Shown here piece after piece: positions 1 through 64,000 of a stretch of DNA of 64,000 nt (position 1 is its first letter; each line of letters opens with the position of its first letter). The notes beneath the pieces are model-generated. The model had not been told where the DNA came from. It was given only the letters and a program-made list of their open reading frames with translations, and ran no database searches. The stretch is from an uncultured Paracoccaceae bacterium (GTDB lineage Bacteria; Pseudomonadota; Alphaproteobacteria; Rhodobacterales; Rhodobacteraceae): positions 448,208 through 512,207 of the forward strand of contig CANMEQ010000001.1 in NCBI GenBank assembly GCA_947497065.1, in the 5' to 3' direction. The position numbers and the translations under genes were made by a program.

Positions 1-708
1 GCCCCAGCCCAGCTCGTAATAGGCCCACCAAGACCCTAGCGCGATCCCAACGGTCAGGAAAATCCACGCCGCCAGCGTCCATGGGCGCACCCAGCGGCCC
101 CAAGCGGCATCCACACGTCCCTCAAGCAAGGCCGCAATCGCAAAGGAGAACGACATGGAAAGACCCACATAACCCAAATACAAAAACGGGGGATGAAACG
201 CCAATCCGGGATCTTGCAACAACGGGTTCAAATCTCGACCATCAAAAGGTGGGAACTCTAACCGCTCAAAGGGGTTCGATGTGAAGAGGATAAAGGCGTA
301 GAACGCCACACTCACCGCCGCCTGAACCGCCAAAACACGCGCACGTAGACTGGTCGGCAGATTGCTCCCGAACCAACTGGCACAGGCCCCAAACAGCACC
401 AAAATAAGCAACCAAAGTAACATCGACCCTTCGTGGTTGCCCCAAACACCCGTAATTTTATAAAGTAACGGCTTGTCTGAATGGCTGTTCGCCACAACGA
501 TTTGCAGCGAAAAATCAGACACCACAAACGCATGTGTCAGCGCCACAAAACTGGCCGCCACCAAAATAAATTGCAATGTCGCGGCAGGCTCACCCAAAGC
601 CATCCAACCGCGCCAGCCCTTATGGGCCCCGACCAAGGGTACAATCGTCTGCACAACCCCGATGAGAGCCGCCAGAATCAACGCGAAATGTCCTAGTTCT
701 GTAATCAT
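1..708 (-). CDS. ccmF: Cytochrome c-type biogenesis protein CcmF (C-terminus outside window)
   Basis: Heme lyase subunit of system I cytochrome c maturation, an inner-membrane protein that passes heme from CcmE to apocytochrome c. The N-terminus reads MITELGHFALILAALIG, typical of CcmF. Further on come VWGNHEGSMLLW and, at the window edge, SWWAYYELGWG, the start of the tryptophan-rich WWD heme-handling domain. Only the first 236 codons are inside the window. The start codon is ATG at 706-708. It is the last visible gene of a minus-strand run argC, ccmE, endolysin, holin, ccmF, and lies 87 bases after the holin stop. Identification is secure; the rest of the gene lies beyond base 1. Confidence 0.95.
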   Translation of the reverse strand, partial: MITELGHFALILAALIGVVQTIVPLVGAHKGWRGWMALGEPAATLQFILVAASFVALTHAFVVSDFSLQIVVANSHSDKPLLYKITGVWGNHEGSMLLWLLILVLFGACASWFGSNLPTSLRARVLAVQAAVSVAFYAFILFTSNPFERLEFPPFDGRDLNPLLQDPGLAFHPPFLYLGYVGLSMSFSFAIAALLEGRVDAAWGRWVRPWTLAAWIFLTVGIALGSWWAYYELGWG

Positions 709-795
709 CCACCTAGTATAAACCGCCCCCGCGCAGCCACCAGCGAAACCGCCCCGATGGGGCGACGACGAAAGGTCGCGGGGGCATCATATCAC

Positions 796-1350
796 TCAGC
801 CTTTTTGCATCCACTCAGCCAAGGCAGGATTGTCGACCAAAGCCCCCTCCGTACGAACGAACTCGGGCGCCTCTGGGGCGTCTGCCCGCAACGCTTCCAA
901 CTGCCGTGTGTTCTCCACCACGGTCGGCACGCGTGACAATGTCTCCGCAATCGACCGTTGAAATTCCTGGCTGTGCACCTGATGCCGTGCCCCAAAATAG
1001 AAACTCACGATGGCCCCCATCAACCACCACAGCGGGTCGGGCACCAAGGCAATCCCCTGCATCCGCGTGGAAAACCACACCGGATCAACCATTGCCACGA
1101 TGAATAGCCCGATGGTGCCATAGGCCAGCAGTGGCCGTGGCAATCGGTTCAGCGCATCCATCACCTGATCAAACCGGCCTCGTGTGGGCCTTGCGAATTC
1201 GGCCGCATATTGCTCCATCGCTTGCTGCTTTACATCGGCCTGCCGAACCGCCGCGTTCTCGGCATTCTCACGAAAGACCTGCGCAGTTTCAACAATCAAG
1301 TTTTGCCCATTTCCAAAAAGCGCTCCAAACACCCGCTCGATCAAACCCAT
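796..1350 (-). CDS. Gene transfer agent-type holin, three transmembrane segments
   Basis: A 184-residue protein of the 3TM holin family associated with gene transfer agents. Holins of this kind permeabilise the inner membrane so that the endolysin reaches the peptidoglycan and particles are released. A charged amphipathic N-terminal half (residues 1-70) is followed by hydrophobic segments at about 73-89 and 95-120 and a hydrophilic tail. I chose the ATG at 1348-1350 (MGLIERVFGALF); it overlaps the end of the endolysin gene by about 10 bases, which indicates translational coupling. Upstream in-frame codons give an implausible N-terminus. The pair sits between ccmE and ccmF, so it may share their transcription. 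Confidence 0.85.
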   Translation of the reverse strand: MGLIERVFGALFGNGQNLIVETAQVFRENAENAAVRQADVKQQAMEQYAAEFARPTRGRFDQVMDALNRLPRPLLAYGTIGLFIVAMVDPVWFSTRMQGIALVPDPLWWLMGAIVSFYFGARHQVHSQEFQRSIAETLSRVPTVVENTRQLEALRADAPEAPEFVRTEGALVDNPALAEWMQKG

Positions 1351-1952
1351 TTTGCGGTCCTTTCCCGGTGCTCGGCCTCGCTGAGATGAAACCGCGGCGC
1401 TATAAACTCCTCGGCACGCACAATCCAACCGCCCTTCCCGCCATCACGGCTGCGCGCATATTTACGGCTGGCGGGCCGTCGGTCGGCCAAAGCGTAATAA
1501 TAATTCCGCCGCGCGATCCCGTAAGCATCAACAAAATGCGCCGGCGCCGCCGCCAACCCTTGGTGCGCCGCAGCGATCGTCTGCGGCCCGATCACGGAAT
1601 CCACCGCCACATCGATCCGCATGTCTCGTAGCAGCCGCTGCAAAATGCGAACCGCATTCGCACCCGCATTCACATACATATCGAACACGCTGGCATGCAG
1701 CGGCGCAGGCAGCTCAGCGATGCGGGGGCGTTCAAAATAGTGATCAATGAAAATCGCAATCGCCTGGTCTTGCGACAACACCCGCACGTCTTGCGCATCC
1801 ACAGCGCCATCACCGTTCAGATCAAGGCCCAGACGACGCATCGTGTGGATCGTCACACCGTGGTTGGTTGCCCCACCTGGATCATCCGGATCATTTACAT
1901 ATCCACCCTCGCGGGCCACAATCTCTTCTGCGATTTTTTCGACATCTTGCAT
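1341..1952 (-). CDS. GH108 N-acetylmuramidase, gene transfer agent-type endolysin
   Basis: A 203-residue peptidoglycan hydrolase of glycoside hydrolase family 108 with a C-terminal peptidoglycan-binding-like part. The N-terminal REGGYVNDPDDPGGATNHG contains the catalytic glutamate (E15) and the substrate-groove signature. Residues 44-55 (DLNGDGAVDAQD) form a canonical EF-hand loop with D44, N46, D48 and D55, so calcium binding is likely. There is no signal peptide, as expected for a holin-dependent lysin. The start is ATG at 1950-1952 with a G-rich ribosome site about 7 bases upstream; an in-frame TTG at 1973 is less likely. It overlaps the holin gene downstream. In Rhodobacter capsulatus the GTA lysis pair is also unlinked from the capsid cluster, and no capsid genes occur here. 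Confidence 0.88.
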   Translation of the reverse strand: MQDVEKIAEEIVAREGGYVNDPDDPGGATNHGVTIHTMRRLGLDLNGDGAVDAQDVRVLSQDQAIAIFIDHYFERPRIAELPAPLHASVFDMYVNAGANAVRILQRLLRDMRIDVAVDSVIGPQTIAAAHQGLAAAPAHFVDAYGIARRNYYYALADRRPASRKYARSRDGGKGGWIVRAEEFIAPRFHLSEAEHRERTAKWV

Positions 1953-1994
1953 TTCAACACCCCCAATGATCAACGCATTCAGGATGTCTTGAAA

Positions 1995-2036
1995 GGGTTA
2001 ACCCACGGTGGGGTCACCGTCCGCTGCGTTAACCAT
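1995..2036. promoter_or_regulatory. Two TTAACC motifs (possible CtrA half-sites) upstream of the endolysin gene
   Basis: The 76-base gap between ccmE and the endolysin gene holds the palindrome GGGTTAACCC (1995-2004). GTTAACCAT follows at 2028-2036, overlapping the ccmE stop codon. TTAACC(AT) is the half-site known for CtrA in alphaproteobacteria, and GTA lysis genes of Rhodobacter capsulatus depend on CtrA. The full TTAA-N7-TTAA arrangement is absent, and the second motif is partly imposed by the Gly-stop codons of ccmE. The assignment is therefore inference. Confidence 0.35.
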
Positions 2037-2469
2037 TGGCCGCGCAGAAATTCTGTGCCTCTTGCATGTCGGCGACTTCCGCAGGCACATAATTCTCGTC
2101 ATGTTTTGCAAGTATTTCAACGGCTTCAAAGGTGCCGTTAATGTAACGCCCCTGCCCAACCATACCTTGCCCTTCTTCGAACAAATCCGGCAAAATACCC
2201 TCATAGGTCACGGGAACGGCTGTAAAACAATCGGTCACAACAAACGCCACCTGCGTGCCAAGGCCACGCTCAATCGACCCCTCTTGAACCATCCCGCCAA
2301 TGCGAAACAGCTCTTCCGCAGCCGGTGGTTCGCTGACCACCTCTGTGGGCGATCTGAAATAGTTGATCCCGTCCCGCAAGGCATAGCCGATGATGGCCGT
2401 CGACAACGCCAACGCCACAAAAGCCACGACGATGACCTGAATACGGCGTGTTTTTTTGAGCGATTTCAT
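2029..2469 (-). CDS. ccmE: Cytochrome c maturation heme chaperone CcmE
   Basis: A 146-residue periplasmic heme chaperone with one N-terminal membrane anchor (about residues 11-31). It binds heme covalently through the histidine of the HDENYVP motif (H123) and hands it to CcmF. The OB-fold core contains FRIGGMVQEGS, as in the family. The ATG at 2467-2469 has an AGG-containing ribosome site. It lies 15 bases downstream of argC and upstream of the endolysin/holin pair, with ccmF beyond. The family's key residues are intact. Confidence 0.96.
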   Translation of the reverse strand: MKSLKKTRRIQVIVVAFVALALSTAIIGYALRDGINYFRSPTEVVSEPPAAEELFRIGGMVQEGSIERGLGTQVAFVVTDCFTAVPVTYEGILPDLFEEGQGMVGQGRYINGTFEAVEILAKHDENYVPAEVADMQEAQNFCAANG

Positions 2470-2484
2470 AGCGCTACCTAAATC

Positions 2485-3513
2485 CTACGGGAACAGCGGA
2501 GCCATCATCAGCCCCTGGGTCTCTGGCAGACCTAACATCAGATTGGCGTTCTGCAAGGCTTGGCCCGATGACCCTTTGGTGAGGTTATCAAGCGCGGCAA
2601 TCACAATCGTCCGTCCTGCGCGACGGTCTGCGACGACCCCAACATGGCAGAAATTCGAACCCCGAATATGCCGGATCGATGGGTGTTCCCCCATTGGCAA
2701 CACCTCGACAAACGGTTCATCCCCATAGGCATTTTTCAATGTAGTATGAATAGCTTCCGCATCGCCCTTCACGTAAACAGTGGCGAGGATCCCGCGGTTG
2801 GCGGGGATCAAATGCGGGGTAAATTGCACCTCAACCGGGCGGCCTGCAATTGCACTAAATTCCTGATCAAACTCACCCAAATGGCGATGGGTCCCGCCCA
2901 CTGCATAGGCATGCGCGCCCTCTGATAATTCCGCATGCAACAGGTTCTCTTTCAACGAACGCCCAGCCCCCGAAACGGCGCACGCCAAATCCATGATGAT
3001 GTCATCCAAATCGATAACACCCGCCGCAATCAAAGGCCGCAAGGCAAACTGCCCCGTTGCGGCGTTGCACCCCGTGCCCGCCACCAAACGCGCCGATGCA
3101 ATGTCCTCACGGTAGAATTCTGTCAGCCCGTAAACCGCCTCTTTTTGCAGCTCAACCGCACTGTGCGGGTTGCCATACCACTTTTCGTAGGCCGCAGGAT
3201 CCCTCAGCCTGAAATCGGCAGACAAGTCCACAATCTTCAACGTTTTCGGCAACTTAGAGATCACCTCTTGGCTGGTTTTATGGGGCAAGGCACAAAACGC
3301 CAAATCGATCCCGTCGAAAGTCATATCCTCGATCGTGGTCAGCACAGGCAAATCCAGATGCCGCAAATGCGGGAACACCTGCGCCATAGCCATCCCAGCC
3401 TTGGAATTCCCGCTCAACGCCGCGACCTCCATACCGGGATGCGATGCGATCAGCCGAACAAGTTCCGCGCCTGTGTAACCAGAGGCGCCCAAAATGGCGA
3501 TTTTATATGTCAT
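2485..3513 (-). CDS. argC: N-acetyl-gamma-glutamyl-phosphate reductase
   Basis: Third step of arginine biosynthesis: NADPH-dependent reduction of N-acetyl-glutamyl phosphate to the semialdehyde, in the cytoplasm. The 342-residue protein opens with the nucleotide-binding [14 protein letters not shown]. It carries the catalytic cysteine in [11 protein letters not shown] (C149) and a conserved histidine in GGTHRHLGE. The length is normal for the long-form ArgC. It is followed closely by ccmE, so arginine synthesis and cytochrome maturation genes probably share a transcript here. Confidence 0.96.
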
Positions 3514-3568
3514 GTCAGTCTCCGTGCCTGATCACTGCATCAGGGCTTTTTGCAATTTCAAATCAAAT

Positions 3569-4378
3569 TCAAGCCGATTCAAATGTGATTTGTCGTCGCA
3601 TGAATTGCACCGCGCGTTGGCTCACCTGTTTGGGGTCACCGGAGGTCAAATACCGCGTTTCGCCCTCACCCAGCATTTCAGGGCGGCGTTCCAGATAATC
3701 TGCCAGACTTTCCGCAACCAGATTGGCCTGCGAAAACACCTTCACCTCTTTGCCCAAAGCGGCCTGAAACTGCTCTTGCATCAACGGGTAATGGGTACAG
3801 CCCAAGATCGCCGCATCCGGCTGCGGCATTTTACGTTTCAGCGCATCCACGTGGGAATTCACCAAGGCCTCAGCCAAAATCATGTCGCCATCTTCAATCG
3901 CATCAACCACACCGCCGCAGGCCTGCGCCTCAACATCCACACCAATCGCGCGGAACGCCAGCTCACGCTGAAACGCACGGCTCGAGACCGTGGCAGGCGT
4001 CGCAAACAACGCCACGTGTTTCACATCCACCTCACGGGGGGGCGAATTGTCACCCCAACTGCGTTCGGTCAACGCCTCGATCAACGGCACAAACACGCCC
4101 AACACCCGCTTATCGGCTGGGATCCAGCTTTCCTGCATGCGGCGCAACGCCGCCGCTGATGCCGTGTTGCAGGCCAAAATCACCAGATCACAGCCCGCAT
4201 CAAACAGCGCCTGCGTGGCCTTAACGGTCAGGTCGTAAATATCATCCGCCGTGCGCACACCGTAAGGCGCATGGGCGCTGTCGGCGTAATACACAAACGG
4301 CACGTCTGGCAGGCGTTTTTGCGCCGCATCCAGAACCGTCAATCCACCCAAACCGGAATCAAATATACCAACCGCCAT
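3569..4378 (-). CDS. murI: Glutamate racemase
   Basis: Interconverts L- and D-glutamate, supplying D-Glu for peptidoglycan. The start is ATG at 4376-4378, giving [12 protein letters not shown], where the DSGLGG motif contains the first catalytic region; an upstream in-frame extension looks non-coding. The two catalytic cysteines are in ACNTASA and LGCTHYP. The product is 269 residues, a normal length. It starts 4 bases after the stop of the upstream acyltransferase gene, so the two are probably cotranscribed. Confidence 0.95.
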
Positions 4379-4382
4379 GGGC

Positions 4383-5267
4383 CTAGTCCTTACGTTTATA
4401 CTTTGCGTCAAATTCATGCCCGAACACATTGGCGGGCAAAGGCTTTGGCGACAGGTCATACGTCGCTTTGCGCAAGAAATCCATGCAGCTTTTTGAATCG
4501 GCCTTGTGGGCGTTCAACTGTTCGGCGGGGATCGGCTCACCGATCACAACCCGCACGTCACTGCCCACCCGCGTTTTGAATTCGCGAATGTACATGCCCA
4601 TGCGCAAGGTCACATGCAAATGACTGGCCAGCTGGAACATCCGGCTGTTGGACCCCTCAAAGAAAATCGGCACCACCGTCGCATTGCTCTTGGTCACCAT
4701 CTTGGCCGTGAAGTTGCGCCACTGCGGATCAAACGGCTTGCCAAAGGGCCGCGCAGACGTGCTGACCGTCCCCCCTGGGAACACCCCCATCGCACCGCCC
4801 TCGCCCAAATACCGCAACGCCTCTTTGCGCGTCTCAAGGTTCTGTCGTGCAGCTTCTTTGGTCTCATCAAAAGACACCGGCAAAATCACCCGCTTCAAAT
4901 CTTCCGATTTGCGAAACACCGAATTGGCCAAAATCTTGAAATCGCCACCGCGCCGTTCGGATAGAATGCGCCCCATCATCAGACCATCCAAAATCCCGTA
5001 AGGATGGTTCGATACAATAATCAACGGCCCCGTTTCGGGAATATTCTCCAACGCCCCGCCAATGACATTCAAACGCAGCTTGTAGCGGTCCGTCATCACC
5101 CGCCAGAAATCTGCGCCCTCCGCCACCTCTTGTTCGTACCCACGCGCCTTGCGGATCAGTCGCAAACGCCCTGTGGTGTTCTCCATCACACGGATCACCG
5201 CCCGCCCACTTTTGGAGGCAGCCGAATGCGCATAGGAAATGTCACGAACAACTCGATTTTTCTGCAT
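4383..5267 (-). CDS. Lysophospholipid acyltransferase-family protein
   Basis: A 294-residue PlsC-superfamily acyltransferase that probably acylates a lyso-lipid at the inner membrane. The acceptor motif is NHPYGILDG (H88 to D94), an H-X5-D spacing rather than the usual H-X4-D. The glycerolipid-binding motif is VFPGGTVS and a downstream block reads [10 protein letters not shown]. Related roseobacter proteins act on aminolipids (OlsA or SalA type), but nothing here fixes the substrate. It is upstream of murI with a 4-base gap and divergent from the LysR regulator at 5485. Confidence 0.8.
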
Positions 5268-5416
5268 GATACCCTTCGGGGAAACCTAGACTTTGACGTG
5301 GTTGGCCCTACGTAACGCCACCGGCCCCAGATATCCAGCACTTGTCACATGACCTTACAGCACACGCCTTGGGCGAACAGCTGCCTCCTCTCGCCTAGAT
5401 CGGCACGTATTTCCCC

Positions 5417-5445
5417 CTGACAACAGGGCCCGAACCCTCCATAAA
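5417..5445 (+). promoter_or_regulatory. Possible sigma-70 promoter of the LysR gene
   Basis: CTGACA (5417-5422) and CATAAA (5440-5445) are separated by 17 bases, 40 bases before the LysR start codon. The spacing is right and the hexamers are a moderate match. The remainder of the 217-base divergent gap (5268-5484) shows no other clear element. Confidence 0.35.
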
Positions 5446-5484
5446 GGCGCAAGACTACTTTTTAACGATGAACGGATAGCGGCA

Positions 5485-6414
5485 ATGCAACAAGGCCACC
5501 CAATGGATTGGGACAAACTTCGGATTTTCCATGCCGTTGCAGACGCAGGGTCCCTGACCCATGCGGGCGATGTATTGCATCTCTCCCAATCGGCCGTGTC
5601 CCGCCAAATCCGCGCGCTAGAGGACTCTCTTGCAACCGTTTTGTTCCACCGCCATGCCCGCGGCCTGATCCTGACCGAACAGGGCGAGCTTTTGTTTGAC
5701 GCCACCAAATCCATGTCTCGCCGCCTAGATGCCGCCTCGGCCCGCATCAAAGACAGCGCCGAGGAAGTCTTTGGCGAACTTAAAGTCACCACCACAACCG
5801 GCTTTGGCACCATGTGGCTCGCACCGCGCCTGCCGAAACTTTATGAGAAATACCCAGACCTGAACATCGACCTCATGCTCGAAGAACGTGTTCTTGATCT
5901 TCCCATGCGCGAAGCAGATGTGGCGATCCGGATGAAAGAGCCCTCGCAGGCCGATCTGATCCGCAAGAAACTCATGTCCGTGCGCATGCGTCTCTATGCG
6001 TCACAAGAATACCTCGACAAGAACGGCGCGATTGATAGCGTCGAAGAAATCGGCAACCACCGTCTGATCTGTCAGGCGCCAAATGCCTTCCAAGTCTCCG
6101 CTGGCGCGACGCTCACTGAACACCTGCTCAGCTACGACAAACCGCGTCTTTTGCACATGAACAACTACTTCGGCGTGCTCCAAGGGGTGCTTTCCGATCT
6201 TGGAATCGGTGTTTTGCCCGATTACCTGATCGAAGACTTCCCGCAGCTTGTGCGCGTGTTGCCCGATGTTGAAAGCGGCGAAGTCCCTACCTTCCTTGCC
6301 TACCCCGAGGAATTGCGCCAATCCAAACGGATCATGGCCTTCCGCGACTTCGTTCAGGATGAAATCATCGCTCACCGCAAACGCATCCGCGATGCTGCCG
6401 CCGAGGGGGCATAG
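5485..6414 (+). CDS. LysR-family transcriptional regulator
   Basis: A 309-residue LysR regulator. The N-terminal winged helix-turn-helix spans about residues 8-68 (LTHAGDVLHLSQSAVSRQIR), followed by a linker helix and a substrate-binding domain with the usual GIGVLPDYL segment. I kept the ATG at 5485; a second ATG six codons later (5503, MDWDKLRIFHAV) matches the usual family N-terminus and could be the true start. Divergent from the acyltransferase-murI pair and followed by a probable small RNA and purL. The target and effector cannot be read from the sequence. Confidence 0.92.
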   Translation: MQQGHPMDWDKLRIFHAVADAGSLTHAGDVLHLSQSAVSRQIRALEDSLATVLFHRHARGLILTEQGELLFDATKSMSRRLDAASARIKDSAEEVFGELKVTTTTGFGTMWLAPRLPKLYEKYPDLNIDLMLEERVLDLPMREADVAIRMKEPSQADLIRKKLMSVRMRLYASQEYLDKNGAIDSVEEIGNHRLICQAPNAFQVSAGATLTEHLLSYDKPRLLHMNNYFGVLQGVLSDLGIGVLPDYLIEDFPQLVRVLPDVESGEVPTFLAYPEELRQSKRIMAFRDFVQDEIIAHRKRIRDAAAEGA

Positions 6415-6479
6415 TGACCGCCAGCACCACCCAAAGGCGTGACCTATGCACCACACGCATATCGGATTTGCTCTATATT

Positions 6480-6596
6480 GAAGCCATTCCCCTTGATCGA
6501 CTCAACTGTGCCTCTTAATTGGTCAGTATAAGGCAACGTTGTTGTTTTATACCTCCCTGTTGGACTTGCCGGGCCTTGCGCCCGGCTTTCTTTTTT
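6480..6596 (+). ncRNA. Candidate trans-acting small RNA, alpha-r8/suhB (MmgR)-like
   Basis: The 305-base gap between the LysR gene and purL holds a compact RNA-like element. A 12-bp stem (6526-6537 with 6541-6552, two G-U pairs, loop GTT) is followed by a single-stranded ACCTCCCTG and then by a rho-independent terminator. A good alphaproteobacterial -10 (CTATAT, 6473-6478) would start a transcript of about 110 nucleotides, although no clear -35 is visible. The exposed CCUCCCU, an anti-Shine-Dalgarno sequence between two hairpins, is the hallmark of the alpha-r8 family (MmgR of Sinorhizobium). The family match is from memory, so the assignment is probable but not certain. Confidence 0.6.
6568..6596 (+). 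terminator. Rho-independent terminator of the small RNA
   Basis: The perfect 7-bp stem GCCGGGC / GCCCGGC (6568-6574, 6580-6586) has loop CTTGC and is followed by TTTCTTTTTT. It lies 124 bases before purL, so it ends a short transcript rather than the LysR message alone. It could alternatively act as an attenuator in a purL leader. Confidence 0.85.
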
Positions 6597-6719
6597 CCAC
6601 CCCCCCAATTCCACCGATCTGCAGCCATCCTGCCTCTCGCACCGCTTGGGTGTGCAATCCCCGTTGAACCTGAACGCCCCTTGGCATAAAGGGTCCTCAA
6701 CGCACATGAGGGGACGCAC

Positions 6720-8879
6720 ATGCAAGAGCCGGCAATCACATCCGACCTGATCTCAGCCCACGGGCTTTCACCCGATGAATATGACCGTATCCTAGAGATT
6801 ATCGGACGCGAGCCGACCTTCACAGAACTCGGCATCTTCTCCGCCATGTGGAACGAGCACTGCTCTTACAAATCCTCCAAAAAGTGGCTCCGCACCCTTC
6901 CCACCGAAGGCCCACAGGTTATCTGCGGCCCTGGTGAGAACGCGGGCATCGTCGACATTGGCGACGGCCAAGCCATCGTTTTCAAAATGGAAAGCCACAA
7001 CCACCCCTCCTACATCGAACCCTACCAAGGTGCGGCCACCGGCGTGGGCGGCATCTTGCGCGATGTCTTCACAATGGGCGCACGGCCAATCGCGGCCATG
7101 AACTCCCTGTCCTTCGGCGAACCAAGCCACCCCAAAACACGCCAGCTCGTGCACGGCGTTGTCGAAGGCGTCGGCGGCTACGGCAACTGCTTTGGGGTTC
7201 CAACCGTCGGTGGCGAAGTTCGCTTTCACCCTGCCTACAACGGCAACTGCTTGGTAAACGCCTTCGCAGCTGGCCTCGCCGATGCAGATAAAATCTTCTA
7301 CTCCGCCGCTTCCGGCATCGGCATGCCCGTCGTCTACCTCGGGGCCAAAACCGGCCGCGACGGTGTGGGCGGCGCCACCATGGCCTCCGCTGAATTCGAC
7401 GACACAATCGAAGACAAACGTCCAACCGTTCAGGTCGGCGATCCCTTCACCGAAAAACGTCTGATGGAAGCCACCTTGGAACTCATGGCCACAGGCGCTG
7501 TGATCTCGATCCAAGATATGGGCGCGGCTGGTCTCACCTGCTCCGCCGTTGAAATGGGCGACAAAGGCGGCCTCGGCGTCAAGCTGAACCTCGAAGACGT
7601 GCCACAGCGCGAAGACAACATGACAGCGTACGAAATGATGCTGTCCGAGAGCCAAGAGCGCATGTTGATGGTGCTCAAGCCCGAACTCGAAGCCGAAGCC
7701 CGCGCCGTTTTCACCAAGTGGGACCTCGACTTTGCGATCGTCGGCGAAACCATCGCCGAAGACCGCTTCCTCGTGCTGCACAACGGCGAAGTCAAAGCCG
7801 ACCTGCCCTTGGCCACCCTCTCCGGCTCCGCCCCAGAATATGACCGCCCTTGGGTGGAAACTCCGGCAGCCGACCCCTTGGGCGACGTCCCCTCCATCGA
7901 TCCAATCGATGGCCTCAAAGCGTTGCTGTCCAGCCCCAACTACGCGGGCAAACAATGGGTCTATGAGCAATACGACAGCCAAGTCATGGCCGACACAATC
8001 CGCCAGCCCGGTCTGGGCGCAGGCATCGTGCGGGTCCACGGCACCGGCAAATCCATCGCCTTCACCTCTGACGTGACACCCCGCTACGTCAAAGCGAACC
8101 CAGAAATGGGCGGCGCGCAAGCCGTGGCCGAAGCCTACCGCAACCTCACAGCCGTCGGCGCCGTGCCACTGGCCACCACCGACAACATGAACTTCGGCAA
8201 CCCCGAAAAGCCTGAAATCATGGGCCAATTCGTGGGCGCCATCAAAGGCATCGGCAAAGCGGTTAGCGCGCTCGACATGCCTATCGTGTCCGGCAACGTG
8301 TCCCTGTACAACGAAACAGACGGCACAGGCATCCTGCCCACGCCCACCATCGGCGCTGTGGGCCTGCTGAAATCCGACGATGATCTGATCGCAGGCACCG
8401 CCCGCGAAGGCCACGTCGCCCTGCTCATCGGTGAAACCGCTGGCCACCTCGGCCAATCGGCCCTTCTAGCCGAAGTGTTCAACCGCGAAGAAGGCGATGC
8501 GCCAACCGTCGACCTCGACGCTGAAAAACGCAACGGTGACTTTATCCGCGCCAACCGCCAATGGATCGACGCCTGTACAGACCTCGCCGATGGTGGCCTA
8601 GCGCTCGCGGCCTTCGAGATGGCCGAAGCCGCCGAAACCGGCGTCAGCCTTGACGCCGAGGACACGCCAACCTTGTTCGGCGAAGACCAAGCCCGCTACC
8701 TCGTGGCCTGTAACTTCGACAAAGCCGAAGCCCTGATGCTGGAAGCTGGCAAAGCCGGCGTGCCCATCACCACAGTGGGTAAATTTGGCGGATCTGACGT
8801 GTCCTTCGGCGCCACATCAGCACCCCTCGCTGAACTGGCCACACTCTTCCGCAGCGCGTTTCACGACGCCATCGGTTAA
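6720..8879 (+). CDS. purL: Phosphoribosylformylglycinamidine synthase subunit PurL
   Basis: Fourth step of de novo purine synthesis: ATP- and glutamine-dependent amidation of FGAR to FGAM, working with PurS and PurQ. The 719-residue protein has the small-PurL architecture of two AIRS-like halves. Signatures include [18 protein letters not shown] near the N-terminus and [19 protein letters not shown]. The ATG is preceded by GAGGGGAC. A weak promoter, TTGAAC (6664-6669) and CATAAA (6685-6690), lies downstream of the small-RNA terminator, so purL probably has its own start. PurS and PurQ are not in the window. Confidence 0.97.
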
Positions 8880-8888
8880 CCCCAATCC

Positions 8889-9416
8889 ATGTCAGGCCCC
8901 ACAGACATACCGGACCTGACCCCAGATTGCAGCGCCTGCGCAGCCCTGTGCTGCGTGGCGCTGGCCTTGGACGCAGGCGATGCCTTCGCCATCGACAAAC
9001 CCGCAGGCACCCCCTGCCCAAATCTGGCCCGCCACCACTGCACCATCCATGCGGACCTCAAAGATCGCGGGTTCAAAGGCTGCACCGCCTACACTTGTTC
9101 CGGCGCGGGCCAACACACAATCAAACTCTACGATGGCCAAAGCTGGCAAGACGATCCCGATCTGTTGCCCCTCCAGATGGACACCTTTCGCCACCTCAAC
9201 CGCCTCCACGGCTTGATGGAACTGCTCACCGCCGCGCGCATCCTGCCCCTGCCAGAGGCGGTCGAACACCAGCGCCTCACACTCCTCGCCGCACTCGCGC
9301 CAGATGATCTCACACCGGACCAGGCCAAAACCTTGGCCACAGGCCCCGTGCCCGCCACGATTGCCGCATTCCTGCGCTCCTTGGCCGATTACGCCCCAAA
9401 ACCACACCCCAAGTGA
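8889..9416 (+). CDS. Cysteine-cluster protein (YkgJ-like metal-binding)
   Basis: A 175-residue cytoplasmic protein of unknown function. Its N-terminal half has a metal-site-like pattern: C-x2-C-x4-CC, then CPNL, then C-x-IH, then G-C-x3-Y-x-C. This resembles the zinc/iron-chelating YkgJ family, and also the N-terminal part of some pentapeptide-repeat proteins, but no pentapeptide repeats are present. The C-terminal half is helical and proline-rich. It starts 9 bases after purL with no obvious ribosome site, and is followed after 76 bases by bolA and grxD. That context fits a role in iron or Fe-S handling, which is inference. Confidence 0.75.
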   Translation: MSGPTDIPDLTPDCSACAALCCVALALDAGDAFAIDKPAGTPCPNLARHHCTIHADLKDRGFKGCTAYTCSGAGQHTIKLYDGQSWQDDPDLLPLQMDTFRHLNRLHGLMELLTAARILPLPEAVEHQRLTLLAALAPDDLTPDQAKTLATGPVPATIAAFLRSLADYAPKPHPK

Positions 9417-9492
9417 TGGCAATTTCCCGCATCACCTTGCATGCCCCCCGCTGTCGCCCTACTTTTAGAAAAACATTTCAGGAGAGCCCCAA

Positions 9493-9729
9493 ATGGCCAT
9501 GTTCGCGCAGGACCTTGAAGACCTGCTTCGCCAATCCTTCCCCGACGCCGAGATCAAAGTCGAAGGCGCCGACGGCGTGCATATGTCCGCCATGATCGTC
9601 GACGAAAGCTTCCGTGGCAAAAACCGCGTGCAACAACAGCGCGCCGTCTACGCCGCTCTCAAAGGCAAAATGGATGGCTCCAACGGCGAACTCCACGCCC
9701 TGGCCCTCACCACAAAGGCCCCCGACTGA
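9493..9729 (+). CDS. BolA/IbaG-family protein
   Basis: A 78-residue BolA-like protein. These partner with monothiol glutaredoxins to carry [2Fe-2S] clusters. It has the conserved SFRGKNRVQQQRAVYAAL segment and a preceding VHMSAMIVD block with the cluster-ligand histidine. The ATG follows GGAGAGCCCCAA, a strong ribosome site. The stop overlaps the start of the next gene (TGATG), and the monothiol glutaredoxin lies two genes down. This operon order matches the known physical partnership. Confidence 0.93.
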   Translation: MAMFAQDLEDLLRQSFPDAEIKVEGADGVHMSAMIVDESFRGKNRVQQQRAVYAALKGKMDGSNGELHALALTTKAPD

Positions 9730-9935
9730 TGCTGGGCTGGCTGACATGGGGCGGGATCGCCTTGGTGTTGGCCATTCTTGCGGACGACTGGCTCGCCAAA
9801 CGTCCGCGCCGCCCGCTCAGCCATATGAAACCAAATCCAAAATCCCTCAAAGGGATCACCGGAATGCAATCGCTTGACCAAACCCGGATCAATCAACAGA
9901 TTGCCCGCAAAAAGGACTATACCAATGACCGCTGA
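9729..9935 (+). CDS. Small membrane protein between bolA and grxD
   Basis: A 68-residue protein with one N-terminal membrane helix (about residues 3-17, [15 protein letters not shown]) and a basic hydrophilic tail. It starts inside the bolA stop (TGATG) and runs 11 bases into grxD, so all three genes are translationally coupled. I do not recognise a domain. Conserved placement between two Fe-S carrier genes suggests a membrane-linked helper, but this is inference; it could also be a coupling ORF without a function of its own. Confidence 0.65.
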
Positions 9936-10287
9936 AACACAGATCAAAGACACAGTCACCAACAACGATGTTGTGTTGTTCATGAAAGGCACCAAAACCA
10001 TGCCACAATGCGGGTTTTCCTCCCGCGTGGCCGGTGTGCTGAATTTCATGGGCATAGAATACACAGACGTTAACGTGCTGGCCGACGAGGAAATCCGCCA
10101 AGGCATCAAAGACTTTTCCGATTGGCCGACAATCCCGCAGCTCTACGTCAAAGGCGAATTCGTCGGCGGCTGTGACATCATCACAGAGATGACCTTGTCC
10201 GGCGAACTCGACACCATGTTGGCCGAAAACGGCGTCTCGTTCGACAAAGATGCAGCAGACAAAATCCGCGAAGCAAACGCTGAATAA
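9925..10287 (+). CDS. grxD: Monothiol glutaredoxin, Grx4 family
   Basis: A 120-residue monothiol glutaredoxin carrying the CGFS active site (C29) that ligates a [2Fe-2S] cluster with glutathione. Other family marks are [22 protein letters not shown] and FVGGCDI. The start is ATG at 9925 ([11 protein letters not shown]), overlapping the preceding small gene; an in-frame start at 9874 would add an unlikely tail. Together with the BolA protein it forms a Fe-S delivery or iron-sensing pair. A rho-independent terminator follows. Confidence 0.96.
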
Positions 10288-10298
10288 TCTAAACAAAC

Positions 10299-10332
10299 AA
10301 AAACGCCGCGTTGGGATAAACGCGGCGTTTTT
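10299..10332. terminator. Bidirectional terminator between grxD and zapA
   Basis: AAAAACGCCGCG (10299-10310) pairs perfectly with CGCGGCGTTTTT (10321-10332) around a 10-base loop. The A-tract on one side and the T-tract on the other serve grxD on the plus strand and zapA on the minus strand. Confidence 0.9.
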
Positions 10333-10349
10333 GCATCCAAATCAGAACC

Positions 10350-10742
10350 TTAGCTTGCGGCCTTCGCCTCAACCTCATCAGCCAGGCTTTCGGCGCGCGC
10401 CGCAAATTCGGCCATCGTGTCCAACACCTCCGCAGGCATCACAGGCACTTCCACCCGCTCCACTTGGGCGCTTTGCGATTGGGCGGCATCCAACTGTGCT
10501 TGCAACTGCGACATCTTCACTTCCGCCTCGCGCACCTGATCTTCCAGCCCCGCCGTGCGGTCCGCCAACAGCAAACCCGCCATCAACAACATCCGGCTTT
10601 CGGGCATCCGCCCCACTTGGGTCGACAGCGAAGACGCCTCAACATCCAGCATCGCAGCCGCCGTCATCAAGAATTGCTCTTCGCCTTCCTGACAGGCCAC
10701 CTCGAAGTTCCGGCCTCCGATTTTAATCTCAACCTGCGGCAT
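10350..10742 (-). CDS. zapA: Cell division protein ZapA
   Basis: A 130-residue ZapA that binds FtsZ and stabilises the Z-ring. The N-terminal globular part starts MPQVEIKIGGRNFEVAC and is followed by a long coiled coil. The start is ATG at 10740-10742; six upstream codons are dropped. It overlaps the end of the upstream coiled-coil gene by 14 bases, so the two are coupled. Confidence 0.9.
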   Translation of the reverse strand: MPQVEIKIGGRNFEVACQEGEEQFLMTAAAMLDVEASSLSTQVGRMPESRMLLMAGLLLADRTAGLEDQVREAEVKMSQLQAQLDAAQSQSAQVERVEVPVMPAEVLDTMAEFAARAESLADEVEAKAAS

Positions 10743-11250
10743 CTTTGGCCTCCTGTTCAATCATCGGTGTCAGTTCTTCCAAAATAGCGTCCATCTCGGC
10801 AGCATCAGCCGCCCGCGTGGCCCGCAGCGCTTCCAGCTCCGCCAACATCGCCTTGTTCACCAAATGCGGCTCCGCCACACCCTCAGACAGGGCTTCGCGC
10901 AGCTGACCGTTGATGTCGCGCAATTCCGCGTTCACCTGCCGCAACCGCTGCAATTCACGATCCATCCGCGCCGACCGGGCGCGCCCAGCCTCAACATTGC
11001 TTTCAAGTTCGGAAATTTTCCCGTCCTGACGATCCTTCAACAGCTTCACACGCTCTTCCAACTGAGCATTCGCCGTACGCTCATCCTCAAGCTGGGTCGT
11101 CAGTGTCTCAACCTGGGCCTCAACGGCCGCCTTGGCCTCCGCCACGTCTTCCTGCGGCTCTGCGGGCGCCGTCTCCACCGCGTCCAAACCGCTCTTAATC
11201 CGAGTGAGCGCTGCCGAAATCCGCTGCTCTAGTTCTGAAAGTTCACTCAT
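10729..11250 (-). CDS. Coiled-coil protein coupled to zapA
   Basis: A 173-residue protein that is almost entirely predicted coiled coil from about residue 10 to 150, rich in Glu, Ala, Arg and Leu, with no membrane segment. The start is ATG at 11248-11250 (MSELSELEQRI). It reads into zapA with a 14-base overlap, so the two are made together. I do not recognise a named family. The tight coupling suggests a division-related partner of ZapA, perhaps playing the part of ZapB-like coiled coils elsewhere, which is inference. Confidence 0.8.
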   Translation of the reverse strand: MSELSELEQRISAALTRIKSGLDAVETAPAEPQEDVAEAKAAVEAQVETLTTQLEDERTANAQLEERVKLLKDRQDGKISELESNVEAGRARSARMDRELQRLRQVNAELRDINGQLREALSEGVAEPHLVNKAMLAELEALRATRAADAAEMDAILEELTPMIEQEAKDAAG

Positions 11251-11512
11251 CCGCCTGTCCTTTCCGGCGTCCCTCGCCCGCGAAACCCGCTCTCGGCTCC
11301 GGTGCCAAAACCGCTGCTTTTGGGCGTCTTCCACGAATCGCGCCCCGTTTCTCAAAGCCTAAGCCATGCACGCGACAGCATCAAACGCCGAAAACCGTCC
11401 AAATTCAGCACCCTACGTCACAGCCTTCATCCAGGCCCATCACAACCTTGATATTGAACGCTGCCCTGATATGACCCATCCCAAACAACTCACGAATAAA
11501 AGGATCACGCCG

Positions 11513-13534
11513 TTGGATATCCAAGCCCTTCGCACCGCCCACCCCGAGCACTGGATGCGCGCCGCCGCGATCCGCACTCTGACCCTCGATGCCGTGGCCG
11601 CCGCCAACTCCGGTCACTCCGGTATGCCCATGGGCATGGCCGATGTTGCGACCGTACTGTACGAAAAGCACATCCGTTTTGATCCAAAGGCCCCCTTCTG
11701 GCCAGACCGCGACCGGTTCATCCTGTCCGCCGGTCACGGTTCCATGATGATCTACTCCCTGTTGCACCTCACCGGCTACGAACAAGCCACCCTGCAACAG
11801 CTCAAAGACTTCCGCCAAAAAGACGCGCGCACCGCAGGTCACCCCGAATACGGCCACCTCGAAGGCGTTGAAACGACCACAGGTCCACTGGGCCAAGGGA
11901 TCGCAAACTCCGTAGGCTTCGCCCTGGCCGAAGAAATCCTGCGCGCCCAGTACGGCAAAAACATCATCAACCACCACACCTATGTGATGGCGGGCGACGG
12001 CTGCCTGATGGAAGGCGTCAGCCAAGAGGCCATCGGCCTCGCCGGCATGCAAAAACTCGGCCACCTGATCGTGTTCTTTGACAACAACAACATCACCATC
12101 GACGGCACCGTCGACATGGCTGACATCACAGATCAAACCGCCCGTTTCGAAGCCTCCGGCTGGCACGTGCAAGAAATCGACGGCCACGATCCTGTCGCCA
12201 TCGACAACGCGATCATCGAAGCCAAAAACGACCAGCGTCCGTCGATGATTTCGTGCAAAACCCACATCGCTTTGGGCCACGCCGCACAAGACACCTCCAA
12301 AGGCCACGGCGCGCTGACTGACCCGGACCAAATGAAAGCCGCGAAAGAGGCCTACGGCTGGACAGCAGCACCGTTCGAAATCCCTGCCGACATCAAAGCG
12401 CAGTGGGAATCCTTTGGTGCCCGCGGTGCCGCCGCCCGTGCGGAATGGGACGAAAAATTCGCGAAGCTGAGCAAATCCAAACAAGACGAGTTCAACCGCG
12501 CCTTCGCCCTCGAGGCCCCGAAAAAACTGTCCGCCACGATCAAAGCCTTCAAAAAGGCCGCTTCTGAAGAGGGCAAAAAACTGGCCACCCGCGCCTCCTC
12601 CGAGCAGGTTCTCAACGTGGTCAACCCGATCATGCAAGAGACCGTCGGCGGCTCGGCTGACCTGACCGGCTCCAACAACACCAAATCTGCGGATATGACG
12701 GTGCACACACCGGAAAACCGCACAGGCCGCTACATCCACTACGGTATCCGTGAACACGGCATGGCCGCTGCGATGAACGGCATGGTGTTGCACGGCGGTA
12801 TCCGCCCCTACGGCGGCACATTCATGTGTTTCACCGACTATGCCCGCGGCTCCATGCGGTTGTCGTCTTTGATGAATGTGCCAACAGTCTACGTCATGAC
12901 CCACGACAGCATCGGCCTTGGCGAAGACGGCCCAACACACCAGCCGGTCGAACACCTCGCCATGCTGCGCGCGACACCAAACACTAACGTGTTCCGCCCA
13001 GCAGACTCCGTCGAAGTGGCCGAGGCTTGGGAAATGGCCCTGACCTCCAAAGGCACACCTTCCGTCTTGGCGCTGTCCCGTCAGGGCCTGCCCTTGGTGC
13101 GCACCGAGCACAAAACCAAAAACCTCACCGCGCAAGGCGCCTATGTTCTGGCCGACGCTGAAGCCGGCAAACGCCAAGCGATCCTCATGGCCTCCGGCTC
13201 AGAGGTTGCCGTCGCCTTGGACGCCCGCGCGATCCTCGAGGCGGAAGGCATCGGTGTGCGCGTGGTCTCCATGCCATGTTGGGAGCTGTTCGAGGCGCAA
13301 GACGAAGCCTACCGCAAACGCGTGCTTCCAGGCGGCCCCGTACGTGTCGCCATCGAGGCAGGCGTGCGTTTGGGCTGGGACAAATGGTTGCTCGGCGAAC
13401 GTGGCCGCGAAGCCAAAGCCGGCTTCGTCGGGATGGACAGCTTCGGCGCCTCCGCCCCTGCGAACGAATTGTTCGAAATGTTCGGCATCACCGCCGAAGA
13501 CACAGCCCAAAAAGTCCGCGACTTGCTGGCTTAA
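11513..13534 (+). CDS. tkt: Transketolase
   Basis: Thiamine-diphosphate enzyme of the pentose phosphate pathway moving two-carbon units between sugar phosphates. The 673-residue product has [14 protein letters not shown] near the N-terminus, the ThDP-binding GDG...DNNNITIDG region, and a pyrimidine-domain block with [17 protein letters not shown] chose a TTG start at 11513. AGGA lies 8 bases upstream, and the resulting (M)DIQALR matches the common family N-terminus. An in-frame ATG at 11471 lacks a ribosome site and would add 14 residues. It is divergent from the zapA pair and a hairpin follows its stop. Confidence 0.95.
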
Positions 13535-13541
13535 CTCTCAT

Positions 13542-13571
13542 GCATCGCGCGCAGGTCACCGCGCGCGATGC
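13542..13571. terminator. Perfect GC-rich hairpin between tkt and the response regulator
   Basis: GCATCGCGCGC (13542-13552) pairs with GCGCGCGATGC (13561-13571) around the loop AGGTCACC. It lies in the 59-base gap between convergent genes and has no T-tract. It probably acts as a transcript-end stabiliser or weak bidirectional terminator. Confidence 0.6.
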
Positions 13572-13593
13572 CACCCCCGTGACGGGTGCTCCC

Positions 13594-14232
13594 TCACACC
13601 GTCCGGTCGCTTTGCGGAATAGACAGATTGATCAGTTCCGCCACAGACCCGATATTCATTTTCTCTAAAATACGCGCACGGTGATGATCCACCGTTCTGG
13701 GGCTGATATTCAGCTCACGGCCAATTTCCTTGCTCGCCGTGCTCGACGGATTTGCGATCATAAAATTCGCAACTTCCTTTTCACGCTGGGTCAGCTTGGC
13801 AAATCGGCTGAGCGCCAAAATCCGCTCTTTGTCGCGCGTCCGCTGCTCTGCGTCCGCTGCAAACGCCGCCTCAATACACTCCACCAGCACCTTTTGCCGA
13901 AACGGCTTTTCTAGAAAATCAACGGCCCCGCCTTTGATGGCCTGCACCGTTTCCGGCACCCCGCCATGACCGGATATAAAGATAATGGGTATCCCGATCT
14001 GCCGTTCGCTCAGCACCTGCTGCAGCTTCAAACCGTCCATCTCGGGCAACCCGTAATCCAACACCAAACAGCCAGACTGCTCCGGATCGTACGCTTCCAA
14101 AAACTGCAAAGCATCCGCAAAGGTAACCACCTGAAACCCACGTTTGATCAACGCCCGCGACAGGCTGGCGCGCACATCTGCGTCATCATCAACCAGAAAT
14201 ACCGTCGCGGCTTGGGGTGTGTCATCCGTCAT
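13594..14232 (-). CDS. FixJ/NarL-type response regulator
   Basis: A 212-residue two-component regulator with an N-terminal receiver domain (acidic DDD at 15-17, phospho-acceptor D59 in LVLDYGLPEMDG, conserved lysine in EKPFR) and a C-terminal LuxR-type helix-turn-helix (about 145-205, ISPRTVDHHRARILEKM). The start is ATG at 14230-14232, with AGG upstream; an in-frame ATG at 14256 is possible. It follows the histidine kinase gene by 34 bases. The likely target is the divergent TAXI-TRAP operon or the aminotransferase, judged from position only. Confidence 0.93.
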   Translation of the reverse strand: MTDDTPQAATVFLVDDDADVRASLSRALIKRGFQVVTFADALQFLEAYDPEQSGCLVLDYGLPEMDGLKLQQVLSERQIGIPIIFISGHGGVPETVQAIKGGAVDFLEKPFRQKVLVECIEAAFAADAEQRTRDKERILALSRFAKLTQREKEVANFMIANPSSTASKEIGRELNISPRTVDHHRARILEKMNIGSVAELINLSIPQSDRTV

Positions 14233-14266
14233 GTTGGCGCTACCTAATTCCGACATTTCAACAATG

Positions 14267-16207
14267 TTACAGCGTTTCACACGGCACTGTAAAACGGAAC
14301 TGATGGGCGCCCTCATCATACCAAAGCTGCCCGCCGCCCGTTTCCACAATCGTGCGTGAAATCGACAACCCCAACCCCAACCCCTCAGGCTTGCTGGTCT
14401 TAAACTCTTTGAACAACACAATATCCGGGTCCACACCGGGCCCTGAATCGTGCACCCGCACCTCGACATGTGTCTCAAATTGCAGCGCCGAGATCCGGAT
14501 GTACCGGTTGTCACTGTCCGCCCCAACAATCGCATCAATCGCATTGCGCAGCAGGTTAATCAGCACCTGCGCGATCTGCACACGGTTGCCAATCACCATA
14601 CGCAGCGGCGGGATATGCACGTCGACCGCAATCCCCCCCGCCTCCAGCTCTTGCCGCAAAAGCCGCTGTGTTTGGCCGACCAGCTCTGCAAAATCAAACG
14701 GCTGGGTGCTGCTTTTGTCCTTACGCATCAAACTGCGGAGCGCGCGAATGATATCGCCCCCCTGATGGGCCTGTTCATCCAACTCAGACAGGATCGAAAT
14801 CAACTCCCCGTTCGCCGGCTCCTCCATCTTGGCAATCGACAAAGCCGTATCCAGATTTTGCGAAATCGCCGTCAACGGCTGGCTCAGCTCATGGGCCAAA
14901 CCGGTTGCCATTTGCCCCATCATGTTCACCCGCGTGACGTGAGACAGCTCCCTGTTCAGCTCTTGCAGCTTCACATCCAAACGCCGCCGCGCAGCGATCT
15001 CTTCAATCAACGTGGCATTGGCGGCCCGCAGCTCTTTATAGGTGCGCGGCAACGGATCACCCGTCGACACTTCCCCCTGCGACACCAACGCCGTGCGCAC
15101 CGCAAACGCCCGCACGGGCCGCAAAATCAACTCCGACAGCGCCAGCCCCACGGCCCCCGTCACCGCCGAGATCATCACCGCAAACCAAATGTTGCGCACC
15201 CGGTTATCTCTGATCCCTTGGATAAAATCAGCCTCCGGCGCAAAAACCGCAATGTTCCACGGCAAATCAATGTCCGGGATCGGCAACAGCAAGGTCATGA
15301 ACGGCGCGCCCGCAAATTCAAATTCCGATCGCACAGGCTGGTCCGCAACCGTTAACTGCGCTTTGAAATCCGCAAACGCCGCGCGCACAATCGGGTCGCT
15401 GAAATCATTGATCCCGATGAACCCCATCGTTCCATCGGCATTGCGCACCCCAATCCGCGCCGGATCAGGATGCGCAATCACGCGTCCATCGTCGCTCAAA
15501 ATAAACGCAGCCCCCGTCTCGCCCACGGTCAAATCGGACAAAAACAGCGAAATATCGGCGATGTCCAAATCAATCCCAACCACCCCGCGCAGCACCTCAG
15601 CGCTGTCATGAATGGGCGCCGCCACCGTAATGCCCGGCTGCTGCGACGAGAAGAAAATGTAAGGATCCGTCCAAATCCGCGCCGCCAAACCGCGCGCGTC
15701 TTCGTACCACGGGCGGCGCCGTGGGTCATAGGTATCGGCGGGATCAAAGCTGCGATCTACAACAGAATACTCTGCATCGCGCCAAATATATTCCGTGGTC
15801 CGCTGCCCCGCCTCAATCGAAATCAGCTTCGTGCGATACGGCCCCGGCCCATCGCTTTTCATCACATAGACGAAATTGCCCGCCTCATCCCCGTAATAAA
15901 TCCCCGACAATTGCGGCTCGATGCTCAGCAATTCGAAAAAGTACCGCTCCATCACAGCCGTATCCGCCGTGGACAGCAGCCCGCTGTCCAATATCCGGCG
16001 CGCCTGTTCTGTCACTTCGGTGGCAGGCTCCAAAAACCGTTTTGTATGCTCCGCCGCATTGGCCCCCGCGCGGTCCATCAACCCGCGCGCGTGATCCAAT
16101 ATCGCACGTTCTGACGACACGTAAGACGTCAGCACCACGATCAGGATCGCAATGAACTGCAATCCCGCCAAGCTCAGCGCCAGCACGAAACCTAAGGAAT
16201 ACCTCAT
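14267..16207 (-). CDS. dCache-domain sensor histidine kinase
   Basis: A 646-residue membrane kinase. TM1 spans about residues 8-28. A large periplasmic double-Cache domain (30-330) carries the typical DPRRRPWYED and GVVGIDLDI segments. TM2 is at about 338-358. The dimerisation domain has GLAHELSQPLTAI (H439), and the ATPase domain has N and G boxes (NLLRNAIDAI, HDSGPGV, GLGLGLSI). Periplasmic dCache domains often bind amino or organic acids. It is transcribed after the aminotransferase and before its FixJ-like partner, divergent from a TAXI transporter, which suggests sensing of the transported substrate. Confidence 0.93.
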   Translation of the reverse strand: MRYSLGFVLALSLAGLQFIAILIVVLTSYVSSERAILDHARGLMDRAGANAAEHTKRFLEPATEVTEQARRILDSGLLSTADTAVMERYFFELLSIEPQLSGIYYGDEAGNFVYVMKSDGPGPYRTKLISIEAGQRTTEYIWRDAEYSVVDRSFDPADTYDPRRRPWYEDARGLAARIWTDPYIFFSSQQPGITVAAPIHDSAEVLRGVVGIDLDIADISLFLSDLTVGETGAAFILSDDGRVIAHPDPARIGVRNADGTMGFIGINDFSDPIVRAAFADFKAQLTVADQPVRSEFEFAGAPFMTLLLPIPDIDLPWNIAVFAPEADFIQGIRDNRVRNIWFAVMISAVTGAVGLALSELILRPVRAFAVRTALVSQGEVSTGDPLPRTYKELRAANATLIEEIAARRRLDVKLQELNRELSHVTRVNMMGQMATGLAHELSQPLTAISQNLDTALSIAKMEEPANGELISILSELDEQAHQGGDIIRALRSLMRKDKSSTQPFDFAELVGQTQRLLRQELEAGGIAVDVHIPPLRMVIGNRVQIAQVLINLLRNAIDAIVGADSDNRYIRISALQFETHVEVRVHDSGPGVDPDIVLFKEFKTSKPEGLGLGLSISRTIVETGGGQLWYDEGAHQFRFTVPCETL

Positions 16208-16243
16208 ACTTGAACTGTGTTCCGTTCTTGCCCGCAGTTCAAG

Positions 16244-17575
16244 TCATAGCCCCGCATCGACCACAACCGCATCAATGGCCGCCGTCAGTTTCTCGGCCAC
16301 TTCCCCCAAATGATCCGGCGTGGAGATAAACGGCGGCGCGAGCAAGACATGGTCACCCCTAACACCATCCACCGTCCCGCCCATCGGGTAACAGATCAGG
16401 CCATAGTCGAACGCCGCTTTCTTGAGTTTTGCGTGGAATTTCAACGCCGGATCAAGGCAGGCTTTGCTGTCGCGGTCCTGCACAAATTCCAGCCCCACAA
16501 ACAACCCCCGCCCGCGGATGTCCCCTACATTGGGGTGCTCGCCCAAAAGATCGCGCAGCAGCTCTTGCAGCATCTCGCCCTTGCCGGTCACCCCCTCCAC
16601 AACACCAGCGGTCAATTTCCGAACCACTGCCAACCCGGCGGCGCAGGCCGTGGGGTGGCCCACATAGGTATGTCCATGCTGGAAAAACCCGCTGCCTTGG
16701 GCAATGGCATCGTAGATTTTGCCGGAACACAACGTGGCACCAATGGGCTGATACCCGGCCCCCAACCCTTTCGCGATCGTGCAGATGTCTGGCTGAATGC
16801 CGTCATGTTCGCAGGCAAACAACCGGCCCGTCCGGCCCATCCCACACATCACCTCATCCAAGATCAGCAAAACACCGTAACGGTCGCAAATCTCGCGAAT
16901 GCGTTTGAAATACCCTTTCACAGCCGGCACCGCCCCCAACGTGGCCCCCACAACAGGTTCCGCCACAAAGGCCATCACCTGATCCGGCCCCAACCGCAAA
17001 ATCTCGGCCTCCAATTCATCGGCCATCCGCACACCAAAGTCCGCCTCGGTCTCTCCCTCCAGCTGATCACGGTAGGCATAGCACGGGGCAACATGGCTCA
17101 CGTCCATCAACAACGGCGCAAACGGCGCACGCCGCCACGCGTTCCCGCCCACGGCCAGCGCCCCCAAGGTATTCCCGTGATAGCTCTGCCGCCGCGCGAT
17201 AATCTTGCTGCGCTGCGGCTCGCCCGTCTCCACAAAATACTGCCGCGCCAGCTTGAGCGCCGCCTCCACCGCCTCTGAACCACCCGACACGAAATACACC
17301 CGCTCCAACCCCGCAGGGGCATTTGCGATCAACAGATCGGCCAGCTCCTCCGCCGGGCCGGAGGTCAAAAAACTCGTATGCGCAAAGGCCATCGAATCGA
17401 GCTGGCTTTTGATCGCCGCGATCACATCCGGGTCGCTGTGCCCCAAACACGAAACCGCAGCGCCACCTGATCCATCGAAATATCGCTTGCCCGTCGCGTC
17501 TTCCAAATACACCCCGTCGCCTGCGGTGCCCAACGGCGGTAACGTCTTGGAATGACGTGGAAAGACATGATTCAT
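16244..17575 (-). CDS. Class III aminotransferase (aspartate aminotransferase family)
   Basis: A 443-residue PLP-dependent fold-type I aminotransferase. The N-terminus is MNHVFPRHSKTLPPLGTAGD. The PLP lysine lies in CTIAKGLGAGYQPIGA, with an upstream LILDEVMCGMGRTG carrying the cofactor-ring aspartate. Substrate class cannot be fixed by eye; relatives act on omega-amino acids, diamines or taurine-like amines. The start is ATG at 17573-17575. It probably leads an operon with the histidine kinase (36-base gap) and response regulator. The divergent 227-base region contains no operator I can name. Confidence 0.9.
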   Translation of the reverse strand: MNHVFPRHSKTLPPLGTAGDGVYLEDATGKRYFDGSGGAAVSCLGHSDPDVIAAIKSQLDSMAFAHTSFLTSGPAEELADLLIANAPAGLERVYFVSGGSEAVEAALKLARQYFVETGEPQRSKIIARRQSYHGNTLGALAVGGNAWRRAPFAPLLMDVSHVAPCYAYRDQLEGETEADFGVRMADELEAEILRLGPDQVMAFVAEPVVGATLGAVPAVKGYFKRIREICDRYGVLLILDEVMCGMGRTGRLFACEHDGIQPDICTIAKGLGAGYQPIGATLCSGKIYDAIAQGSGFFQHGHTYVGHPTACAAGLAVVRKLTAGVVEGVTGKGEMLQELLRDLLGEHPNVGDIRGRGLFVGLEFVQDRDSKACLDPALKFHAKLKKAAFDYGLICYPMGGTVDGVRGDHVLLAPPFISTPDHLGEVAEKLTAAIDAVVVDAGL

Positions 17576-17802
17576 GGCGCGCGCTCCGACCTGTGGAATG
17601 GTTAATTTTCTCACGCCTTGGCCCCCACGCATATAGGTAGTTACGCGCATAGACAGGTTTCACACCCGCTGAGACAGTGAATTCACACGCAGGAATCCCC
17701 TGCATTGCTGCACTGGGGCGGACCAAAAAGACAGACAACGGCACACCTGCCAAGCTCTGCGCAAACCCGCCTCCTTCAATTTTTGTCCTTGGGAGTACAA
17801 CA

Positions 17803-18774
17803 ATGAAACACACGAAACTCACATCCATCGCAGCCGCCGCTGTGGCGCTGACCGTATCGGCCCCAGCCGTTATGGCCGAAGAGTTCATCACAATCGGCAC
17901 CGGTGGCGTCACAGGCGTTTACTATCCGACAGGCGGCGCGATCTGCCGTTTGGTCAACCAAGGCCGCCGCGACCACGGCGTGCGCTGCTCGGTCGAATCC
18001 ACAGGCGGCTCCGTCTACAACATCAACACAATCCGCGAAGGCGAGCTGGAATTCGGCGTTGCTCAATCTGACTGGCAGTACCACGCCTACAACGGCACCT
18101 CCCGCTTCGAAGAAGCTGGCGCGTTTGAAGACCTGCGCGCTGTCTTCTCCGTACACCCAGAGCCCTTCACCGTCGTCGCCCGCGCCGACAGCGGCATCAC
18201 CTCTTTCGAAGATCTGCAAGGCAAACGCGTCAACATCGGCAACCCGGGCTCCGGCCAACGCGGCACCATGGAAGTGCTCATGGACGCCATGGGCTGGTCC
18301 ACAGACGACTTCGCTCTGGCCACAGAACTCAAAGCCTCCGAGCAATCCGCAGCCCTGTGCGACAACCAGATCGACGCGATGGTCTATACTGTTGGCCACC
18401 CGTCCGGCTCCATCTCCGAGGCCACAACAGCCTGCGATTCCGTGCTGGTTGAAGTCTCCGGCGACGTTGTTGCCCAACTGATCGAAGACAACTCCTTCTA
18501 CCGCTCCGCCACAATCCCCGGCGGCATGTACCGTGGTAACGACGAAGACGTCACAACCTTCGGCGTTGGCGCAACCTTCGTCAGCTCCGCAAACGTCTCC
18601 GAAGACGTGGTCTACACTTTGGTCAAATCTGTGTTCGACAACATCGATGACTTCCGTGGCCTGCACCCTGCCTTCGCGAACCTCGAACCGGCTGACATGG
18701 CCTCTGCCGGCCTGTCCGCACCGCTGCACGACGGCGCTGCGAAATACTACACCGAAGCTGGCCTGATCGAATAA
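17803..18774 (+). CDS. TAXI-family TRAP transporter substrate-binding protein
   Basis: A 323-residue periplasmic binding protein of the TAXI class, which feeds a TRAP permease using ion gradients. A signal peptide is evident (MKHTKLTSIAAAAVALTVS, cut after VMAEE). The mature start ITIGTGGVTGVYYPTGGAICR is the TAXI signature. The start is ATG at 17803 with GGGAG upstream; an in-frame start at 17677 would add an implausible 42 residues. The ligand is unknown; TAXI ligands include glutamate-like amino acids and keto acids. A strong hairpin separates it from the permease gene. Confidence 0.95.
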   Translation: MKHTKLTSIAAAAVALTVSAPAVMAEEFITIGTGGVTGVYYPTGGAICRLVNQGRRDHGVRCSVESTGGSVYNINTIREGELEFGVAQSDWQYHAYNGTSRFEEAGAFEDLRAVFSVHPEPFTVVARADSGITSFEDLQGKRVNIGNPGSGQRGTMEVLMDAMGWSTDDFALATELKASEQSAALCDNQIDAMVYTVGHPSGSISEATTACDSVLVEVSGDVVAQLIEDNSFYRSATIPGGMYRGNDEDVTTFGVGATFVSSANVSEDVVYTLVKSVFDNIDDFRGLHPAFANLEPADMASAGLSAPLHDGAAKYYTEAGLIE

Positions 18775-18802
18775 GCGCCACGCGACGACCCTAAAACACC
18801 TT

Positions 18803-18825
18803 CGGGGCCGGTCCATCCGGCCCCG
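18803..18825 (+). other. Intercistronic hairpin between binding protein and permease
   Basis: The perfect 9-bp stem CGGGGCCGG / CCGGCCCCG has a 5-base loop and no following T-tract. Such structures commonly stabilise the upstream message, giving more binding protein than permease. Confidence 0.7.
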
Positions 18826-18869
18826 AGCTGCCAAACACGATCAGCCGGAAACCGGCGACAGGGGGACAT

Positions 18870-21497
18870 ATGACGACGCATTCCGAAAATCGCGCGCTAA
18901 GCGAAGAAGAACTTCAAGACCTTGTCGCAGCCAGCGACAGTGGTGCCCGCAGCCCGACCGGCGCTGTCGGCAAACTTATTGCCATCACTGCATTGATTTG
19001 GTCCGTATTCCAGGTCCTTTTGGCCTCGCCCATCGGCCCGTACATTCTACCCGGTGATTTGATCAACAACTCACGTCAGATCCACCTCGCCTTTGCGGTG
19101 TTCTTGTCCGCAATGGCCTATCCATTGTTTAAAAACAGTCCCCGCGACATCATCCCGTGGTACGACTGGATCCTCGGTCTCGGCGGCGCATTCCTCGCGC
19201 TCTATGGCTATTTCTTTTATGATAAAATCGTCGGCAACGGCGGCCTTGCGGATACGTCTGATTCCTATTTCGCACTGGCGGGCCTGATCTTTTTGTTCAT
19301 CGCCGCCTACCGCACCTTGGGGCCTGTCATGGTCCTGCTCGCGGTTGTATTCTTGTGCTACGTTTTCTTCGGCTCATCTGAACTGGTGCCCGATCAAATC
19401 CGCTGGGCCGGTGCCTCGCTGCGTAAAGCCATGAGCCACATGTGGATCACCTCCGAGGGTGTGTTCGGCATCGCCTTGGGCGTCTCGACACGCTTTGTGT
19501 TCCTCTTCGTGCTGTTCGGCGCGCTCCTCGATAAGGCAGGCGCGGGCAACTACTTCATCAAAATGGCCTTCGGTGCCTTGGGCCACCTGCGTGGCGGCCC
19601 AGCCAAAGCGGCTGTTGTAGGCTCTGCCGCAACGGGTCTCATTTCTGGCTCCTCCATCGCCAACGTGGTCACCACCGGTACCTTCACCATTCCCCTGATG
19701 AAACGTGTGGGCTTTTCCGCTGAAAAGGCCGGCGCGGTCGAAGTCGCCTCTTCCGTGAACGGGCAAATCATGCCCCCAGTGATGGGCGCTGCTGCCTTCT
19801 TGATGGTGGAATACGTGGGCATTTCCTACGTCGAAGTCATCACCCACGCCTTCCTGCCTGCGATCATCAGCTACATCGCGCTGGTCTACATCGTGCACCT
19901 CGAAGCGGTGAAAACCAACATGCCCACCATCGGCAACAAAGTTGTCAGCATGGGGCGCACCATCGGCGGTATGATGGCCTTCTTCGCGGGCTTCGCGGGG
20001 CTGTGCTACATCACACAATATCCCGTGGGCTGGATCACCTCCCTCTTCCCCGAAGGCTCCGGCTGGATCTTGGCCCTTCTTTTGGGCGCGGTCTATGTGG
20101 CGCTGGTCTATCTTGCAGCCCAATCCGAAGACCTCGAAGCGGATGATCCAAACGCCGCCGTGGTCGAGCTGCCAGACGTGGCCAAAATCTACAAATCCGG
20201 CCTCTACTACCTGCTGCCCATCATCGTCTTGGTCTATTTCTTGATGATCGAACGCAAATCACCGGGTCTGTCCGCCTTCTGGGCCACCTTCCTGCTCTTC
20301 GGCATCCTGCTGACGCAAAAGGCCCTCAAAGCGTTCTTCCGCGGCGAGGCCAACCCGATCAGCCGGTTCTACGAAGGCGGTGTTGATCTGGTCGAAGGCA
20401 TGATCGACGGCGCGCGCAACATGATCGGCATCGGTCTGGCCACGGCCACTGCGGGCATCATCGTCGGCACCGTGTCTTTGACGGGTATCGGTCAGGTCAT
20501 GGCGGATTTCGTCGAATTCCTGTCCGGCGGCAACCTGATCTTGATGTTGGTCTTCGTGGCCATCCTCTCGCTGATCCTTGGCATGGGCTTGCCCACCACT
20601 GCGAACTATATCGTCGTGTCATCCTTGATGGTCGGCGTGGTCGTGGAACTGGGCGCGCAATCAGGCCTCATTGTGCCACTGATCGCCGTGCACCTGTTTG
20701 TGTTCTACTTCGGGATCATGGCTGATGTGACGCCGCCCGTGGGGCTTGCCAGTTTCGCCGCCGCCGCCGTCTCTGGCGGGGATGCGATCCGAACTGGGTT
20801 TACCGCGTTCTTCTACAGCCTGCGCACCGTGGCCCTGCCCTTTGTGTTCATCTTCAACACCGATTTGCTGCTGATCGATGTCACATGGTATCAAGGCATT
20901 CTGGTGTTCATCGTCTCGACAATCGGGATCTTGGTGTTCACAGCCGCCACCATGGGCTGGTTCCTGACGAAAAACCGCATCTGGGAAACCGTTGGCATGC
21001 TGCTCATTGCCTTCGCCCTGTTCCGCCCCGGCTTCTTCATGAACCAAATCCAACCCCCGTTCGAAACCATCGAACCGGCAGGCTTCACCCAAGCCTTGGC
21101 CGATGCCGAACCGGGCAGCACCTTGCGCACGATCATCACAGGACCGGACTTTGACACCTTCGAGATGAAGGACATCACAGTCCCCCTCACCGTACCAGAC
21201 GTAGAAGGCGCCACAGCTCGCCTTGATGCGCTGGGTATCATTCTGGTGCCAAACGGCGATGTGCAACAAATGGATGAACCGGGCTTCGGCACGGACCTGT
21301 CCGACGCACTGTCATCTTTCGACTTCTACGGTGACGAACCGGTGGCCATCACCTCCGTTCAGGCCGCAGCAAACCAGATGCCCAAAGAACTCATCTGGAT
21401 CCCTGCGCTGCTCCTGCTCGCCTTGATTGCCTACCTGCAAAAAAGCCGGGCGCACACTTACGTCCACACCACCCCCCGTGAAGGAGACATGGCATGA
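18870..21497 (+). CDS. TRAP transporter permease, fused small and large subunits
   Basis: An 875-residue inner-membrane protein joining the 4-helix DctQ-like part (about residues 45-190) to the 12-helix DctM-like part (about 190-690). Conserved blocks include SATGLISGSSIANVVTTG, GAVEVASSVNGQIMPPVMG and GMGLPTTANYIVVSS. The last 170 residues form an extra C-terminal region of the DUF3394 type, ending with a final membrane helix. Fusion is standard for TAXI systems. The ATG follows AGGGGGACAT. Its stop overlaps the uspA start (ATGA), so the stress protein is coupled. Confidence 0.95.
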   Translation: MTTHSENRALSEEELQDLVAASDSGARSPTGAVGKLIAITALIWSVFQVLLASPIGPYILPGDLINNSRQIHLAFAVFLSAMAYPLFKNSPRDIIPWYDWILGLGGAFLALYGYFFYDKIVGNGGLADTSDSYFALAGLIFLFIAAYRTLGPVMVLLAVVFLCYVFFGSSELVPDQIRWAGASLRKAMSHMWITSEGVFGIALGVSTRFVFLFVLFGALLDKAGAGNYFIKMAFGALGHLRGGPAKAAVVGSAATGLISGSSIANVVTTGTFTIPLMKRVGFSAEKAGAVEVASSVNGQIMPPVMGAAAFLMVEYVGISYVEVITHAFLPAIISYIALVYIVHLEAVKTNMPTIGNKVVSMGRTIGGMMAFFAGFAGLCYITQYPVGWITSLFPEGSGWILALLLGAVYVALVYLAAQSEDLEADDPNAAVVELPDVAKIYKSGLYYLLPIIVLVYFLMIERKSPGLSAFWATFLLFGILLTQKALKAFFRGEANPISRFYEGGVDLVEGMIDGARNMIGIGLATATAGIIVGTVSLTGIGQVMADFVEFLSGGNLILMLVFVAILSLILGMGLPTTANYIVVSSLMVGVVVELGAQSGLIVPLIAVHLFVFYFGIMADVTPPVGLASFAAAAVSGGDAIRTGFTAFFYSLRTVALPFVFIFNTDLLLIDVTWYQGILVFIVSTIGILVFTAATMGWFLTKNRIWETVGMLLIAFALFRPGFFMNQIQPPFETIEPAGFTQALADAEPGSTLRTIITGPDFDTFEMKDITVPLTVPDVEGATARLDALGIILVPNGDVQQMDEPGFGTDLSDALSSFDFYGDEPVAITSVQAAANQMPKELIWIPALLLLALIAYLQKSRAHTYVHTTPREGDMA

Positions 21498-21925
21498 TCA
21501 AAACAATCCTCTGTGCGGTCGACATCAACCGCCCCGAAGACGAAGTAGACGTCGTCAAACAGGCCAAAAAACTCGCCGATCTTGACGGGGCGCAGCTGGA
21601 CGTCATCACCGTCGTCCCTGATTTCGGTGCAAATGTCGTCAGCGCCTATTTCAAGGACCACGATGTCAAATCTGCACAAACGGGCGCGGCCAAACTGCTC
21701 AATGACATGATCGCCGACATCATCGGCGAGGACGCCAACACAGCAGTGCGCCACGTCGTCGCCATAGGCACAGTCTATGAAGAGGTTCTGAAAACGGCCA
21801 AATTGTCCAAATCAGACCTCATCGTGATCGGGGCCCATCGCCCCGATCTCAAAGATTATCTCCTAGGACCTAACGCCGCGCGCGTGGTCCGGCATTCCAC
21901 CTGTTCGGTCTATGTCGTGAGATAA
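21494..21925 (+). CDS. Universal stress protein (UspA family) coupled to TRAP permease
   Basis: A 143-residue single UspA domain with N-terminal IKTILCAVDINRPED and C-terminal VIGAHRPDLKDYLLGPNAARVV. The usual ATP-loop G-x2-G-x9-G-[ST] is altered (GAHR and GPN), so ATP binding is uncertain. It overlaps the permease stop by four bases. In Halomonas the related TeaD regulates its TRAP transporter, so a similar regulatory role is a fair inference. A hairpin terminator follows. Confidence 0.92.
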   Translation: MIKTILCAVDINRPEDEVDVVKQAKKLADLDGAQLDVITVVPDFGANVVSAYFKDHDVKSAQTGAAKLLNDMIADIIGEDANTAVRHVVAIGTVYEEVLKTAKLSKSDLIVIGAHRPDLKDYLLGPNAARVVRHSTCSVYVVR

Positions 21926-21956
21926 CCCCATGCGTTTTGTCCCGAAACGCTGAACA

Positions 21957-21998
21957 GCGGGCACCGGCTTCATTTCCCCTAGTCAATCCGGTGCCCGC
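21957..21998 (+). terminator. Hairpin terminator of the TAXI-TRAP-usp operon
   Basis: The 11-bp perfect stem GCGGGCACCGG / CCGGTGCCCGC (21957-21967, 21988-21998) encloses a 20-base loop and is followed by ACTTTCC, a weak T-tract. Confidence 0.7.
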
Positions 21999-22117
21999 AC
22001 TTTCCATCCAACAGCCCGCCACTTGCAACGCGGCACCGATCACACGCCATTGATCAGATGGCATGTTGTGACACACGCAGGTTCTGCTAGGGTCACCTGA
22101 CCTTACAGGACTAAACC

Positions 22118-22747
22118 ATGGCCAACGCGACCACCCTAAAACCGCACGTGACCCGTCTCGCCGCCGTCCTCGGCGCCGTCACACTGGCCGCCTGCGCCGC
22201 ACCTGTGTCACCCACCCAGCCGTCCTATATCGGCACCAGCGCGCCCGTGTCAGTGGTCCCCACAAACGCCCCCTCCGGTGGGGCGGTTGACAGTTTCGCG
22301 CGGGCCTTCCTCAACGATATCCAGCCCGCCTCAATCCGCGCACGCGCTGAATTATGCGGCTATTTCTTCGTCGACGCCTCCGGCCAGTTGTTCGGCACAC
22401 CGCCCATCACAGGCACGCCTGCCCGCTGCGATATGCCCGCCCCTCAGCCGGGCCAGGGCATCATTGCCAGCTACCACACCCACGGCGCATTCGACCGCGG
22501 CTACGACAACGAAGTCCCCTCCGTCATCGACCTGAAATCGGATTTCCAATTCGGGATCGACGGCTATGTTTCCACCCCCGGCGGGCGCATCTGGCTGGTC
22601 GACTTTGACACCCGCTCAACACGTCAGGTCTGCGGGCGCAATTGCGTCTACTCCGATCCGGCGTTTGAGGCGCGCGGCGAAAACAGAATTCAAACGTCCT
22701 ACACGCTGCCCGCCCTCACCCAACGCCAAAACCCATTCGCATTTTGA
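22118..22747 (+). CDS. DUF4329-like lipoprotein with JAMM-type residues
   Basis: A 209-residue lipoprotein: basic N-terminus, hydrophobic core and lipobox LAAC with acylated Cys26. The C-terminal domain (about 58-205) resembles DUF4329. It contains RAELCGYFFVD (E78), ASYHTHG (H120, H122) and PSVID (S135, D138), an arrangement like the JAB1/MPN metalloprotease set, although the H-to-S spacing is 12 rather than 7. Two further cysteines (VCGRNC) may pair. It stands alone between the usp operon and the convergent DUF808 gene. Function is unknown; a secreted metallopeptidase is possible. Confidence 0.75.
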   Translation: MANATTLKPHVTRLAAVLGAVTLAACAAPVSPTQPSYIGTSAPVSVVPTNAPSGGAVDSFARAFLNDIQPASIRARAELCGYFFVDASGQLFGTPPITGTPARCDMPAPQPGQGIIASYHTHGAFDRGYDNEVPSVIDLKSDFQFGIDGYVSTPGGRIWLVDFDTRSTRQVCGRNCVYSDPAFEARGENRIQTSYTLPALTQRQNPFAF

Positions 22748-22792
22748 CAGGGCGCGTTTTGACAGGGTGACAGCGGTTTAGACACGCGGCTC

Positions 22793-22814
22793 AGGCTGCG
22801 CTAATGCGCAGCCT
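22793..22814. terminator. Hairpin at the convergent ends of the DUF4329 and DUF808 genes
   Basis: AGGCTGCGC (22793-22801) pairs with GCGCAGCCT (22806-22814) around TAAT. It spans the DUF808 stop codon. TTCC follows on the plus strand; there is no long T-tract. Confidence 0.6.
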
Positions 22815-23748
22815 TTCCTTTGCCAACCAACGGCATGATGACCTTGGTCACGATCGGGATCAAAATCAGCCCCACGATCAGCCCAAATACACCGTCCAAC
22901 CCGGCCGTAACCGCCCAGTTCAAGAACCCTGTGAACTTAGCCGCCAAATATTTGATCGGGTTATAGGGCCAATCAATACCAAGGTGATGCAGTTCATTCA
23001 CCAAAATCGCGCCACCGACCCACAGCATCGCCAAGGTGCCAATGAAAGCCAAAACCTTCAAAAACAACGGCATGCCTTTCACCAAACCGCGTCCCAAACC
23101 GCGCCCCACGGGCGTCGGCGCGTTTTGGGCCAGCCACAGCCCCGCGTCATCCGCCTTAACGATCAACGCAACCGATCCGTAAACAACCATCGTGATCGCA
23201 ATGGCCACGACCGCCAGCACACCGCCTTGCAGCCAGATGGAGGCATCAGGAAAATCGCCAGTGATCGCGTTAAGCGTGATCGTCATGATTTCGGCTGACA
23301 GAATAAAATCGGTCTTGATCGCACCGCGCACACGGGTCTCTTCCAAATGCGCCGGATCTTGAACTTCCTCTTTGTTCACATGGGCTTCTTTGTGTGGCGC
23401 AATCACATGCCAGACCTTTTCGGCGCCTTCAAAACACAAATAAAGCCCGCCGAGCATCAGCAAAAAGACCAAAACAATCGGTGCAAAGGCCTGCAACACC
23501 ATCGCCACAGGCAGCAAAATCACCAGTTTGTTGAAAAATGACGCACGCGCGATTTTCCAGATGATCGGCAGTTCCCGTTTGGCATCCAAGCCGGTGACGT
23601 ATTTTGGCGTGACAGCCGCATCGTCAATCACAACGCCTGCGGCCTTGCTGCCAGCCTTGGCCGCCATACTAGCCACATCATCTACACTTGCCGCTGCAAC
23701 CTTCGACAGGGCCACAACATCATCCAACAGGGCGATCAAACCGCTCAT
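22801..23748 (-). CDS. DUF808-family membrane protein (YedI-like)
   Basis: A 315-residue inner-membrane protein of the DUF808 family, function unknown. The N-terminus MSGLIALLDDVVALSKVAAASVDDVA and the conserved AGVVIDDAAVTPKYV and REL...W are typical. About five to six hydrophobic segments follow (for example LVILLPVAMVLQAFAPIVLV and WVGGAILVNELHHLGI). The start is ATG at 23746-23748; longer in-frame extensions to 24396 run antisense to gap and are not real. It is divergent from the first gap gene across a 240-base region holding operator-like boxes. Confidence 0.9.
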   Translation of the reverse strand: MSGLIALLDDVVALSKVAAASVDDVASMAAKAGSKAAGVVIDDAAVTPKYVTGLDAKRELPIIWKIARASFFNKLVILLPVAMVLQAFAPIVLVFLLMLGGLYLCFEGAEKVWHVIAPHKEAHVNKEEVQDPAHLEETRVRGAIKTDFILSAEIMTITLNAITGDFPDASIWLQGGVLAVVAIAITMVVYGSVALIVKADDAGLWLAQNAPTPVGRGLGRGLVKGMPLFLKVLAFIGTLAMLWVGGAILVNELHHLGIDWPYNPIKYLAAKFTGFLNWAVTAGLDGVFGLIVGLILIPIVTKVIMPLVGKGKAAH

Positions 23749-23846
23749 ACTGACATACCTTTCTGATTCTCTTTTGACAGGATGTAACGGCCTGCCCCCT
23801 ATACGCCACCCCCAAGCCGCGCCATCTGCGCGCGCGCGCCGTGATA

Positions 23847-23903
23847 TGTTGGCGCAAACGGTTAGCGCAAACCCCACCCCAGAGGGTAGGTTTATCGCTA
23901 ACA
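23847..23903 (+). promoter_or_regulatory. Three TGTTAGCGCTAACA-like boxes upstream of the first gap gene
   Basis: Three 14-base sites centred on CG occur 86-142 bases before the gap start: TGTTGGCGCAAACG (23847-23860), GGTTAGCGCAAACC (23860-23873) and GTTTATCGCTAACA (23890-23903). They fit, with mismatches, the LacI-family consensus TGNTANCGNTANCA reported for CceR, the central carbon regulator of Rhodobacter sphaeroides. The consensus is quoted from memory. A related box precedes the second gap gene. Confidence 0.55.
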
Positions 23904-23988
23904 TATTGATCAAAATGAAATAATTTCTTGCGTCATCCCTCCCACCCCCTAGGAAGGCTGCACCTGCGTCAACCATAGGACTGACACC

Positions 23989-24990
23989 ATGACCGTGACA
24001 CTTGGCATCAACGGATTTGGCCGCATCGGCCGCTGCACCCTCGCCCACATCGCCGAAGCCGCACGCAACGATGTGCAGGTTGTGAAAATTAACGCCACCG
24101 GCCCCCTCGAAACCAACGCCCACCTGCTGCGCTACGATTCCGTCCATGGCCGCTTCGCAGGCAACGTCACCACCGATAACGGCAAGCTCGACCTCGGGCG
24201 TGGCCCCATCGATGTCATGTCCACCTACGACCCGAATGAATTGGACTGGGAGGGCTGCGATGTCGTCCTCGAATGCACCGGCAAATTCAACGACGGGCAC
24301 AGCGCCGCCACCCACCTCAACCGCGGCGCTGGCAAAGTGCTGATCTCGGCCCCCGCCACAAACGTCGACAAAACAATCGTCTACGGCGTCAATCACCGCG
24401 ATCTCACCGCATCAGACCGCCTGGTGTCCAACGGCTCCTGCACCACCAATTGCCTCGCCCCGCTGGTCAAAACCCTGAACGACGCCATCGGCATTGACCG
24501 TGGGCTGATGACCACAATCCACAGCTACACCGGCGACCAACCCACCCTCGACCGCAGACACTCCGACCTCTACCGCGCCCGCGCCGCCGCCATGGCGATG
24601 ATCCCAACCTCCACAGGCGCCGCCAAAGCGCTGTCCCAAGTTCTGCCCGAAATGGAAGGCCGCCTCGACGGCACCGCCATGCGCGTGCCCACCCCCAACG
24701 TCTCCTGCGTTGATCTGACATTCGAAGCCGCCAAAGACGTGACCGTCGCCGACGTCAACGAAGTCGTCGCCACCGCCTGCGCTGGCCACATGGGCCAGGT
24801 CATGTCCTACGATCCCGCCCCGAAAGTCTCGATCGACTTCAACCACACCCCCTATTCATCCATCTTCGCTCCCGACCAAACCAAGGTCATCGGCGGCCGC
24901 TCCGTGCGTGTGCTGGCATGGTACGACAACGAATGGGGCTTTTCCGTGCGCATGGCCGACGTCGCAGGCCACATGGGCCGCCTCAGCTAA
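23989..24990 (+). CDS. gap: Glyceraldehyde-3-phosphate dehydrogenase, probable NADP-type paralogue
   Basis: A 333-residue GAPDH with the catalytic SNGSCTTNCLAP cysteine and the histidine of TIHSYTGDQ. It differs from the second copy at the cofactor site: INATGP here against INDLGP there, so the aspartate that normally excludes NADPH is alanine (A36). The later LDRRH replaces LDTMH, adding two arginines near the ribose pocket. GapB-type gluconeogenic enzymes carry a similar Asp-to-Ala change. Predicted role: NADPH-linked or dual-specificity GAPDH, perhaps for gluconeogenesis. The ATG has AGGA 8 bases upstream. Three LacI-type boxes lie upstream and a terminator follows. Confidence 0.95.
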   Translation: MTVTLGINGFGRIGRCTLAHIAEAARNDVQVVKINATGPLETNAHLLRYDSVHGRFAGNVTTDNGKLDLGRGPIDVMSTYDPNELDWEGCDVVLECTGKFNDGHSAATHLNRGAGKVLISAPATNVDKTIVYGVNHRDLTASDRLVSNGSCTTNCLAPLVKTLNDAIGIDRGLMTTIHSYTGDQPTLDRRHSDLYRARAAAMAMIPTSTGAAKALSQVLPEMEGRLDGTAMRVPTPNVSCVDLTFEAAKDVTVADVNEVVATACAGHMGQVMSYDPAPKVSIDFNHTPYSSIFAPDQTKVIGGRSVRVLAWYDNEWGFSVRMADVAGHMGRLS

Positions 24991-25009
24991 AACCACACCC
25001 GCTAACGCA

Positions 25010-25039
25010 AAACGGCGGCGCATCCCTGCACCGCCGTTT
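25010..25039 (+). terminator. Terminator after the first gap gene
   Basis: The 9-bp stem AAACGGCGG / CCGCCGTTT (25010-25018, 25031-25039) has a 12-base loop, with A- and T-runs at the flanks. It lies between gap and the convergent VPLPA-CTERM gene. Confidence 0.8.
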
Positions 25040-25080
25040 CAAAATCTCATGGCCCGCTTGCGCCGCCAAACGCGACCCGC

Positions 25081-25695
25081 TTAAGCCGCCGCCAGCGTCT
25101 CGTCCGCCGCTTTCGCCGCTGTCTTCCGGCGACGGCCAACAAACGCCACAGCCCCAAGACCCAAAACCAAGAACGACAGGCTCGTCGGCAGCGGTACCGC
25201 AGCAACCGTGCCATTCAACGTCGCAGTCCCACAGGCCCCGCTGAAACAGATCGACTGATAATCGTTGAACTGAACCGTCAATTGATCCGCAACCGACGCA
25301 TCAACAGCCAGCCCGCCGGATGAGAACGCAAAGCTGGTCAACGTGCCACCCGTGTAGGTGAACCCCGTCAAACCGGAAATCACGATATCAAAGACGCTCG
25401 AGTTGTTGCCCTGCACGCCGTCCCAATCGAAAAAGTTAATCAACGCGCCACTGGCCTCGCTGAAATCCAGATCAATGGAGGTCTCGTTAACGTCAACCGT
25501 GATGGAATCAACGGAATCTCGCCCGCGTCCCTGATCACTGATGATACATTCCGCAGCCGAGCTCACGGTCACGCCACTACAGCTTCCAAACGGTGAACTG
25601 ATGCTAACAGACAACCCTGTCAACGTCAGCGCATTTACCGGGCTTGCAACGGTCAACGCCGCCGCGACCGATACGTATTTCAAAAGTTTTAGCAT
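25081..25695 (-). CDS. VPLPA-CTERM sorting domain-containing protein
   Basis: A 204-residue secreted protein: signal peptide (MLKLLKYVSVAAALTVASPVNA), a Ser/Thr/Gly-rich beta domain with two cysteine pairs, and a C-terminal tripartite signal. That signal is VPLPTSLSFLVLG followed by a hydrophobic helix and GRRRK. The VPLPA-CTERM type is common in Rhodobacteraceae and is thought to be processed by exosortase at the cell envelope. Unusually, about 14 residues follow the basic cluster, whereas these proteins normally end there. Its upstream gap (25696-25989) is AT-rich, with TTTAAATTTCAATTTAG near 25775-25791, but no clear operator. Confidence 0.85.
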   Translation of the reverse strand: MLKLLKYVSVAAALTVASPVNALTLTGLSVSISSPFGSCSGVTVSSAAECIISDQGRGRDSVDSITVDVNETSIDLDFSEASGALINFFDWDGVQGNNSSVFDIVISGLTGFTYTGGTLTSFAFSSGGLAVDASVADQLTVQFNDYQSICFSGACGTATLNGTVAAVPLPTSLSFLVLGLGAVAFVGRRRKTAAKAADETLAAA

Positions 25696-25989
25696 TAAAA
25701 ATCACTCTCTTATGCCGCAGGCCAGTCTCCATCGACTGTCCCAACGTCTGCCCAAATTCTTAGTTACCAAATGGTTTAAATTTCAATTTAGTTCACATTC
25801 GTAAAGAATTGGGGCGAAATTGTGATTATTTTAACGCGCCCGGATCTCGCGGCCCAATGACCCTGCCCAATGCACCTGTCCCATGCCCGACCCATCGCAG
25901 CGCATGTCCCCCATCAAAGACCGGCTAAACGCCCACACCGCGTGAGAACCCCCTCGACATTTCCCGCGAAATCATGTGGCTTACTGATT

Positions 25990-26133
25990 ATGACAAACCG
26001 CCTCGCCCTCACTCTCATGATCCTAATCATCGGCTTCTTCGTGCTGGATCACTACGTGTTGGGCCTCAATGCCTTTCCCTTTCTTGTCCGCAAGGGCCTC
26101 GATTTGATCAGGTGGATGGCATTCTGGCGCTAG
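25990..26133 (+). CDS. Small membrane protein (47 aa) upstream of gap
   Basis: A 47-residue protein with one membrane helix (about residues 5-25, ALTLMILIIGFFVLDHYVLG) and a C-terminal amphipathic stretch ending IRWMAFWR. The ATG at 25990 is used; a longer in-frame extension to 25870 looks non-coding. From memory, similar short proteins occur next to gap in other Rhodobacterales, but this was not checked. Function unknown. It ends 50 bases before the LacI-type box of the second gap gene. Confidence 0.6.
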   Translation: MTNRLALTLMILIIGFFVLDHYVLGLNAFPFLVRKGLDLIRWMAFWR

Positions 26134-26182
26134 TATACCAGTTTCCCGCGTTGGCGGGTTGACCTTTCCGCCACAATCGCGA

Positions 26183-26196
26183 TGTTAGCGCCAACG
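26183..26196 (+). promoter_or_regulatory. TGTTAGCGCTAACA-like box upstream of the second gap gene
   Basis: TGTTAGCGCCAACG matches TGNTANCGNTANCA at all but two fixed positions. It overlaps a possible -10 (ATGTTA, 26182-26187) that lies 17 bases after TTGACC (26159-26164), so the site is placed where a bound protein would repress. The start codon is 54 bases downstream. Confidence 0.5.
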
Positions 26197-26249
26197 GAAC
26201 TCGCATTCAGCGGGCCCTTTATCGCTTTATCCACCTTATGGAGGCTCCC

Positions 26250-27254
26250 ATGACCGTAAAAGTAGCAATCAACGGCTTTGGCCGCATCGGCCGCAATGTT
26301 TTGCGCGCGATCATCGAATCTGGCCGTACAGATATCGAAGTCATCGCGATCAACGACCTTGGCCCCGTTGAGACAAACGCCCACCTGTTGCAGTACGACA
26401 GTGTCCATGGCCGCTTCCCTGTTGAAGTCAAAGCCACCGAAGACACAATCGACGTGGGTCGTGGCCCGATCAAAGTGACAGCCATCCGCAACCCCGCTGA
26501 CCTGCCATGGTCTGACGTTGACGTTGTGATGGAATGCACAGGTATCTTCACATCCAAGGAAGCCTGCCAAGCACACCTCGACAACGGCTCTTCCCGCGTG
26601 CTGATTTCTGCACCGGGCAAAGACGCAGACAAGACAATCGTGTTCGGCGTGAACGACGGCACATTGACCACAGACGATATCGTCGTCTCCAACGCGTCTT
26701 GCACAACAAACTGCCTGTCCCCTGTTGTTAAAGTCCTCAACGATGAAATCGGCATCGTCAAAGGCTTCATGACAACAATCCACTCCTACACTGGCGACCA
26801 GCCAACGTTGGACACCATGCACTCCGACCTGTACCGCTCCCGCGCGGCAGCTCTGTCCATGATCCCAACATCCACAGGCGCGGCCAAAGCGGTGGGTCTG
26901 GTTCTGCCAGAACTCAACGGCAAATTGGACGGCGTCGCGATCCGCGTGCCAACACCAAACGTGTCCGTTGTCGACCTCACATTCGAAGCGGCACGTGACA
27001 CCACAGTCGAAGAAATCAACGATGCCATCCGCAAAGCCGCCACAGACGGCCCGCTCAAAGGCATCTTGGGCTTCACCGACAAAAAACTCGTGTCCTCTGA
27101 CTTCAACCACGACCCACATTCTTCTGTGTTCCACACAGATCAAACCAAAGTCATGGAAGGCACCATGTGCCGTATCCTCACTTGGTACGATAACGAATGG
27201 GGCTTCTCCAACCGCATGAGCGACACAGCCGTCGCCATGGGGAAGTTGATTTAA
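26250..27254 (+). CDS. gap: Glyceraldehyde-3-phosphate dehydrogenase, NAD-type
   Basis: A 334-residue glycolytic GAPDH. The catalytic cysteine is in [12 protein letters not shown] and the histidine in TIHSYTGDQ. The cofactor-site INDLGP retains the aspartate (D36) that favours NAD over NADP, unlike the first copy. The start is ATG at 26250 preceded by GGAGG with 5-base spacing; an earlier in-frame ATG at 26238 is not needed. The two paralogues are clearly diverged, so this is not a recent duplication. A strong terminator follows. Confidence 0.97.
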
Positions 27255-27319
27255 GGTTAATCAACCAAGGGGAAAAAGATCTCAAATAGATCACCCCCCA
27301 CCATTCAAGACCGATTTAC

Positions 27320-27351
27320 AGGGGCCATCTTCGCGGATGGCCCCTATTTTT
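27320..27351 (+). terminator. Rho-independent terminator after the second gap gene
   Basis: The 10-bp perfect stem AGGGGCCATC / GATGGCCCCT (27320-27329, 27336-27345) has loop TTCGCG and is followed by ATTTTTAT. Confidence 0.92.
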
Positions 27352-27411
27352 ATGGCCCAAACGGGAACCTATGCATTTTCTGCAACTCGGGAGTGGACTT
27401 TTCGGACCTAG

Positions 27412-27426
27412 TGCTGCGCCGCAGCA
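27412..27426. promoter_or_regulatory. TGCTGC-GCC-GCAGCA dyad (possible PhaR box) before the DUF1127 gene
   Basis: A perfect 6-bp dyad with a 3-base spacer lies 53 bases before the start codon. It fits the CTGC-N3-GCAG pattern bound by PhaR, the polyhydroxyalkanoate regulator characterised in Paracoccus denitrificans. No PHA genes are in the window, so the assignment is by motif only. Confidence 0.45.
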
Positions 27427-27478
27427 TTGCTAAATTGGGTGCAAGAGAAACAAACACATTCCTTAGAAAGGAAACGCT

Positions 27479-27640
27479 ATGAACATGATGAAAACACTCC
27501 GCACTCGTTTGGAAAAACGCGCAGCCTACAACCGGACACGCGACGCAATCGCAGCGCTTCCTGTTGAGCTGGCCGTCGAAGATCTGGGCATCTACCCAGC
27601 GGACGCCGACAAAATCGCAATGCGCGCTGTTTACAGCTAA
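27479..27640 (+). CDS. DUF1127-family small protein
   Basis: A 53-residue basic protein, MNMMKTLRTRLEKRAAYNRT and so on, with IAALPVELAVEDLGIYPADA in the middle and a C-terminal tyrosine. It has the layout of DUF1127 proteins: basic helix, then a conserved LG-hydrophobic turn. Alphaproteobacterial DUF1127 proteins have been linked to RNA turnover, phosphate and stress responses. The ATG at 27479 has AAGGA 6 bases upstream. Standalone gene, with a PhaR-like dyad in front and a terminator behind. Confidence 0.8.
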   Translation: MNMMKTLRTRLEKRAAYNRTRDAIAALPVELAVEDLGIYPADADKIAMRAVYS

Positions 27641-27748
27641 GCGCACCGGAGCGGGTCTCCTCCCTGATTCTCTCCACGATCTGGCGCAGTTCTCCTCCCT
27701 GGCTCAATGTCCTCCCTGCTTGACGCCGACACTGCGAACCAGACACCA

Positions 27749-27782
27749 AAAAGGCCGACCCCACACCGGGGCCGGCCTTTTC
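27749..27782. terminator. Bidirectional terminator between the DUF1127 gene and coaD
   Basis: AAAGGCC (27750-27756) pairs with GGCCTTT (27774-27780). An inner CCCC/GGGG stem extends the hairpin. A- and T-tracts flank both sides, fitting convergent genes. Confidence 0.85.
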
Positions 27783-27806
27783 TCATTCTAACACCCACCC
27801 TTGGGC

Positions 27807-28301
27807 CTATTTGCCCAATCGCGCTTCCAGGGCTGCCTTCACTGCAGGTGGCACGAACTTGGAAATATCGCCGTCCAACCGAGCGATCTCCTTGACCAGC
27901 TTCGACGCAATCGCCTGATGCTGCGCCTCGGCCATCAAAAACACCGTCTCGACACTATCGTCCAACTGCCGGTTCATCCCGACCATCTGATATTCATATT
28001 CGAAATCCGCCACAGCCCGCAGCCCGCGAATAATCAGCGACGCTCCCACATCGCGCGCGCAATGGATCAGCAGGTTCTCAAACGGATGCGCCACAATCTC
28101 GCAGCCAGTTTGCTCCGACAAGGCCGCGCATTCCGTCTCGATCATCGCAACCCGCTCTTCCAACGAAAACAGCGGTCCCTTGTCGCGGTTGATCGCCACC
28201 CCGATCACCAGCTTATCCACCAGCGAACAGGCCCGCCGGATGATATCGATATGTCCCATCGTCACAGGATCAAATGTTCCTGGGTAAAGTCCGATCCGCA
28301 T
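27807..28301 (-). CDS. coaD: Phosphopantetheine adenylyltransferase
   Basis: Fourth step of coenzyme A synthesis, adenylating 4'-phosphopantetheine. The 164-residue protein starts MRIGLYPGTFDPVTMGHIDII, containing the T/HxGH nucleotidyltransferase motif, and has a later ISSKLVKEIA-like block (AIASKLVKEIARLDGD). The start is ATG at 28299-28301, ten codons inside the longest frame. It is on the minus strand, 61 bases downstream of the CBS-domain gene. Confidence 0.96.
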   Translation of the reverse strand: MRIGLYPGTFDPVTMGHIDIIRRACSLVDKLVIGVAINRDKGPLFSLEERVAMIETECAALSEQTGCEIVAHPFENLLIHCARDVGASLIIRGLRAVADFEYEYQMVGMNRQLDDSVETVFLMAEAQHQAIASKLVKEIARLDGDISKFVPPAVKAALEARLGK

Positions 28302-28362
28302 TGCTGCCCCCTCTCTCTTTTTCGGGCGCAAGACACCGCATCATCGACCGAAACGCAAGCGC

Positions 28363-28800
28363 CTAGTGACCCATCACCATACCTTCCAGTGCGTCACGCT
28401 CCATCGACAGCTGTGCCAGCCGCGCCTTGACCGTGTCCCCAATGGAAATCAAACCCAACATTTCTCCGTTCTCGATCACCGGCATATGGCGAAACCGCCC
28501 CTCGGTCATCTTGCCCAACACACTGTCAGACGTGTCAGACGGCGCACAGGTCACCAACTCACGGGTCATCATATCGCCCACAGTGCCGGCCAAACATTCC
28601 GCCCCGCTTTTCCCCAAATTGCGCACCACATCGCGCTCCGACAAAATCCCACTGGGCGTTTTGCCCCCATCATCGCTGACAACGATCGTCCCGATCCGTC
28701 GGTCCGCCATAATCGCCACGGCCTCCCCAACCGTCGCACCAGACGTCAGCGTCAGCACACCATCCACAGCTTTTGACTTCAAAATTTGCGATACAATCAT
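28363..28800 (-). CDS. CBS domain-pair protein
   Basis: A 145-residue cytoplasmic protein made of two CBS domains (about residues 8-70 and 78-137), a fold that binds adenosine nucleotides. Each has the typical end motif (GILSERDVVR, and GLISIGDTVKARL). No catalytic domain is attached. The start is ATG at 28798-28800 with GGAGGAG upstream. It stands between coaD and a LysR regulator, all on the minus strand; its partner is unknown. Confidence 0.9.
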   Translation of the reverse strand: MIVSQILKSKAVDGVLTLTSGATVGEAVAIMADRRIGTIVVSDDGGKTPSGILSERDVVRNLGKSGAECLAGTVGDMMTRELVTCAPSDTSDSVLGKMTEGRFRHMPVIENGEMLGLISIGDTVKARLAQLSMERDALEGMVMGH

Positions 28801-28862
28801 GGGTCTCTCCTCCTCCATTTCCCCCAGCCTACGCGCGACGCCCCCCATCTTGTCAACGGTCC

Positions 28863-29750
28863 TCAGGCGATCTGCCCCTCCAGCCGCGCAACCTCAGCGC
28901 GCAATCCCGCCGCCAAAAGCGCGGCAAACCGGTTCAACCTGTCCGATGTTTTGTCGCTCAAATGGCGCACCAAATAGAACGACCGCCGCAAGGAAATCTC
29001 CTCCACCAACACCCGCTGCAACTCCGGCGCGAAGGGCAAGGAAAAGTCATGCACAATCCCAACACCGGCCCCCGCCCGCAACGACGCCACCTGCACCGCC
29101 ACCGAATTCGATGCCTGCTGCACCCCGCCCGCCGCCAAATCGCCCAGATAATCCAGCTCCTTGTCGAAAATCATATCCGGAATGTAGCCCACCACCGGAA
29201 ACCGCGCCAAATCCGCAGAACTGGCAATGTCTTTGGCAATCTCGCTACAGGCCGCCATGTGCAAATGATAATCGGTGATCTTTTGCACCGCCAACCGACC
29301 CGCCTGCGGTGGCGACACCGTCACCGCCATGTCCGCCTCCCGCTTGGATAGGTTCACCATCCGCGGCAGCGCCAAAATCTGGATCTCCAACTCCGGGTTT
29401 TCAGCCCCAATCGCCGCACAGACCTGCGGCAACAGATAATTTGCCGCCCCATCCGGCGCCCCGATCCTGATCTGCCCGGTCAATTCAGCCTGATCGCCCT
29501 GCGCCTCCTCGCGGGCCCGCGCCAATGCCGCCTCCGCCGCCTCCGCATGGTCCCGCATCCGCGCGCCCAAATCCGTCAGCGCATAGCCTTGGGGCGATTT
29601 CGCAAACAACGCCGCCCCCAAATCCGCCTCCAACCGCGCGATCCTGCGCCCCACTGTCGCCGCATCCATCCGCAACGCAGGCCCCGCACGGCTCAGGCTT
29701 TCCGCCCGCGACACCGCCAAAAACACCCGCATGTCGTCCCAACCTGTCAT
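28863..29750 (-). CDS. LysR-family regulator divergent from mmsA
   Basis: A 295-residue LysR regulator of the short-effector-domain type. The N-terminal helix-turn-helix (about residues 5-62) contains LSRAGPALRMDAATVGRRIARLE. I chose ATG at 29748-29750, which has AGG seven bases upstream; an ATG two codons earlier sits directly against that AGG. It is divergent from mmsA across about 107 bases containing a GCAAA-N5-TTTGC dyad. The likely target is mmsA and its own promoter, by position. Confidence 0.92.
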   Translation of the reverse strand: MTGWDDMRVFLAVSRAESLSRAGPALRMDAATVGRRIARLEADLGAALFAKSPQGYALTDLGARMRDHAEAAEAALARAREEAQGDQAELTGQIRIGAPDGAANYLLPQVCAAIGAENPELEIQILALPRMVNLSKREADMAVTVSPPQAGRLAVQKITDYHLHMAACSEIAKDIASSADLARFPVVGYIPDMIFDKELDYLGDLAAGGVQQASNSVAVQVASLRAGAGVGIVHDFSLPFAPELQRVLVEEISLRRSFYLVRHLSDKTSDRLNRFAALLAAGLRAEVARLEGQIA

Positions 29751-29768
29751 CGCCATACCTACAAAATT

Positions 29769-29812
29769 GCAAAATGAATTTGCCCAACTGACGCTTTATC
29801 CAGCGATTTTGC
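29769..29812. promoter_or_regulatory. Dyad operator between the LysR gene and mmsA
   Basis: GCAAA-ATGAA-TTTGC (29769-29783) is a perfect 15-base dyad. A further ATTTTGC (29806-29812) repeats the inverted half. A strong site plus a weaker half-site in a divergent promoter region is the usual LysR arrangement. Confidence 0.5.
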
Positions 29813-29857
29813 AAGACTAGAGTAAACCCAACGCAAAGTTCACAGCAGGAATAGTCC

Positions 29858-31360
29858 ATGACCACAGAACTCACCCATTACATCGGCGGCGAACACGTCA
29901 AAGGCACCTCTGGCCGCTTCGCAGACGTTTACAACCCCGCCACAGGCGAAGTGCAGGCCAAGGCCCCATTGGCCTCCAAAGCCGAACTCGACCACGCCGT
30001 CGAGGTGGCCGCCGCCGCACAGCCCGCTTGGGCCGCCACAAACCCGCAGCGCCGCGCACGGGTGCTCATGGCCATGGTCGGCCTGCTCAACCGCGATATG
30101 GATAAACTCGCCGAAGCCCTCTCCCGCGAGCACGGCAAAACCATCCCCGACGCCAAAGGCGACGTACAACGCGGCCTTGAAGTGGTCGAATACTGCATCG
30201 GCGCCCCTGAACTGCTCAAGGGCGACTACACTGACGGCGCAGGCCCGGGCATCGACATGTACTCCATGCGCCAAGCCCTTGGTGTTACTGCAGGAATCAC
30301 GCCCTTCAACTTCCCCGCTATGATCCCCATGTGGATGTTCGCCCCCGCCATCGCCTGCGGCAACGCCTTCATCCTCAAACCCTCCGAACGCGATCCGTCT
30401 GTGCCTTTGATGTTGGCCGAATTGATGGAAGAAGCGGGCCTGCCCAAAGGCATCCTGCAGGTCGTCAACGGCGACAAGGAAAGCGTCGACGCGATCCTCG
30501 ACAATGACACGATCCAGTCCGTAGGCTTCGTGGGCTCCACCCCGATCGCCGAATATATCTACGGTCGCGGTTGCGCCAACGGCAAACGCGTGCAGTGTTT
30601 CGGCGGCGCGAAAAACCACATGATCATCATGCCAGACGCTGACATCGCCCAAGCCGCAGATGCGCTTGTGGGTGCGGGCTACGGCGCTGCAGGTGAACGC
30701 TGCATGGCAATTTCTGTGGCCGTCCCCGTGGGCGAAGAAACCGCCGACCGCCTGATCGAAGAACTGGTGCCGCGCATCGAAAAGCTCCGCGTCGGCCCCT
30801 ACACCTCGGGCGATGATGTGGATTATGGCCCCGTGGTCACCTCTGCGGCCAAAGAAAACATCCTCGGCCTCGTGCAATCAGGCATCGACCAAGGCGCAGA
30901 ATTGGTCGTGGACGGTCGCGACTTCAACCTGCAAGGCTACGAAGACGGCTTCTTCGTCGGCCCCCACCTGTTCGACCGCGTCACCCCCGACATGGACATC
31001 TACACCAAAGAAATCTTTGGCCCGGTCCTGTCCACCGTGCGCGCTGGCAGCTACGAAGAAGCGCTGAAACTCGCCATGGATCACGAATACGGCAATGGCA
31101 CCGCGATCTTCACCCGCGATGGCGACGCCGCACGTGATTTCGCCAACCGCATCAACATCGGCATGGTCGGCATCAACGTCCCCATCCCCGTGCCACTGGC
31201 CTATCACACCTTCGGCGGCTGGAAGAAATCGGTCTTCGGCGACCTCAACCAGCACGGCCCCGACGCGTTCAAATTCTACACGCGCACCAAAACCGTGACC
31301 TCCCGTTGGCCATCCGGCATCAAAGAAGGCGGCGAATTCAACTTTAAACCTATGGACTAA
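29858..31360 (+). CDS. mmsA: CoA-acylating methylmalonate-semialdehyde dehydrogenase
   Basis: Converts (methyl)malonate semialdehyde to propionyl- or acetyl-CoA in valine, beta-alanine and inositol breakdown. The 500-residue aldehyde dehydrogenase has FNFPAMIPMWMFAPAIACGN, GSTPIAEYIYGRGCANGKR and the catalytic cysteine in AAGERCMAISVAVPVG, a block characteristic of MmsA rather than general ALDHs. The ATG has AGGA upstream. Divergent from a LysR regulator and followed by a strong terminator, so it is probably monocistronic. Confidence 0.96.
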   Translation: MTTELTHYIGGEHVKGTSGRFADVYNPATGEVQAKAPLASKAELDHAVEVAAAAQPAWAATNPQRRARVLMAMVGLLNRDMDKLAEALSREHGKTIPDAKGDVQRGLEVVEYCIGAPELLKGDYTDGAGPGIDMYSMRQALGVTAGITPFNFPAMIPMWMFAPAIACGNAFILKPSERDPSVPLMLAELMEEAGLPKGILQVVNGDKESVDAILDNDTIQSVGFVGSTPIAEYIYGRGCANGKRVQCFGGAKNHMIIMPDADIAQAADALVGAGYGAAGERCMAISVAVPVGEETADRLIEELVPRIEKLRVGPYTSGDDVDYGPVVTSAAKENILGLVQSGIDQGAELVVDGRDFNLQGYEDGFFVGPHLFDRVTPDMDIYTKEIFGPVLSTVRAGSYEEALKLAMDHEYGNGTAIFTRDGDAARDFANRINIGMVGINVPIPVPLAYHTFGGWKKSVFGDLNQHGPDAFKFYTRTKTVTSRWPSGIKEGGEFNFKPMD

Positions 31361-31390
31361 CCCCCCGTAGGAAAACGTAAAACACACCAT

Positions 31391-31431
31391 CTGCGCCAGC
31401 CAACACTCCGTTTTGGCTGGCGCAGTCTTTT
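31391..31431 (+). terminator. Rho-independent terminator after mmsA
   Basis: The perfect 12-bp stem CTGCGCCAGCCA / TGGCTGGCGCAG (31391-31402, 31414-31425) has an 11-base loop and is followed by TCTTTT. Confidence 0.93.
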
Positions 31432-31475
31432 GGGGCACAGCAGCCCTCGGCAGGCCTTCGCCAAGACGTCTCACA

Positions 31476-31489
31476 CCCCCGTGAGGGGG
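31476..31489 (+). other. Small GC hairpin before the L,D-transpeptidase gene
   Basis: CCCCC-GTGA-GGGGG forms a 5-bp stem with a GNRA-type tetraloop, 76 bases before the start codon, followed by CTTGATTT. It may be a second terminator or a leader structure. Confidence 0.4.
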
Positions 31490-31564
31490 CTTGATTTACC
31501 CCACCCGCCGGTTCATGTGTATACCAACCAAAACTGTAATACCGTAAGGACAATAGGGCCTGAC

Positions 31565-32104
31565 ATGCAGACAAAACGGACTTTCCTCTTGGGCGCCACA
31601 GCCGCCCTCGCAACCCCCATGATCGCGCGCGCTCAAGCCGCACCCACCCGCAACGCGTCCTCTTTCGTGACCCAGCAATGGCAGGATCACTTCAGCACGC
31701 TCGGGCGCGGCGCCATCCTGGCCGACATCACCTCCCGCGCCGTGCACCACTGGGGTTCCGACGGCACATACCGCCTCTACCCCTCCTCCGTCCCCCTGAC
31801 CGAGGAACTCACCCGCCGCGGCTACACCGAAGTCGTGCGCAAACGCGTGGGGCCCACCTGGACCCCAACCGCCAACATGCGCGCCCGTGACCCGTCTTTG
31901 CCCGAATTCCTGCCCGCAGGCCCAGGCAACCCCCTTGGCACCCACGCCATGTACCTCACATGGCCCGCGTACCTGATCCACGGCACACACGACACACGCA
32001 AAATCGGCCGCCGCAGCTCCTCCGGCTGCATCGGTTTGTACAACGATCACATCGCGGAACTCTTTGCCGCCGTCGAAGTCGGCACCCAAGTCCGCCTTCT
32101 GTGA
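31565..32104 (+). CDS. L,D-transpeptidase (YkuD domain)
   Basis: A 179-residue exported protein that may form 3-3 peptidoglycan crosslinks or attach proteins to the wall. The leader TKRTFLLGATAALATP resembles a Tat signal with KR in place of RR. The YkuD domain carries YLIHGTHDTRKIG and the catalytic motif SSGCIGL (C155). The arginine usually found after the Cys-Ile is glycine (G157). The start is ATG at 31565; the upstream frame is non-coding. Other catalytic landmarks look intact, so activity is likely. Confidence 0.9.
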   Translation: MQTKRTFLLGATAALATPMIARAQAAPTRNASSFVTQQWQDHFSTLGRGAILADITSRAVHHWGSDGTYRLYPSSVPLTEELTRRGYTEVVRKRVGPTWTPTANMRARDPSLPEFLPAGPGNPLGTHAMYLTWPAYLIHGTHDTRKIGRRSSSGCIGLYNDHIAELFAAVEVGTQVRLL

Positions 32105-32266
32105 CCTTTACCTCTGGGGCAACATCTCGTCTGCCCCAGAGCCCGCCGCCCGCCTGAGGCGCCCCAAACACCCCACCCAAAACAGCTCCGCGCCTAAATC
32201 GCGCGCACGCCAACAGCACCCGCGAGGCTCAAGCCCCACGGATGCCGCAGCAATCCTCAAAACAAA

Positions 32267-35149
32267 TTACTCCGCCGCGACAGTCTTCGGCTGCAACATC
32301 GGCTTCAGGTATTGCCCCGTGTGCGATCCCTCAACCTCAGCCACCGCTTCCGGCGTCCCGATCGCCACAATCGTGCCGCCACCATCGCCCCCTTCAGGGC
32401 CCACATCGATGATATGATCGGCGGTTTTCACCACATCCAGATTGTGCTCAATCACGACAACAGTGTTCCCACCGTCGACCAACTCATGCAGCACCTCTAG
32501 CAATTTTCGAACATCTTCGAAGTGCAAACCCGTGGTTGGCTCGTCCAAAATATACAATGTGCGACCTGTGGACCGTTTCGCCAGTTCTTTGGACAGCTTC
32601 ACACGCTGCGCTTCACCGCCCGACAATGTCGTCGCCTGCTGCCCCACCTTGATGTAGGACAGACCCACGCGCATCAACGCATCCATCTTGTCGCGAATGC
32701 TCGGCACCGCTTTGAAAAACTCCTGCGCCTCTTCCACATTCATGTCCAAAACATCAGCAATCGACTTGCCCTTGAACTTCACTTCCAAGGTTTCGCGGTT
32801 GTAGCGTTTGCCCTTACAGGTCTCGCATTCCACATAAACGTCCGGCAAAAAGTGCATCTCGATCTTGATGACACCATCGCCCTGACAGGCCTCACAGCGC
32901 CCGCCCTTCACGTTGAAACTGAACCGTCCGGGCTTGTACCCACGCGCCTTGGCTTCGGGCAAACCCGCGAACCACTCGCGGATCGGCGTAAACGCCCCCG
33001 TATAGGTCGCCGGGTTGGACCGTGGCGTACGCCCAATCGGCCGCTGATCAATGTCGATCACCTTGTCCAGATGCTCCAACCCCTTGATCGTCTCGCACGG
33101 TGCGGGCGTCTGCCGCGCCCCATTCAACGCCATCGATGCGGTCTTGAACAACGTCTCAATCGTCAGGGTCGACTTGCCGCCCCCAGACACGCCCGTCACA
33201 CAGACAAACTTGCCCAGTGGGAAATCCACCGTGACATTTTGCAAATTGTTGCCACTGGCTTTCTTCACCGTGACCTTCTTCTTGTTCCCCTTCCGGCGCA
33301 CTTTTGGCACCGAAATTTCGCGCCGTCCGGCCAAATAATCGCCGGTGATACTGTCAGGGTTGGCCACAATCTCGGCGGGGGTGCCTTGCGCCACAACCTG
33401 CCCGCCATGCACACCGGCCCCCGGTCCAATATCGAACACGTAATCGGCCTCGCGCACGGCTTCCTCGTCGTGCTCCACCACAATCACCGTGTTCCCCTGA
33501 TCGCGCAGGTTCTTCAGCGTGGTCAACAAACGGTCGTTGTCGCGCTGGTGCAACCCGATCGACGGCTCATCCAGAACATACAAAACACCGGTCAGCCCTG
33601 AGCCGATCTGGCTGGCCAACCTAATCCGCTGGCTTTCCCCGCCAGACAGCGTGCCCGCATTGCGGCTCAACGTCAGATATTCCAAACCCACGTTGTTCAA
33701 GAACCCCAACCGTTCGCGGATCTCTTTCAAAATCGCACGGGCAATCTCGTTCTTTTGCTTGCTCAACGCCTCTGGCACACGCTCGCACCACTCAAACGCC
33801 TCGCGGATCGACATCTGAACGACCTGCCCCACATGCAGCAGATCGTCTCCCCCATCGTCCTTCCGGCCGATTTTCACCGCCAAAGCCTCTTCACGCAAAC
33901 GGTAACCACCACAGGTCCCGCAGGACCGGTTGTTTTGATAGCGTTCAAACTCTTCGCGAATCCAATTGCTGTCCGTCTCGCGGTACCGCCGTTCCATATT
34001 CGGGATCACACCCTCAAAGGCGCGGCTCACCTCATATACGCGGCCACCCTCATCGTAGCGGAACTTGATCTCTTCATCGCCAGAGCCGTGCAAAAACACC
34101 TGCTGCACAAACTTCGGCAGGTCTTTCCACCGTGTGTTCTTATCGAACTCGTAGTGTTTCGCGATCGCTTCAATCGTCTGCAAGAAATACGGCGACTTGC
34201 CCTTGCGCCACGGCGCCAACGCACCGTCGTAAATCTTCAACGTCTGATCTGGCACCACCAAACGTTCGTCGAAAAACAGCTCAACCCCCAAACCATCGCA
34301 ATCCGGACAGGCCCCAAACGGCGCGTTGAACGAAAACAAACGTGGCTCAATCTCGGGAATGGTAAACCCGCTCTCAGGGCAGGCAAAATTCTCTGAAAAC
34401 GTGAACCGCTCCGGCTCGCCCTCTTTGGGGGCCGTTTCCAAAATCGTGATCCCGTCCGCCAAATCCAGCGCCGTCCGGAAACTGTCCGCCAACCGCGTCT
34501 CTAGCCCCTCACGCACCACAATCCGGTCCACGACCACATCAATGTCATGGCGGAATTTCTTGTCCAATGTGGGCGGCTCATCTAGCTCGTAGAATTCACC
34601 ATCGACCTTGACCCGTTGGAAACCCTGCTTGCGCAGCTCTAGAAATTCCTTGCGGTACTCCCCCTTGCGGTCGCGAATGATCGGCGCCAGCAAAAACCCA
34701 CGGGTGCCCTCTTCCATGTCCATGACGCGGTCCACCATGTCCTGCACCTGTTGCGCCTCAATCGGCAGCCCGGTGGCCGGCGAATAGGGCGTGCCCACAC
34801 GGGCAAACAACAATCGCATATAGTCGTAAATCTCGGTCACCGTCCCCACGGTCGACCGCGGGTTCTTCGACGTGGTCTTCTGCTCAATGGAAATCGCAGG
34901 CGACAGGCCCGCAATATGATCCACATCGGGCTTTTCCATCATATCCAGGAACTGGCGCGCATAGGCCGATAGGCTCTCGACATAACGCCGCTGCCCTTCC
35001 GCATAGATCGTATCAAACGCCAACGACGATTTCCCCGACCCCGACAAACCGGTGATCACAACCAACTGATCCCGCGGGATATCTACATCGATTCCCTTCA
35101 GGTTATGTTCGCGCGCACCGCGCACTTCGATGTTCTTTAGCTCTGGCAT
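32267..35149 (-). CDS. uvrA: Excinuclease ABC subunit A
   Basis: Damage-recognition ATPase of nucleotide excision repair. The 960-residue product has the N-terminal Walker [21 protein letters not shown], an ABC signature [14 protein letters not shown], a second Walker [13 protein letters not shown], a second signature [16 protein letters not shown], and the zinc module CEACQGDG with [10 protein letters not shown]. It starts with ATG at 35147-35149. A perfect GAAC-N7-GAAC SOS box lies about 70 bases upstream, so LexA control is expected. The gap 32105-32266 downstream shows no feature. Confidence 0.98.
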
Positions 35150-35215
35150 GGCAGCCCCCGTTTATTCGCCTACCACCACATAGGCATCCCATAGGCGTTG
35201 ACCAGCCCAGATGTA

Positions 35216-35230
35216 GAACGTTTCGGGAAC
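35216..35230 (-). promoter_or_regulatory. SOS (LexA) box of uvrA
   Basis: GAAC-GTTTCGG-GAAC on the plus strand, which reads GTTC-N7-GTTC on the uvrA strand, is a perfect match to the direct-repeat LexA box of alphaproteobacteria. It lies in the 92-base gap between the MFS gene stop (35242) and the uvrA start (35149). Confidence 0.85.
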
Positions 35231-35241
35231 AAAAGAAAGAA

Positions 35242-36390
35242 TTAACCGATCTGTGCTGACATTGCTGAACTTTTCCGCGCCGCTGCATAGGCAAGCCCTG
35301 CAAAAATCACACCAGCGGCACAAATCACAACGCTCACCCCCACGATCCCCCACAGGTTTCCCGCCACCAAGGCGTAAATCGGCGTCCCGCTGAACGTCCC
35401 GATATTCCCGATCTGCGCCAGCGCCCCATTGGCCCGCGCCTGCTGCTCTGCGGTCTCGTTCAACTCCGGCACCGCCGCGAAATTCGCCCCCGCCGTCAGC
35501 CCCGTGAAAAACAGCGCCACCAACGCCACCGCGATCGATCCCGTCAGTCCCAAAACCACAAACAACACACCAGCCACCGCAAAACACACGATCGACAAAT
35601 GCGATGCCGCAACCCGCCGCGCCACAAACCCGCTCACAAACGTCCCCGACAGATTCGCCAAAGGCAACACCGCCGTCAACCAAGGCGCACCCAACACACC
35701 GGGCAAAAATGCCACCAGCGCAATGAAGATCGACGTATAAATCCCGTGCCCCAACCCCGGCGCAAACGCCCGCGGCCGCGTGTAAATCGCACGGTGCAAC
35801 ACGGCGACATTGGGAAACACACCGTCCCCCGTCATCACAACCGGCAGCCGCGCGTATAAAATCGGGAAAATCGCCAGCAACAGCAGCCCATGCGCCACAT
35901 AAACCGTGCGCAACCCGCCCCAAGCTTCGATGCTGGGCACCACCAGCGCCAACAGCGCATAGCCCACCCCGAAAAACGTGCCCCACAGCCCCATAACCAC
36001 GGGCTTATCATTGGGCTTCGCCAGCACCGCCATCATCGTCGGCAAGGCCACGACCAGCAACAAATGCCCCATGCCCTCAAAAATCCGGCTCGCCATAAAC
36101 GCCCCGAACGGCATCTCCAGCCCCTGCACCAACGACACACAGGCCGAAAGAACCACCGCAGCCAGAACCGACTGGCGCGCCCCGATCTTGGCCACCAAAA
36201 ATCCGGCCATGGCGCCGCATAAAATGCCCACCACCGACACGCCAGAAACGGCCAACGCAAAAGGGGCCGCCGGATATACCGCCTGCAACCCCTCCAGTGT
36301 CAGGGTTAATTTCGCAAATTGCGCCGCCGCCAAAAGCCCCGTGGACCACAGCAACACAATCATCGGCCATTGAGTTCGAACCTGTGTCAT
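35242..36390 (-). CDS. MFS transporter
   Basis: A 382-residue membrane protein with about twelve hydrophobic segments and the MFS loop pattern GFLVAKIGARQS between helices 2 and 3. It starts MTQVRTQWPMIVLLWSTGLL. Substrate unknown; drug or small-metabolite export types look similar. It lies upstream of uvrA on the same strand with a 92-base gap containing the SOS box, so the two are probably separate units. Confidence 0.88.
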   Translation of the reverse strand: MTQVRTQWPMIVLLWSTGLLAAAQFAKLTLTLEGLQAVYPAAPFALAVSGVSVVGILCGAMAGFLVAKIGARQSVLAAVVLSACVSLVQGLEMPFGAFMASRIFEGMGHLLLVVALPTMMAVLAKPNDKPVVMGLWGTFFGVGYALLALVVPSIEAWGGLRTVYVAHGLLLLAIFPILYARLPVVMTGDGVFPNVAVLHRAIYTRPRAFAPGLGHGIYTSIFIALVAFLPGVLGAPWLTAVLPLANLSGTFVSGFVARRVAASHLSIVCFAVAGVLFVVLGLTGSIAVALVALFFTGLTAGANFAAVPELNETAEQQARANGALAQIGNIGTFSGTPIYALVAGNLWGIVGVSVVICAAGVIFAGLAYAAARKSSAMSAQIG

Positions 36391-36444
36391 GCCTGCTGGC
36401 TACGCCCCAATCCCGCCCGCCGCAACACAAACCCGCCATGCAAA

Positions 36445-36468
36445 AGAGGCGACCCTAGGGCCGCCTCT
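36445..36468 (-). terminator. Terminator of lpdA
   Basis: On the minus strand the stem AGAGGCG / CGCCTCT, extended by the inner CCCTAGGG, is followed by TTTTG. It lies 25 bases past the lpdA stop. Confidence 0.8.
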
Positions 36469-36493
36469 CGAACATCACAAAATATGTGAAGAC

Positions 36494-37885
36494 TTACATA
36501 TGGATAACACGCCCATAGGCATCCAAAACGCTCTCGTGCATCATCTCCGACAGTGTCGGATGCGGGAAAACAGTTTCCATCAGGTCTTCTTCCGTGGTCT
36601 CCAGTTTCCGGCCAATCACATAGCCCTGGATCATCTCGGTCACTTCGGCGCCCACCATATGCGCGCCCAGCAATTCACCGGTTTTCTCGTCGAAAATGGT
36701 TTTCACCATGCCCTCAGGCTCGCCCAGTGCAACCGCTTTGCCATTGCCGATGAACGGGAACCGACCAACCTTGATCTTATACCCCAGCTCTTTGGCTTTC
36801 GCTTCGGTGTAGCCCACCGATGCCACCTGCGGGTGACAATATGTACAGCCCGCAATGGTTTCCGGCTTGATCGGGTGCGCTTTCTGACCACCGATCAGAT
36901 CCGCAACCATCACACCTTCATGGGATGCTTTGTGCGCAAGCCATGGCGCGCCCGCGATATCACCAATCGCATAAACACCTTCAACACCGGTGCGGCAGTA
37001 TTCGTCCGTCACAACATGGGTGCGATCAATCTTCACGCCCAGCTCTTCAAGGCCCAAACCTTCAACGTTACCGACGATCCCAACAGCGGAAATCACCGTG
37101 TCGAATTCCATCTTCTCGATCTTGCCGCCTGTTTCGATATGGGCTGTCACCTTGCCCTTACCCCGATCCAGCTGCTTGACCATGGCTTTCTCCATGATCT
37201 TCATGCCCTGTTTCACAAATTGCTTTTTGGCGAATTTGGAAATGTCTTCATCTTCCACAGGCAACACACGGTCCATAACCTCGACAACCGTCGTGTCAGC
37301 CCCAAGCGTGTTGTAGAAACTCGCGAATTCAATGCCGATCGCACCAGATCCGATGACCAACAGCTTCTTGGGCATCCGCACAGGGTCAAGCGCGGCCTTA
37401 TATGTCCAAACCAGATCACCATCAGCCTCAAGGCCCGGCAATTCACGGGCCCGCGCGCCTGTCGCCACAATGATGTTCTTCGCTGTCAGCTCTTCGGTGC
37501 CTTTGTCGGTTTTGACGCTGACCTTGCCCTTGGCAACGATCTTCGCCTCGCCCATGACAACATCAACCTTGTTCTTTTTGAACAGGCCCTTGATGCCGCC
37601 TTCCATCTGCTTCGCAACACCGCGCGACCGTTTCACAACCGCAGGCAAATCATAATCGATCTTTTCGGCAGACAACCCGAATTCCTTGGCCCGCTCCATC
37701 AGGTGGAACACTTCAGACGACCGCAAAAGCGCCTTCGTGGGGATACAGCCCCAGTTCAGGCAAATCCCGCCCAAATGTTCACGTTCAACAACGCATACTT
37801 TCAATCCCAATTGGGCGCCACGAATTGCAGCGACATAGCCCCCAGGGCCTGCACCAATTACGATCATATCAAAGTTTTGAGCCAC
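36494..37885 (-). CDS. lpdA: Dihydrolipoyl dehydrogenase
   Basis: E3 flavoprotein of 2-oxoacid dehydrogenase complexes and glycine cleavage, reoxidising dihydrolipoamide with NAD. The 463-residue protein has FAD-binding VIGAGPGGYVAAIRGAQLG, redox disulfide GGICLNWGCIPTKALL, an NAD-binding VIGSGAIGIEFAS, and the C-terminal HPTLSEMMHE with the catalytic histidine. It starts with GTG at 37883-37885, preceded by AGGAG. No complex subunits adjoin it. An 18-base palindrome lies just upstream. Confidence 0.97.
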   Translation of the reverse strand: MAQNFDMIVIGAGPGGYVAAIRGAQLGLKVCVVEREHLGGICLNWGCIPTKALLRSSEVFHLMERAKEFGLSAEKIDYDLPAVVKRSRGVAKQMEGGIKGLFKKNKVDVVMGEAKIVAKGKVSVKTDKGTEELTAKNIIVATGARARELPGLEADGDLVWTYKAALDPVRMPKKLLVIGSGAIGIEFASFYNTLGADTTVVEVMDRVLPVEDEDISKFAKKQFVKQGMKIMEKAMVKQLDRGKGKVTAHIETGGKIEKMEFDTVISAVGIVGNVEGLGLEELGVKIDRTHVVTDEYCRTGVEGVYAIGDIAGAPWLAHKASHEGVMVADLIGGQKAHPIKPETIAGCTYCHPQVASVGYTEAKAKELGYKIKVGRFPFIGNGKAVALGEPEGMVKTIFDEKTGELLGAHMVGAEVTEMIQGYVIGRKLETTEEDLMETVFPHPTLSEMMHESVLDAYGRVIHM

Positions 37886-37909
37886 GTTCAGGTTCTCCTC
37901 ATCCGAATT

Positions 37910-37927
37910 TAGTTTAGCATTAAACTA
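37910..37927 (-). promoter_or_regulatory. AT-rich palindrome upstream of lpdA
   Basis: TAGTTTA-GCAT-TAAACTA is a perfect 7-bp dyad with a 4-base spacer, 25 bases before the start codon of lpdA. Its size and AT-rich content resemble MarR-family operators, but I cannot name the regulator. Confidence 0.5.
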
Positions 37928-38006
37928 TATTTTGCGTCAGGGCCAGCAATTGCGCATCAATCCAGCTATGCATCTAGGGCAACCGCAGGGCTTTCAAATC
38001 GCGCAA

Positions 38007-38570
38007 CTAGTCCACGATGCGCAACGCGGCCGCATAGCCTTCGGTCTCGGCCCAGTCTCGCTCCGCCTGCGTGCTCTCTCGGCCAAGCGCCTCATTGCGG
38101 TAGGGAAACCGGCCAAACCTTTGAATAATATAGCGATGTGCCCGCGCGTGCTGCAGATTATTGCCATCCCCATCCAGCCGCTCAGCCATATAGGCCACGC
38201 AGGCGTCTTGATCCGCCATATCCTCGGAATGCATCATCGGCAGATAGAAAAACTGTCGCTGTGGGTGCGGAATTTTCATATCCCACCCGCTCTCGATCGC
38301 ATCATAGGCCACTGCCCGCGCACTTTGATCGGTTGCAAAGGCCTCCGCAGACCCGCGAAACATATTGCGCGGGAACTGGTCCGTTAAGATCAAATAGGCC
38401 AACGCACCCTCAGGCGACATCAACCACAATCCATGCGCCCCTTCACAGGCGTCCCGCCACGCCGGCAAGAACCGCGACCGGATCGTGTCGTCCAAAGTCG
38501 GGTCAGATTTGTACCACCCGCTGGGCCCAACCTCGTCCAACCAAAACTGCAGAATGTCCTCTGGTGTCAT
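38007..38570 (-). CDS. DUF924-family protein
   Basis: A 187-residue cytoplasmic helical protein of the DUF924 family (TPR-like fold), function unknown. Conserved blocks include ILQFWLDEVGPSGWYKSD, ILTDQFPRNMFRGSA and HPQRQFFYLPMMHSED. The start is ATG at 38568-38570, with GAGGGG upstream; the preceding GTG is too close to that site. It is downstream of an MFS gene on the same strand with a 63-base gap. Confidence 0.9.
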   Translation of the reverse strand: MTPEDILQFWLDEVGPSGWYKSDPTLDDTIRSRFLPAWRDACEGAHGLWLMSPEGALAYLILTDQFPRNMFRGSAEAFATDQSARAVAYDAIESGWDMKIPHPQRQFFYLPMMHSEDMADQDACVAYMAERLDGDGNNLQHARAHRYIIQRFGRFPYRNEALGRESTQAERDWAETEGYAAALRIVD

Positions 38571-38633
38571 CACAGCCCCCTCACGCCAACTCCGGTGTGA
38601 AAGGGTCGCAGATCATCCAGCGCGATACAACCG

Positions 38634-39914
38634 CTACGCGCTTTGCACCGCCGCATCATCCTCGGCCTGGTCTTCCAGCTCGGTCTCAATATAAATCTCC
38701 TGCGCAACCTCCATCGCAACAGGCGAAGCATTGGCCATCACTGGCGCATAAGACACCTGATCATCCACAGACACTTCGCTTGGACGCTGCAGCACACGCA
38801 GCAAACCATAGGCCGCCATCGCACTCATCAACACAGTCACCACGCCCCAAAACGCCGATTCCCCGAATTGGCCCATCAAAAAACCAATCAAAACCGGCCC
38901 CATAATTGCCCCAACCCCATTGATAAAAATGAACCCGGCAGACGCCGCAGGCATTTCCTCGTGCTCCAGAAAATCATTCGCATAGGCAATATAAAGCGCA
39001 TAAAGCGGGTTCGAAGACCCGCCCACCAAGGCCGCGCCAACGAGCAACATCGTGTAATCCCCAGCGCTCACCCACGCCGCCGCCGCCCCAAACGCACCAA
39101 TGGCAGACACCGCAATAATCAATAAACGGCGGTCCATCCGGTCCGACAACCAGCCAATCGGATACTGCGCCAAAAGCGCCGCGATATAAATCACCGACAC
39201 CAGCACAGAAATCTGCGCCACCGACAGGCCCACCTGCGTGCCATACACAGCCGTCATCCCGAATTGCGCCGCAAACACACCGCCCAACAAAAACATCCCC
39301 ACCGAGGCCGAAGGCGATGTTTCAATCAAATTGCGCAACCGCATCGGCTTCGTCGCCTCAAACGCAGGCGTCGGCTGAACCGACAGCAAAATCGGCGCAA
39401 ACGCCAAGCTCACCAAGACCGACGGAATGATAAACAACGTGTACCCGCTCGCATCGCCAAACCCCAAAATACCTTGGGCCACAACAATCCCGCTCATCTG
39501 CGCCAGCATATAAACCGACAGCGACTGCCCCCGATTTTCATTGGTCGACGCGTTGTTCAACCAGCTCTCCGCCGTCACATAAACGCCCGAAAAACAAAAC
39601 CCGATCACGACCCGCCCCAAGGTCCAGGCCCAAACCTCAACCAACACCGGATACAAAATCAAAATCGCCGAAATCGTCGAGCCAAGCGCCGCAAACACCC
39701 GCACATGCCCCACGCGCCGGATCATCTCAGGCGCCAATTGCGACCCGCCCAAAAACCCTAGAAAATACGCCGACATTACGATCGACATCTCAAAGGTCGA
39801 AAAGCTCTCGATGCCCCCACGCACGCCCAGCAACGTGCCCTGCAGCCCGTTGCCCACCATCAGCATGAACATGCCCAAAAACAGCGCCCATGACGCGAAA
39901 AATACTTTAACCAT
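38634..39914 (-). CDS. MFS transporter, YcaD-like
   Basis: A 426-residue major facilitator with about twelve membrane helices. The helix 2-3 loop reads GSQLAPEMIRRVGHVRVFA, and YVTAESWLNNASTNENRGQS in the middle is typical of the YcaD-like subgroup. A hydrophilic acidic C-terminal tail of about 45 residues follows the last helix. Substrate unknown. The 174-base gap upstream (39915-40088) holds short inverted repeats around GACGACACACGTC but no clear promoter. Confidence 0.9.
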   Translation of the reverse strand: MVKVFFASWALFLGMFMLMVGNGLQGTLLGVRGGIESFSTFEMSIVMSAYFLGFLGGSQLAPEMIRRVGHVRVFAALGSTISAILILYPVLVEVWAWTLGRVVIGFCFSGVYVTAESWLNNASTNENRGQSLSVYMLAQMSGIVVAQGILGFGDASGYTLFIIPSVLVSLAFAPILLSVQPTPAFEATKPMRLRNLIETSPSASVGMFLLGGVFAAQFGMTAVYGTQVGLSVAQISVLVSVIYIAALLAQYPIGWLSDRMDRRLLIIAVSAIGAFGAAAAWVSAGDYTMLLVGAALVGGSSNPLYALYIAYANDFLEHEEMPAASAGFIFINGVGAIMGPVLIGFLMGQFGESAFWGVVTVLMSAMAAYGLLRVLQRPSEVSVDDQVSYAPVMANASPVAMEVAQEIYIETELEDQAEDDAAVQSA

Positions 39915-40088
39915 TGCCCGTTCCTTTGAGCCTGAGGGACATTAACACACCTAAAGAGTGTGCCTTCAGGATGGCCCCCTAAAGACGACACACGTCGCAC
40001 GCAATGAGTCGTTTTTATCGCACGAAAGGATTAAGCGAAACTTAGCCGCAGCCCGGGCAAACAGCCAAGCCCACAGCCCCTAAATCGC

Positions 40089-41135
40089 TCAAGGCAACAG
40101 GATCGAGCTGTCCCCATAGCTGAAAAATCTGTATTCATTTTCAATGGCATGCGCGTAAATTTCGCGAATACGCTCCACACCCATCAAGGCACTCACCAAC
40201 ATCATCAACGTCGACTTCGGCAGGTGAAAATTCGTCATCAACCCATCGGCAATCTGAAACTCAAACCCCGGCGTGATGAAAATATCCGTCTCGCCTTCCC
40301 ACGGGGCCAATGCCCCACCGGCCGCCGCACTTTCAATCAACCGCAGCGCTGTGGTACCCACGGGGATCACCCGCCCGCCCGCGGCCTTGGTGGCCTCAAT
40401 CTCCGCCACGGCCTGCGCCGACACATGGCCCCACTCCGCATGCATCTTGTGGTCCGAGACATCATCCACCTTCACCGGCAAAAATGTCCCCGCCCCCACA
40501 TGCAGCGTCACATGGGTAAACGTCACGCCCATCGCGGCCAAATCATCCAACAACCACTGCTCGAAATGCAGCGATGCTGTGGGCGCGGCCACAGCCCCTG
40601 CATTTTGCGCCCACACAGTTTGATAATCCGTTAAATCCTGCGCATCTGCCGCCCGTTTGGCGGCAATATAGGGGGGCAAAGGCATGGCCCCTGCGGCATT
40701 CAACGCCGCATCAAAATCATCGCCCGTCAGGTTAAACTGCAAATACCCCGTTGTGTCTTCACGCCGCACGAACGTCGCCCGCAACTCGGGCGAAAACACA
40801 ATCTCTTCGCCCTCTTTCACCTTGCGCAACGGCTTGACCAATGCCGCCCAAGTGCCGTCCGCCTGCGGCTCCAACAACGTCACCTCGATCTTGGCAATCC
40901 CATCGCCACTGGTCGTCTCCCGCGTCCGCGTCCCAAACAGGCGCGCGGGGATCACCTTGGTGTCGTTCAGCACCAACCGGTCTCCGGCCCGCAAAACATC
41001 CACCAAATCGCGCACCACCCGATCCTGCGTCTGCGCCCCGTTGGCGACCAACAACTTGGCCGAGGTCCGCGGCCGCGCCGGGCGCACAGCGATCAGGTCT
41101 TCGGGCAACTCAAAATCAAACTCGCTCAGCTTCAT
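40089..41135 (-). CDS. queA: S-adenosylmethionine:tRNA ribosyltransferase-isomerase
   Basis: Transfers the ribosyl group of SAM to preQ1-modified tRNA, making epoxyqueuosine. The 348-residue protein has the conserved [11 protein letters not shown] start, [29 protein letters not shown] and an internal [12 protein letters not shown] block. It starts 9 bases after the AsmA-like gene stop, so it may be cotranscribed with it. No other queuosine genes are in the window. Confidence 0.97.
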
Positions 41136-41144
41136 CGCGGGGTC

Positions 41145-44100
41145 CTATTGCTCAACAGTGGGCGGGGCGCGTCGGAAAATCTCGCGGAACATTCCGGGCG
41201 TCAACGCCGACAGCGGATTGACCGAAACCTGCGGATTGTCAACGGCCCCCCGCAGGTTGAAATTGAACCCGATCAACCCTTCGCCACGGCGCGTGAACAC
41301 AGCCCCAATGCCGTTCACCAAATAGAATGGCGATACAACACCTTGAAAATCCAAAACCTTTTGCACCTGATTATAGATGCCATCCAATGAAATCCCAATC
41401 GATGGCCCCACCGCGCTGGCCTCTGTCACGATCACCCGCGCCGGTGTCAGGCGGAATTTCGCATCCACATCCCGAAACATCAGCCCCTGCCCATCCAACT
41501 GCGTGATCAGCCCCACGACCGACACCGCATCCAGCAAGGACGCCAAGGCAGGCGCCCCCTGAACCCGCAAATCTCGCCCCACAACCGTGCCATCATAGGT
41601 GCCCTCGGCCCCCGTCGGAATAAGCGTCAACTGCATCCGCCCGTTCAACGCCCCAGGGATCAGGCCCGTCGCACGCAGCAAGGCCCCCGCATCGTCGCTA
41701 TCAATCCGCACCGCCGAGCCTCCGTTCACCGGCACCAAGGTCCCGCGCACCGGGGCGCCGCCATTTACATCCCCTGTAAAGTCCCCCTGAAACCCACCGG
41801 TCGAGGAAAACGAGCCCCGAAAATTATCCAAGAAAATCGAATCCGTAATCCGCAACCGGTCCAGCGCAATCTCCATCGGGCCGCCCTGCCCGCCACGGCC
41901 CCCGCCGCCGGTTCCACCAAAATTCGCAGACCGTAGATCAAGGGTTCCACCAGCAATCTGAACCTCAGCCGCCCGCCCTTGCCCGCGCCCCACCAAAACC
42001 ACAGGCGCATTCAGCCAGCCGCCCAGCCGAACCCGCTCAAACGCCGCGCGCTGCAATCCGCCGCCCTGCGCCAAAGTGATCGATCCGCTCGTCTCCAGCC
42101 CCGGCGCAGACACGGCCAACCGGTCAATCCGCGGCGTACCACCCAAGCGCCCCTCAATCGTCAACGACCCCGACTGCGACCGCGCCTTCGACCATCCAAC
42201 ACCCGCCAACGACAGCCCAATGCCTTGCAAATTCGACGTCAGCGTAAAATCAGGCTGCGCCGGATCCGACAGGTCCAACGCAATCCGCCCCGGCCCCTCG
42301 CCCGTCACCATCCCCGACGGCAGGTTCACATTAAACGTCTCCAAAAACGCAGGCCCAATGGTCACATCCGCAACCACCCGCGCCGTCCCCTCAGACCCAG
42401 GCCCCAATGCGCGCGAAAACGTCGCCGTCCCGCCCGTGCCTCCAATTCGCATCGGCCCCGACACCACCAAACTCTCCGGATCAACCTGCACCTGAACCCG
42501 CGACGCCGTCAGCACTTGCCCCGGCACCAACACCTCAGACCGCACATCCCGCACAGTCGCAACCGCCCGCCAACTGCGCTCCTGCGGCGTCACATCCCGC
42601 CCCAGCGGCGTCCTGATCGCGGCCGAAATCTGCGCCCGCCCTTGGACAAAACTCACTGGCAAATCCGAAGCCTTGAGCACCCCAAACGGCTCCAAATTCA
42701 GCACCGACATCACCGCCGTCATGCCGCCCGCCAGCTCCAAATCAATCTCTGCGGGCGCACGCGGCCCGGTCTGCGGGATCACAAATGTGCTGCCCGCCAA
42801 CCCAATCCGCCCCCCTTGCGGCGCCGCCACATGCCCGTCACTCAACTCCAACGCCAGCCGCTTACCCACAATCGACAGCGTCCCAACCGCCCCCTCAATC
42901 GGCGGCATCGTCCGCATGAACCCGATCTCGGCATCGCGAAACTCACTGCTCAGCGCAAACTGCGGCGCCCCCTCCGGCTGCCCGCGAAACGCAACACTCA
43001 CATCCCGCAGCGTCCCGCCCCTCAGGTTCTCCCCCAACCAGCCGCGCGTCTTCGCCGCCGCAGCCTCCGGCCAGTAAGCCAACACCTGCTCCGTCTGCAC
43101 CGCCTCCGCCTGCGCATCGAGCGACACCGTCCACCCATCGGTCGCGGCCCGCACCCGCCCGCGCATCAACACCGGCACCTCATCGGCCACAAAAACCGCC
43201 TCGCCAATGTCCAACGTGAACGGATCCAACCGCAGCCTAAAATCGGCACTGCTGTCCGTCACCCCGATGGGCCGGTCAAACATATCCTGTGCCAGCACCG
43301 TCACCTCCGACAGCGAAACCTGCCCCAACAACGTCTCAGGCCGCCCATTGGTGTAATCGCGCAAATAGGTCTGCGCCGCGCCGGACACCCGCCCTAACGC
43401 CGTATCAATTTCAATCAAATCAAAGCTCAACCGCTCCGCCACCGGATCGTAACTCAAGTAGGTCTGCGCCGATTGAAACGGGATCGGCTTGGTCTGCGCC
43501 GTGGGCTGCAACTCGCCCGCGCCAATCTGCAACGTGGCCGACAGAGACGACACAACCCCACTGTCATCCAACTCGCCGCGCATCGACCCCGAAATCGGCG
43601 CATCCAGCACCCCCAACCACGACAGGATCGGCGCCTGACTGGCAATATCCGGGGCCGCCGCATCGGTGATCCGCAACCCCAAACTGGCGGTGCTGCTGCC
43701 ACGGGGGCTGTCATAACTCAGCTCCGCCGAGGTCACATAAGACCGCCCCGACAGCAGCGCAATATCCGCCCGCAACGCCAGATCGTCCTCGCTGACATCC
43801 AGCGCAATCCGCCCCCCATCAATCACCCAAGAGCGTCCGGCCCGCGCATCGGTGTAATTGATAATCACGCCCTCGGCGCGCACCGCCTCCAATGCTTCCA
43901 ACGCGGCCACTTCAAACGCCGCATCCACCTGCTCCAGCAACCCGATAAACCCGTCCGCCGCCGCAAGCTCCGCGCCGCCTTGGCGAAACGCAAACGCCAT
44001 CGACCCGTCACTGGCGCGCCGCAACGCAATCTGCGCGCCCTCAATCTCAATCTCCTGCGCCAGCACCCGCCCCTTCAGCGCACCGCGCGGCGACAGCAAT

Positions 44101-44504
44101 CCATCGATGCGGGGCACTTCCGCCAAAATCCCCCCGTCTGCGTCGCGCAAAACCGCATCGCGCAGCACCAACCGGGGGTGCAAATCCTTGCCCACGGTGA
44201 TCTTCATGTCCCCGAACCCCAAAGACCCGCCCGCCAAAACCGCCTCAGCGCGCGCCTCAACATCCCGCACGATCCAGCTGGGGGCCGTCACCTCTTGTCC
44301 GATCAGCAAAAATGCGCCCACGGCGACCATCAGCACGGGCGCCAACGCAATCAAACAGACCGCGCGCACCCCAAAATACAGCCGCCACCACGCAGACCGA
44401 CGTCTGCGCTTAGGCGCTGGCGTCTGCGCAGCCCCCTCCGCCGAAGCCTGTTTTTGCTCCGTTTGCGCCGCGTCTTGCGTATTTTCTTCGCTGCTCTGCA
44501 TCAT
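41145..44504 (-). CDS. AsmA/YhdP-like large envelope protein
   Basis: A 1119-residue protein with an acidic cytoplasmic N-terminus, a basic cluster (PKRRRRSAWWRLYFG), one membrane helix (about residues 45-70) and a very long periplasmic region. That region is of repeated beta-strand character (DUF3971-like, with AsmA-like C-terminal repeats). Such proteins are thought to form bridges that move phospholipids between the inner and outer membranes. The C-terminus (IGFNFNLRGAVDNPQVSVNP) is typical of the family. Divergent from bcp and followed by queA. Confidence 0.88.
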   Translation of the reverse strand: MMQSSEENTQDAAQTEQKQASAEGAAQTPAPKRRRRSAWWRLYFGVRAVCLIALAPVLMVAVGAFLLIGQEVTAPSWIVRDVEARAEAVLAGGSLGFGDMKITVGKDLHPRLVLRDAVLRDADGGILAEVPRIDGLLSPRGALKGRVLAQEIEIEGAQIALRRASDGSMAFAFRQGGAELAAADGFIGLLEQVDAAFEVAALEALEAVRAEGVIINYTDARAGRSWVIDGGRIALDVSEDDLALRADIALLSGRSYVTSAELSYDSPRGSSTASLGLRITDAAAPDIASQAPILSWLGVLDAPISGSMRGELDDSGVVSSLSATLQIGAGELQPTAQTKPIPFQSAQTYLSYDPVAERLSFDLIEIDTALGRVSGAAQTYLRDYTNGRPETLLGQVSLSEVTVLAQDMFDRPIGVTDSSADFRLRLDPFTLDIGEAVFVADEVPVLMRGRVRAATDGWTVSLDAQAEAVQTEQVLAYWPEAAAAKTRGWLGENLRGGTLRDVSVAFRGQPEGAPQFALSSEFRDAEIGFMRTMPPIEGAVGTLSIVGKRLALELSDGHVAAPQGGRIGLAGSTFVIPQTGPRAPAEIDLELAGGMTAVMSVLNLEPFGVLKASDLPVSFVQGRAQISAAIRTPLGRDVTPQERSWRAVATVRDVRSEVLVPGQVLTASRVQVQVDPESLVVSGPMRIGGTGGTATFSRALGPGSEGTARVVADVTIGPAFLETFNVNLPSGMVTGEGPGRIALDLSDPAQPDFTLTSNLQGIGLSLAGVGWSKARSQSGSLTIEGRLGGTPRIDRLAVSAPGLETSGSITLAQGGGLQRAAFERVRLGGWLNAPVVLVGRGQGRAAEVQIAGGTLDLRSANFGGTGGGGRGGQGGPMEIALDRLRITDSIFLDNFRGSFSSTGGFQGDFTGDVNGGAPVRGTLVPVNGGSAVRIDSDDAGALLRATGLIPGALNGRMQLTLIPTGAEGTYDGTVVGRDLRVQGAPALASLLDAVSVVGLITQLDGQGLMFRDVDAKFRLTPARVIVTEASAVGPSIGISLDGIYNQVQKVLDFQGVVSPFYLVNGIGAVFTRRGEGLIGFNFNLRGAVDNPQVSVNPLSALTPGMFREIFRRAPPTVEQ

Positions 44505-44568
44505 TGCTCTTTATATTCGCCGCACGCGTCCTACAACGCAAAGGGAAAGCTGATCGAAAGGACCCCCT

Positions 44569-45030
44569 ATGTCAGACCTCGCCGAAGGCATGCCCGCCCC
44601 CGCCGTCTCTTTGCCCCGCGATGGTGGCGATATCGTGACCCTGTCGGACATTTCCGGCCCTGTCGTGCTCTATTTCTACCCCCGCGACGACACGCCCGGC
44701 TGCACCAAAGAAGCGATCGGCTTCACCGAACAACTCGACGCCTACGCAGCCTCCGGCGCGACGGTCTTGGGCGTCTCCAAAGACACGGTCGCCAAACATG
44801 AAAAATTCATCACCAAGCACGATCTGAAAATCGCCCTGCTGTCCGATGAAAACGGTGACGTCTGCGAACGCTACGGTGTCTGGGTCGAGAAGAACATGTA
44901 CGGCAAAACATACTTCGGCATCGAACGTGCGACCTTCTTGATCAACGACGGCAAGATCGCGAAGATCTGGCGCAAGGTCAAAGTGCCCGGCCACGTGGAC
45001 GCGGTCCTCGAAGCGGTCCAAGCGCTGTAA
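44569..45030 (+). CDS. bcp: Thioredoxin-dependent peroxiredoxin, Bcp/PrxQ type
   Basis: Reduces hydrogen peroxide and organic hydroperoxides. The 153-residue protein has the peroxidatic cysteine in PRDDTPGCTKEAIGF. There is no cysteine five residues later, so it lacks the CxxxxC pair; a possible resolving cysteine is in GDVCERYGVW. The ATG has AGGA upstream. It stands alone; the 315-base gap downstream carries repeats described separately. Confidence 0.95.
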   Translation: MSDLAEGMPAPAVSLPRDGGDIVTLSDISGPVVLYFYPRDDTPGCTKEAIGFTEQLDAYAASGATVLGVSKDTVAKHEKFITKHDLKIALLSDENGDVCERYGVWVEKNMYGKTYFGIERATFLINDGKIAKIWRKVKVPGHVDAVLEAVQAL

Positions 45031-45345
45031 CTGTCACGCAGCCTCAGTCTGCGAAACCTCTCTTCGGGCGGCGTTCCGCCCCAAGACCTCTGCCCCCAGT
45101 GGCCCCTGAATGGCCCCCCAAAATCTCAAATCGGGCCTTCGAAGCGTTAAAATGTCCCAAACGCCGCATTAACATTTCTTAAGGTGGCGGTAACACATCC
45201 AGACATCCCCCAGACTTGGCAAATTCGTTAACAAAAATCGCTCGCACATTCCCAAAAATGGGTTCAGACCCATACCAGAGCAATACCAGACCCATACCCG
45301 AACCATATGCTGGTATTTCAGCCCCACGGCAGGTAACCAGCGGCC
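45031..45345 (+). promoter_or_regulatory. Gene-free region with ATACCAG repeats before the DUF455 gene
   Basis: No gene is visible in 315 bases. After bcp there is a short GC hairpin (GGGCGG / CCGCCC, 45066-45081) without a T-tract. CAGACCCATACC then occurs twice (45265-45276, 45287-45298), so ATACCAG appears at 45272-45278 and 45283-45289 and inverted as CTGGTAT at 45310-45316. The last copy is 30 bases before the start codon. TCGTTAACAAA (45225-45235) recurs upstream of the M23 gene. The repeats look like an operator set for an unknown regulator. Confidence 0.5.
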
Positions 45346-46179
45346 ATGACAATGCTCTCAAAACCCCTCGCTGAAATGGCCGACGACGTGCTGCGCACCG
45401 CAGACGGACGCGCCAAAACCGCCCTGTCGCGCACCTATGCCGCTCAATGGCAGGCCGCCCGCGCCGCCGGTGAAACACCCGCCATCGGCAGCGCCACACC
45501 GCCAATGCAGCCCGCACGCCCTGCCGAACCCGCGCTCCTGAACCCACGTGACGTGCCGCGCCGCAAACCCGGCACCCCCGAGGGGCGCATCGCCATTTTG
45601 CATGCCGTGGCCCACATCGAATTGAACGCCGTTGACCTCCATTGGGACATTATCGCCCGCTTCACAGATACGGTGATGCCCATCGGATTTTATGACGACT
45701 GGGTGAAGTCCGCCGACGAAGAATCCAAACATTTCAACCTGATGTGCGACTGTCTTGAAGCACACGGCAGCCACTACGGCGCCCTGCCAGCCCACGCGGG
45801 CATGTGGCGCGCCGCCGAAGATACTGCCGATGATATCCTCGGTCGTCTCGCCGTGGTCCCCATGGTCCTCGAAGCCCGCGGGCTCGACGTGACGCCGGGC
45901 ATGATCAAGATTTTCAAACAAGCCAAAGATCAAATGGCCATCGACGCGCTGGATTTGATCTACGCCGAAGAGGTCCACCACGTGGCCTACGGATCCAAAT
46001 GGTTCCACTTCCTGTGTGGCCGCGACAACCTCGACCCGACACCCGTCTTCCACGATCTGGTGCGCCGCTATTTCCACAGCACCCTCAAGCCCCCCTTCAA
46101 CGAAGAAAAACGCGCCGAAGCCGGCATCCCCCCCGATTTCTACTGGCCCCTCTCCAACCAACCCCCAACCCATTCCTAA
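45346..46179 (+). CDS. DUF455 ferritin-like protein
   Basis: A 277-residue protein of the DUF455 ferritin-like family, predicted to be a four-helix di-iron protein. The helices carry candidate metal ligands: HAVAHIELNAVDLHWD, then DEESKHFNLM, and AEEVHHVAYGSKWF. These fit the E/ExxH pattern of di-iron carboxylate proteins. Function is not established. The start is ATG at 45346; another ATG lies two codons on. Its promoter region has iterated ATACCAG motifs. Confidence 0.88.
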   Translation: MTMLSKPLAEMADDVLRTADGRAKTALSRTYAAQWQAARAAGETPAIGSATPPMQPARPAEPALLNPRDVPRRKPGTPEGRIAILHAVAHIELNAVDLHWDIIARFTDTVMPIGFYDDWVKSADEESKHFNLMCDCLEAHGSHYGALPAHAGMWRAAEDTADDILGRLAVVPMVLEARGLDVTPGMIKIFKQAKDQMAIDALDLIYAEEVHHVAYGSKWFHFLCGRDNLDPTPVFHDLVRRYFHSTLKPPFNEEKRAEAGIPPDFYWPLSNQPPTHS

Positions 46180-46208
46180 CCCACGACAACAACCCTCCAT
46201 TTCGGCGG

Positions 46209-46304
46209 TTTGTGAACCACAAACACCGGTTCATCGGCGGTATACTGCTCAAAAAACCTCAGTATAGCAGTGATTTGACAAGAAGTTGGCCAAATAGCTT
46301 GTCA
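46209..46304 (+). promoter_or_regulatory. Cluster of three inverted repeats before the M23/bactofilin operon
   Basis: In the 210-base gap lie GTTTGTG-AAC-CACAAAC (46208-46224), TATACTG-N12-CAGTATA (46241-46266) and TGACAAG-N15-CTTGTCA (46276-46304). All are perfect and have different sequences, so up to three regulators, or RNA structures in a long leader, are possible. TCGTTAACAAA follows at 46318-46328. Confidence 0.5.
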
Positions 46305-46389
46305 GCGATTCCCGCAGTCGTTAACAAACTCCCGACGCGGAATTTTGGGGATCGCGCGTCACGAAATGGGATGGGATCAGGACACTATT

Positions 46390-47709
46390 GTGAAATCACG
46401 ACTGATACACAAAATGCACGTCGCGCTGGAAAAACGTTTCCCTGAGAAACGGCTCTTCCTGCGGTCCGACACTGAAACACGCTTTATTCGCCTTAAACCG
46501 GAAACGCAGCTTGTCGCTTGGGCAGGTAGCGCTGTGGTGGTCAGCTGGACGATTATCGCGACCGCCGTTTTGTTGATGGACAGCATCGGCGCCGGCAACT
46601 TCCGTGCGCAAGCACAACGCGACCAGGCCACGTACGAAGACCGCCTCAACGCTTTGTCTCAAGAACGCGACATCCGCGCGACAGAAGCCGTAGCCGCGCA
46701 GGAACGGTTCTCCTCTGCGCTGGATCAAGTGTCGCTTATGCAATCGGAATTGTTGCGGTCCGAAGATCGCCGCCGTGAGCTGGAGACTGGGTTGGAAGTG
46801 GTTCAAGCCACATTGCGCCGCACCATGGGCGAACGCCGCGCAGCTGAAGAGCAAGTCGCAGCATACGAGGCCGCTGCCGCTGGTGATGGGTCCGCTCCTG
46901 TTGGGCTGGCCCAAGGCAGCGATGCCTCTGGCACCGTTGATCTTTTAGCCGATGCTTTGGCGCAAACCGCAGCCGAGCGTGACCAGATCGCATCGGATGC
47001 TGAATTCGCGCTAAGCCACGCCGCCGATATGGAATTGGAACTGCGCCTTCTGCAAGAACGCAATGACCAAATTTTCCGTCAGCTTGAAGAAGCCTTTACC
47101 GTCTCTGTTGAGCCGCTGGACAATATGTTCCGCGCGGCGGGCATGAACCCGGACAACGTGCTGTCTGAAGTACGTCGCGGGTATTCTGGCACCGGCGGTC
47201 CACTGACACCATTGCAGTTTTCAACACGCGGTGGCGAGGTCGACCCCGATGCCGCGCGTGCGAACGGTATCTTGTCTTCAATGGACCGTTTGAACCTGTA
47301 CCGTATCGCAGCAGAACGCATCCCGTTTGACCAGCCGGTGAAATCGGGTTTCCGCTTCACCTCTGGATTTGGTCCACGTTGGGGCCGCATGCACAATGGC
47401 ACCGACTTTGCCGCGCCAATCGGCACCCCAATCGTCGCCCCGGCAGACGGTGTTGTGACCTTTGCGGGCTGGTCCTCAGGATATGGTCGTTTGGTCAAGA
47501 TACAGCATGCCTTCGGCATCGAGACACGATATGCGCACCAATCACGAATTCGCGTCGAAGTTGGACAAAGAGTCTCGCGCGGCGACCGAATTGGTGATAT
47601 TGGAAACTCCGGACGGTCAACCGGTCCGCACCTTCATTACGAAATCCGTGTGGGCGGACGCCCTGTTAACCCGATGATCTATATAAGAGCTGGACAAGAT
47701 GTTTTCTAA
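46390..47709 (+). CDS. M23-family metallopeptidase (LytM/DipM-like)
   Basis: A 439-residue envelope protein that probably cleaves peptidoglycan cross-bridges. It has a basic N-terminus, one membrane helix (about residues 45-65), a long coiled coil (about 70-215) and a C-terminal M23 domain. The zinc motifs are HNGTD and HLHYE (H414, H416), both intact. I chose GTG at 46390, with AGGA seven bases upstream; the start at 46345 has no such support. It overlaps the bactofilin gene by 11 bases. Bactofilin-M23 pairs are known to shape the cell wall locally. Confidence 0.93.
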   Translation: MKSRLIHKMHVALEKRFPEKRLFLRSDTETRFIRLKPETQLVAWAGSAVVVSWTIIATAVLLMDSIGAGNFRAQAQRDQATYEDRLNALSQERDIRATEAVAAQERFSSALDQVSLMQSELLRSEDRRRELETGLEVVQATLRRTMGERRAAEEQVAAYEAAAAGDGSAPVGLAQGSDASGTVDLLADALAQTAAERDQIASDAEFALSHAADMELELRLLQERNDQIFRQLEEAFTVSVEPLDNMFRAAGMNPDNVLSEVRRGYSGTGGPLTPLQFSTRGGEVDPDAARANGILSSMDRLNLYRIAAERIPFDQPVKSGFRFTSGFGPRWGRMHNGTDFAAPIGTPIVAPADGVVTFAGWSSGYGRLVKIQHAFGIETRYAHQSRIRVEVGQRVSRGDRIGDIGNSGRSTGPHLHYEIRVGGRPVNPMIYIRAGQDVF

Positions 47710-48196
47710 AAGCAAAATCAACGAGCCTGGAACGCCTGCCGCAGCTGGAGCGTCCACTGACGCCCCAAAGCCCGCAAGCAGCCCAGCAGCCCCTGCCCCT
47801 GCAGCCTCTCCTGCCGGTGATTTCAAATCATCCGCGCCGAAGGCTAAACCGCCTGCCTCTCAGCTGAGCACCGATTTGCACATCACGGGCAACCTGAAAA
47901 CATCTGGTGATATCCAGATCGAAGGCACCGTAGACGGCGACATTCGCGCGCATCTGCTGACAGTTGGCGAAGGCGCCACAGTTAACGGCGAATGCATGGC
48001 GGACGACGTTGTTGTAAACGGTCGTATCGTCGGCACCGTGCGCGGCCTGAAGGTACGCCTGACGTCTACGGCACGTGTTGAAGGGGATATCATCCACAAA
48101 ACAATCGCGATCGAATCTGGCGCCCACTTTGAGGGTTCTGTTCAACGCCAAGACGATCCATTGAACACTGCGTCAAAGCCTTTGCCAAAAGCCTAA
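47699..48196 (+). CDS. Bactofilin (polymer-forming cytoskeletal protein)
   Basis: A 165-residue bactofilin. A proline- and alanine-rich N-terminal tail (about 55 residues) precedes the beta-helical core (LHITGNLKTSGDIQIEGTVD and following repeats with hydrophobic spacing) and a short disordered tail. Bactofilins polymerise without nucleotides at the membrane and recruit wall enzymes. It is coupled to the M23 peptidase gene by overlap and followed by a terminator. Confidence 0.95.
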   Translation: MFSKSKINEPGTPAAAGASTDAPKPASSPAAPAPAASPAGDFKSSAPKAKPPASQLSTDLHITGNLKTSGDIQIEGTVDGDIRAHLLTVGEGATVNGECMADDVVVNGRIVGTVRGLKVRLTSTARVEGDIIHKTIAIESGAHFEGSVQRQDDPLNTASKPLPKA

Positions 48197-48219
48197 GGCG
48201 CGACGTAACAGAACCAACG

Positions 48220-48253
48220 AAAAAGGCCCACGCATATGCGATGGGCCTTTTTT
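48220..48253. terminator. Bidirectional terminator between the bactofilin gene and prfB
   Basis: AAAAAGGCCCA (48220-48230) pairs with TGGGCCTTTTT (48242-48252). The loop contains the palindrome CGCATATGCG. Both strands have a T-run after the stem. Confidence 0.93.
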
Positions 48254-48277
48254 GTGTCTGGCGTGATGCTGTGAGGT

Positions 48278-49405
48278 TTAGTCTTCAGCGCCAGCCTCAG
48301 CCCGGCTTTTCCCGCTGACATCCATGGCTAGGGTTGCGGCCATGAAGGCATCCAGATCACCGTCCAACACGCCTTTCGTGTCAGAGGTTTCATGGGAGGT
48401 CCGAAGGTCTTTGACCATCTGGTAGGGTTGCAGAACGTACGACCGGATCTGGCTGCCCCACCCTGCATCGCCCGCATTTTCGTGCACTTCGTTCACCAAG
48501 GCAGAGCGTTTGTCCAACTCGATCTGGTACAGCCGTGATTTCAGGGCTTTCATCGCGATGTCGCGGTTCTGGTGCTGTGATTTCTCAGAACTGGTAACAA
48601 CGATGCCTGTGGGATGGTGTGTGATCCGCACAGCGGAATCGGTGGTGTTCACGTGCTGGCCGCCCGCGCCTGAGGATCGGTAGGTATCGATCCGGATATC
48701 AGAGGGGTTCACTTCGATTTCGATATTGTCGTCGACAACGGGATAGACCTTCACCGATGTGAAAGACGTATGTCGTTTAGCGGCAGAATCGAACGGCGAG
48801 ATGCGCACCAAACGGTGGACACCGCTTTCGGATTTCAGCCAGCCATAGGCGTTGTGGCCGCTGATTTTATAAGACGCTGATTTGATGCCAGCTTCTTCGC
48901 CCGCGCTTTCGGACTGCAATTCAACCTTATACCCTTTGCGTTCGGCCCAGCGGACATACATCCGCGCCAGCATGCTGGCCCAGTCACAGGATTCAGTTCC
49001 GCCCGCGCCGGAGTTGATTTCCAAGAAGGTATCATTTGCATCCGCCTCGCCGTTCAGCAGGGCTTCCAGCTCCTTCTCTGCGGCTTTCACCTTAAGGGCT
49101 TTCAGCCCCTCTTCGGCTTCGGTGACAACATCTTGGTCGTCTTCCATTTCGCCCAGTTCGATCAATTCCTGACCGTCGGATAGCTCTTGCTTGATGCTGT
49201 CATAGTTCGCCATCGCATCCACCAAAGCCTGACGTTCACGCATCAGTTTTTGGGCCGCGTCAGGATCATCCCAAAGGTTCGGGTCTTCCACACGGGCGTT
49301 GAATTCTTCCAGACGGTGCGCTGCCGTTTCATAGTCCATACGCTGGGCAAGCAACGTCAGGCTATTTTCAATGTCGGTCACGATGGATTGTATTTCAGCA
49401 CGCAT
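48278..49405 (-). CDS. prfB: Peptide chain release factor 2
   Basis: Recognises UGA and UAA stop codons and triggers peptide release. The 375-residue protein has the GGQ loop in [16 protein letters not shown] and the class-2 SPF codon-recognition tripeptide in [12 protein letters not shown]. The frame is continuous, so the programmed +1 frameshift of many prfB genes is absent. The start is ATG at 49403-49405. Downstream of mrcA on the same strand, with a hairpin between them. Confidence 0.97.
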
Positions 49406-49464
49406 GGATCACGTCTCTCATTAGGTCAGACAGCGTGTAACCGATTGGCACGTGGGGGGCAATT

Positions 49465-49491
49465 GAGAGCGCAGGATATTCCCGCGCTCTC
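49465..49491 (-). terminator. Hairpin after mrcA
   Basis: GAGAGCGC (49465-49472) pairs with GCGCTCTC (49484-49491) around an 11-base loop. On the mrcA strand the stem is followed by AATTGCC, so the T-tract is weak. Confidence 0.55.
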
Positions 49492-49507
49492 GGTCACGAG
49501 ACGTGAA

Positions 49508-52030
49508 TTAGTACAGGCCGCCAGAAGAGAGCGAACCGAACGAGGCGTTCGAGTTGATTGTCGCGGTTTGACCGGTCGAGGTGGTCACGGTCACGCCTGC
49601 GGGGCGGGCTTCCTCGAACAGGGGCAAATCTGCGGCCATCGCAAACCCACCGTCAAAGGTGATACCGAACACCGGCTCTTCGTCGATGCGGAAGCATTCG
49701 CGCACAACATTGTCGCCAGATGCGCTGTCGGGCAACCGGGCGCCTGTGAAACGGTCGATGTTGATGAACTTACATTCGTCTGGCACTGAAAAATCGCCGC
49801 CGCCATATTTGTTGATGGCCGTGCTCATGAAGCTGTTGAACACAGGGCCACACAAGCCGCCACCGGAGGCAGAGCGCCCCAAGGACCGTGGTGTGTCAAA
49901 CCCGATGTAGCAGCCCGCAACGATGTTGGAGCTGAAGCCCACGAACCACACGTCTTTCGCATCGTTGGTCGTGCCTGTTTTGCCTGCAATTGGCACGGGC
50001 AAGTTCACGGTCCGGCGCGCTGTCCCGCGTTGCACAACGCCGCGCATCATGGAGGTCAGCTGATAGGCCGTGACCTCGTTCATCACACGTTCACGGTCGG
50101 ACGCAATACGCGGCGATTGACCTGACGCCAAACGCAGGTCGCTACAATCGGCGCAAACCCGTTGATCGTGGCGGTAGATGGTGTTGCCCCAGCGGTCCTG
50201 CACACGGTCGACCAAGGTGGGTTCCACACGCTCGCCACCGTTGGCAAACATGCCGTAAGCGGCGACCAATTTGTACAGGGTCGTTTCCTCAGAGCCGAGC
50301 GAGGCGGACAGGAAGGCGTTCATACGTTCGTAGACCCCGAACCGCTCTGCGTATTCGGCGATCGTGCGCATACCCACCTCTTGCGCCAAACGAACGGTCA
50401 TCACGTTACGAGATTGCTCAATCCCCGTGCGCAGCGGCGTTGGGCCATAGAACTGATCCGATGCGTTTTGCGGACGCCAGATTTCGCCACCAGCCACCAC
50501 TTCGATCGGCGCGTCGACGACGATGGTTGCAGGCGTGTACCCAGAATCCAATGCCGCCGCAAAAACGAACGGTTTGAACGCCGAGCCCGGCTGGCGGTTG
50601 GCGTAGGCTCGGTTCAATTCCGACACGGCGATTTCGTAGCCAAACCCGCCCTGCATTGCCAAAACGCGGCCTGTGTTCACGTCCATCGCCATGAAGGCAC
50701 CCTGCACTTCAGGGACTTGGCGTAATGTCCAGCGGATGAAGGACCCATCGGAATCAGCTGTCATGCGACGCACGTGTACAACATCGCCGGGTTCGAAATT
50801 ATCAAAGAAGTTGCCACGCATCCATTCGATATCGTTGCGCGGCACGACCGGGGCAGGATCGCCCTCCTCCCAACCTTCGATGCCCAAGACGAGCTGCTGG
50901 TCCTGCACCTCGCGCACAACGGCGGGGTACCATTGGTTTTCCAAATCCACGGTCCGGATGACCGACGCCGATTGAAGGGCTGCACGCCACTGCGTCTCGT
51001 CGTTCAAGGTTTCCACAGGAATGGACAGACCTGTGCCGCGCCAAATGCCAGAGCTGCGGTCGTAGCTTTCCAGCTGGCGCTGCAACGCATCGCGTGCAGC
51101 CAGCTGCAGGTCTTCGTCTACGGTGGCTCGGATGGAGAGGCCTGCGCTGTCCATGTCTTGGTCTGGGAACAGGTCTTCGACTTCGCCGCGAATAGCCGCG
51201 GTGAAATAATCACGCTGTTGGCGTTGATCTTGGTAGCTTGGGAAGTCACCATTCTGCACCGTGCGAATGGGGTCGGCCAGCGCCACGTCGAGCTCTTGTT
51301 GGGTGAGATAACCGTTCTCATACATCTCCGTCAGGATTTCATTGCGGCGCGCCATGGCCCGGTCGCGGTTGCGTACGGGGTGGTAGCTGTAGGGCGCTTT
51401 GGGGTGCACCGCCAAAAACGCAGCTTCAGCGGGGTTCAGCTCGGTCAAGGGTTTGTTGAAATACGACCGCGCGGCAGCGGCCACACCAAAGGACCGAACA
51501 CCCAAATCGATCTCGTTGAGGTACAGCTCCAGCACGCCCTCTTTGCCCAGAACCTCTTCCATGCGGGGGGCCAAAATGATTTCTTGGATTTTACGCTCGA
51601 TGGTGCGCGACCCATCCAACAGGAAGTTTTTCGCCACCTGCTGCGTGATCGTCGACGCACCGCGTAGGTTTTCCCCACGGCTGGCCAAAGCATCATACAT
51701 GGCCGCGCCAATCGCGCGCATGTCGTAGCCATCGTGGACGTAGAAGTTTTTGTCTTCTGCAGAAATAAACGCCTGTTTGACGATGTCTGGGATTTCTTCG
51801 GCAGGTGTGAACAAACGGCGTTCTTCGGCGAATTCATCGATCACCTGACCTTCACCAGAATAAATCCGGCTGATGGTTTTGGGCGTGTAGTTCGACAGGG
51901 TCTCGTAGGTGGGCAAATTGCGCCCATACATGTAAAAAATCGCCCCGAGCGTGAGCGCGGCCATGCCAGCCCCCAAGGTAAGCATCGAAAAGATGCCGCC
52001 AAAGAACGAAAAAATGAAACGCAAAACCAT
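49508..52030 (-). CDS. mrcA: Penicillin-binding protein 1A
   Basis: Bifunctional peptidoglycan synthase, 840 residues. After one N-terminal membrane helix (VLRFIFSFFGGIFSMLTLG) comes the glycosyltransferase domain with ISAEDKNFYVHDGYD and GASTITQQVAKNFLLDGS. An OB-like insert follows, then the transpeptidase domain with the active serine in PGSAFKPF, the SRN-type QSRNVMTVRLAQ, and KTGTTNDAKD. The start is ATG at 52028-52030; the longer in-frame extension is not protein-like. Divergent from a methyltransferase gene across 153 bases. Confidence 0.97.
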   Translation of the reverse strand: MVLRFIFSFFGGIFSMLTLGAGMAALTLGAIFYMYGRNLPTYETLSNYTPKTISRIYSGEGQVIDEFAEERRLFTPAEEIPDIVKQAFISAEDKNFYVHDGYDMRAIGAAMYDALASRGENLRGASTITQQVAKNFLLDGSRTIERKIQEIILAPRMEEVLGKEGVLELYLNEIDLGVRSFGVAAAARSYFNKPLTELNPAEAAFLAVHPKAPYSYHPVRNRDRAMARRNEILTEMYENGYLTQQELDVALADPIRTVQNGDFPSYQDQRQQRDYFTAAIRGEVEDLFPDQDMDSAGLSIRATVDEDLQLAARDALQRQLESYDRSSGIWRGTGLSIPVETLNDETQWRAALQSASVIRTVDLENQWYPAVVREVQDQQLVLGIEGWEEGDPAPVVPRNDIEWMRGNFFDNFEPGDVVHVRRMTADSDGSFIRWTLRQVPEVQGAFMAMDVNTGRVLAMQGGFGYEIAVSELNRAYANRQPGSAFKPFVFAAALDSGYTPATIVVDAPIEVVAGGEIWRPQNASDQFYGPTPLRTGIEQSRNVMTVRLAQEVGMRTIAEYAERFGVYERMNAFLSASLGSEETTLYKLVAAYGMFANGGERVEPTLVDRVQDRWGNTIYRHDQRVCADCSDLRLASGQSPRIASDRERVMNEVTAYQLTSMMRGVVQRGTARRTVNLPVPIAGKTGTTNDAKDVWFVGFSSNIVAGCYIGFDTPRSLGRSASGGGLCGPVFNSFMSTAINKYGGGDFSVPDECKFINIDRFTGARLPDSASGDNVVRECFRIDEEPVFGITFDGGFAMAADLPLFEEARPAGVTVTTSTGQTATINSNASFGSLSSGGLY

Positions 52031-52183
52031 CGCGGCGATCCCCAAATGTGTTGTCCTGCTTATAGGCAGGTTGCCCGCCAGCGTCAAAAGATTGCACAGC
52101 GAAATCGGCCTATTCTCGCCGGTGGATCTGGGGCGCCGGAAAAGAGGGTTGCGGTTGGGAATTGAAACCCGCACATCGAGCGT

Positions 52184-52807
52184 ATGACAGCGCAAAGCAC
52201 CCCCGACGATATCCTGCCGACCTACGACAAAGTGGCCTCTGACTTTCAGCACTTGCGCAGCCGCGTTTTGTTTGAAAAAGCGGCGCTAGACAGGCTTTTG
52301 GGCATCGCGCCGCGCAATGTTTCCCCACGCCGACTGCTGGATTTGGGCTGCGGGACGGGCGCGCCGATTGCCACCTATTTGAGCGACCGCGGCATGGCGA
52401 TTACGGGTGTGGATGGGGCTGCAAATATGGTGGAGTTGTTCCGCGAAACCCTTCCCCGCGCCACAGCACATCACGCAGATATGAGGACGTTGGATTTAGG
52501 GACACCCTTTGATGCGATCCTCGCCTGGGACTCGTTTTTCCACCTTAGCCCCGATGCGCAGCGCGGGATGTTTCCGGTTTTCGCCAAACACGCCGCCCCC
52601 AATGCCGCGTTGATGTTCACATCCGGTCATATCGGTGGTGAAGTCTGGGGCAGTGTTGCGGGCGAGCCTGTCTATCACGCCAGCCTTGATCCGGCGGAAT
52701 ACCGTGGTCTGCTGACGGGCAATGGATTTAAAGTTCTGGATTTCCGGCCCGAAGATCCAGAGTGTGATTATCACACAATCTGGCTGGCCCGGTTTATTGG
52801 CGAATAA
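52184..52807 (+). CDS. Class I SAM-dependent methyltransferase
   Basis: A 207-residue methyltransferase with the SAM-binding LLDLGCGTGAPIATYLSDRG, the acidic VDGAANMVELFR and a later FDAILAWDSFFHLSP. Substrate unknown; small-molecule methyltransferases look like this. The ATG lacks a strong ribosome site. Its end overlaps the convergent amidase gene by 14 bases, so the two messages are antisense at their tails. Confidence 0.88.
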   Translation: MTAQSTPDDILPTYDKVASDFQHLRSRVLFEKAALDRLLGIAPRNVSPRRLLDLGCGTGAPIATYLSDRGMAITGVDGAANMVELFRETLPRATAHHADMRTLDLGTPFDAILAWDSFFHLSPDAQRGMFPVFAKHAAPNAALMFTSGHIGGEVWGSVAGEPVYHASLDPAEYRGLLTGNGFKVLDFRPEDPECDYHTIWLARFIGE

Positions 52808-54023
52808 GCGGTTTTAGCGCAGCTTCCTCAATAGCCCAACGCCCAACAGCAAGCGTGACCGCCGCAACAATCGGTGCGCGACCTTGGGGTGTTGTCAGGC
52901 GGGCGCGATCATCCGGGTTCGACAAAAAGCCGACCTCTAGCAGTACCGACGGAAAATCAGCGGCGTTCAGAACCGCCAAAGCGGCCTCGCGTCTGGGGCG
53001 GCTGTTGAGAACCGCGCCTGTGTCTTGCATGGCTTGCACCAATTGGTCCGCAAACCGCTCAGACGCGGCCTCTGTCTCAACCCGCACCAAATCTTGCAGG
53101 ACCAACGCAACCTCGTCCCCCTGCCCGTCGAGATCGACACCGGCCAGAAGATCATTCTGATCATGACGTTCCGCCATGCGCGTTGATGCAAAGCTCGAGG
53201 CTTCATCGGTGAGTGTATAGACCGAGGCGCCCGTCGCTTGGAGCCCTTCGAGCGCATCGGCGTGTAACGAGATGAACAGATCCGCACGGGACCCGCGCGC
53301 CAAGGTCATCCGTTCTTGGAGGGGGACAAACGTATCATCGGCACGGGTGACGGCGGGTTGAACCCCTTCAATGCGACCCAATGCGCTGGCCAGCTCCAAG
53401 GCTAGCGCCAGCATCACATCCGCCTCGTGAATGCCGCCCTGTTCGGCGCCCGGATCGATGCCGCCATGGCCGGGATCGATCACCACAACCAAAGTATCGT
53501 CGGCAGGCGCAGGCACTGGCTGGAGGGATGTGTCTTCTGTTTCAAAGGCCCAGTCCGGATCGTCAGGCAGGCCTGCAGTGCGGGCAAATTCTTCCTCGGA
53601 TGTCGGTGAGAGAACCACATCGATCTGCGCGGTGCCATCGGTCGTATCCACCTGCATGCCCGCCGCATCGATCTGCATTGGGTCAGACAGATCGAGGATC
53701 ATTCTGCTCCATCCCGGGCGCAACCCGCCGAACCGCGCGCCTTCGATCCACGCGCTGCGCGTAAAGGCGATCTGGTCGGCATCGCGAAAATCGACCTCTT
53801 TAAAGTCAAGAACCAAGCGTCGTGGGGTGTCCAAGGTGAACACGCGGTAAGGAACCGGCTGCGATAAAAACAAATTAACCGTCGCGGCACGGCGGCTGTC
53901 AGCGGCCCCCGATTGTGCCACATCCATGCGCGCCAAGGCCGAGAAATCTTGCGCGCCTGCGGGCAACGTCGCTCCGAAGAACAAGGCCACCAGGAGGCTT
54001 CGCGCTCTCAAGCCTCGCGTCAC
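52794..54023 (-). CDS. amiC: N-acetylmuramoyl-L-alanine amidase (AmiC type)
   Basis: A 409-residue periplasmic amidase that splits daughter-cell peptidoglycan. A signal peptide (RARSLLVALFFGATLPAGAQ) precedes an AMIN domain (about 25-150) and an Amidase_3 domain. The zinc and catalytic residues are in VVIDPGHGGIDPGA, HEADVMLAL, SLHADAL and LLEVGFLSNPDD. The start is GTG at 54021-54023, supported by GAGG 8 bases upstream and by a 4-base GTGA overlap with the aminotransferase stop. Confidence 0.94.
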   Translation of the reverse strand: MTRGLRARSLLVALFFGATLPAGAQDFSALARMDVAQSGAADSRRAATVNLFLSQPVPYRVFTLDTPRRLVLDFKEVDFRDADQIAFTRSAWIEGARFGGLRPGWSRMILDLSDPMQIDAAGMQVDTTDGTAQIDVVLSPTSEEEFARTAGLPDDPDWAFETEDTSLQPVPAPADDTLVVVIDPGHGGIDPGAEQGGIHEADVMLALALELASALGRIEGVQPAVTRADDTFVPLQERMTLARGSRADLFISLHADALEGLQATGASVYTLTDEASSFASTRMAERHDQNDLLAGVDLDGQGDEVALVLQDLVRVETEAASERFADQLVQAMQDTGAVLNSRPRREAALAVLNAADFPSVLLEVGFLSNPDDRARLTTPQGRAPIVAAVTLAVGRWAIEEAALKPLIRQ

Positions 54024-55174
54024 GGCGCGTCCCTCACGGTTTCCATAAACCGCGCAAGTCGCGCCAAGCCTTCTAGGATATCGGCGGTGCCTCGGGCGTA
54101 GGACAGCCGGACCCAATGGGCCCCTTCAACTGGGTCAAAATCCAGCCCTGGGGTTATCGCCACGCCTGCTTCCTCAAGGACCTGAGCGCAAAAATCCAAA
54201 CTGTTGTCGGTGTAATCGGACACATCCACATACACATAAAACGCCCCATCCGGGGGGGCGAATTTACCCAAGCCCATTTTGGGAAGCGCTTCGATCATGG
54301 CCAGCCGATTGGCGCGGTAGACCTCAACGTTGGCATCCAGCGCATCGCGACAGTCCATCGCGTGCAGTGCCAGTCGTTGGGAGGCATGGCTGGGACAGAT
54401 AAACATGTTTTGCGCCAGGCGCTCAATCCGGCGCACATGATCGTCGGGGACGATCATCCAGCCCACGCGCCACCCTGTCATCGAGAAGTATTTCGAAAAC
54501 GAGTTGATGACGTAGACCTCGTCGGTCACCTCAAGAGCGGTTGTTGCGCGACCCTCATAGAATAGGCCGTGATAAATCTCATCACTGATGAACGCCGCCC
54601 CCGCTTGGGAACAGGCCTCAGCCAAGCTGCGCATATCGTCCAGCCCCAGCATAGTGCCCGTGGGGTTCGCAGGTGAAGCAACGATCAACCCTGCCAAATC
54701 ATGCTTTTCCACGTCTTCGGAAATGGGCTGCATACGCGCCTCGAGGGTGGTGGGCATGTCGACGGGGATCAAATCTAACGCTTTGAGGATCTGGCGGTAG
54801 GATGGATAGCACGGCGCCCCAAGCCCGACCCGCTCGCCGGTGTCAAAAAGGGCCGAAAACGCCAGCAAAAATGCCCCTGACGCGCCCGCGGTCACCACAA
54901 CGCGGGAGGGATCAACATCTACGCCATACCACTGCTTATAATGATCTGCGATTTTGGATCGCAGCGCAGGCAGGCCCAATCCGACGGTGTAGCCCAACGG
55001 ATCACCCGCCATATCCTCTGCCAACCGTTCGATCGCTGCTGTTGGCGCGCCAGTTCCGGGCTGCCCGACTTCCATGTGAATAATGTGGCGTCCGGCATCT
55101 TCCGCCGCGCGCGCGGCCTCCATCACATCCATCACAATAAACGGATCGACCTCGCCACGTCTTGAGTTTCGCAT
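54020..55174 (-). CDS. Class I/II pyridoxal-phosphate aminotransferase
   Basis: A 384-residue fold-type I aminotransferase. Marks include HMEVGQPGTGAP, VTAGASGAF, SPANPTGTML, FISDEIYHGL and the PLP lysine in INSFSKYFSMTGWRVGW. Aspartate, aromatic or general amino acid activity is possible. The start is ATG at 55172-55174. It is coupled to amiC by a 4-base overlap and is divergent, with overlapping 5' regions, from the M48 protease gene. Confidence 0.93.
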   Translation of the reverse strand: MRNSRRGEVDPFIVMDVMEAARAAEDAGRHIIHMEVGQPGTGAPTAAIERLAEDMAGDPLGYTVGLGLPALRSKIADHYKQWYGVDVDPSRVVVTAGASGAFLLAFSALFDTGERVGLGAPCYPSYRQILKALDLIPVDMPTTLEARMQPISEDVEKHDLAGLIVASPANPTGTMLGLDDMRSLAEACSQAGAAFISDEIYHGLFYEGRATTALEVTDEVYVINSFSKYFSMTGWRVGWMIVPDDHVRRIERLAQNMFICPSHASQRLALHAMDCRDALDANVEVYRANRLAMIEALPKMGLGKFAPPDGAFYVYVDVSDYTDNSLDFCAQVLEEAGVAITPGLDFDPVEGAHWVRLSYARGTADILEGLARLARFMETVRDAP

Positions 55175-55230
55175 CTGCCCCGCCTTATCCTGCTTTGAAC
55201 CCTGTTTGCCGACCCAGCCGGAGCCCGTCA

Positions 55231-56550
55231 ATGCGCCATTCCATCCTTGCGACCCTGATTGGCCTTTGGTTGGCCATGACAACACTGGTCAATCCGGCAC
55301 AGGCCGTGAACCTGATCCGCGACGCCGATATTGAACACAGCCTAGATCAACTGGCCGCCCCCATCTTGCGGGCTGCTGGTTTGAACCCAAACAATGTGCG
55401 TATTTTAATCGTGAATGACAGCGGTTTGAATGCGTTTGTGATCAGCAACAACGCTATTTTCATTCATTCCGGGCTTTTGCTGCGGTTGACGTCTGCGGCG
55501 CAGGTGCAATCGGTTATCGCACACGAGGCCGCGCATATCGCCAATGGCCATATCTCACGCCGGTTGACGAATTTACGAAACTCAAACACCGCAACGGGGT
55601 TCGGTGTGGCCCTTGCCCTTGCGGTCGCTTTGGCGTCTGACAACGGAGCGGCTGCGGGCGGAGTGGCCTTTGGCGCGGCCAGCGCGGCACAACGCCAATT
55701 TTTCAGCCATACACGTGCCGAAGAATCAGCCGCTGACCAATCTTCTGTTCGGTTTATGTTGCGCGCGGGCGTCGATCCTGCCGCAGCAACAGAAGTGTTA
55801 GAGCTGTTTCGCGGGCAAGAAGCCCTTTCCGTTTCGCGCCAAGACCCTTACGCGCGGACCCATCCCCTAACCGCAGACCGGATACGGGCGCTGCGGGGGT
55901 TGATCGCCGCTAATCCGTTGGCACCGGGCGATACGCAATCTGCTGATTTTTGGTTCGCGCGGGCCCAAGGGAAATTGAGCGCCTTCATTCAAAACCCCGG
56001 TTGGACTTTGCGTCGCGTCCGAGGGGACAGCAGCCCCGTTGCGACCATGCGGCGCGCGGTTGCCTATCACCGCCAAGCGGACGCCAACAACGCCATTCGT
56101 GAAATGCAAACTCTGCTGCAGGCCTATCCGAACGATTCCTACTGGCACGAGCTTTACGGTCAGATCCTGATCGAAAGCAGGCAGGCCAATGCGGCCGTGC
56201 AATCCTATCGCAATGCGGTGAACCTGAATGGAAACGAGCCGTTGATATTGGGGGGCTACGGGCGCGCCTTGCTGGCGCTGAACACCGCCGACAGCAACGC
56301 CCAAGCGGTGCGCACGCTGGAACGTGCCCGCGCATTGGATGGGCAATCGTCATCAATTCTACGCGATCTTGGTCAAGCCTATGCACGCACGGGCCAGCCT
56401 GGTTTGGCGTCACTGGCGACCGCAGAACGCTTTGCCTTACAAGGCCGTTTGAGTGACGCCACCCTTCATGCGACACGCGCGGCGGACCGCCTGCCCCGTG
56501 GGTCTGCCCCTTGGCAGCGCGCCCAAGACGTGCTTTCTGCTGGTCAATAG
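55231..56550 (+). CDS. BepA-like M48 metalloprotease with TPR repeats
   Basis: A 439-residue periplasmic protease. A signal peptide (ending NPAQA) precedes the M48 domain with the zinc motif HEAAH (98-102) and the third ligand in EESAADQ (about 166). A C-terminal TPR region spans about 285-430. BepA of E. coli uses this architecture in outer-membrane protein quality control. The ATG at 55231 has GGAG upstream; an earlier in-frame start would remove the signal peptide from the N-terminus. A thioredoxin-fold gene follows after 16 bases. Confidence 0.94.
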   Translation: MRHSILATLIGLWLAMTTLVNPAQAVNLIRDADIEHSLDQLAAPILRAAGLNPNNVRILIVNDSGLNAFVISNNAIFIHSGLLLRLTSAAQVQSVIAHEAAHIANGHISRRLTNLRNSNTATGFGVALALAVALASDNGAAAGGVAFGAASAAQRQFFSHTRAEESAADQSSVRFMLRAGVDPAAATEVLELFRGQEALSVSRQDPYARTHPLTADRIRALRGLIAANPLAPGDTQSADFWFARAQGKLSAFIQNPGWTLRRVRGDSSPVATMRRAVAYHRQADANNAIREMQTLLQAYPNDSYWHELYGQILIESRQANAAVQSYRNAVNLNGNEPLILGGYGRALLALNTADSNAQAVRTLERARALDGQSSSILRDLGQAYARTGQPGLASLATAERFALQGRLSDATLHATRAADRLPRGSAPWQRAQDVLSAGQ

Positions 56551-56566
56551 TTTTTGGAGATTTCCC

Positions 56567-57313
56567 ATGCGCCTTGCTACATCCATCGCCGCCCTCACGC
56601 TCACCGCGACATCCGCATTTGCCGTTGATCTAGATGCCATGACAGATGGCGAGCGTGACGCGTTCCGCGCCGAGGTGCGGGCCTATCTTTTGGACAACCC
56701 CGAAGTGTTGATGGAAGCGATTGGTGTGTTGGAAAACCGCCAAGCCCAAGCCGAAGCGGTGCGGGACGAACAAATGGCGCAGGTAAACTACAATGAGCTG
56801 ACCAACGACGGTTTCAGCTATCAAGGTGGCAACCCCGACGGGGATGTGACGATCATTGAGTTTATCGATTACCGCTGTGGGTTCTGCCGCCGCGCCCACC
56901 CAGAGGTCGCGGAATTGGTGGAGACGGATGGAAATATCCGCATCATCACCAAGGAATTCCCGATTTTAGGCGAACAATCCGTCATGGCGTCTCGCTTTGC
57001 CGTGGCCACAAAACTGATCGCCGGTGACGACGCCTATAAAGACATTTCCGATGCGCTGATTTCCCTGCGGTCAGATGTTTCCCAGGCCAGCCTGAGTGCT
57101 TTGGCCGATGCCTATGGGTTGGATGCAGAAGTGATTTTCGACAAAATGGACAGCCCAGAGGTGGGTGAAATTCTGGCGGCGAACCGCGCGTTGGGTGACC
57201 GAATGCAAATTACCGGAACACCAACGTTTGTGTTCGGAGAACAAATGGTCCGCGGTTATGTCGACCTGAACCAGATGCGCCGCATCGTGGAAGAGGAACG
57301 TAGCGAAGGCTAA
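56567..57313 (+). CDS. DsbA/DsbG-like thiol-disulfide oxidoreductase
   Basis: A 248-residue exported thioredoxin-fold protein. The signal peptide ends at SAFA. A helical N-terminal dimerisation-like segment (about 20-75) is followed by the redox site CGFC (C104, C107) and the cis-proline loop ITGTPTFVFG. The ATG at 56567 has GGAG upstream. It is probably cotranscribed with the M48 protease, and both act in envelope protein folding. A strong terminator follows. Confidence 0.93.
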   Translation: MRLATSIAALTLTATSAFAVDLDAMTDGERDAFRAEVRAYLLDNPEVLMEAIGVLENRQAQAEAVRDEQMAQVNYNELTNDGFSYQGGNPDGDVTIIEFIDYRCGFCRRAHPEVAELVETDGNIRIITKEFPILGEQSVMASRFAVATKLIAGDDAYKDISDALISLRSDVSQASLSALADAYGLDAEVIFDKMDSPEVGEILAANRALGDRMQITGTPTFVFGEQMVRGYVDLNQMRRIVEEERSEG

Positions 57314-57333
57314 ACGCCAACTCCGAAAGAATG

Positions 57334-57363
57334 CGCCGGATGCGAAAACATCCGGCGTTTTTT
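57334..57363 (+). terminator. Terminator after the DsbA-like gene
   Basis: The perfect 9-bp stem CGCCGGATG / CATCCGGCG (57334-57342, 57349-57357) has loop CGAAAA and is followed by TTTTTT. Confidence 0.94.
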
Positions 57364-58489
57364 ATTCTGCAGCCTCGGACGCTGCGATCGCATCCAGCTC
57401 TGCCGCTTTGGTTTCGACCTGTTCAACGATGTGGTCGACCATCTCGTCGTTGTTCAGTTTGTGGGATTGCTTGCCAGCGAGATACACCATTCCTGCCCCG
57501 TTCCCACCGCCCGTAAATCCAACATCAGTCATCAAGGCTTCGCCTGGTCCGTTCACGACACAGCCGATGATCGAAAGGCTCATCGGGGTTTTGATGTGCT
57601 CCAGCCGCTGTTCGAGTTTTTCAACGGTTTTGATCACGTCAAACCCTTGGCGCGCGCAGCTTGGGCAGGAAATGATGTTCACTCCACGGTGCCGAAGCCC
57701 CAGGGATTTCAGAATTTCATAGCCGACTTTCACTTCTTCAACTGGATCTGCAGAGAGGCTGACGCGGATTGTATCCCCGATGCCCATCCACAATAGGTTT
57801 CCAAGCCCGATCGCGGATTTGATGGTGCCCGAGGTTAAACCGCCAGCTTCTGTGATCCCAAGGTGAATGGGGGCGTCGGTTTGTTCCGCCAGTTGCTGAT
57901 ACGCAGCGGCGGCCATGAACACATCAGAGGCTTTGCAGCTGATTTTAAATTCATGGAAGTCGTTGTCTTGCAGGATTTTGATATGATCGAGGCCGGATTC
58001 CACCATCGCGTCCGGTGTTGGCTCGCCGTATTTATCCAGCAGATGCTTTTCCAAAGACCCCGCGTTCACCCCAATACGGATGGAACACTTATTGTCGCGC
58101 GCAGCTTTGATAACCTCTTTCACGCGGTCTTCTGACCCGATGTTTCCGGGGTTAATCCGCAAGCAGGCCGCACCCGCTTCCGCCGCTTCGATCCCGCGTT
58201 TGTAGTGGAAGTGGATGTCAGCCACGATAGGCACAGGGCTTTCGCGACAAATCTCTTTCAGGGCGCGGGACGAATCTTCATCAGGAACCGAAATTCTGAC
58301 AATATCTGCGCCCGCATCCGCGGCGGCTTGCACCTGTGCGATTGTGGCCTTCACATCCGGCGTCAGCGTGTTGGTCATGGTTTGCACCGTGATGGGCGCA
58401 CCGCCGCCCACAGGCACGTTGCCCACCATAATTTGACGACTTTCGCGGCGGTAAATATTGCGCCACGGACGGATATGATTGATCGACAT
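57362..58489 (-). CDS. ispG: 4-hydroxy-3-methylbut-2-enyl diphosphate synthase
   Basis: Penultimate enzyme of the MEP isoprenoid pathway, a [4Fe-4S] protein. The 375-residue product starts [22 protein letters not shown] and has [14 protein letters not shown]. Cluster cysteines are in [12 protein letters not shown] and [11 protein letters not shown]. It follows rodZ on the minus strand, an order I recall as common in proteobacteria. Its end faces the DsbA-like gene terminator. Confidence 0.97.
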
Positions 58490-58577
58490 TTTGGATCACC
58501 TGCAAGCACTGCGTTTGTGCACAACTTAGTCGGCACAGCGGGTGTCAGCAACGCCCTGCGACAGTTTGTTTTAAGGA

Positions 58578-59804
58578 TTATTCGTTGACGTCTTGTGCAG
58601 GCGCGAGGCCTTGCAATTCTGCGACACGTACAACTTCAGCCAGATCGTTATCAGCGGACAAATCTGCCACCGCGTAGGTCTCAGACAGGCTATCCACGGA
58701 GAGCGCGACGTTTGATGTCACCTGCCCGCGTGGACCAACAGGCCCATAGTGGTTGCCGTTCATGGCAAAATATACCGCGCCAGATTCGCCGATCCGCAGT
58801 GTTGCAGGTTCTTCGGTCTGGGGCACATCGAAGGTATCGCCTGCCGACATAACCGTTTCATAGATCACAGAGCCATCTGCTGCGCGCACACGCACCCAAG
58901 CGTCACGTACCGCAACCAGCTGCACACCGGGCCGCGGTGTTTCAGTGACTTGGACACCGGCTGGCGCCACTGGGCCAGCACTTTCAACATTTGTATCCGC
59001 CGCAACGATCAGCCCTGGACGTTCAGACGCTGTGGGCCCTAGTGCCCCACCAGTTTGCGGATCGAGACGCGCAATTGGGCCATCGCGCGGAACCAAAACA
59101 GGCGCATCCAAAGCTTGCGGACGATAGAGGCGATCCAACGCTTCCGTCGAAGGCGCCTCGAAGCCTGCAACCACATCAACGCCCGCGCCTGTGGCGCCAA
59201 GGCCGCCGCCTGCAAGCGGATCGATATCCGCAATCACAGTGGGTGTGTTTTCAACGGGTGCCAGTTGTACTTTCTGGACCTCTTGCAGAACGGTCCAACC
59301 GCCATAGCCCAAACCACCGATCAAGGCGACTAGCACCATCAAGGATCCAACAGCGCGCGGTTCGACAGAGGCGAACATTGCATCACCCGCTGGCACGAAA
59401 GGCGTCGCAGGGGTGGCAAAAATATCTTTTTCAAAAGGTGCAGGCGCCGCTTTGATTGGTTTCGCACCCGATGCCTGTTCAGACATGCCGTGCGCCGTGG
59501 CAAATCCACTTTCGGCGCAGAATGTATCGAACGCCCAATCGGGATCCATGTTCAAATAGCGCGCGTAAGACCGCACGTAACCTGCAATGAAACCTGGCGT
59601 ATCAAAGGCAGTCGGATCAGAATTTTCGATTGCGGCAATATAGGCTGCTTTGATCTTCAGCTCACGCTGCACATCCAACAGACTTTTGCCCATGGTCGCA
59701 CGTTCGCCGCGCATGATGTCACCCAGACGCAGCTCAAAGGCGTCAAAGCCAGCTGGCTCAACGACCTCTTGATCTTTCGCGCGTCTGAACCCCTTGCGGA
59801 TCAT
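58578..59804 (-). CDS. rodZ: RodZ-like cytoskeletal adaptor (HTH_25 and DUF4115)
   Basis: A 408-residue bitopic protein. A cytoplasmic helix-turn-helix domain (about residues 24-95, GERATMGKSLLDVQRELKIK) is followed by one membrane helix (152-173) and a long periplasmic region. That region ends with a DUF4115 domain (about 310-385, VRDAWVRVRAADGSVIYE). RodZ links MreB to the elongasome. No mreB is in the window. It precedes ispG; a TATAAT -10 lies upstream. Confidence 0.93.
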   Translation of the reverse strand: MIRKGFRRAKDQEVVEPAGFDAFELRLGDIMRGERATMGKSLLDVQRELKIKAAYIAAIENSDPTAFDTPGFIAGYVRSYARYLNMDPDWAFDTFCAESGFATAHGMSEQASGAKPIKAAPAPFEKDIFATPATPFVPAGDAMFASVEPRAVGSLMVLVALIGGLGYGGWTVLQEVQKVQLAPVENTPTVIADIDPLAGGGLGATGAGVDVVAGFEAPSTEALDRLYRPQALDAPVLVPRDGPIARLDPQTGGALGPTASERPGLIVAADTNVESAGPVAPAGVQVTETPRPGVQLVAVRDAWVRVRAADGSVIYETVMSAGDTFDVPQTEEPATLRIGESGAVYFAMNGNHYGPVGPRGQVTSNVALSVDSLSETYAVADLSADNDLAEVVRVAELQGLAPAQDVNE

Positions 59805-59883
59805 ACGAAACCTTTAATTCTCTGCCCCAAAAAGACCGGCACGATTCGAAGGAAATGCCGATTCCTTGACGTCTAGTTAGCAC

Positions 59884-59889
59884 ATTATA
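59884..59889 (-). promoter_or_regulatory. Probable -10 element of rodZ
   Basis: TATAAT on the minus strand lies 80 bases before the rodZ start codon, in the 109-base gap after hemA. No good -35 stands at 16-18 bases, so the promoter call is partial. Confidence 0.4.
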
Positions 59890-59913
59890 AATTGGTTTGC
59901 ACCTGCAGAGAAT

Positions 59914-61137
59914 TTAACCCGCAAGCTCAGCACGATTCAGCGCACAGTGAGACCACAAAGCGTCCAATGCCTTGATAAGAGCGTCCATTTCCTTTGGCCC
60001 GTGCACCGGTGATGGGGTGAAGCGCAACCGCTCTGTCCCCCGCGGAACCGTTGGGAAATTAATGGGTTGTACGTAGATGCCATGCTCTTGCAGCAACATG
60101 TCAGACAGCTTCTGAGTGTGCACAGGATCGCCCACGATCAAGGGCACGATGTGGCTGCCATGATCGATGATCGGCATGCCGAGACCACGCAAACGTGTCT
60201 TCAAAATCTTGGCTTGGGTCTGCTGCGCGTCGCGTAGTTGCTGATTCTCTTTCAAGAACGCAACCGATGCAGCCGCCCCTGCCGCGACAGCAGGTGGCAA
60301 AGATGTCGTAAAAATGAACCCAGGTGCATAAGATCGGACAGCGTCGCACATTTTTGTGGATGCAGCGATGTAGCCCCCCATCACGCCGTAAGCTTTCGCC
60401 AACGTCCCGTTAATGATGTCGATCCGGTGCGCCAGCCCATCCCGCTCGGAGATGCCGCCGCCGCGTGGGCCGTACATGCCGACAGCGTGCACTTCATCAC
60501 AATAGGTCAGCGCGCCAAATTCATCGGCGATATCGCATAGCTCTTTGAGAGGGCCAAAATCACCGTCCATAGAATAGACGCTTTCGAACGCAATCAATTT
60601 TGGTGCGGCGGGATCATCAGCTGCCAGTTTGGCACGCAGATCGTCCAGATCATTGTGTTTAAAAATCCGCTTTTCGCCGCCGTTGCGACGGATGCCTTCG
60701 ATCATCGAGGCGTGGTTCAGCTCATCTGAATAGATGATCAGGCCAGGAAACAAACGCGGCAAGGTCGACAATGTGGCATCATTGGCGATGTAGGCAGAGG
60801 TGAACAACAAAGCGTCTTGCTTGCCATGAAGATCCGCCAATTCAGCTTCGAGCCGTTTGTGGTAGACCGTGGTGCCGGAGATGTTGCGCGTCCCGCCGGA
60901 GCCTGCGCCGGTTGCGTCAATCGCTTCGTGCATCGCATCGCGGACGACCGCGTGTTGGCCCATGCCCAAGTAGTCGTTACCGCACCAGACCGTAATGTCC
61001 TGCTCTGCACCATCGGGACGTGTCCAAACCGCGTGCGGGAATTGACCTTGCTTGCGTTCGATATCGATGAACGTGCGGTACCGGCCTTCTTCGTGAAGGC
61101 GGTTCAGCGCATCGTCCAGTTTCGCGTTAAAATCCAA
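59914..61137 (-). CDS. hemA: 5-aminolevulinate synthase
   Basis: First step of tetrapyrrole synthesis by the C4 route, condensing glycine and succinyl-CoA. The 407-residue PLP enzyme has [40 protein letters not shown] and the PLP lysine in [13 protein letters not shown]. The start is TTG at 61135-61137, preceded by GGGGA at 7 bases, and gives the usual (M)[21 protein letters not shown] perfect FNR box lies about 170 bases upstream, as known for hemA in Rhodobacter. Confidence 0.97.
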
Positions 61138-61472
61138 TCTTCTATCCCCGTTTTCTAGGCACTGCAGGACTCATGCAGCGGAGGTTCTGGTTCTGATATA
61201 GTCCCTGCCCCATTCAGGCAATACTTTGATCCATTCTAAATTGACCCTGATACGCTCTGTCGCAGGGCCGTATGGTTTGGTTAGCTGCAATCGAATGGGT
61301 ATTCTTTGATCGAGATCAAATAAGCCAACTTGTGATTTGCCCGTCTCGAAGAGATTGTCCCAGCCCTTATCGATTGCCCATGCTCCTGAGACAACGGCCA
61401 GGTGACTTTTCCTCATTGACCCCGCCCTTCGATATGACACTGTGATGTCAAACAAATTTTGGAGCTTTGCCC
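61138..61472 (-). promoter_or_regulatory. Long hemA upstream region
   Basis: This 335-base region lies between divergent hemA and the M20 peptidase gene and is less GC-rich than its surroundings. It contains a small CTGCA/TGCAG hairpin (61162-61178), the FNR box, and near 61278-61283 a weak -10 (TAACCA on the minus strand), placed correctly for FNR-type activation. A minus-strand open frame covers 61171-61416 (82 codons from an ATG), but the FNR box lies inside it and I recognise no family, so I do not call it a gene. Confidence 0.55.
61306..61319 (-). promoter_or_regulatory. Perfect FNR/FnrL box upstream of hemA
   Basis: TTGAT-CGAG-ATCAA matches the FNR consensus at all ten fixed positions and is palindromic over TTTGATCGAGATCAAA-type flanks apart from the centre. 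FnrL control of hemA is established in Rhodobacter, which makes oxygen-responsive regulation here likely. Confidence 0.8.
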
Positions 61473-62849
61473 ATGTCACTCGACGCTGTTCTCACCCAAA
61501 TTGACACCGATCTAGACGCCTCGCTTGAGCGCCTGATGGGACTGTTGAAATTGCAATCTGTCTCGACGGATCCAGCCTATAAAGAGGACGTCGATAAGGC
61601 GGCTGATTGGTTGGTGGATGATCTGAAATCGCTTGGTGTGGATGCAACAAAGCGGCAAACGCCGATGCATCCGATGGTGGTTGGCCATGTTGGCGAGACC
61701 GGGCCGCACCTGCTGTTTTACGGCCACTACGACGTACAACCTGTTGATCCTATTGAATTATGGGACCACGACCCCTTCGATCCTTTCATCGAAGACCGTG
61801 ATGGGAAAAAAGTCATCCGCGGACGCGGCACGTCTGACGACAAAGGCCAATTGATGACCTTTATGGAAGCCTGCCGCGCGTGGAAGGCGGTTCACGGTGC
61901 GTTGCCGTGCCGGATCACGTTCTTGTTTGAAGGCGAAGAAGAAACCGGTTCGCCCAGTTTGGTGCCCTTCATGGAAGCCAATGCAGAGGAGCTGAAAGCC
62001 GACTTGGCGTTGATTTGCGACACGGGCATGGTCGCCCCCGGCGTGCCGTCCATCGCAAGCCAGTTGCGCGGTATGTTGAAAGATGAATTCACCCTGCACG
62101 GCCCCGCCATGGACCTGCATTCCGGCCACTACGGTGGCCCAGCGGTGAACCCGTTGAAAGAAATCAGCCGTATCATCGCCTCGTTCCACGATGACACGGG
62201 CCGCGTGACGATTGATGGGTTTTACGACGACGTTATTGAGATTGGCGATAATCTGAAGGCGCAGTGGAAAACCTGCGGATTTGACGAGGCTGAATATATG
62301 GCAGGCGCAGGGCTGACCACGTCGGCTGGCGAGGCTGGGTATTCTATTTTGGAACAACAATGGTCGCGCCCTACCCTTGAGGTCAATGGTCTGTGGGGCG
62401 GCTACCAAGGTGCCGGTTCAAAAACCGTGATCCCAGCTGAAGCGCATTGTAAAATCACCTGCCGCTTGGTGGGTGACATGGACCCTGACAAAATTCGCAC
62501 TGCCCTGCGCGCCCACGTCGAGGGCCAGCTACGCCCTGATACACGCGTGACATGGGACAATGATTTGGAAGGCGCGCCTGCATCTGTCATGAACACAGAC
62601 CGCCCAGAATTTGAACAAGCGCGTCAGGCCCTTACAGATGAATGGGACCGCGAGGCGGTGTTTGTGGGGATGGGCGGATCGATCCCCATTGCGGGGCATT
62701 TCAAGACCGTTCTGGATATGGACGCAATGCTGATCGGCTTCGCGTCTGAAGATGATCGTATCCATTCGCCCAACGAAAAATACGATGTCGATGCCTTCCA
62801 CAAAGGCATCCGGTCATGGGCGCGTGTTCTGGCGTCTTTGACGCACTAA
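61473..62849 (+). CDS. M20-family dipeptidase/peptidase
   Basis: A 458-residue zinc aminopeptidase-like protein of the M20 family, probably a cytoplasmic dipeptidase. Metal-site motifs are LLFYGHYDVQPVDP, GRGTSDDKGQLMTF, FLFEGEEETGSPS and LICDTGMVAPG; a dimerisation domain occupies about 205-345. The start is ATG at 61473 with GGAG 8 bases upstream. Divergent from hemA and followed after 40 bases by the S41 peptidase gene. Confidence 0.95.
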   Translation: MSLDAVLTQIDTDLDASLERLMGLLKLQSVSTDPAYKEDVDKAADWLVDDLKSLGVDATKRQTPMHPMVVGHVGETGPHLLFYGHYDVQPVDPIELWDHDPFDPFIEDRDGKKVIRGRGTSDDKGQLMTFMEACRAWKAVHGALPCRITFLFEGEEETGSPSLVPFMEANAEELKADLALICDTGMVAPGVPSIASQLRGMLKDEFTLHGPAMDLHSGHYGGPAVNPLKEISRIIASFHDDTGRVTIDGFYDDVIEIGDNLKAQWKTCGFDEAEYMAGAGLTTSAGEAGYSILEQQWSRPTLEVNGLWGGYQGAGSKTVIPAEAHCKITCRLVGDMDPDKIRTALRAHVEGQLRPDTRVTWDNDLEGAPASVMNTDRPEFEQARQALTDEWDREAVFVGMGGSIPIAGHFKTVLDMDAMLIGFASEDDRIHSPNEKYDVDAFHKGIRSWARVLASLTH

Positions 62850-62889
62850 TTGAAACCCGTGGCAGAGCCACACTCATAAGGCGGCATTT

Positions 62890-64000
62890 ATGCGACTTCT
62901 CAAACAGCTTTGGATCTTGATCGGAGCGTTGATCGCCGCCTTTGTTGTGTCTTGGCTAATATACATGCCGGACAATACGCAACGCGGGATTTGGCGGGCT
63001 GACACAGGCGGCAGTGTGATCGCACTGACGCCTGTGACGGCGACGCTTTATTCGGAAAGCAGTGTGTCTTGTGTGCGCCAGCTGACCTTTCCCGCGCATC
63101 TGAAACTGGTGGAGATGGCAGAGGGTGTAACCTTAGATGCCGAAGGCGACGCGATGACGCTCCATATTGATGGGGCGCTTGAACCGGCGCAGTTCACCAG
63201 GATCAACGCCCTGCCCGCCTCGTGCTCGGCACCTGATCCAGATGCCACCCCCGAAGACGTGTTCGATGCGATGTGGACAGCCATGAACGAGCACTACGCG
63301 TTTTTCGATCTTTATGGCGTTGATTGGGATGCACGCCGCGCAAATGTGCCTGCCGCTGATCTGTCAGATGCGGAGTTGTTTTCACATCTCTCGGAAACCT
63401 TGGTGGGGCTGGATGATGGGCATGTTCAACTCTACGGTGCCGATCAGCAGTTTTCACCATCCCAACGGCCGGACTGGCTGCCAGATAACGCCAGCTTCAC
63501 TCGTAAGGATGTCTGGCAGGCTGCGCGCGATGTGGTGGGGACGGATTTAACCGCCATTGACCTAACCGGCGTTGAATACACTCTGCTGCCAGACGGTATC
63601 GGCTATATCATGATCCGGCATATGAGCCTCGACACGCCCTTTGGTGCGCGCAGTGAACCGGCGATGGCGCAGGCCTTTGCCCAAGCCGCGAACGCACTGT
63701 CCTCCGCACGCGCTGTGATTGTTGATATCCGCTACAATCCTGGCGGGTCTGATTCCGTTTCTTTTGGGGTGGCCAGCCATTTCACGGACACACCAATTGA
63801 TGTGTTCACCAAAACCACACGCGTTGGCGATGATCAATCCGCCCCCTTTACCGCCACGCTGAACCCCTACGGCGCGCGCCCACTGCCCCAACCGGTCGTT
63901 TTACTGACAAGCGGGCTGACTGGATCTGCTGCAGAAATCCTCACCATGGCGTTGCGCGATTTGCCAAATGTTACGGTGATGGGCGAAAACACCGGCGGTG
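62890..64000 (+). CDS. S41-family peptidase, cut by window end
   Basis: An exported or membrane-anchored protease; the first 370 codons are visible. The N-terminus has a membrane helix (LWILIGALIAAFVVSWLIYM). A unique domain follows, then the S41 core with VEYTLLPDGIGYIMIRHMS, VIVDIRYNPGGSDS and TSGLTGSAAEILTMAL, where SAAE holds the catalytic serine. The frame is open to the last base (GENTGG), so the lysine and the C-terminus are missing. It may be cotranscribed with the M20 peptidase upstream. Confidence 0.9.
   Translation, partial: MRLLKQLWILIGALIAAFVVSWLIYMPDNTQRGIWRADTGGSVIALTPVTATLYSESSVSCVRQLTFPAHLKLVEMAEGVTLDAEGDAMTLHIDGALEPAQFTRINALPASCSAPDPDATPEDVFDAMWTAMNEHYAFFDLYGVDWDARRANVPAADLSDAELFSHLSETLVGLDDGHVQLYGADQQFSPSQRPDWLPDNASFTRKDVWQAARDVVGTDLTAIDLTGVEYTLLPDGIGYIMIRHMSLDTPFGARSEPAMAQAFAQAANALSSARAVIVDIRYNPGGSDSVSFGVASHFTDTPIDVFTKTTRVGDDQSAPFTATLNPYGARPLPQPVVLLTSGLTGSAAEILTMALRDLPNVTVMGENTGG

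Follow-up and report, generated by a model that had tools for sequence, protein, structure and literature searches.

AbcR is an anti-Shine-Dalgarno small RNA (sRNA). It is described as acting on transporter messages (PMC5461406), and in Agrobacterium AbcR1 is reported to be activated by VtlR, whose published box is GCAT-N3-TG-N3-T (PMC7486931). The same source gives the trxB-vtlR gene order as conserved in the class, and the account of A. tumefaciens LsrB, the protein of structure 9hh1, states that LsrB appears unique to Rhizobiales (PMC11975290). Two further sRNAs are described from Rhodobacter sphaeroides: SorX, processed from the 3' end of an OmpR-type message, with its 5' end at 2,598,224, and SorY, reported to have its own promoter, a mapped start at 1,632,642 lying 7 nt past the -10 element, and takP as a target (PMC6238624). 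Elsewhere the SorY target is given as a malate transporter, transcription of sRNAs including SorY is placed under the control of RpoE, RpoHI and RpoHII (PMC8307010), and Hfq dependence is reported (PMC8307010, PMC7866481); the target, own promoter and Hfq binding of R. sphaeroides SorY are taken from these papers. A third group, the alpha-r8 RNAs, is described as lying beside an N-formylglutamate amidohydrolase gene in most species, with paralogues elsewhere (PMC12559287). Here we describe a locus in a genome placed in the same family as R. sphaeroides, the RNA of which is very probably the SorY orthologue of this genome, acting as an anti-Shine-Dalgarno RNA.

Locus between a LysR-type gene and purL

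The window (the whole 64-kb stretch of DNA that was analysed) contains what looks like a real sRNA between a gene for a LysR-type regulator and purL, which we take as a separate transcription unit (Table 1). A preliminary description of this DNA had placed a candidate anti-Shine-Dalgarno sRNA here, ending ~124 bases before purL, and this position, the 12-bp hairpin (two of the 12 pairs being G-U), the exposed CCUCCCU and the strong terminator were all borne out. The core ACCTCCCTG was likewise present at 6551-6559, but not fully single-stranded as had been stated, since A6551 and C6552 are paired in the predicted hairpin. CTATAT, which had been read as the -10 element, does occur at 6473-6478, between the palindrome and the promoter kept in relatives; as a promoter it had no counterpart in aligned relatives when these were compared by eye, and elements like CTTGAT-N16-CCTAAAT are kept instead. 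By analogy with the R. sphaeroides start, transcription would begin near 6527 and yield an RNA of ~70 nt in place of the 110-120 nt first suggested. Folded as a single strand, 6473-6600 did better than expected by chance, with a z of -2.65, and 1 of 200 dinucleotide shuffles folded equally well.

Table 1. Features of the SorY-type sRNA locus, in window positions
Feature	Position	Strand	Basis
LysR-type regulator gene, LsrB/VtlR-like	5485..6414	+	Pfam HTH_1 and LysR_substrate domains; closest solved structure 9hh1
TATGC-N7-GCATA palindrome, putative LysR-protein site	6445..6461	.	ATGC-N7-GCAT kept in relatives
GCATATCGG	6457-6465		One base off the VtlR box form
-35 element CTTGAT	6492..6497	+	TTG-type -35 kept in relatives
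-10 element CTTAATT, spacer 16	6514..6520	+	Promoter layout kept in relatives
SorY-type sRNA, predicted ~70 nt transcript	6527..6596	+	Rfam SorX match; start by analogy with R. sphaeroides SorY
5' hairpin, 12 bp	6526..6552	+	Arms 6526-6537/6541-6552; predicted fold
Conserved pairing region ACCTCCCTGTTGGACTT	6551..6567	+	15/17 columns invariant in 61 sequences selected by this core
Intrinsic terminator	6568..6596	+	GCCGGGC/GCCCGGC stem 6568-6586, then TTTCTTTTTT to 6596
purL, downstream neighbour	6720..8879	+	NCBIfam PurL, 963.7 bits; ATG at 6720

Judged by gene order, SorY is the nearest experimentally known RNA. One genome of the family (G051) was taken as R. sphaeroides 2.4.1 because its SorX match (2598225-2598299) and its second match, SorY (1632636-1632725), agree with the published coordinates, and because one of its TRAP proteins matches the solved entry 2hzk, which we take to be TakP of R. 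sphaeroides, over all 365 residues. SorY is there preceded by an orthologous LysR gene (74% identity) and followed by purL, and since this LysR - RNA - purL order is the same as in the window, we take the window RNA to be the SorY orthologue; the claim is one of orthology by gene order, not of membership in the Rfam SorY family. Both loci have LysR upstream, purL downstream, the same kind of promoter, a 5' hairpin, ACCUCCCUGUUGGACUU and a terminator. The window hairpin differs in being shorter and of other sequence, and a clear takP orthologue was not found in this genome, where the nearest TRAP proteins are 33% identical. The divergent hairpin and the -10 element CTTAATT count against SorY identity.

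Conservation, promoter and upstream palindrome

Conservation was assessed in 120 genomes of the family, of which 116 had a PurL; DNA upstream of purL (~1.5-1.6 kb) was taken from 102, three of these could not be oriented, and 99 were examined. Cores were those found with at most one change from CCTCCCTGTTGGACTT, using a script that permitted three changes and required CTCCCTGT. The core was present in 61 of these regions, a LysR match in 60 and both in 58. Two regions had LysR without the core, one (L063) with a degenerate core, CTTCCCTGTTGGACTG, and one (L141) with a distant LysR on the opposite strand. Cores without a LysR match occurred in only 3 of 39 LysR-less regions, and all three lay at the far limit of the DNA retrieved. 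Fourteen of the 38 core-less regions were followed further, namely those for which the matches listed included one to SorX at a distance of 1.5-10.9 kb from purL; LysR and core lay together in all 14 (the genome of L141 included), with the core 134-187 nt past the end of LysR homology and the strict form of the palindrome in 12. The distance from core to purL varied from 123 to 1464 nt in the 61 regions; the 14 further loci had 1.5-10.9 kb between the two. In the cases examined, the RNA stays linked to the LysR gene rather than to purL.

When the 61 sequences were aligned, ACCTCCCTGTTGGACTT showed 15 invariant columns out of 17, a figure that is somewhat overstated because the sequences were selected by this core (with tolerance). 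The 5' arm had a mean pairwise identity of 29%, and at least eight pairs were nonetheless predicted in 61/61 relatives. RNAalifold gave only five pairs on the alignment (A1), since hairpins of differing length do not line up there, and the hairpin was therefore tested per sequence: its mean z was -3.35, with 59/61 below -1, and that of an upstream control stretch was -1.04, with 24/61 below -1. The shuffled controls for this hairpin and for the CTTG, palindrome and VtlR-box tests below preserve base composition only.

A TTG-type -35 followed by a -10 at a spacing of 15-17 was found in 57 of 59 relatives (spacer 16 in 48), in a count for which the best -10 downstream of every -35 was chosen and CTTG alone served as the sole control; CTTG lay 45-85 nt before the core in 54/59 and occurred in the control stretch in 6/59. 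Among the 59 sequences the -35 was CTTGAT in 31 and CTTGAA in 12, and the commoner forms of the -10 were CCTAAAT (14) and CATAAAT (7), with at least six of seven positions matched in 50/57. CTTGAT-N16-CTTAATT of the window aligned with CTTGAA-N16-CCTAAAT of R. sphaeroides, sequence evidence for its own promoter of the SorY kind. By its consensus we take a -35 of the CTTGAT type to be RpoH-type, and we infer a sigma factor of that type for the window promoter. The primary transcript would be ~70 nt long, made from its own RpoH-type promoter and ending at the strong terminator.

Upstream of the promoter, ATGC-N7-GCAT was exact in 36/59 relatives (shuffled mean 0.04), and the strict form [CT]ATGC-N7-GCAT[AG] was present in 34/59, with none in the control stretch and a shuffled mean of 0.0; the copy in Table 1 is the only strict match in the 64-kb window. 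At this site the window has GCAT-N3-GG-N3-T in place of the exact VtlR box. This GG form was also the commonest before SorY (32/59), followed by CG (11/59) and the exact VtlR box (4/59) in the box stretch; within 200 nt before SorY, the exact box was rare (6/59, shuffled mean 0.62). Searching whole genomes with the extended palindrome gave six sites in the window's own genome (1 for the reversed pattern used as control) and seven matches in the R. sphaeroides genome (control, 0), the latter at five places, two sites being matched on both strands. Two places were common to both genomes, one before SorY and the other, in reverse orientation, 127-138 nt before a gene for an Mrp/ApbC-type iron-sulfur carrier (G000:C6:218481-218501, L308; G051:C4:692794-692814, L303), a possible second target of the LysR regulator. 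Three of the six own-genome sites (L300, L304 and L306) fall within open reading frames or at their margins and may be due to chance. A site at G000:C8:65251-65271 (L310) was seen 112 nt before the elongation factor P gene of the own genome; none of the G051 sites was traced to an elongation factor P gene.

Downstream action is proposed by analogy with R. sphaeroides. The conserved ACCUCCCUGUUGGACUU would base-pair at the Shine-Dalgarno regions of messages for transporters, takP being the example in R. sphaeroides, and target expression would be lowered under oxidative stress, presumably by repression at the Shine-Dalgarno region. In a pairing test that ignored accessibility and used the first start codons of greedy open reading frames (ORFs), the start region of R. 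sphaeroides takP paired with the core at -22.8 kcal/mol, against a mean of -11.4 (sd 3.06, strongest -19.0 kcal/mol) for 49 greedy ORFs of the window. The TakP-like gene of the own genome gave -17.5 kcal/mol, less strong than two of the 49 control ORFs.

Competing assignments of the RNA

The Rfam scores bear on two other assignments. The SorX model (RF02784) matched 6521-6593 with 48.3 bits, over its cut-off of 46.6, and this was the sole match over a curated cut-off in the whole window. In permissive searches the SorY model (RF02651) gave 37.4 bits here, under its cut-off of 111 and lower than the SorX score, and the suhB/MmgR model (RF00519) gave 19.1 bits.

The preliminary description had assigned the RNA to the alpha-r8/suhB (MmgR) group, acting on carbon- or nitrogen-storage messages, which we now regard as improbable. 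The layout and the anti-Shine-Dalgarno core are alike, with the hairpin, exposed stretch and terminator of alpha-r8/MmgR/SisA-D; suhB and ar15 (AbcR) share one Rfam clan, and the suhB model gave 28-35 bits in 5 of the 16 SorY-like loci from other families and 32.6 bits at one of 10 syntenic SorY loci, all below the cut-off of 41. A wider kinship of SorY with alpha-r8 is possible. The covariance score of the window RNA was nevertheless far under that cut-off and only eighth among 14 suhB matches in the own genome, all of them weak. The amidohydrolase gene that usually adjoins alpha-r8 (PMC12559287) is not adjacent either, the one found being on contig 4 and the window on contig 1, and SorY agrees with both the core and the linkage to LysR. 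Membership was rejected by score and genomic place. A third RNA of the same kind (L005, G000:C1:187278-187342, minus strand), with CCTCCCTGTTAGACTT and a terminator, was observed in this genome; at 26.9 bits it is the genome's best suhB match, below the cut-off, it scored 30.9 bits with R1, our own SorY-family model, and the gene beside it presumably encodes a HerA-like ATPase.

That the window RNA is a second SorX copy, as its Rfam label has it, we hold to be very unlikely. It shares core and layout with SorX of R. sphaeroides, passes the SorX cut-off and scores higher with that model than with the SorY model. The own genome, however, has two SorX-model matches, and the better one (L001, 55.2 bits) already occupies the place 3' of an OmpR-type response-regulator gene. 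This L001 is the canonical SorX copy, R. sphaeroides SorX being reported as cut from an OmpR-type message (PMC6238624), whereas the window copy follows a LysR gene and has the SorY gene order and its own conserved promoter. The SorX model gave R. sphaeroides SorY itself 43.6 bits and passed its cut-off at three of nine other syntenic SorY loci. With the SorY model, the R. sphaeroides copy scored 115 and the nine other syntenic relatives 52.6-82.3, all nine missing the cut-off of 111, which therefore admits little beyond the founder. With the SorY cut-off reached by R. sphaeroides alone among the ten syntenic loci, and that of SorX by three others, automatic annotation will call SorY orthologues SorX or overlook them. 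Gene order led us to reject SorX identity despite an Rfam score in its favour. Across the family, a SorX-model match was found in 113 of the 120 genomes, over the cut-off in 95; among the matches listed, two on the same strand ~150 nt apart (G022:C183:9526-9599 and 9749-9823) form a possible tandem.

We give similarly little credence to the reading in which the RNA is chiefly the 3' untranslated part of the LysR transcript, freed by processing like SorX. In its favour, the predicted start lies only ~112 nt past the LysR stop; against it stand the promoter elements conserved between the LysR gene and the RNA, and the report of an own promoter for SorY in R. sphaeroides (PMC6238624). Least plausible is a cis-acting attenuator or leader of purL, the alternative offered by the preliminary description, which is suggested by the closeness of the terminator to purL in the window and was rejected on the linkage to the LysR gene, the core, in the loci examined, keeping its place behind LysR however far purL lies and being nearly confined to regions with LysR.

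LysR protein, AbcR and the proposed cassette

The closest solved structure to the neighbouring LysR protein is 9hh1, at 252.9 bits with the next at 109.4, which makes LsrB/VtlR its nearest solved relative by sequence. At the aligned positions the window protein lacks cysteines C144 and C273 of LsrB, and LsrB-like redox sensing was rejected for it on that account. A sample of 96 alphaproteobacterial genomes, two of them from the own family, gave matches at E<=1e-60 in 52 (one match in 51 genomes, two in one) and none in 44. The best 30 matches were made into loci, 28 of them outside the own family, and a TrxB active-site motif lay upstream of LysR in 26 of these 28; unlike in other families, none was found near the LysR gene in the window genome or in L151. 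These matches and the upstream motif argue for LsrB being spread wider than the Rhizobiales.

Downstream of LysR, the strict palindrome was present in 14 of the 28 out-of-family loci and CTCCCTGT in 19, with both in 13 and neither in 8. Sixteen of the loci, chosen for a visible CTCCC motif, were scanned with Rfam models, and 10 of these had, just 3' of LysR, a SorX match that stayed under the SorX cut-off (E 4e-7 to 0.055). R1, a model with only five base pairs whose scores come mostly from core and terminator, matched 13/28 loci at E<=0.1 and missed 15; twelve of the matches lay within ~330 nt of the LysR stop, and one (L154) further on. In Rhizobiaceae, R1 found 0 of 7 loci, and each of six loci scanned had two ar15 (AbcR) copies at the same place. 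Within 300 nt, GCAT-N3-TG-N3-T occurred in 60 of 80 Rhizobiaceae loci (shuffled mean 1.38) and ATGC-N7-GCAT in 25 of the 80, these being the best 80 of at least 581 relatives and near one another.

AbcR1 and AbcR2 (ar15) of Rhizobiaceae thus lie directly 3' of the LsrB/VtlR gene, as the window RNA lies beside an LsrB-like LysR gene; they have a related upstream box and an anti-Shine-Dalgarno action such as we propose for SorY. Unlike SorY, they have two pairing modules and another fold. The window RNA is not AbcR proper: ar15 (RF02345; cut-off 40) had no match at E<=1 in the own genome, and, since R1 in turn found none of the seven Rhizobiaceae loci, sequence homology between SorY and AbcR is unsupported. 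We propose that SorY stands in the LsrB/VtlR-AbcR place, held by AbcR sRNAs in relatives that live with plants and animals, a link resting on place, box and intermediate families, and one RNA may have been replaced by the other there. We lean, with reserve, towards the view that an LsrB/VtlR regulator with a downstream anti-Shine-Dalgarno sRNA is one ancestral alphaproteobacterial cassette, in which SorY would be the AbcR counterpart, under direct control of this LysR protein through ATGC-N7-GCAT. The cassette would, on balance, be represented by AbcR in Rhizobiaceae, by a two-module CTCCCA...CTCCCT RNA in many families and by SorY in Rhodobacteraceae. In the window, the LsrB/VtlR-type protein probably binds the palindrome and controls transcription of SorY, in the way that VtlR acts on AbcR1 in Agrobacterium; LysR control of SorY, taken alone, seems somewhat the better bet, and both LysR binding and SorY targets in this organism are proposed by analogy.

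SorY itself is known in R. sphaeroides. A literature search (SorY, AbcR, LysR, LsrB, Rhodobacter) returned no LsrB/VtlR-type neighbour of SorY, no palindrome before SorY and no SorY in the AbcR place, though the original SorY/SorX papers (Adnan 2015, Peng 2016), which lay outside the search, may already describe the LysR neighbour. For LsrB, Rhodobacter and sRNA together only PMC7486931 was found, and for AbcR1, Rhodobacterales and LysR nothing. Within the literature searched, the LsrB/VtlR-type neighbour, the palindrome and the AbcR place appear to be new.

For this genome, the name SorY replaces both the automated SorX label and the earlier alpha-r8 label. It also names a likely transcription factor for SorY together with its site, and ties SorY to the LsrB/VtlR-AbcR system. 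If the cassette proposal is true, one old circuit would have had two outcomes, the response to singlet oxygen in Rhodobacter and the network of transporters under AbcR.
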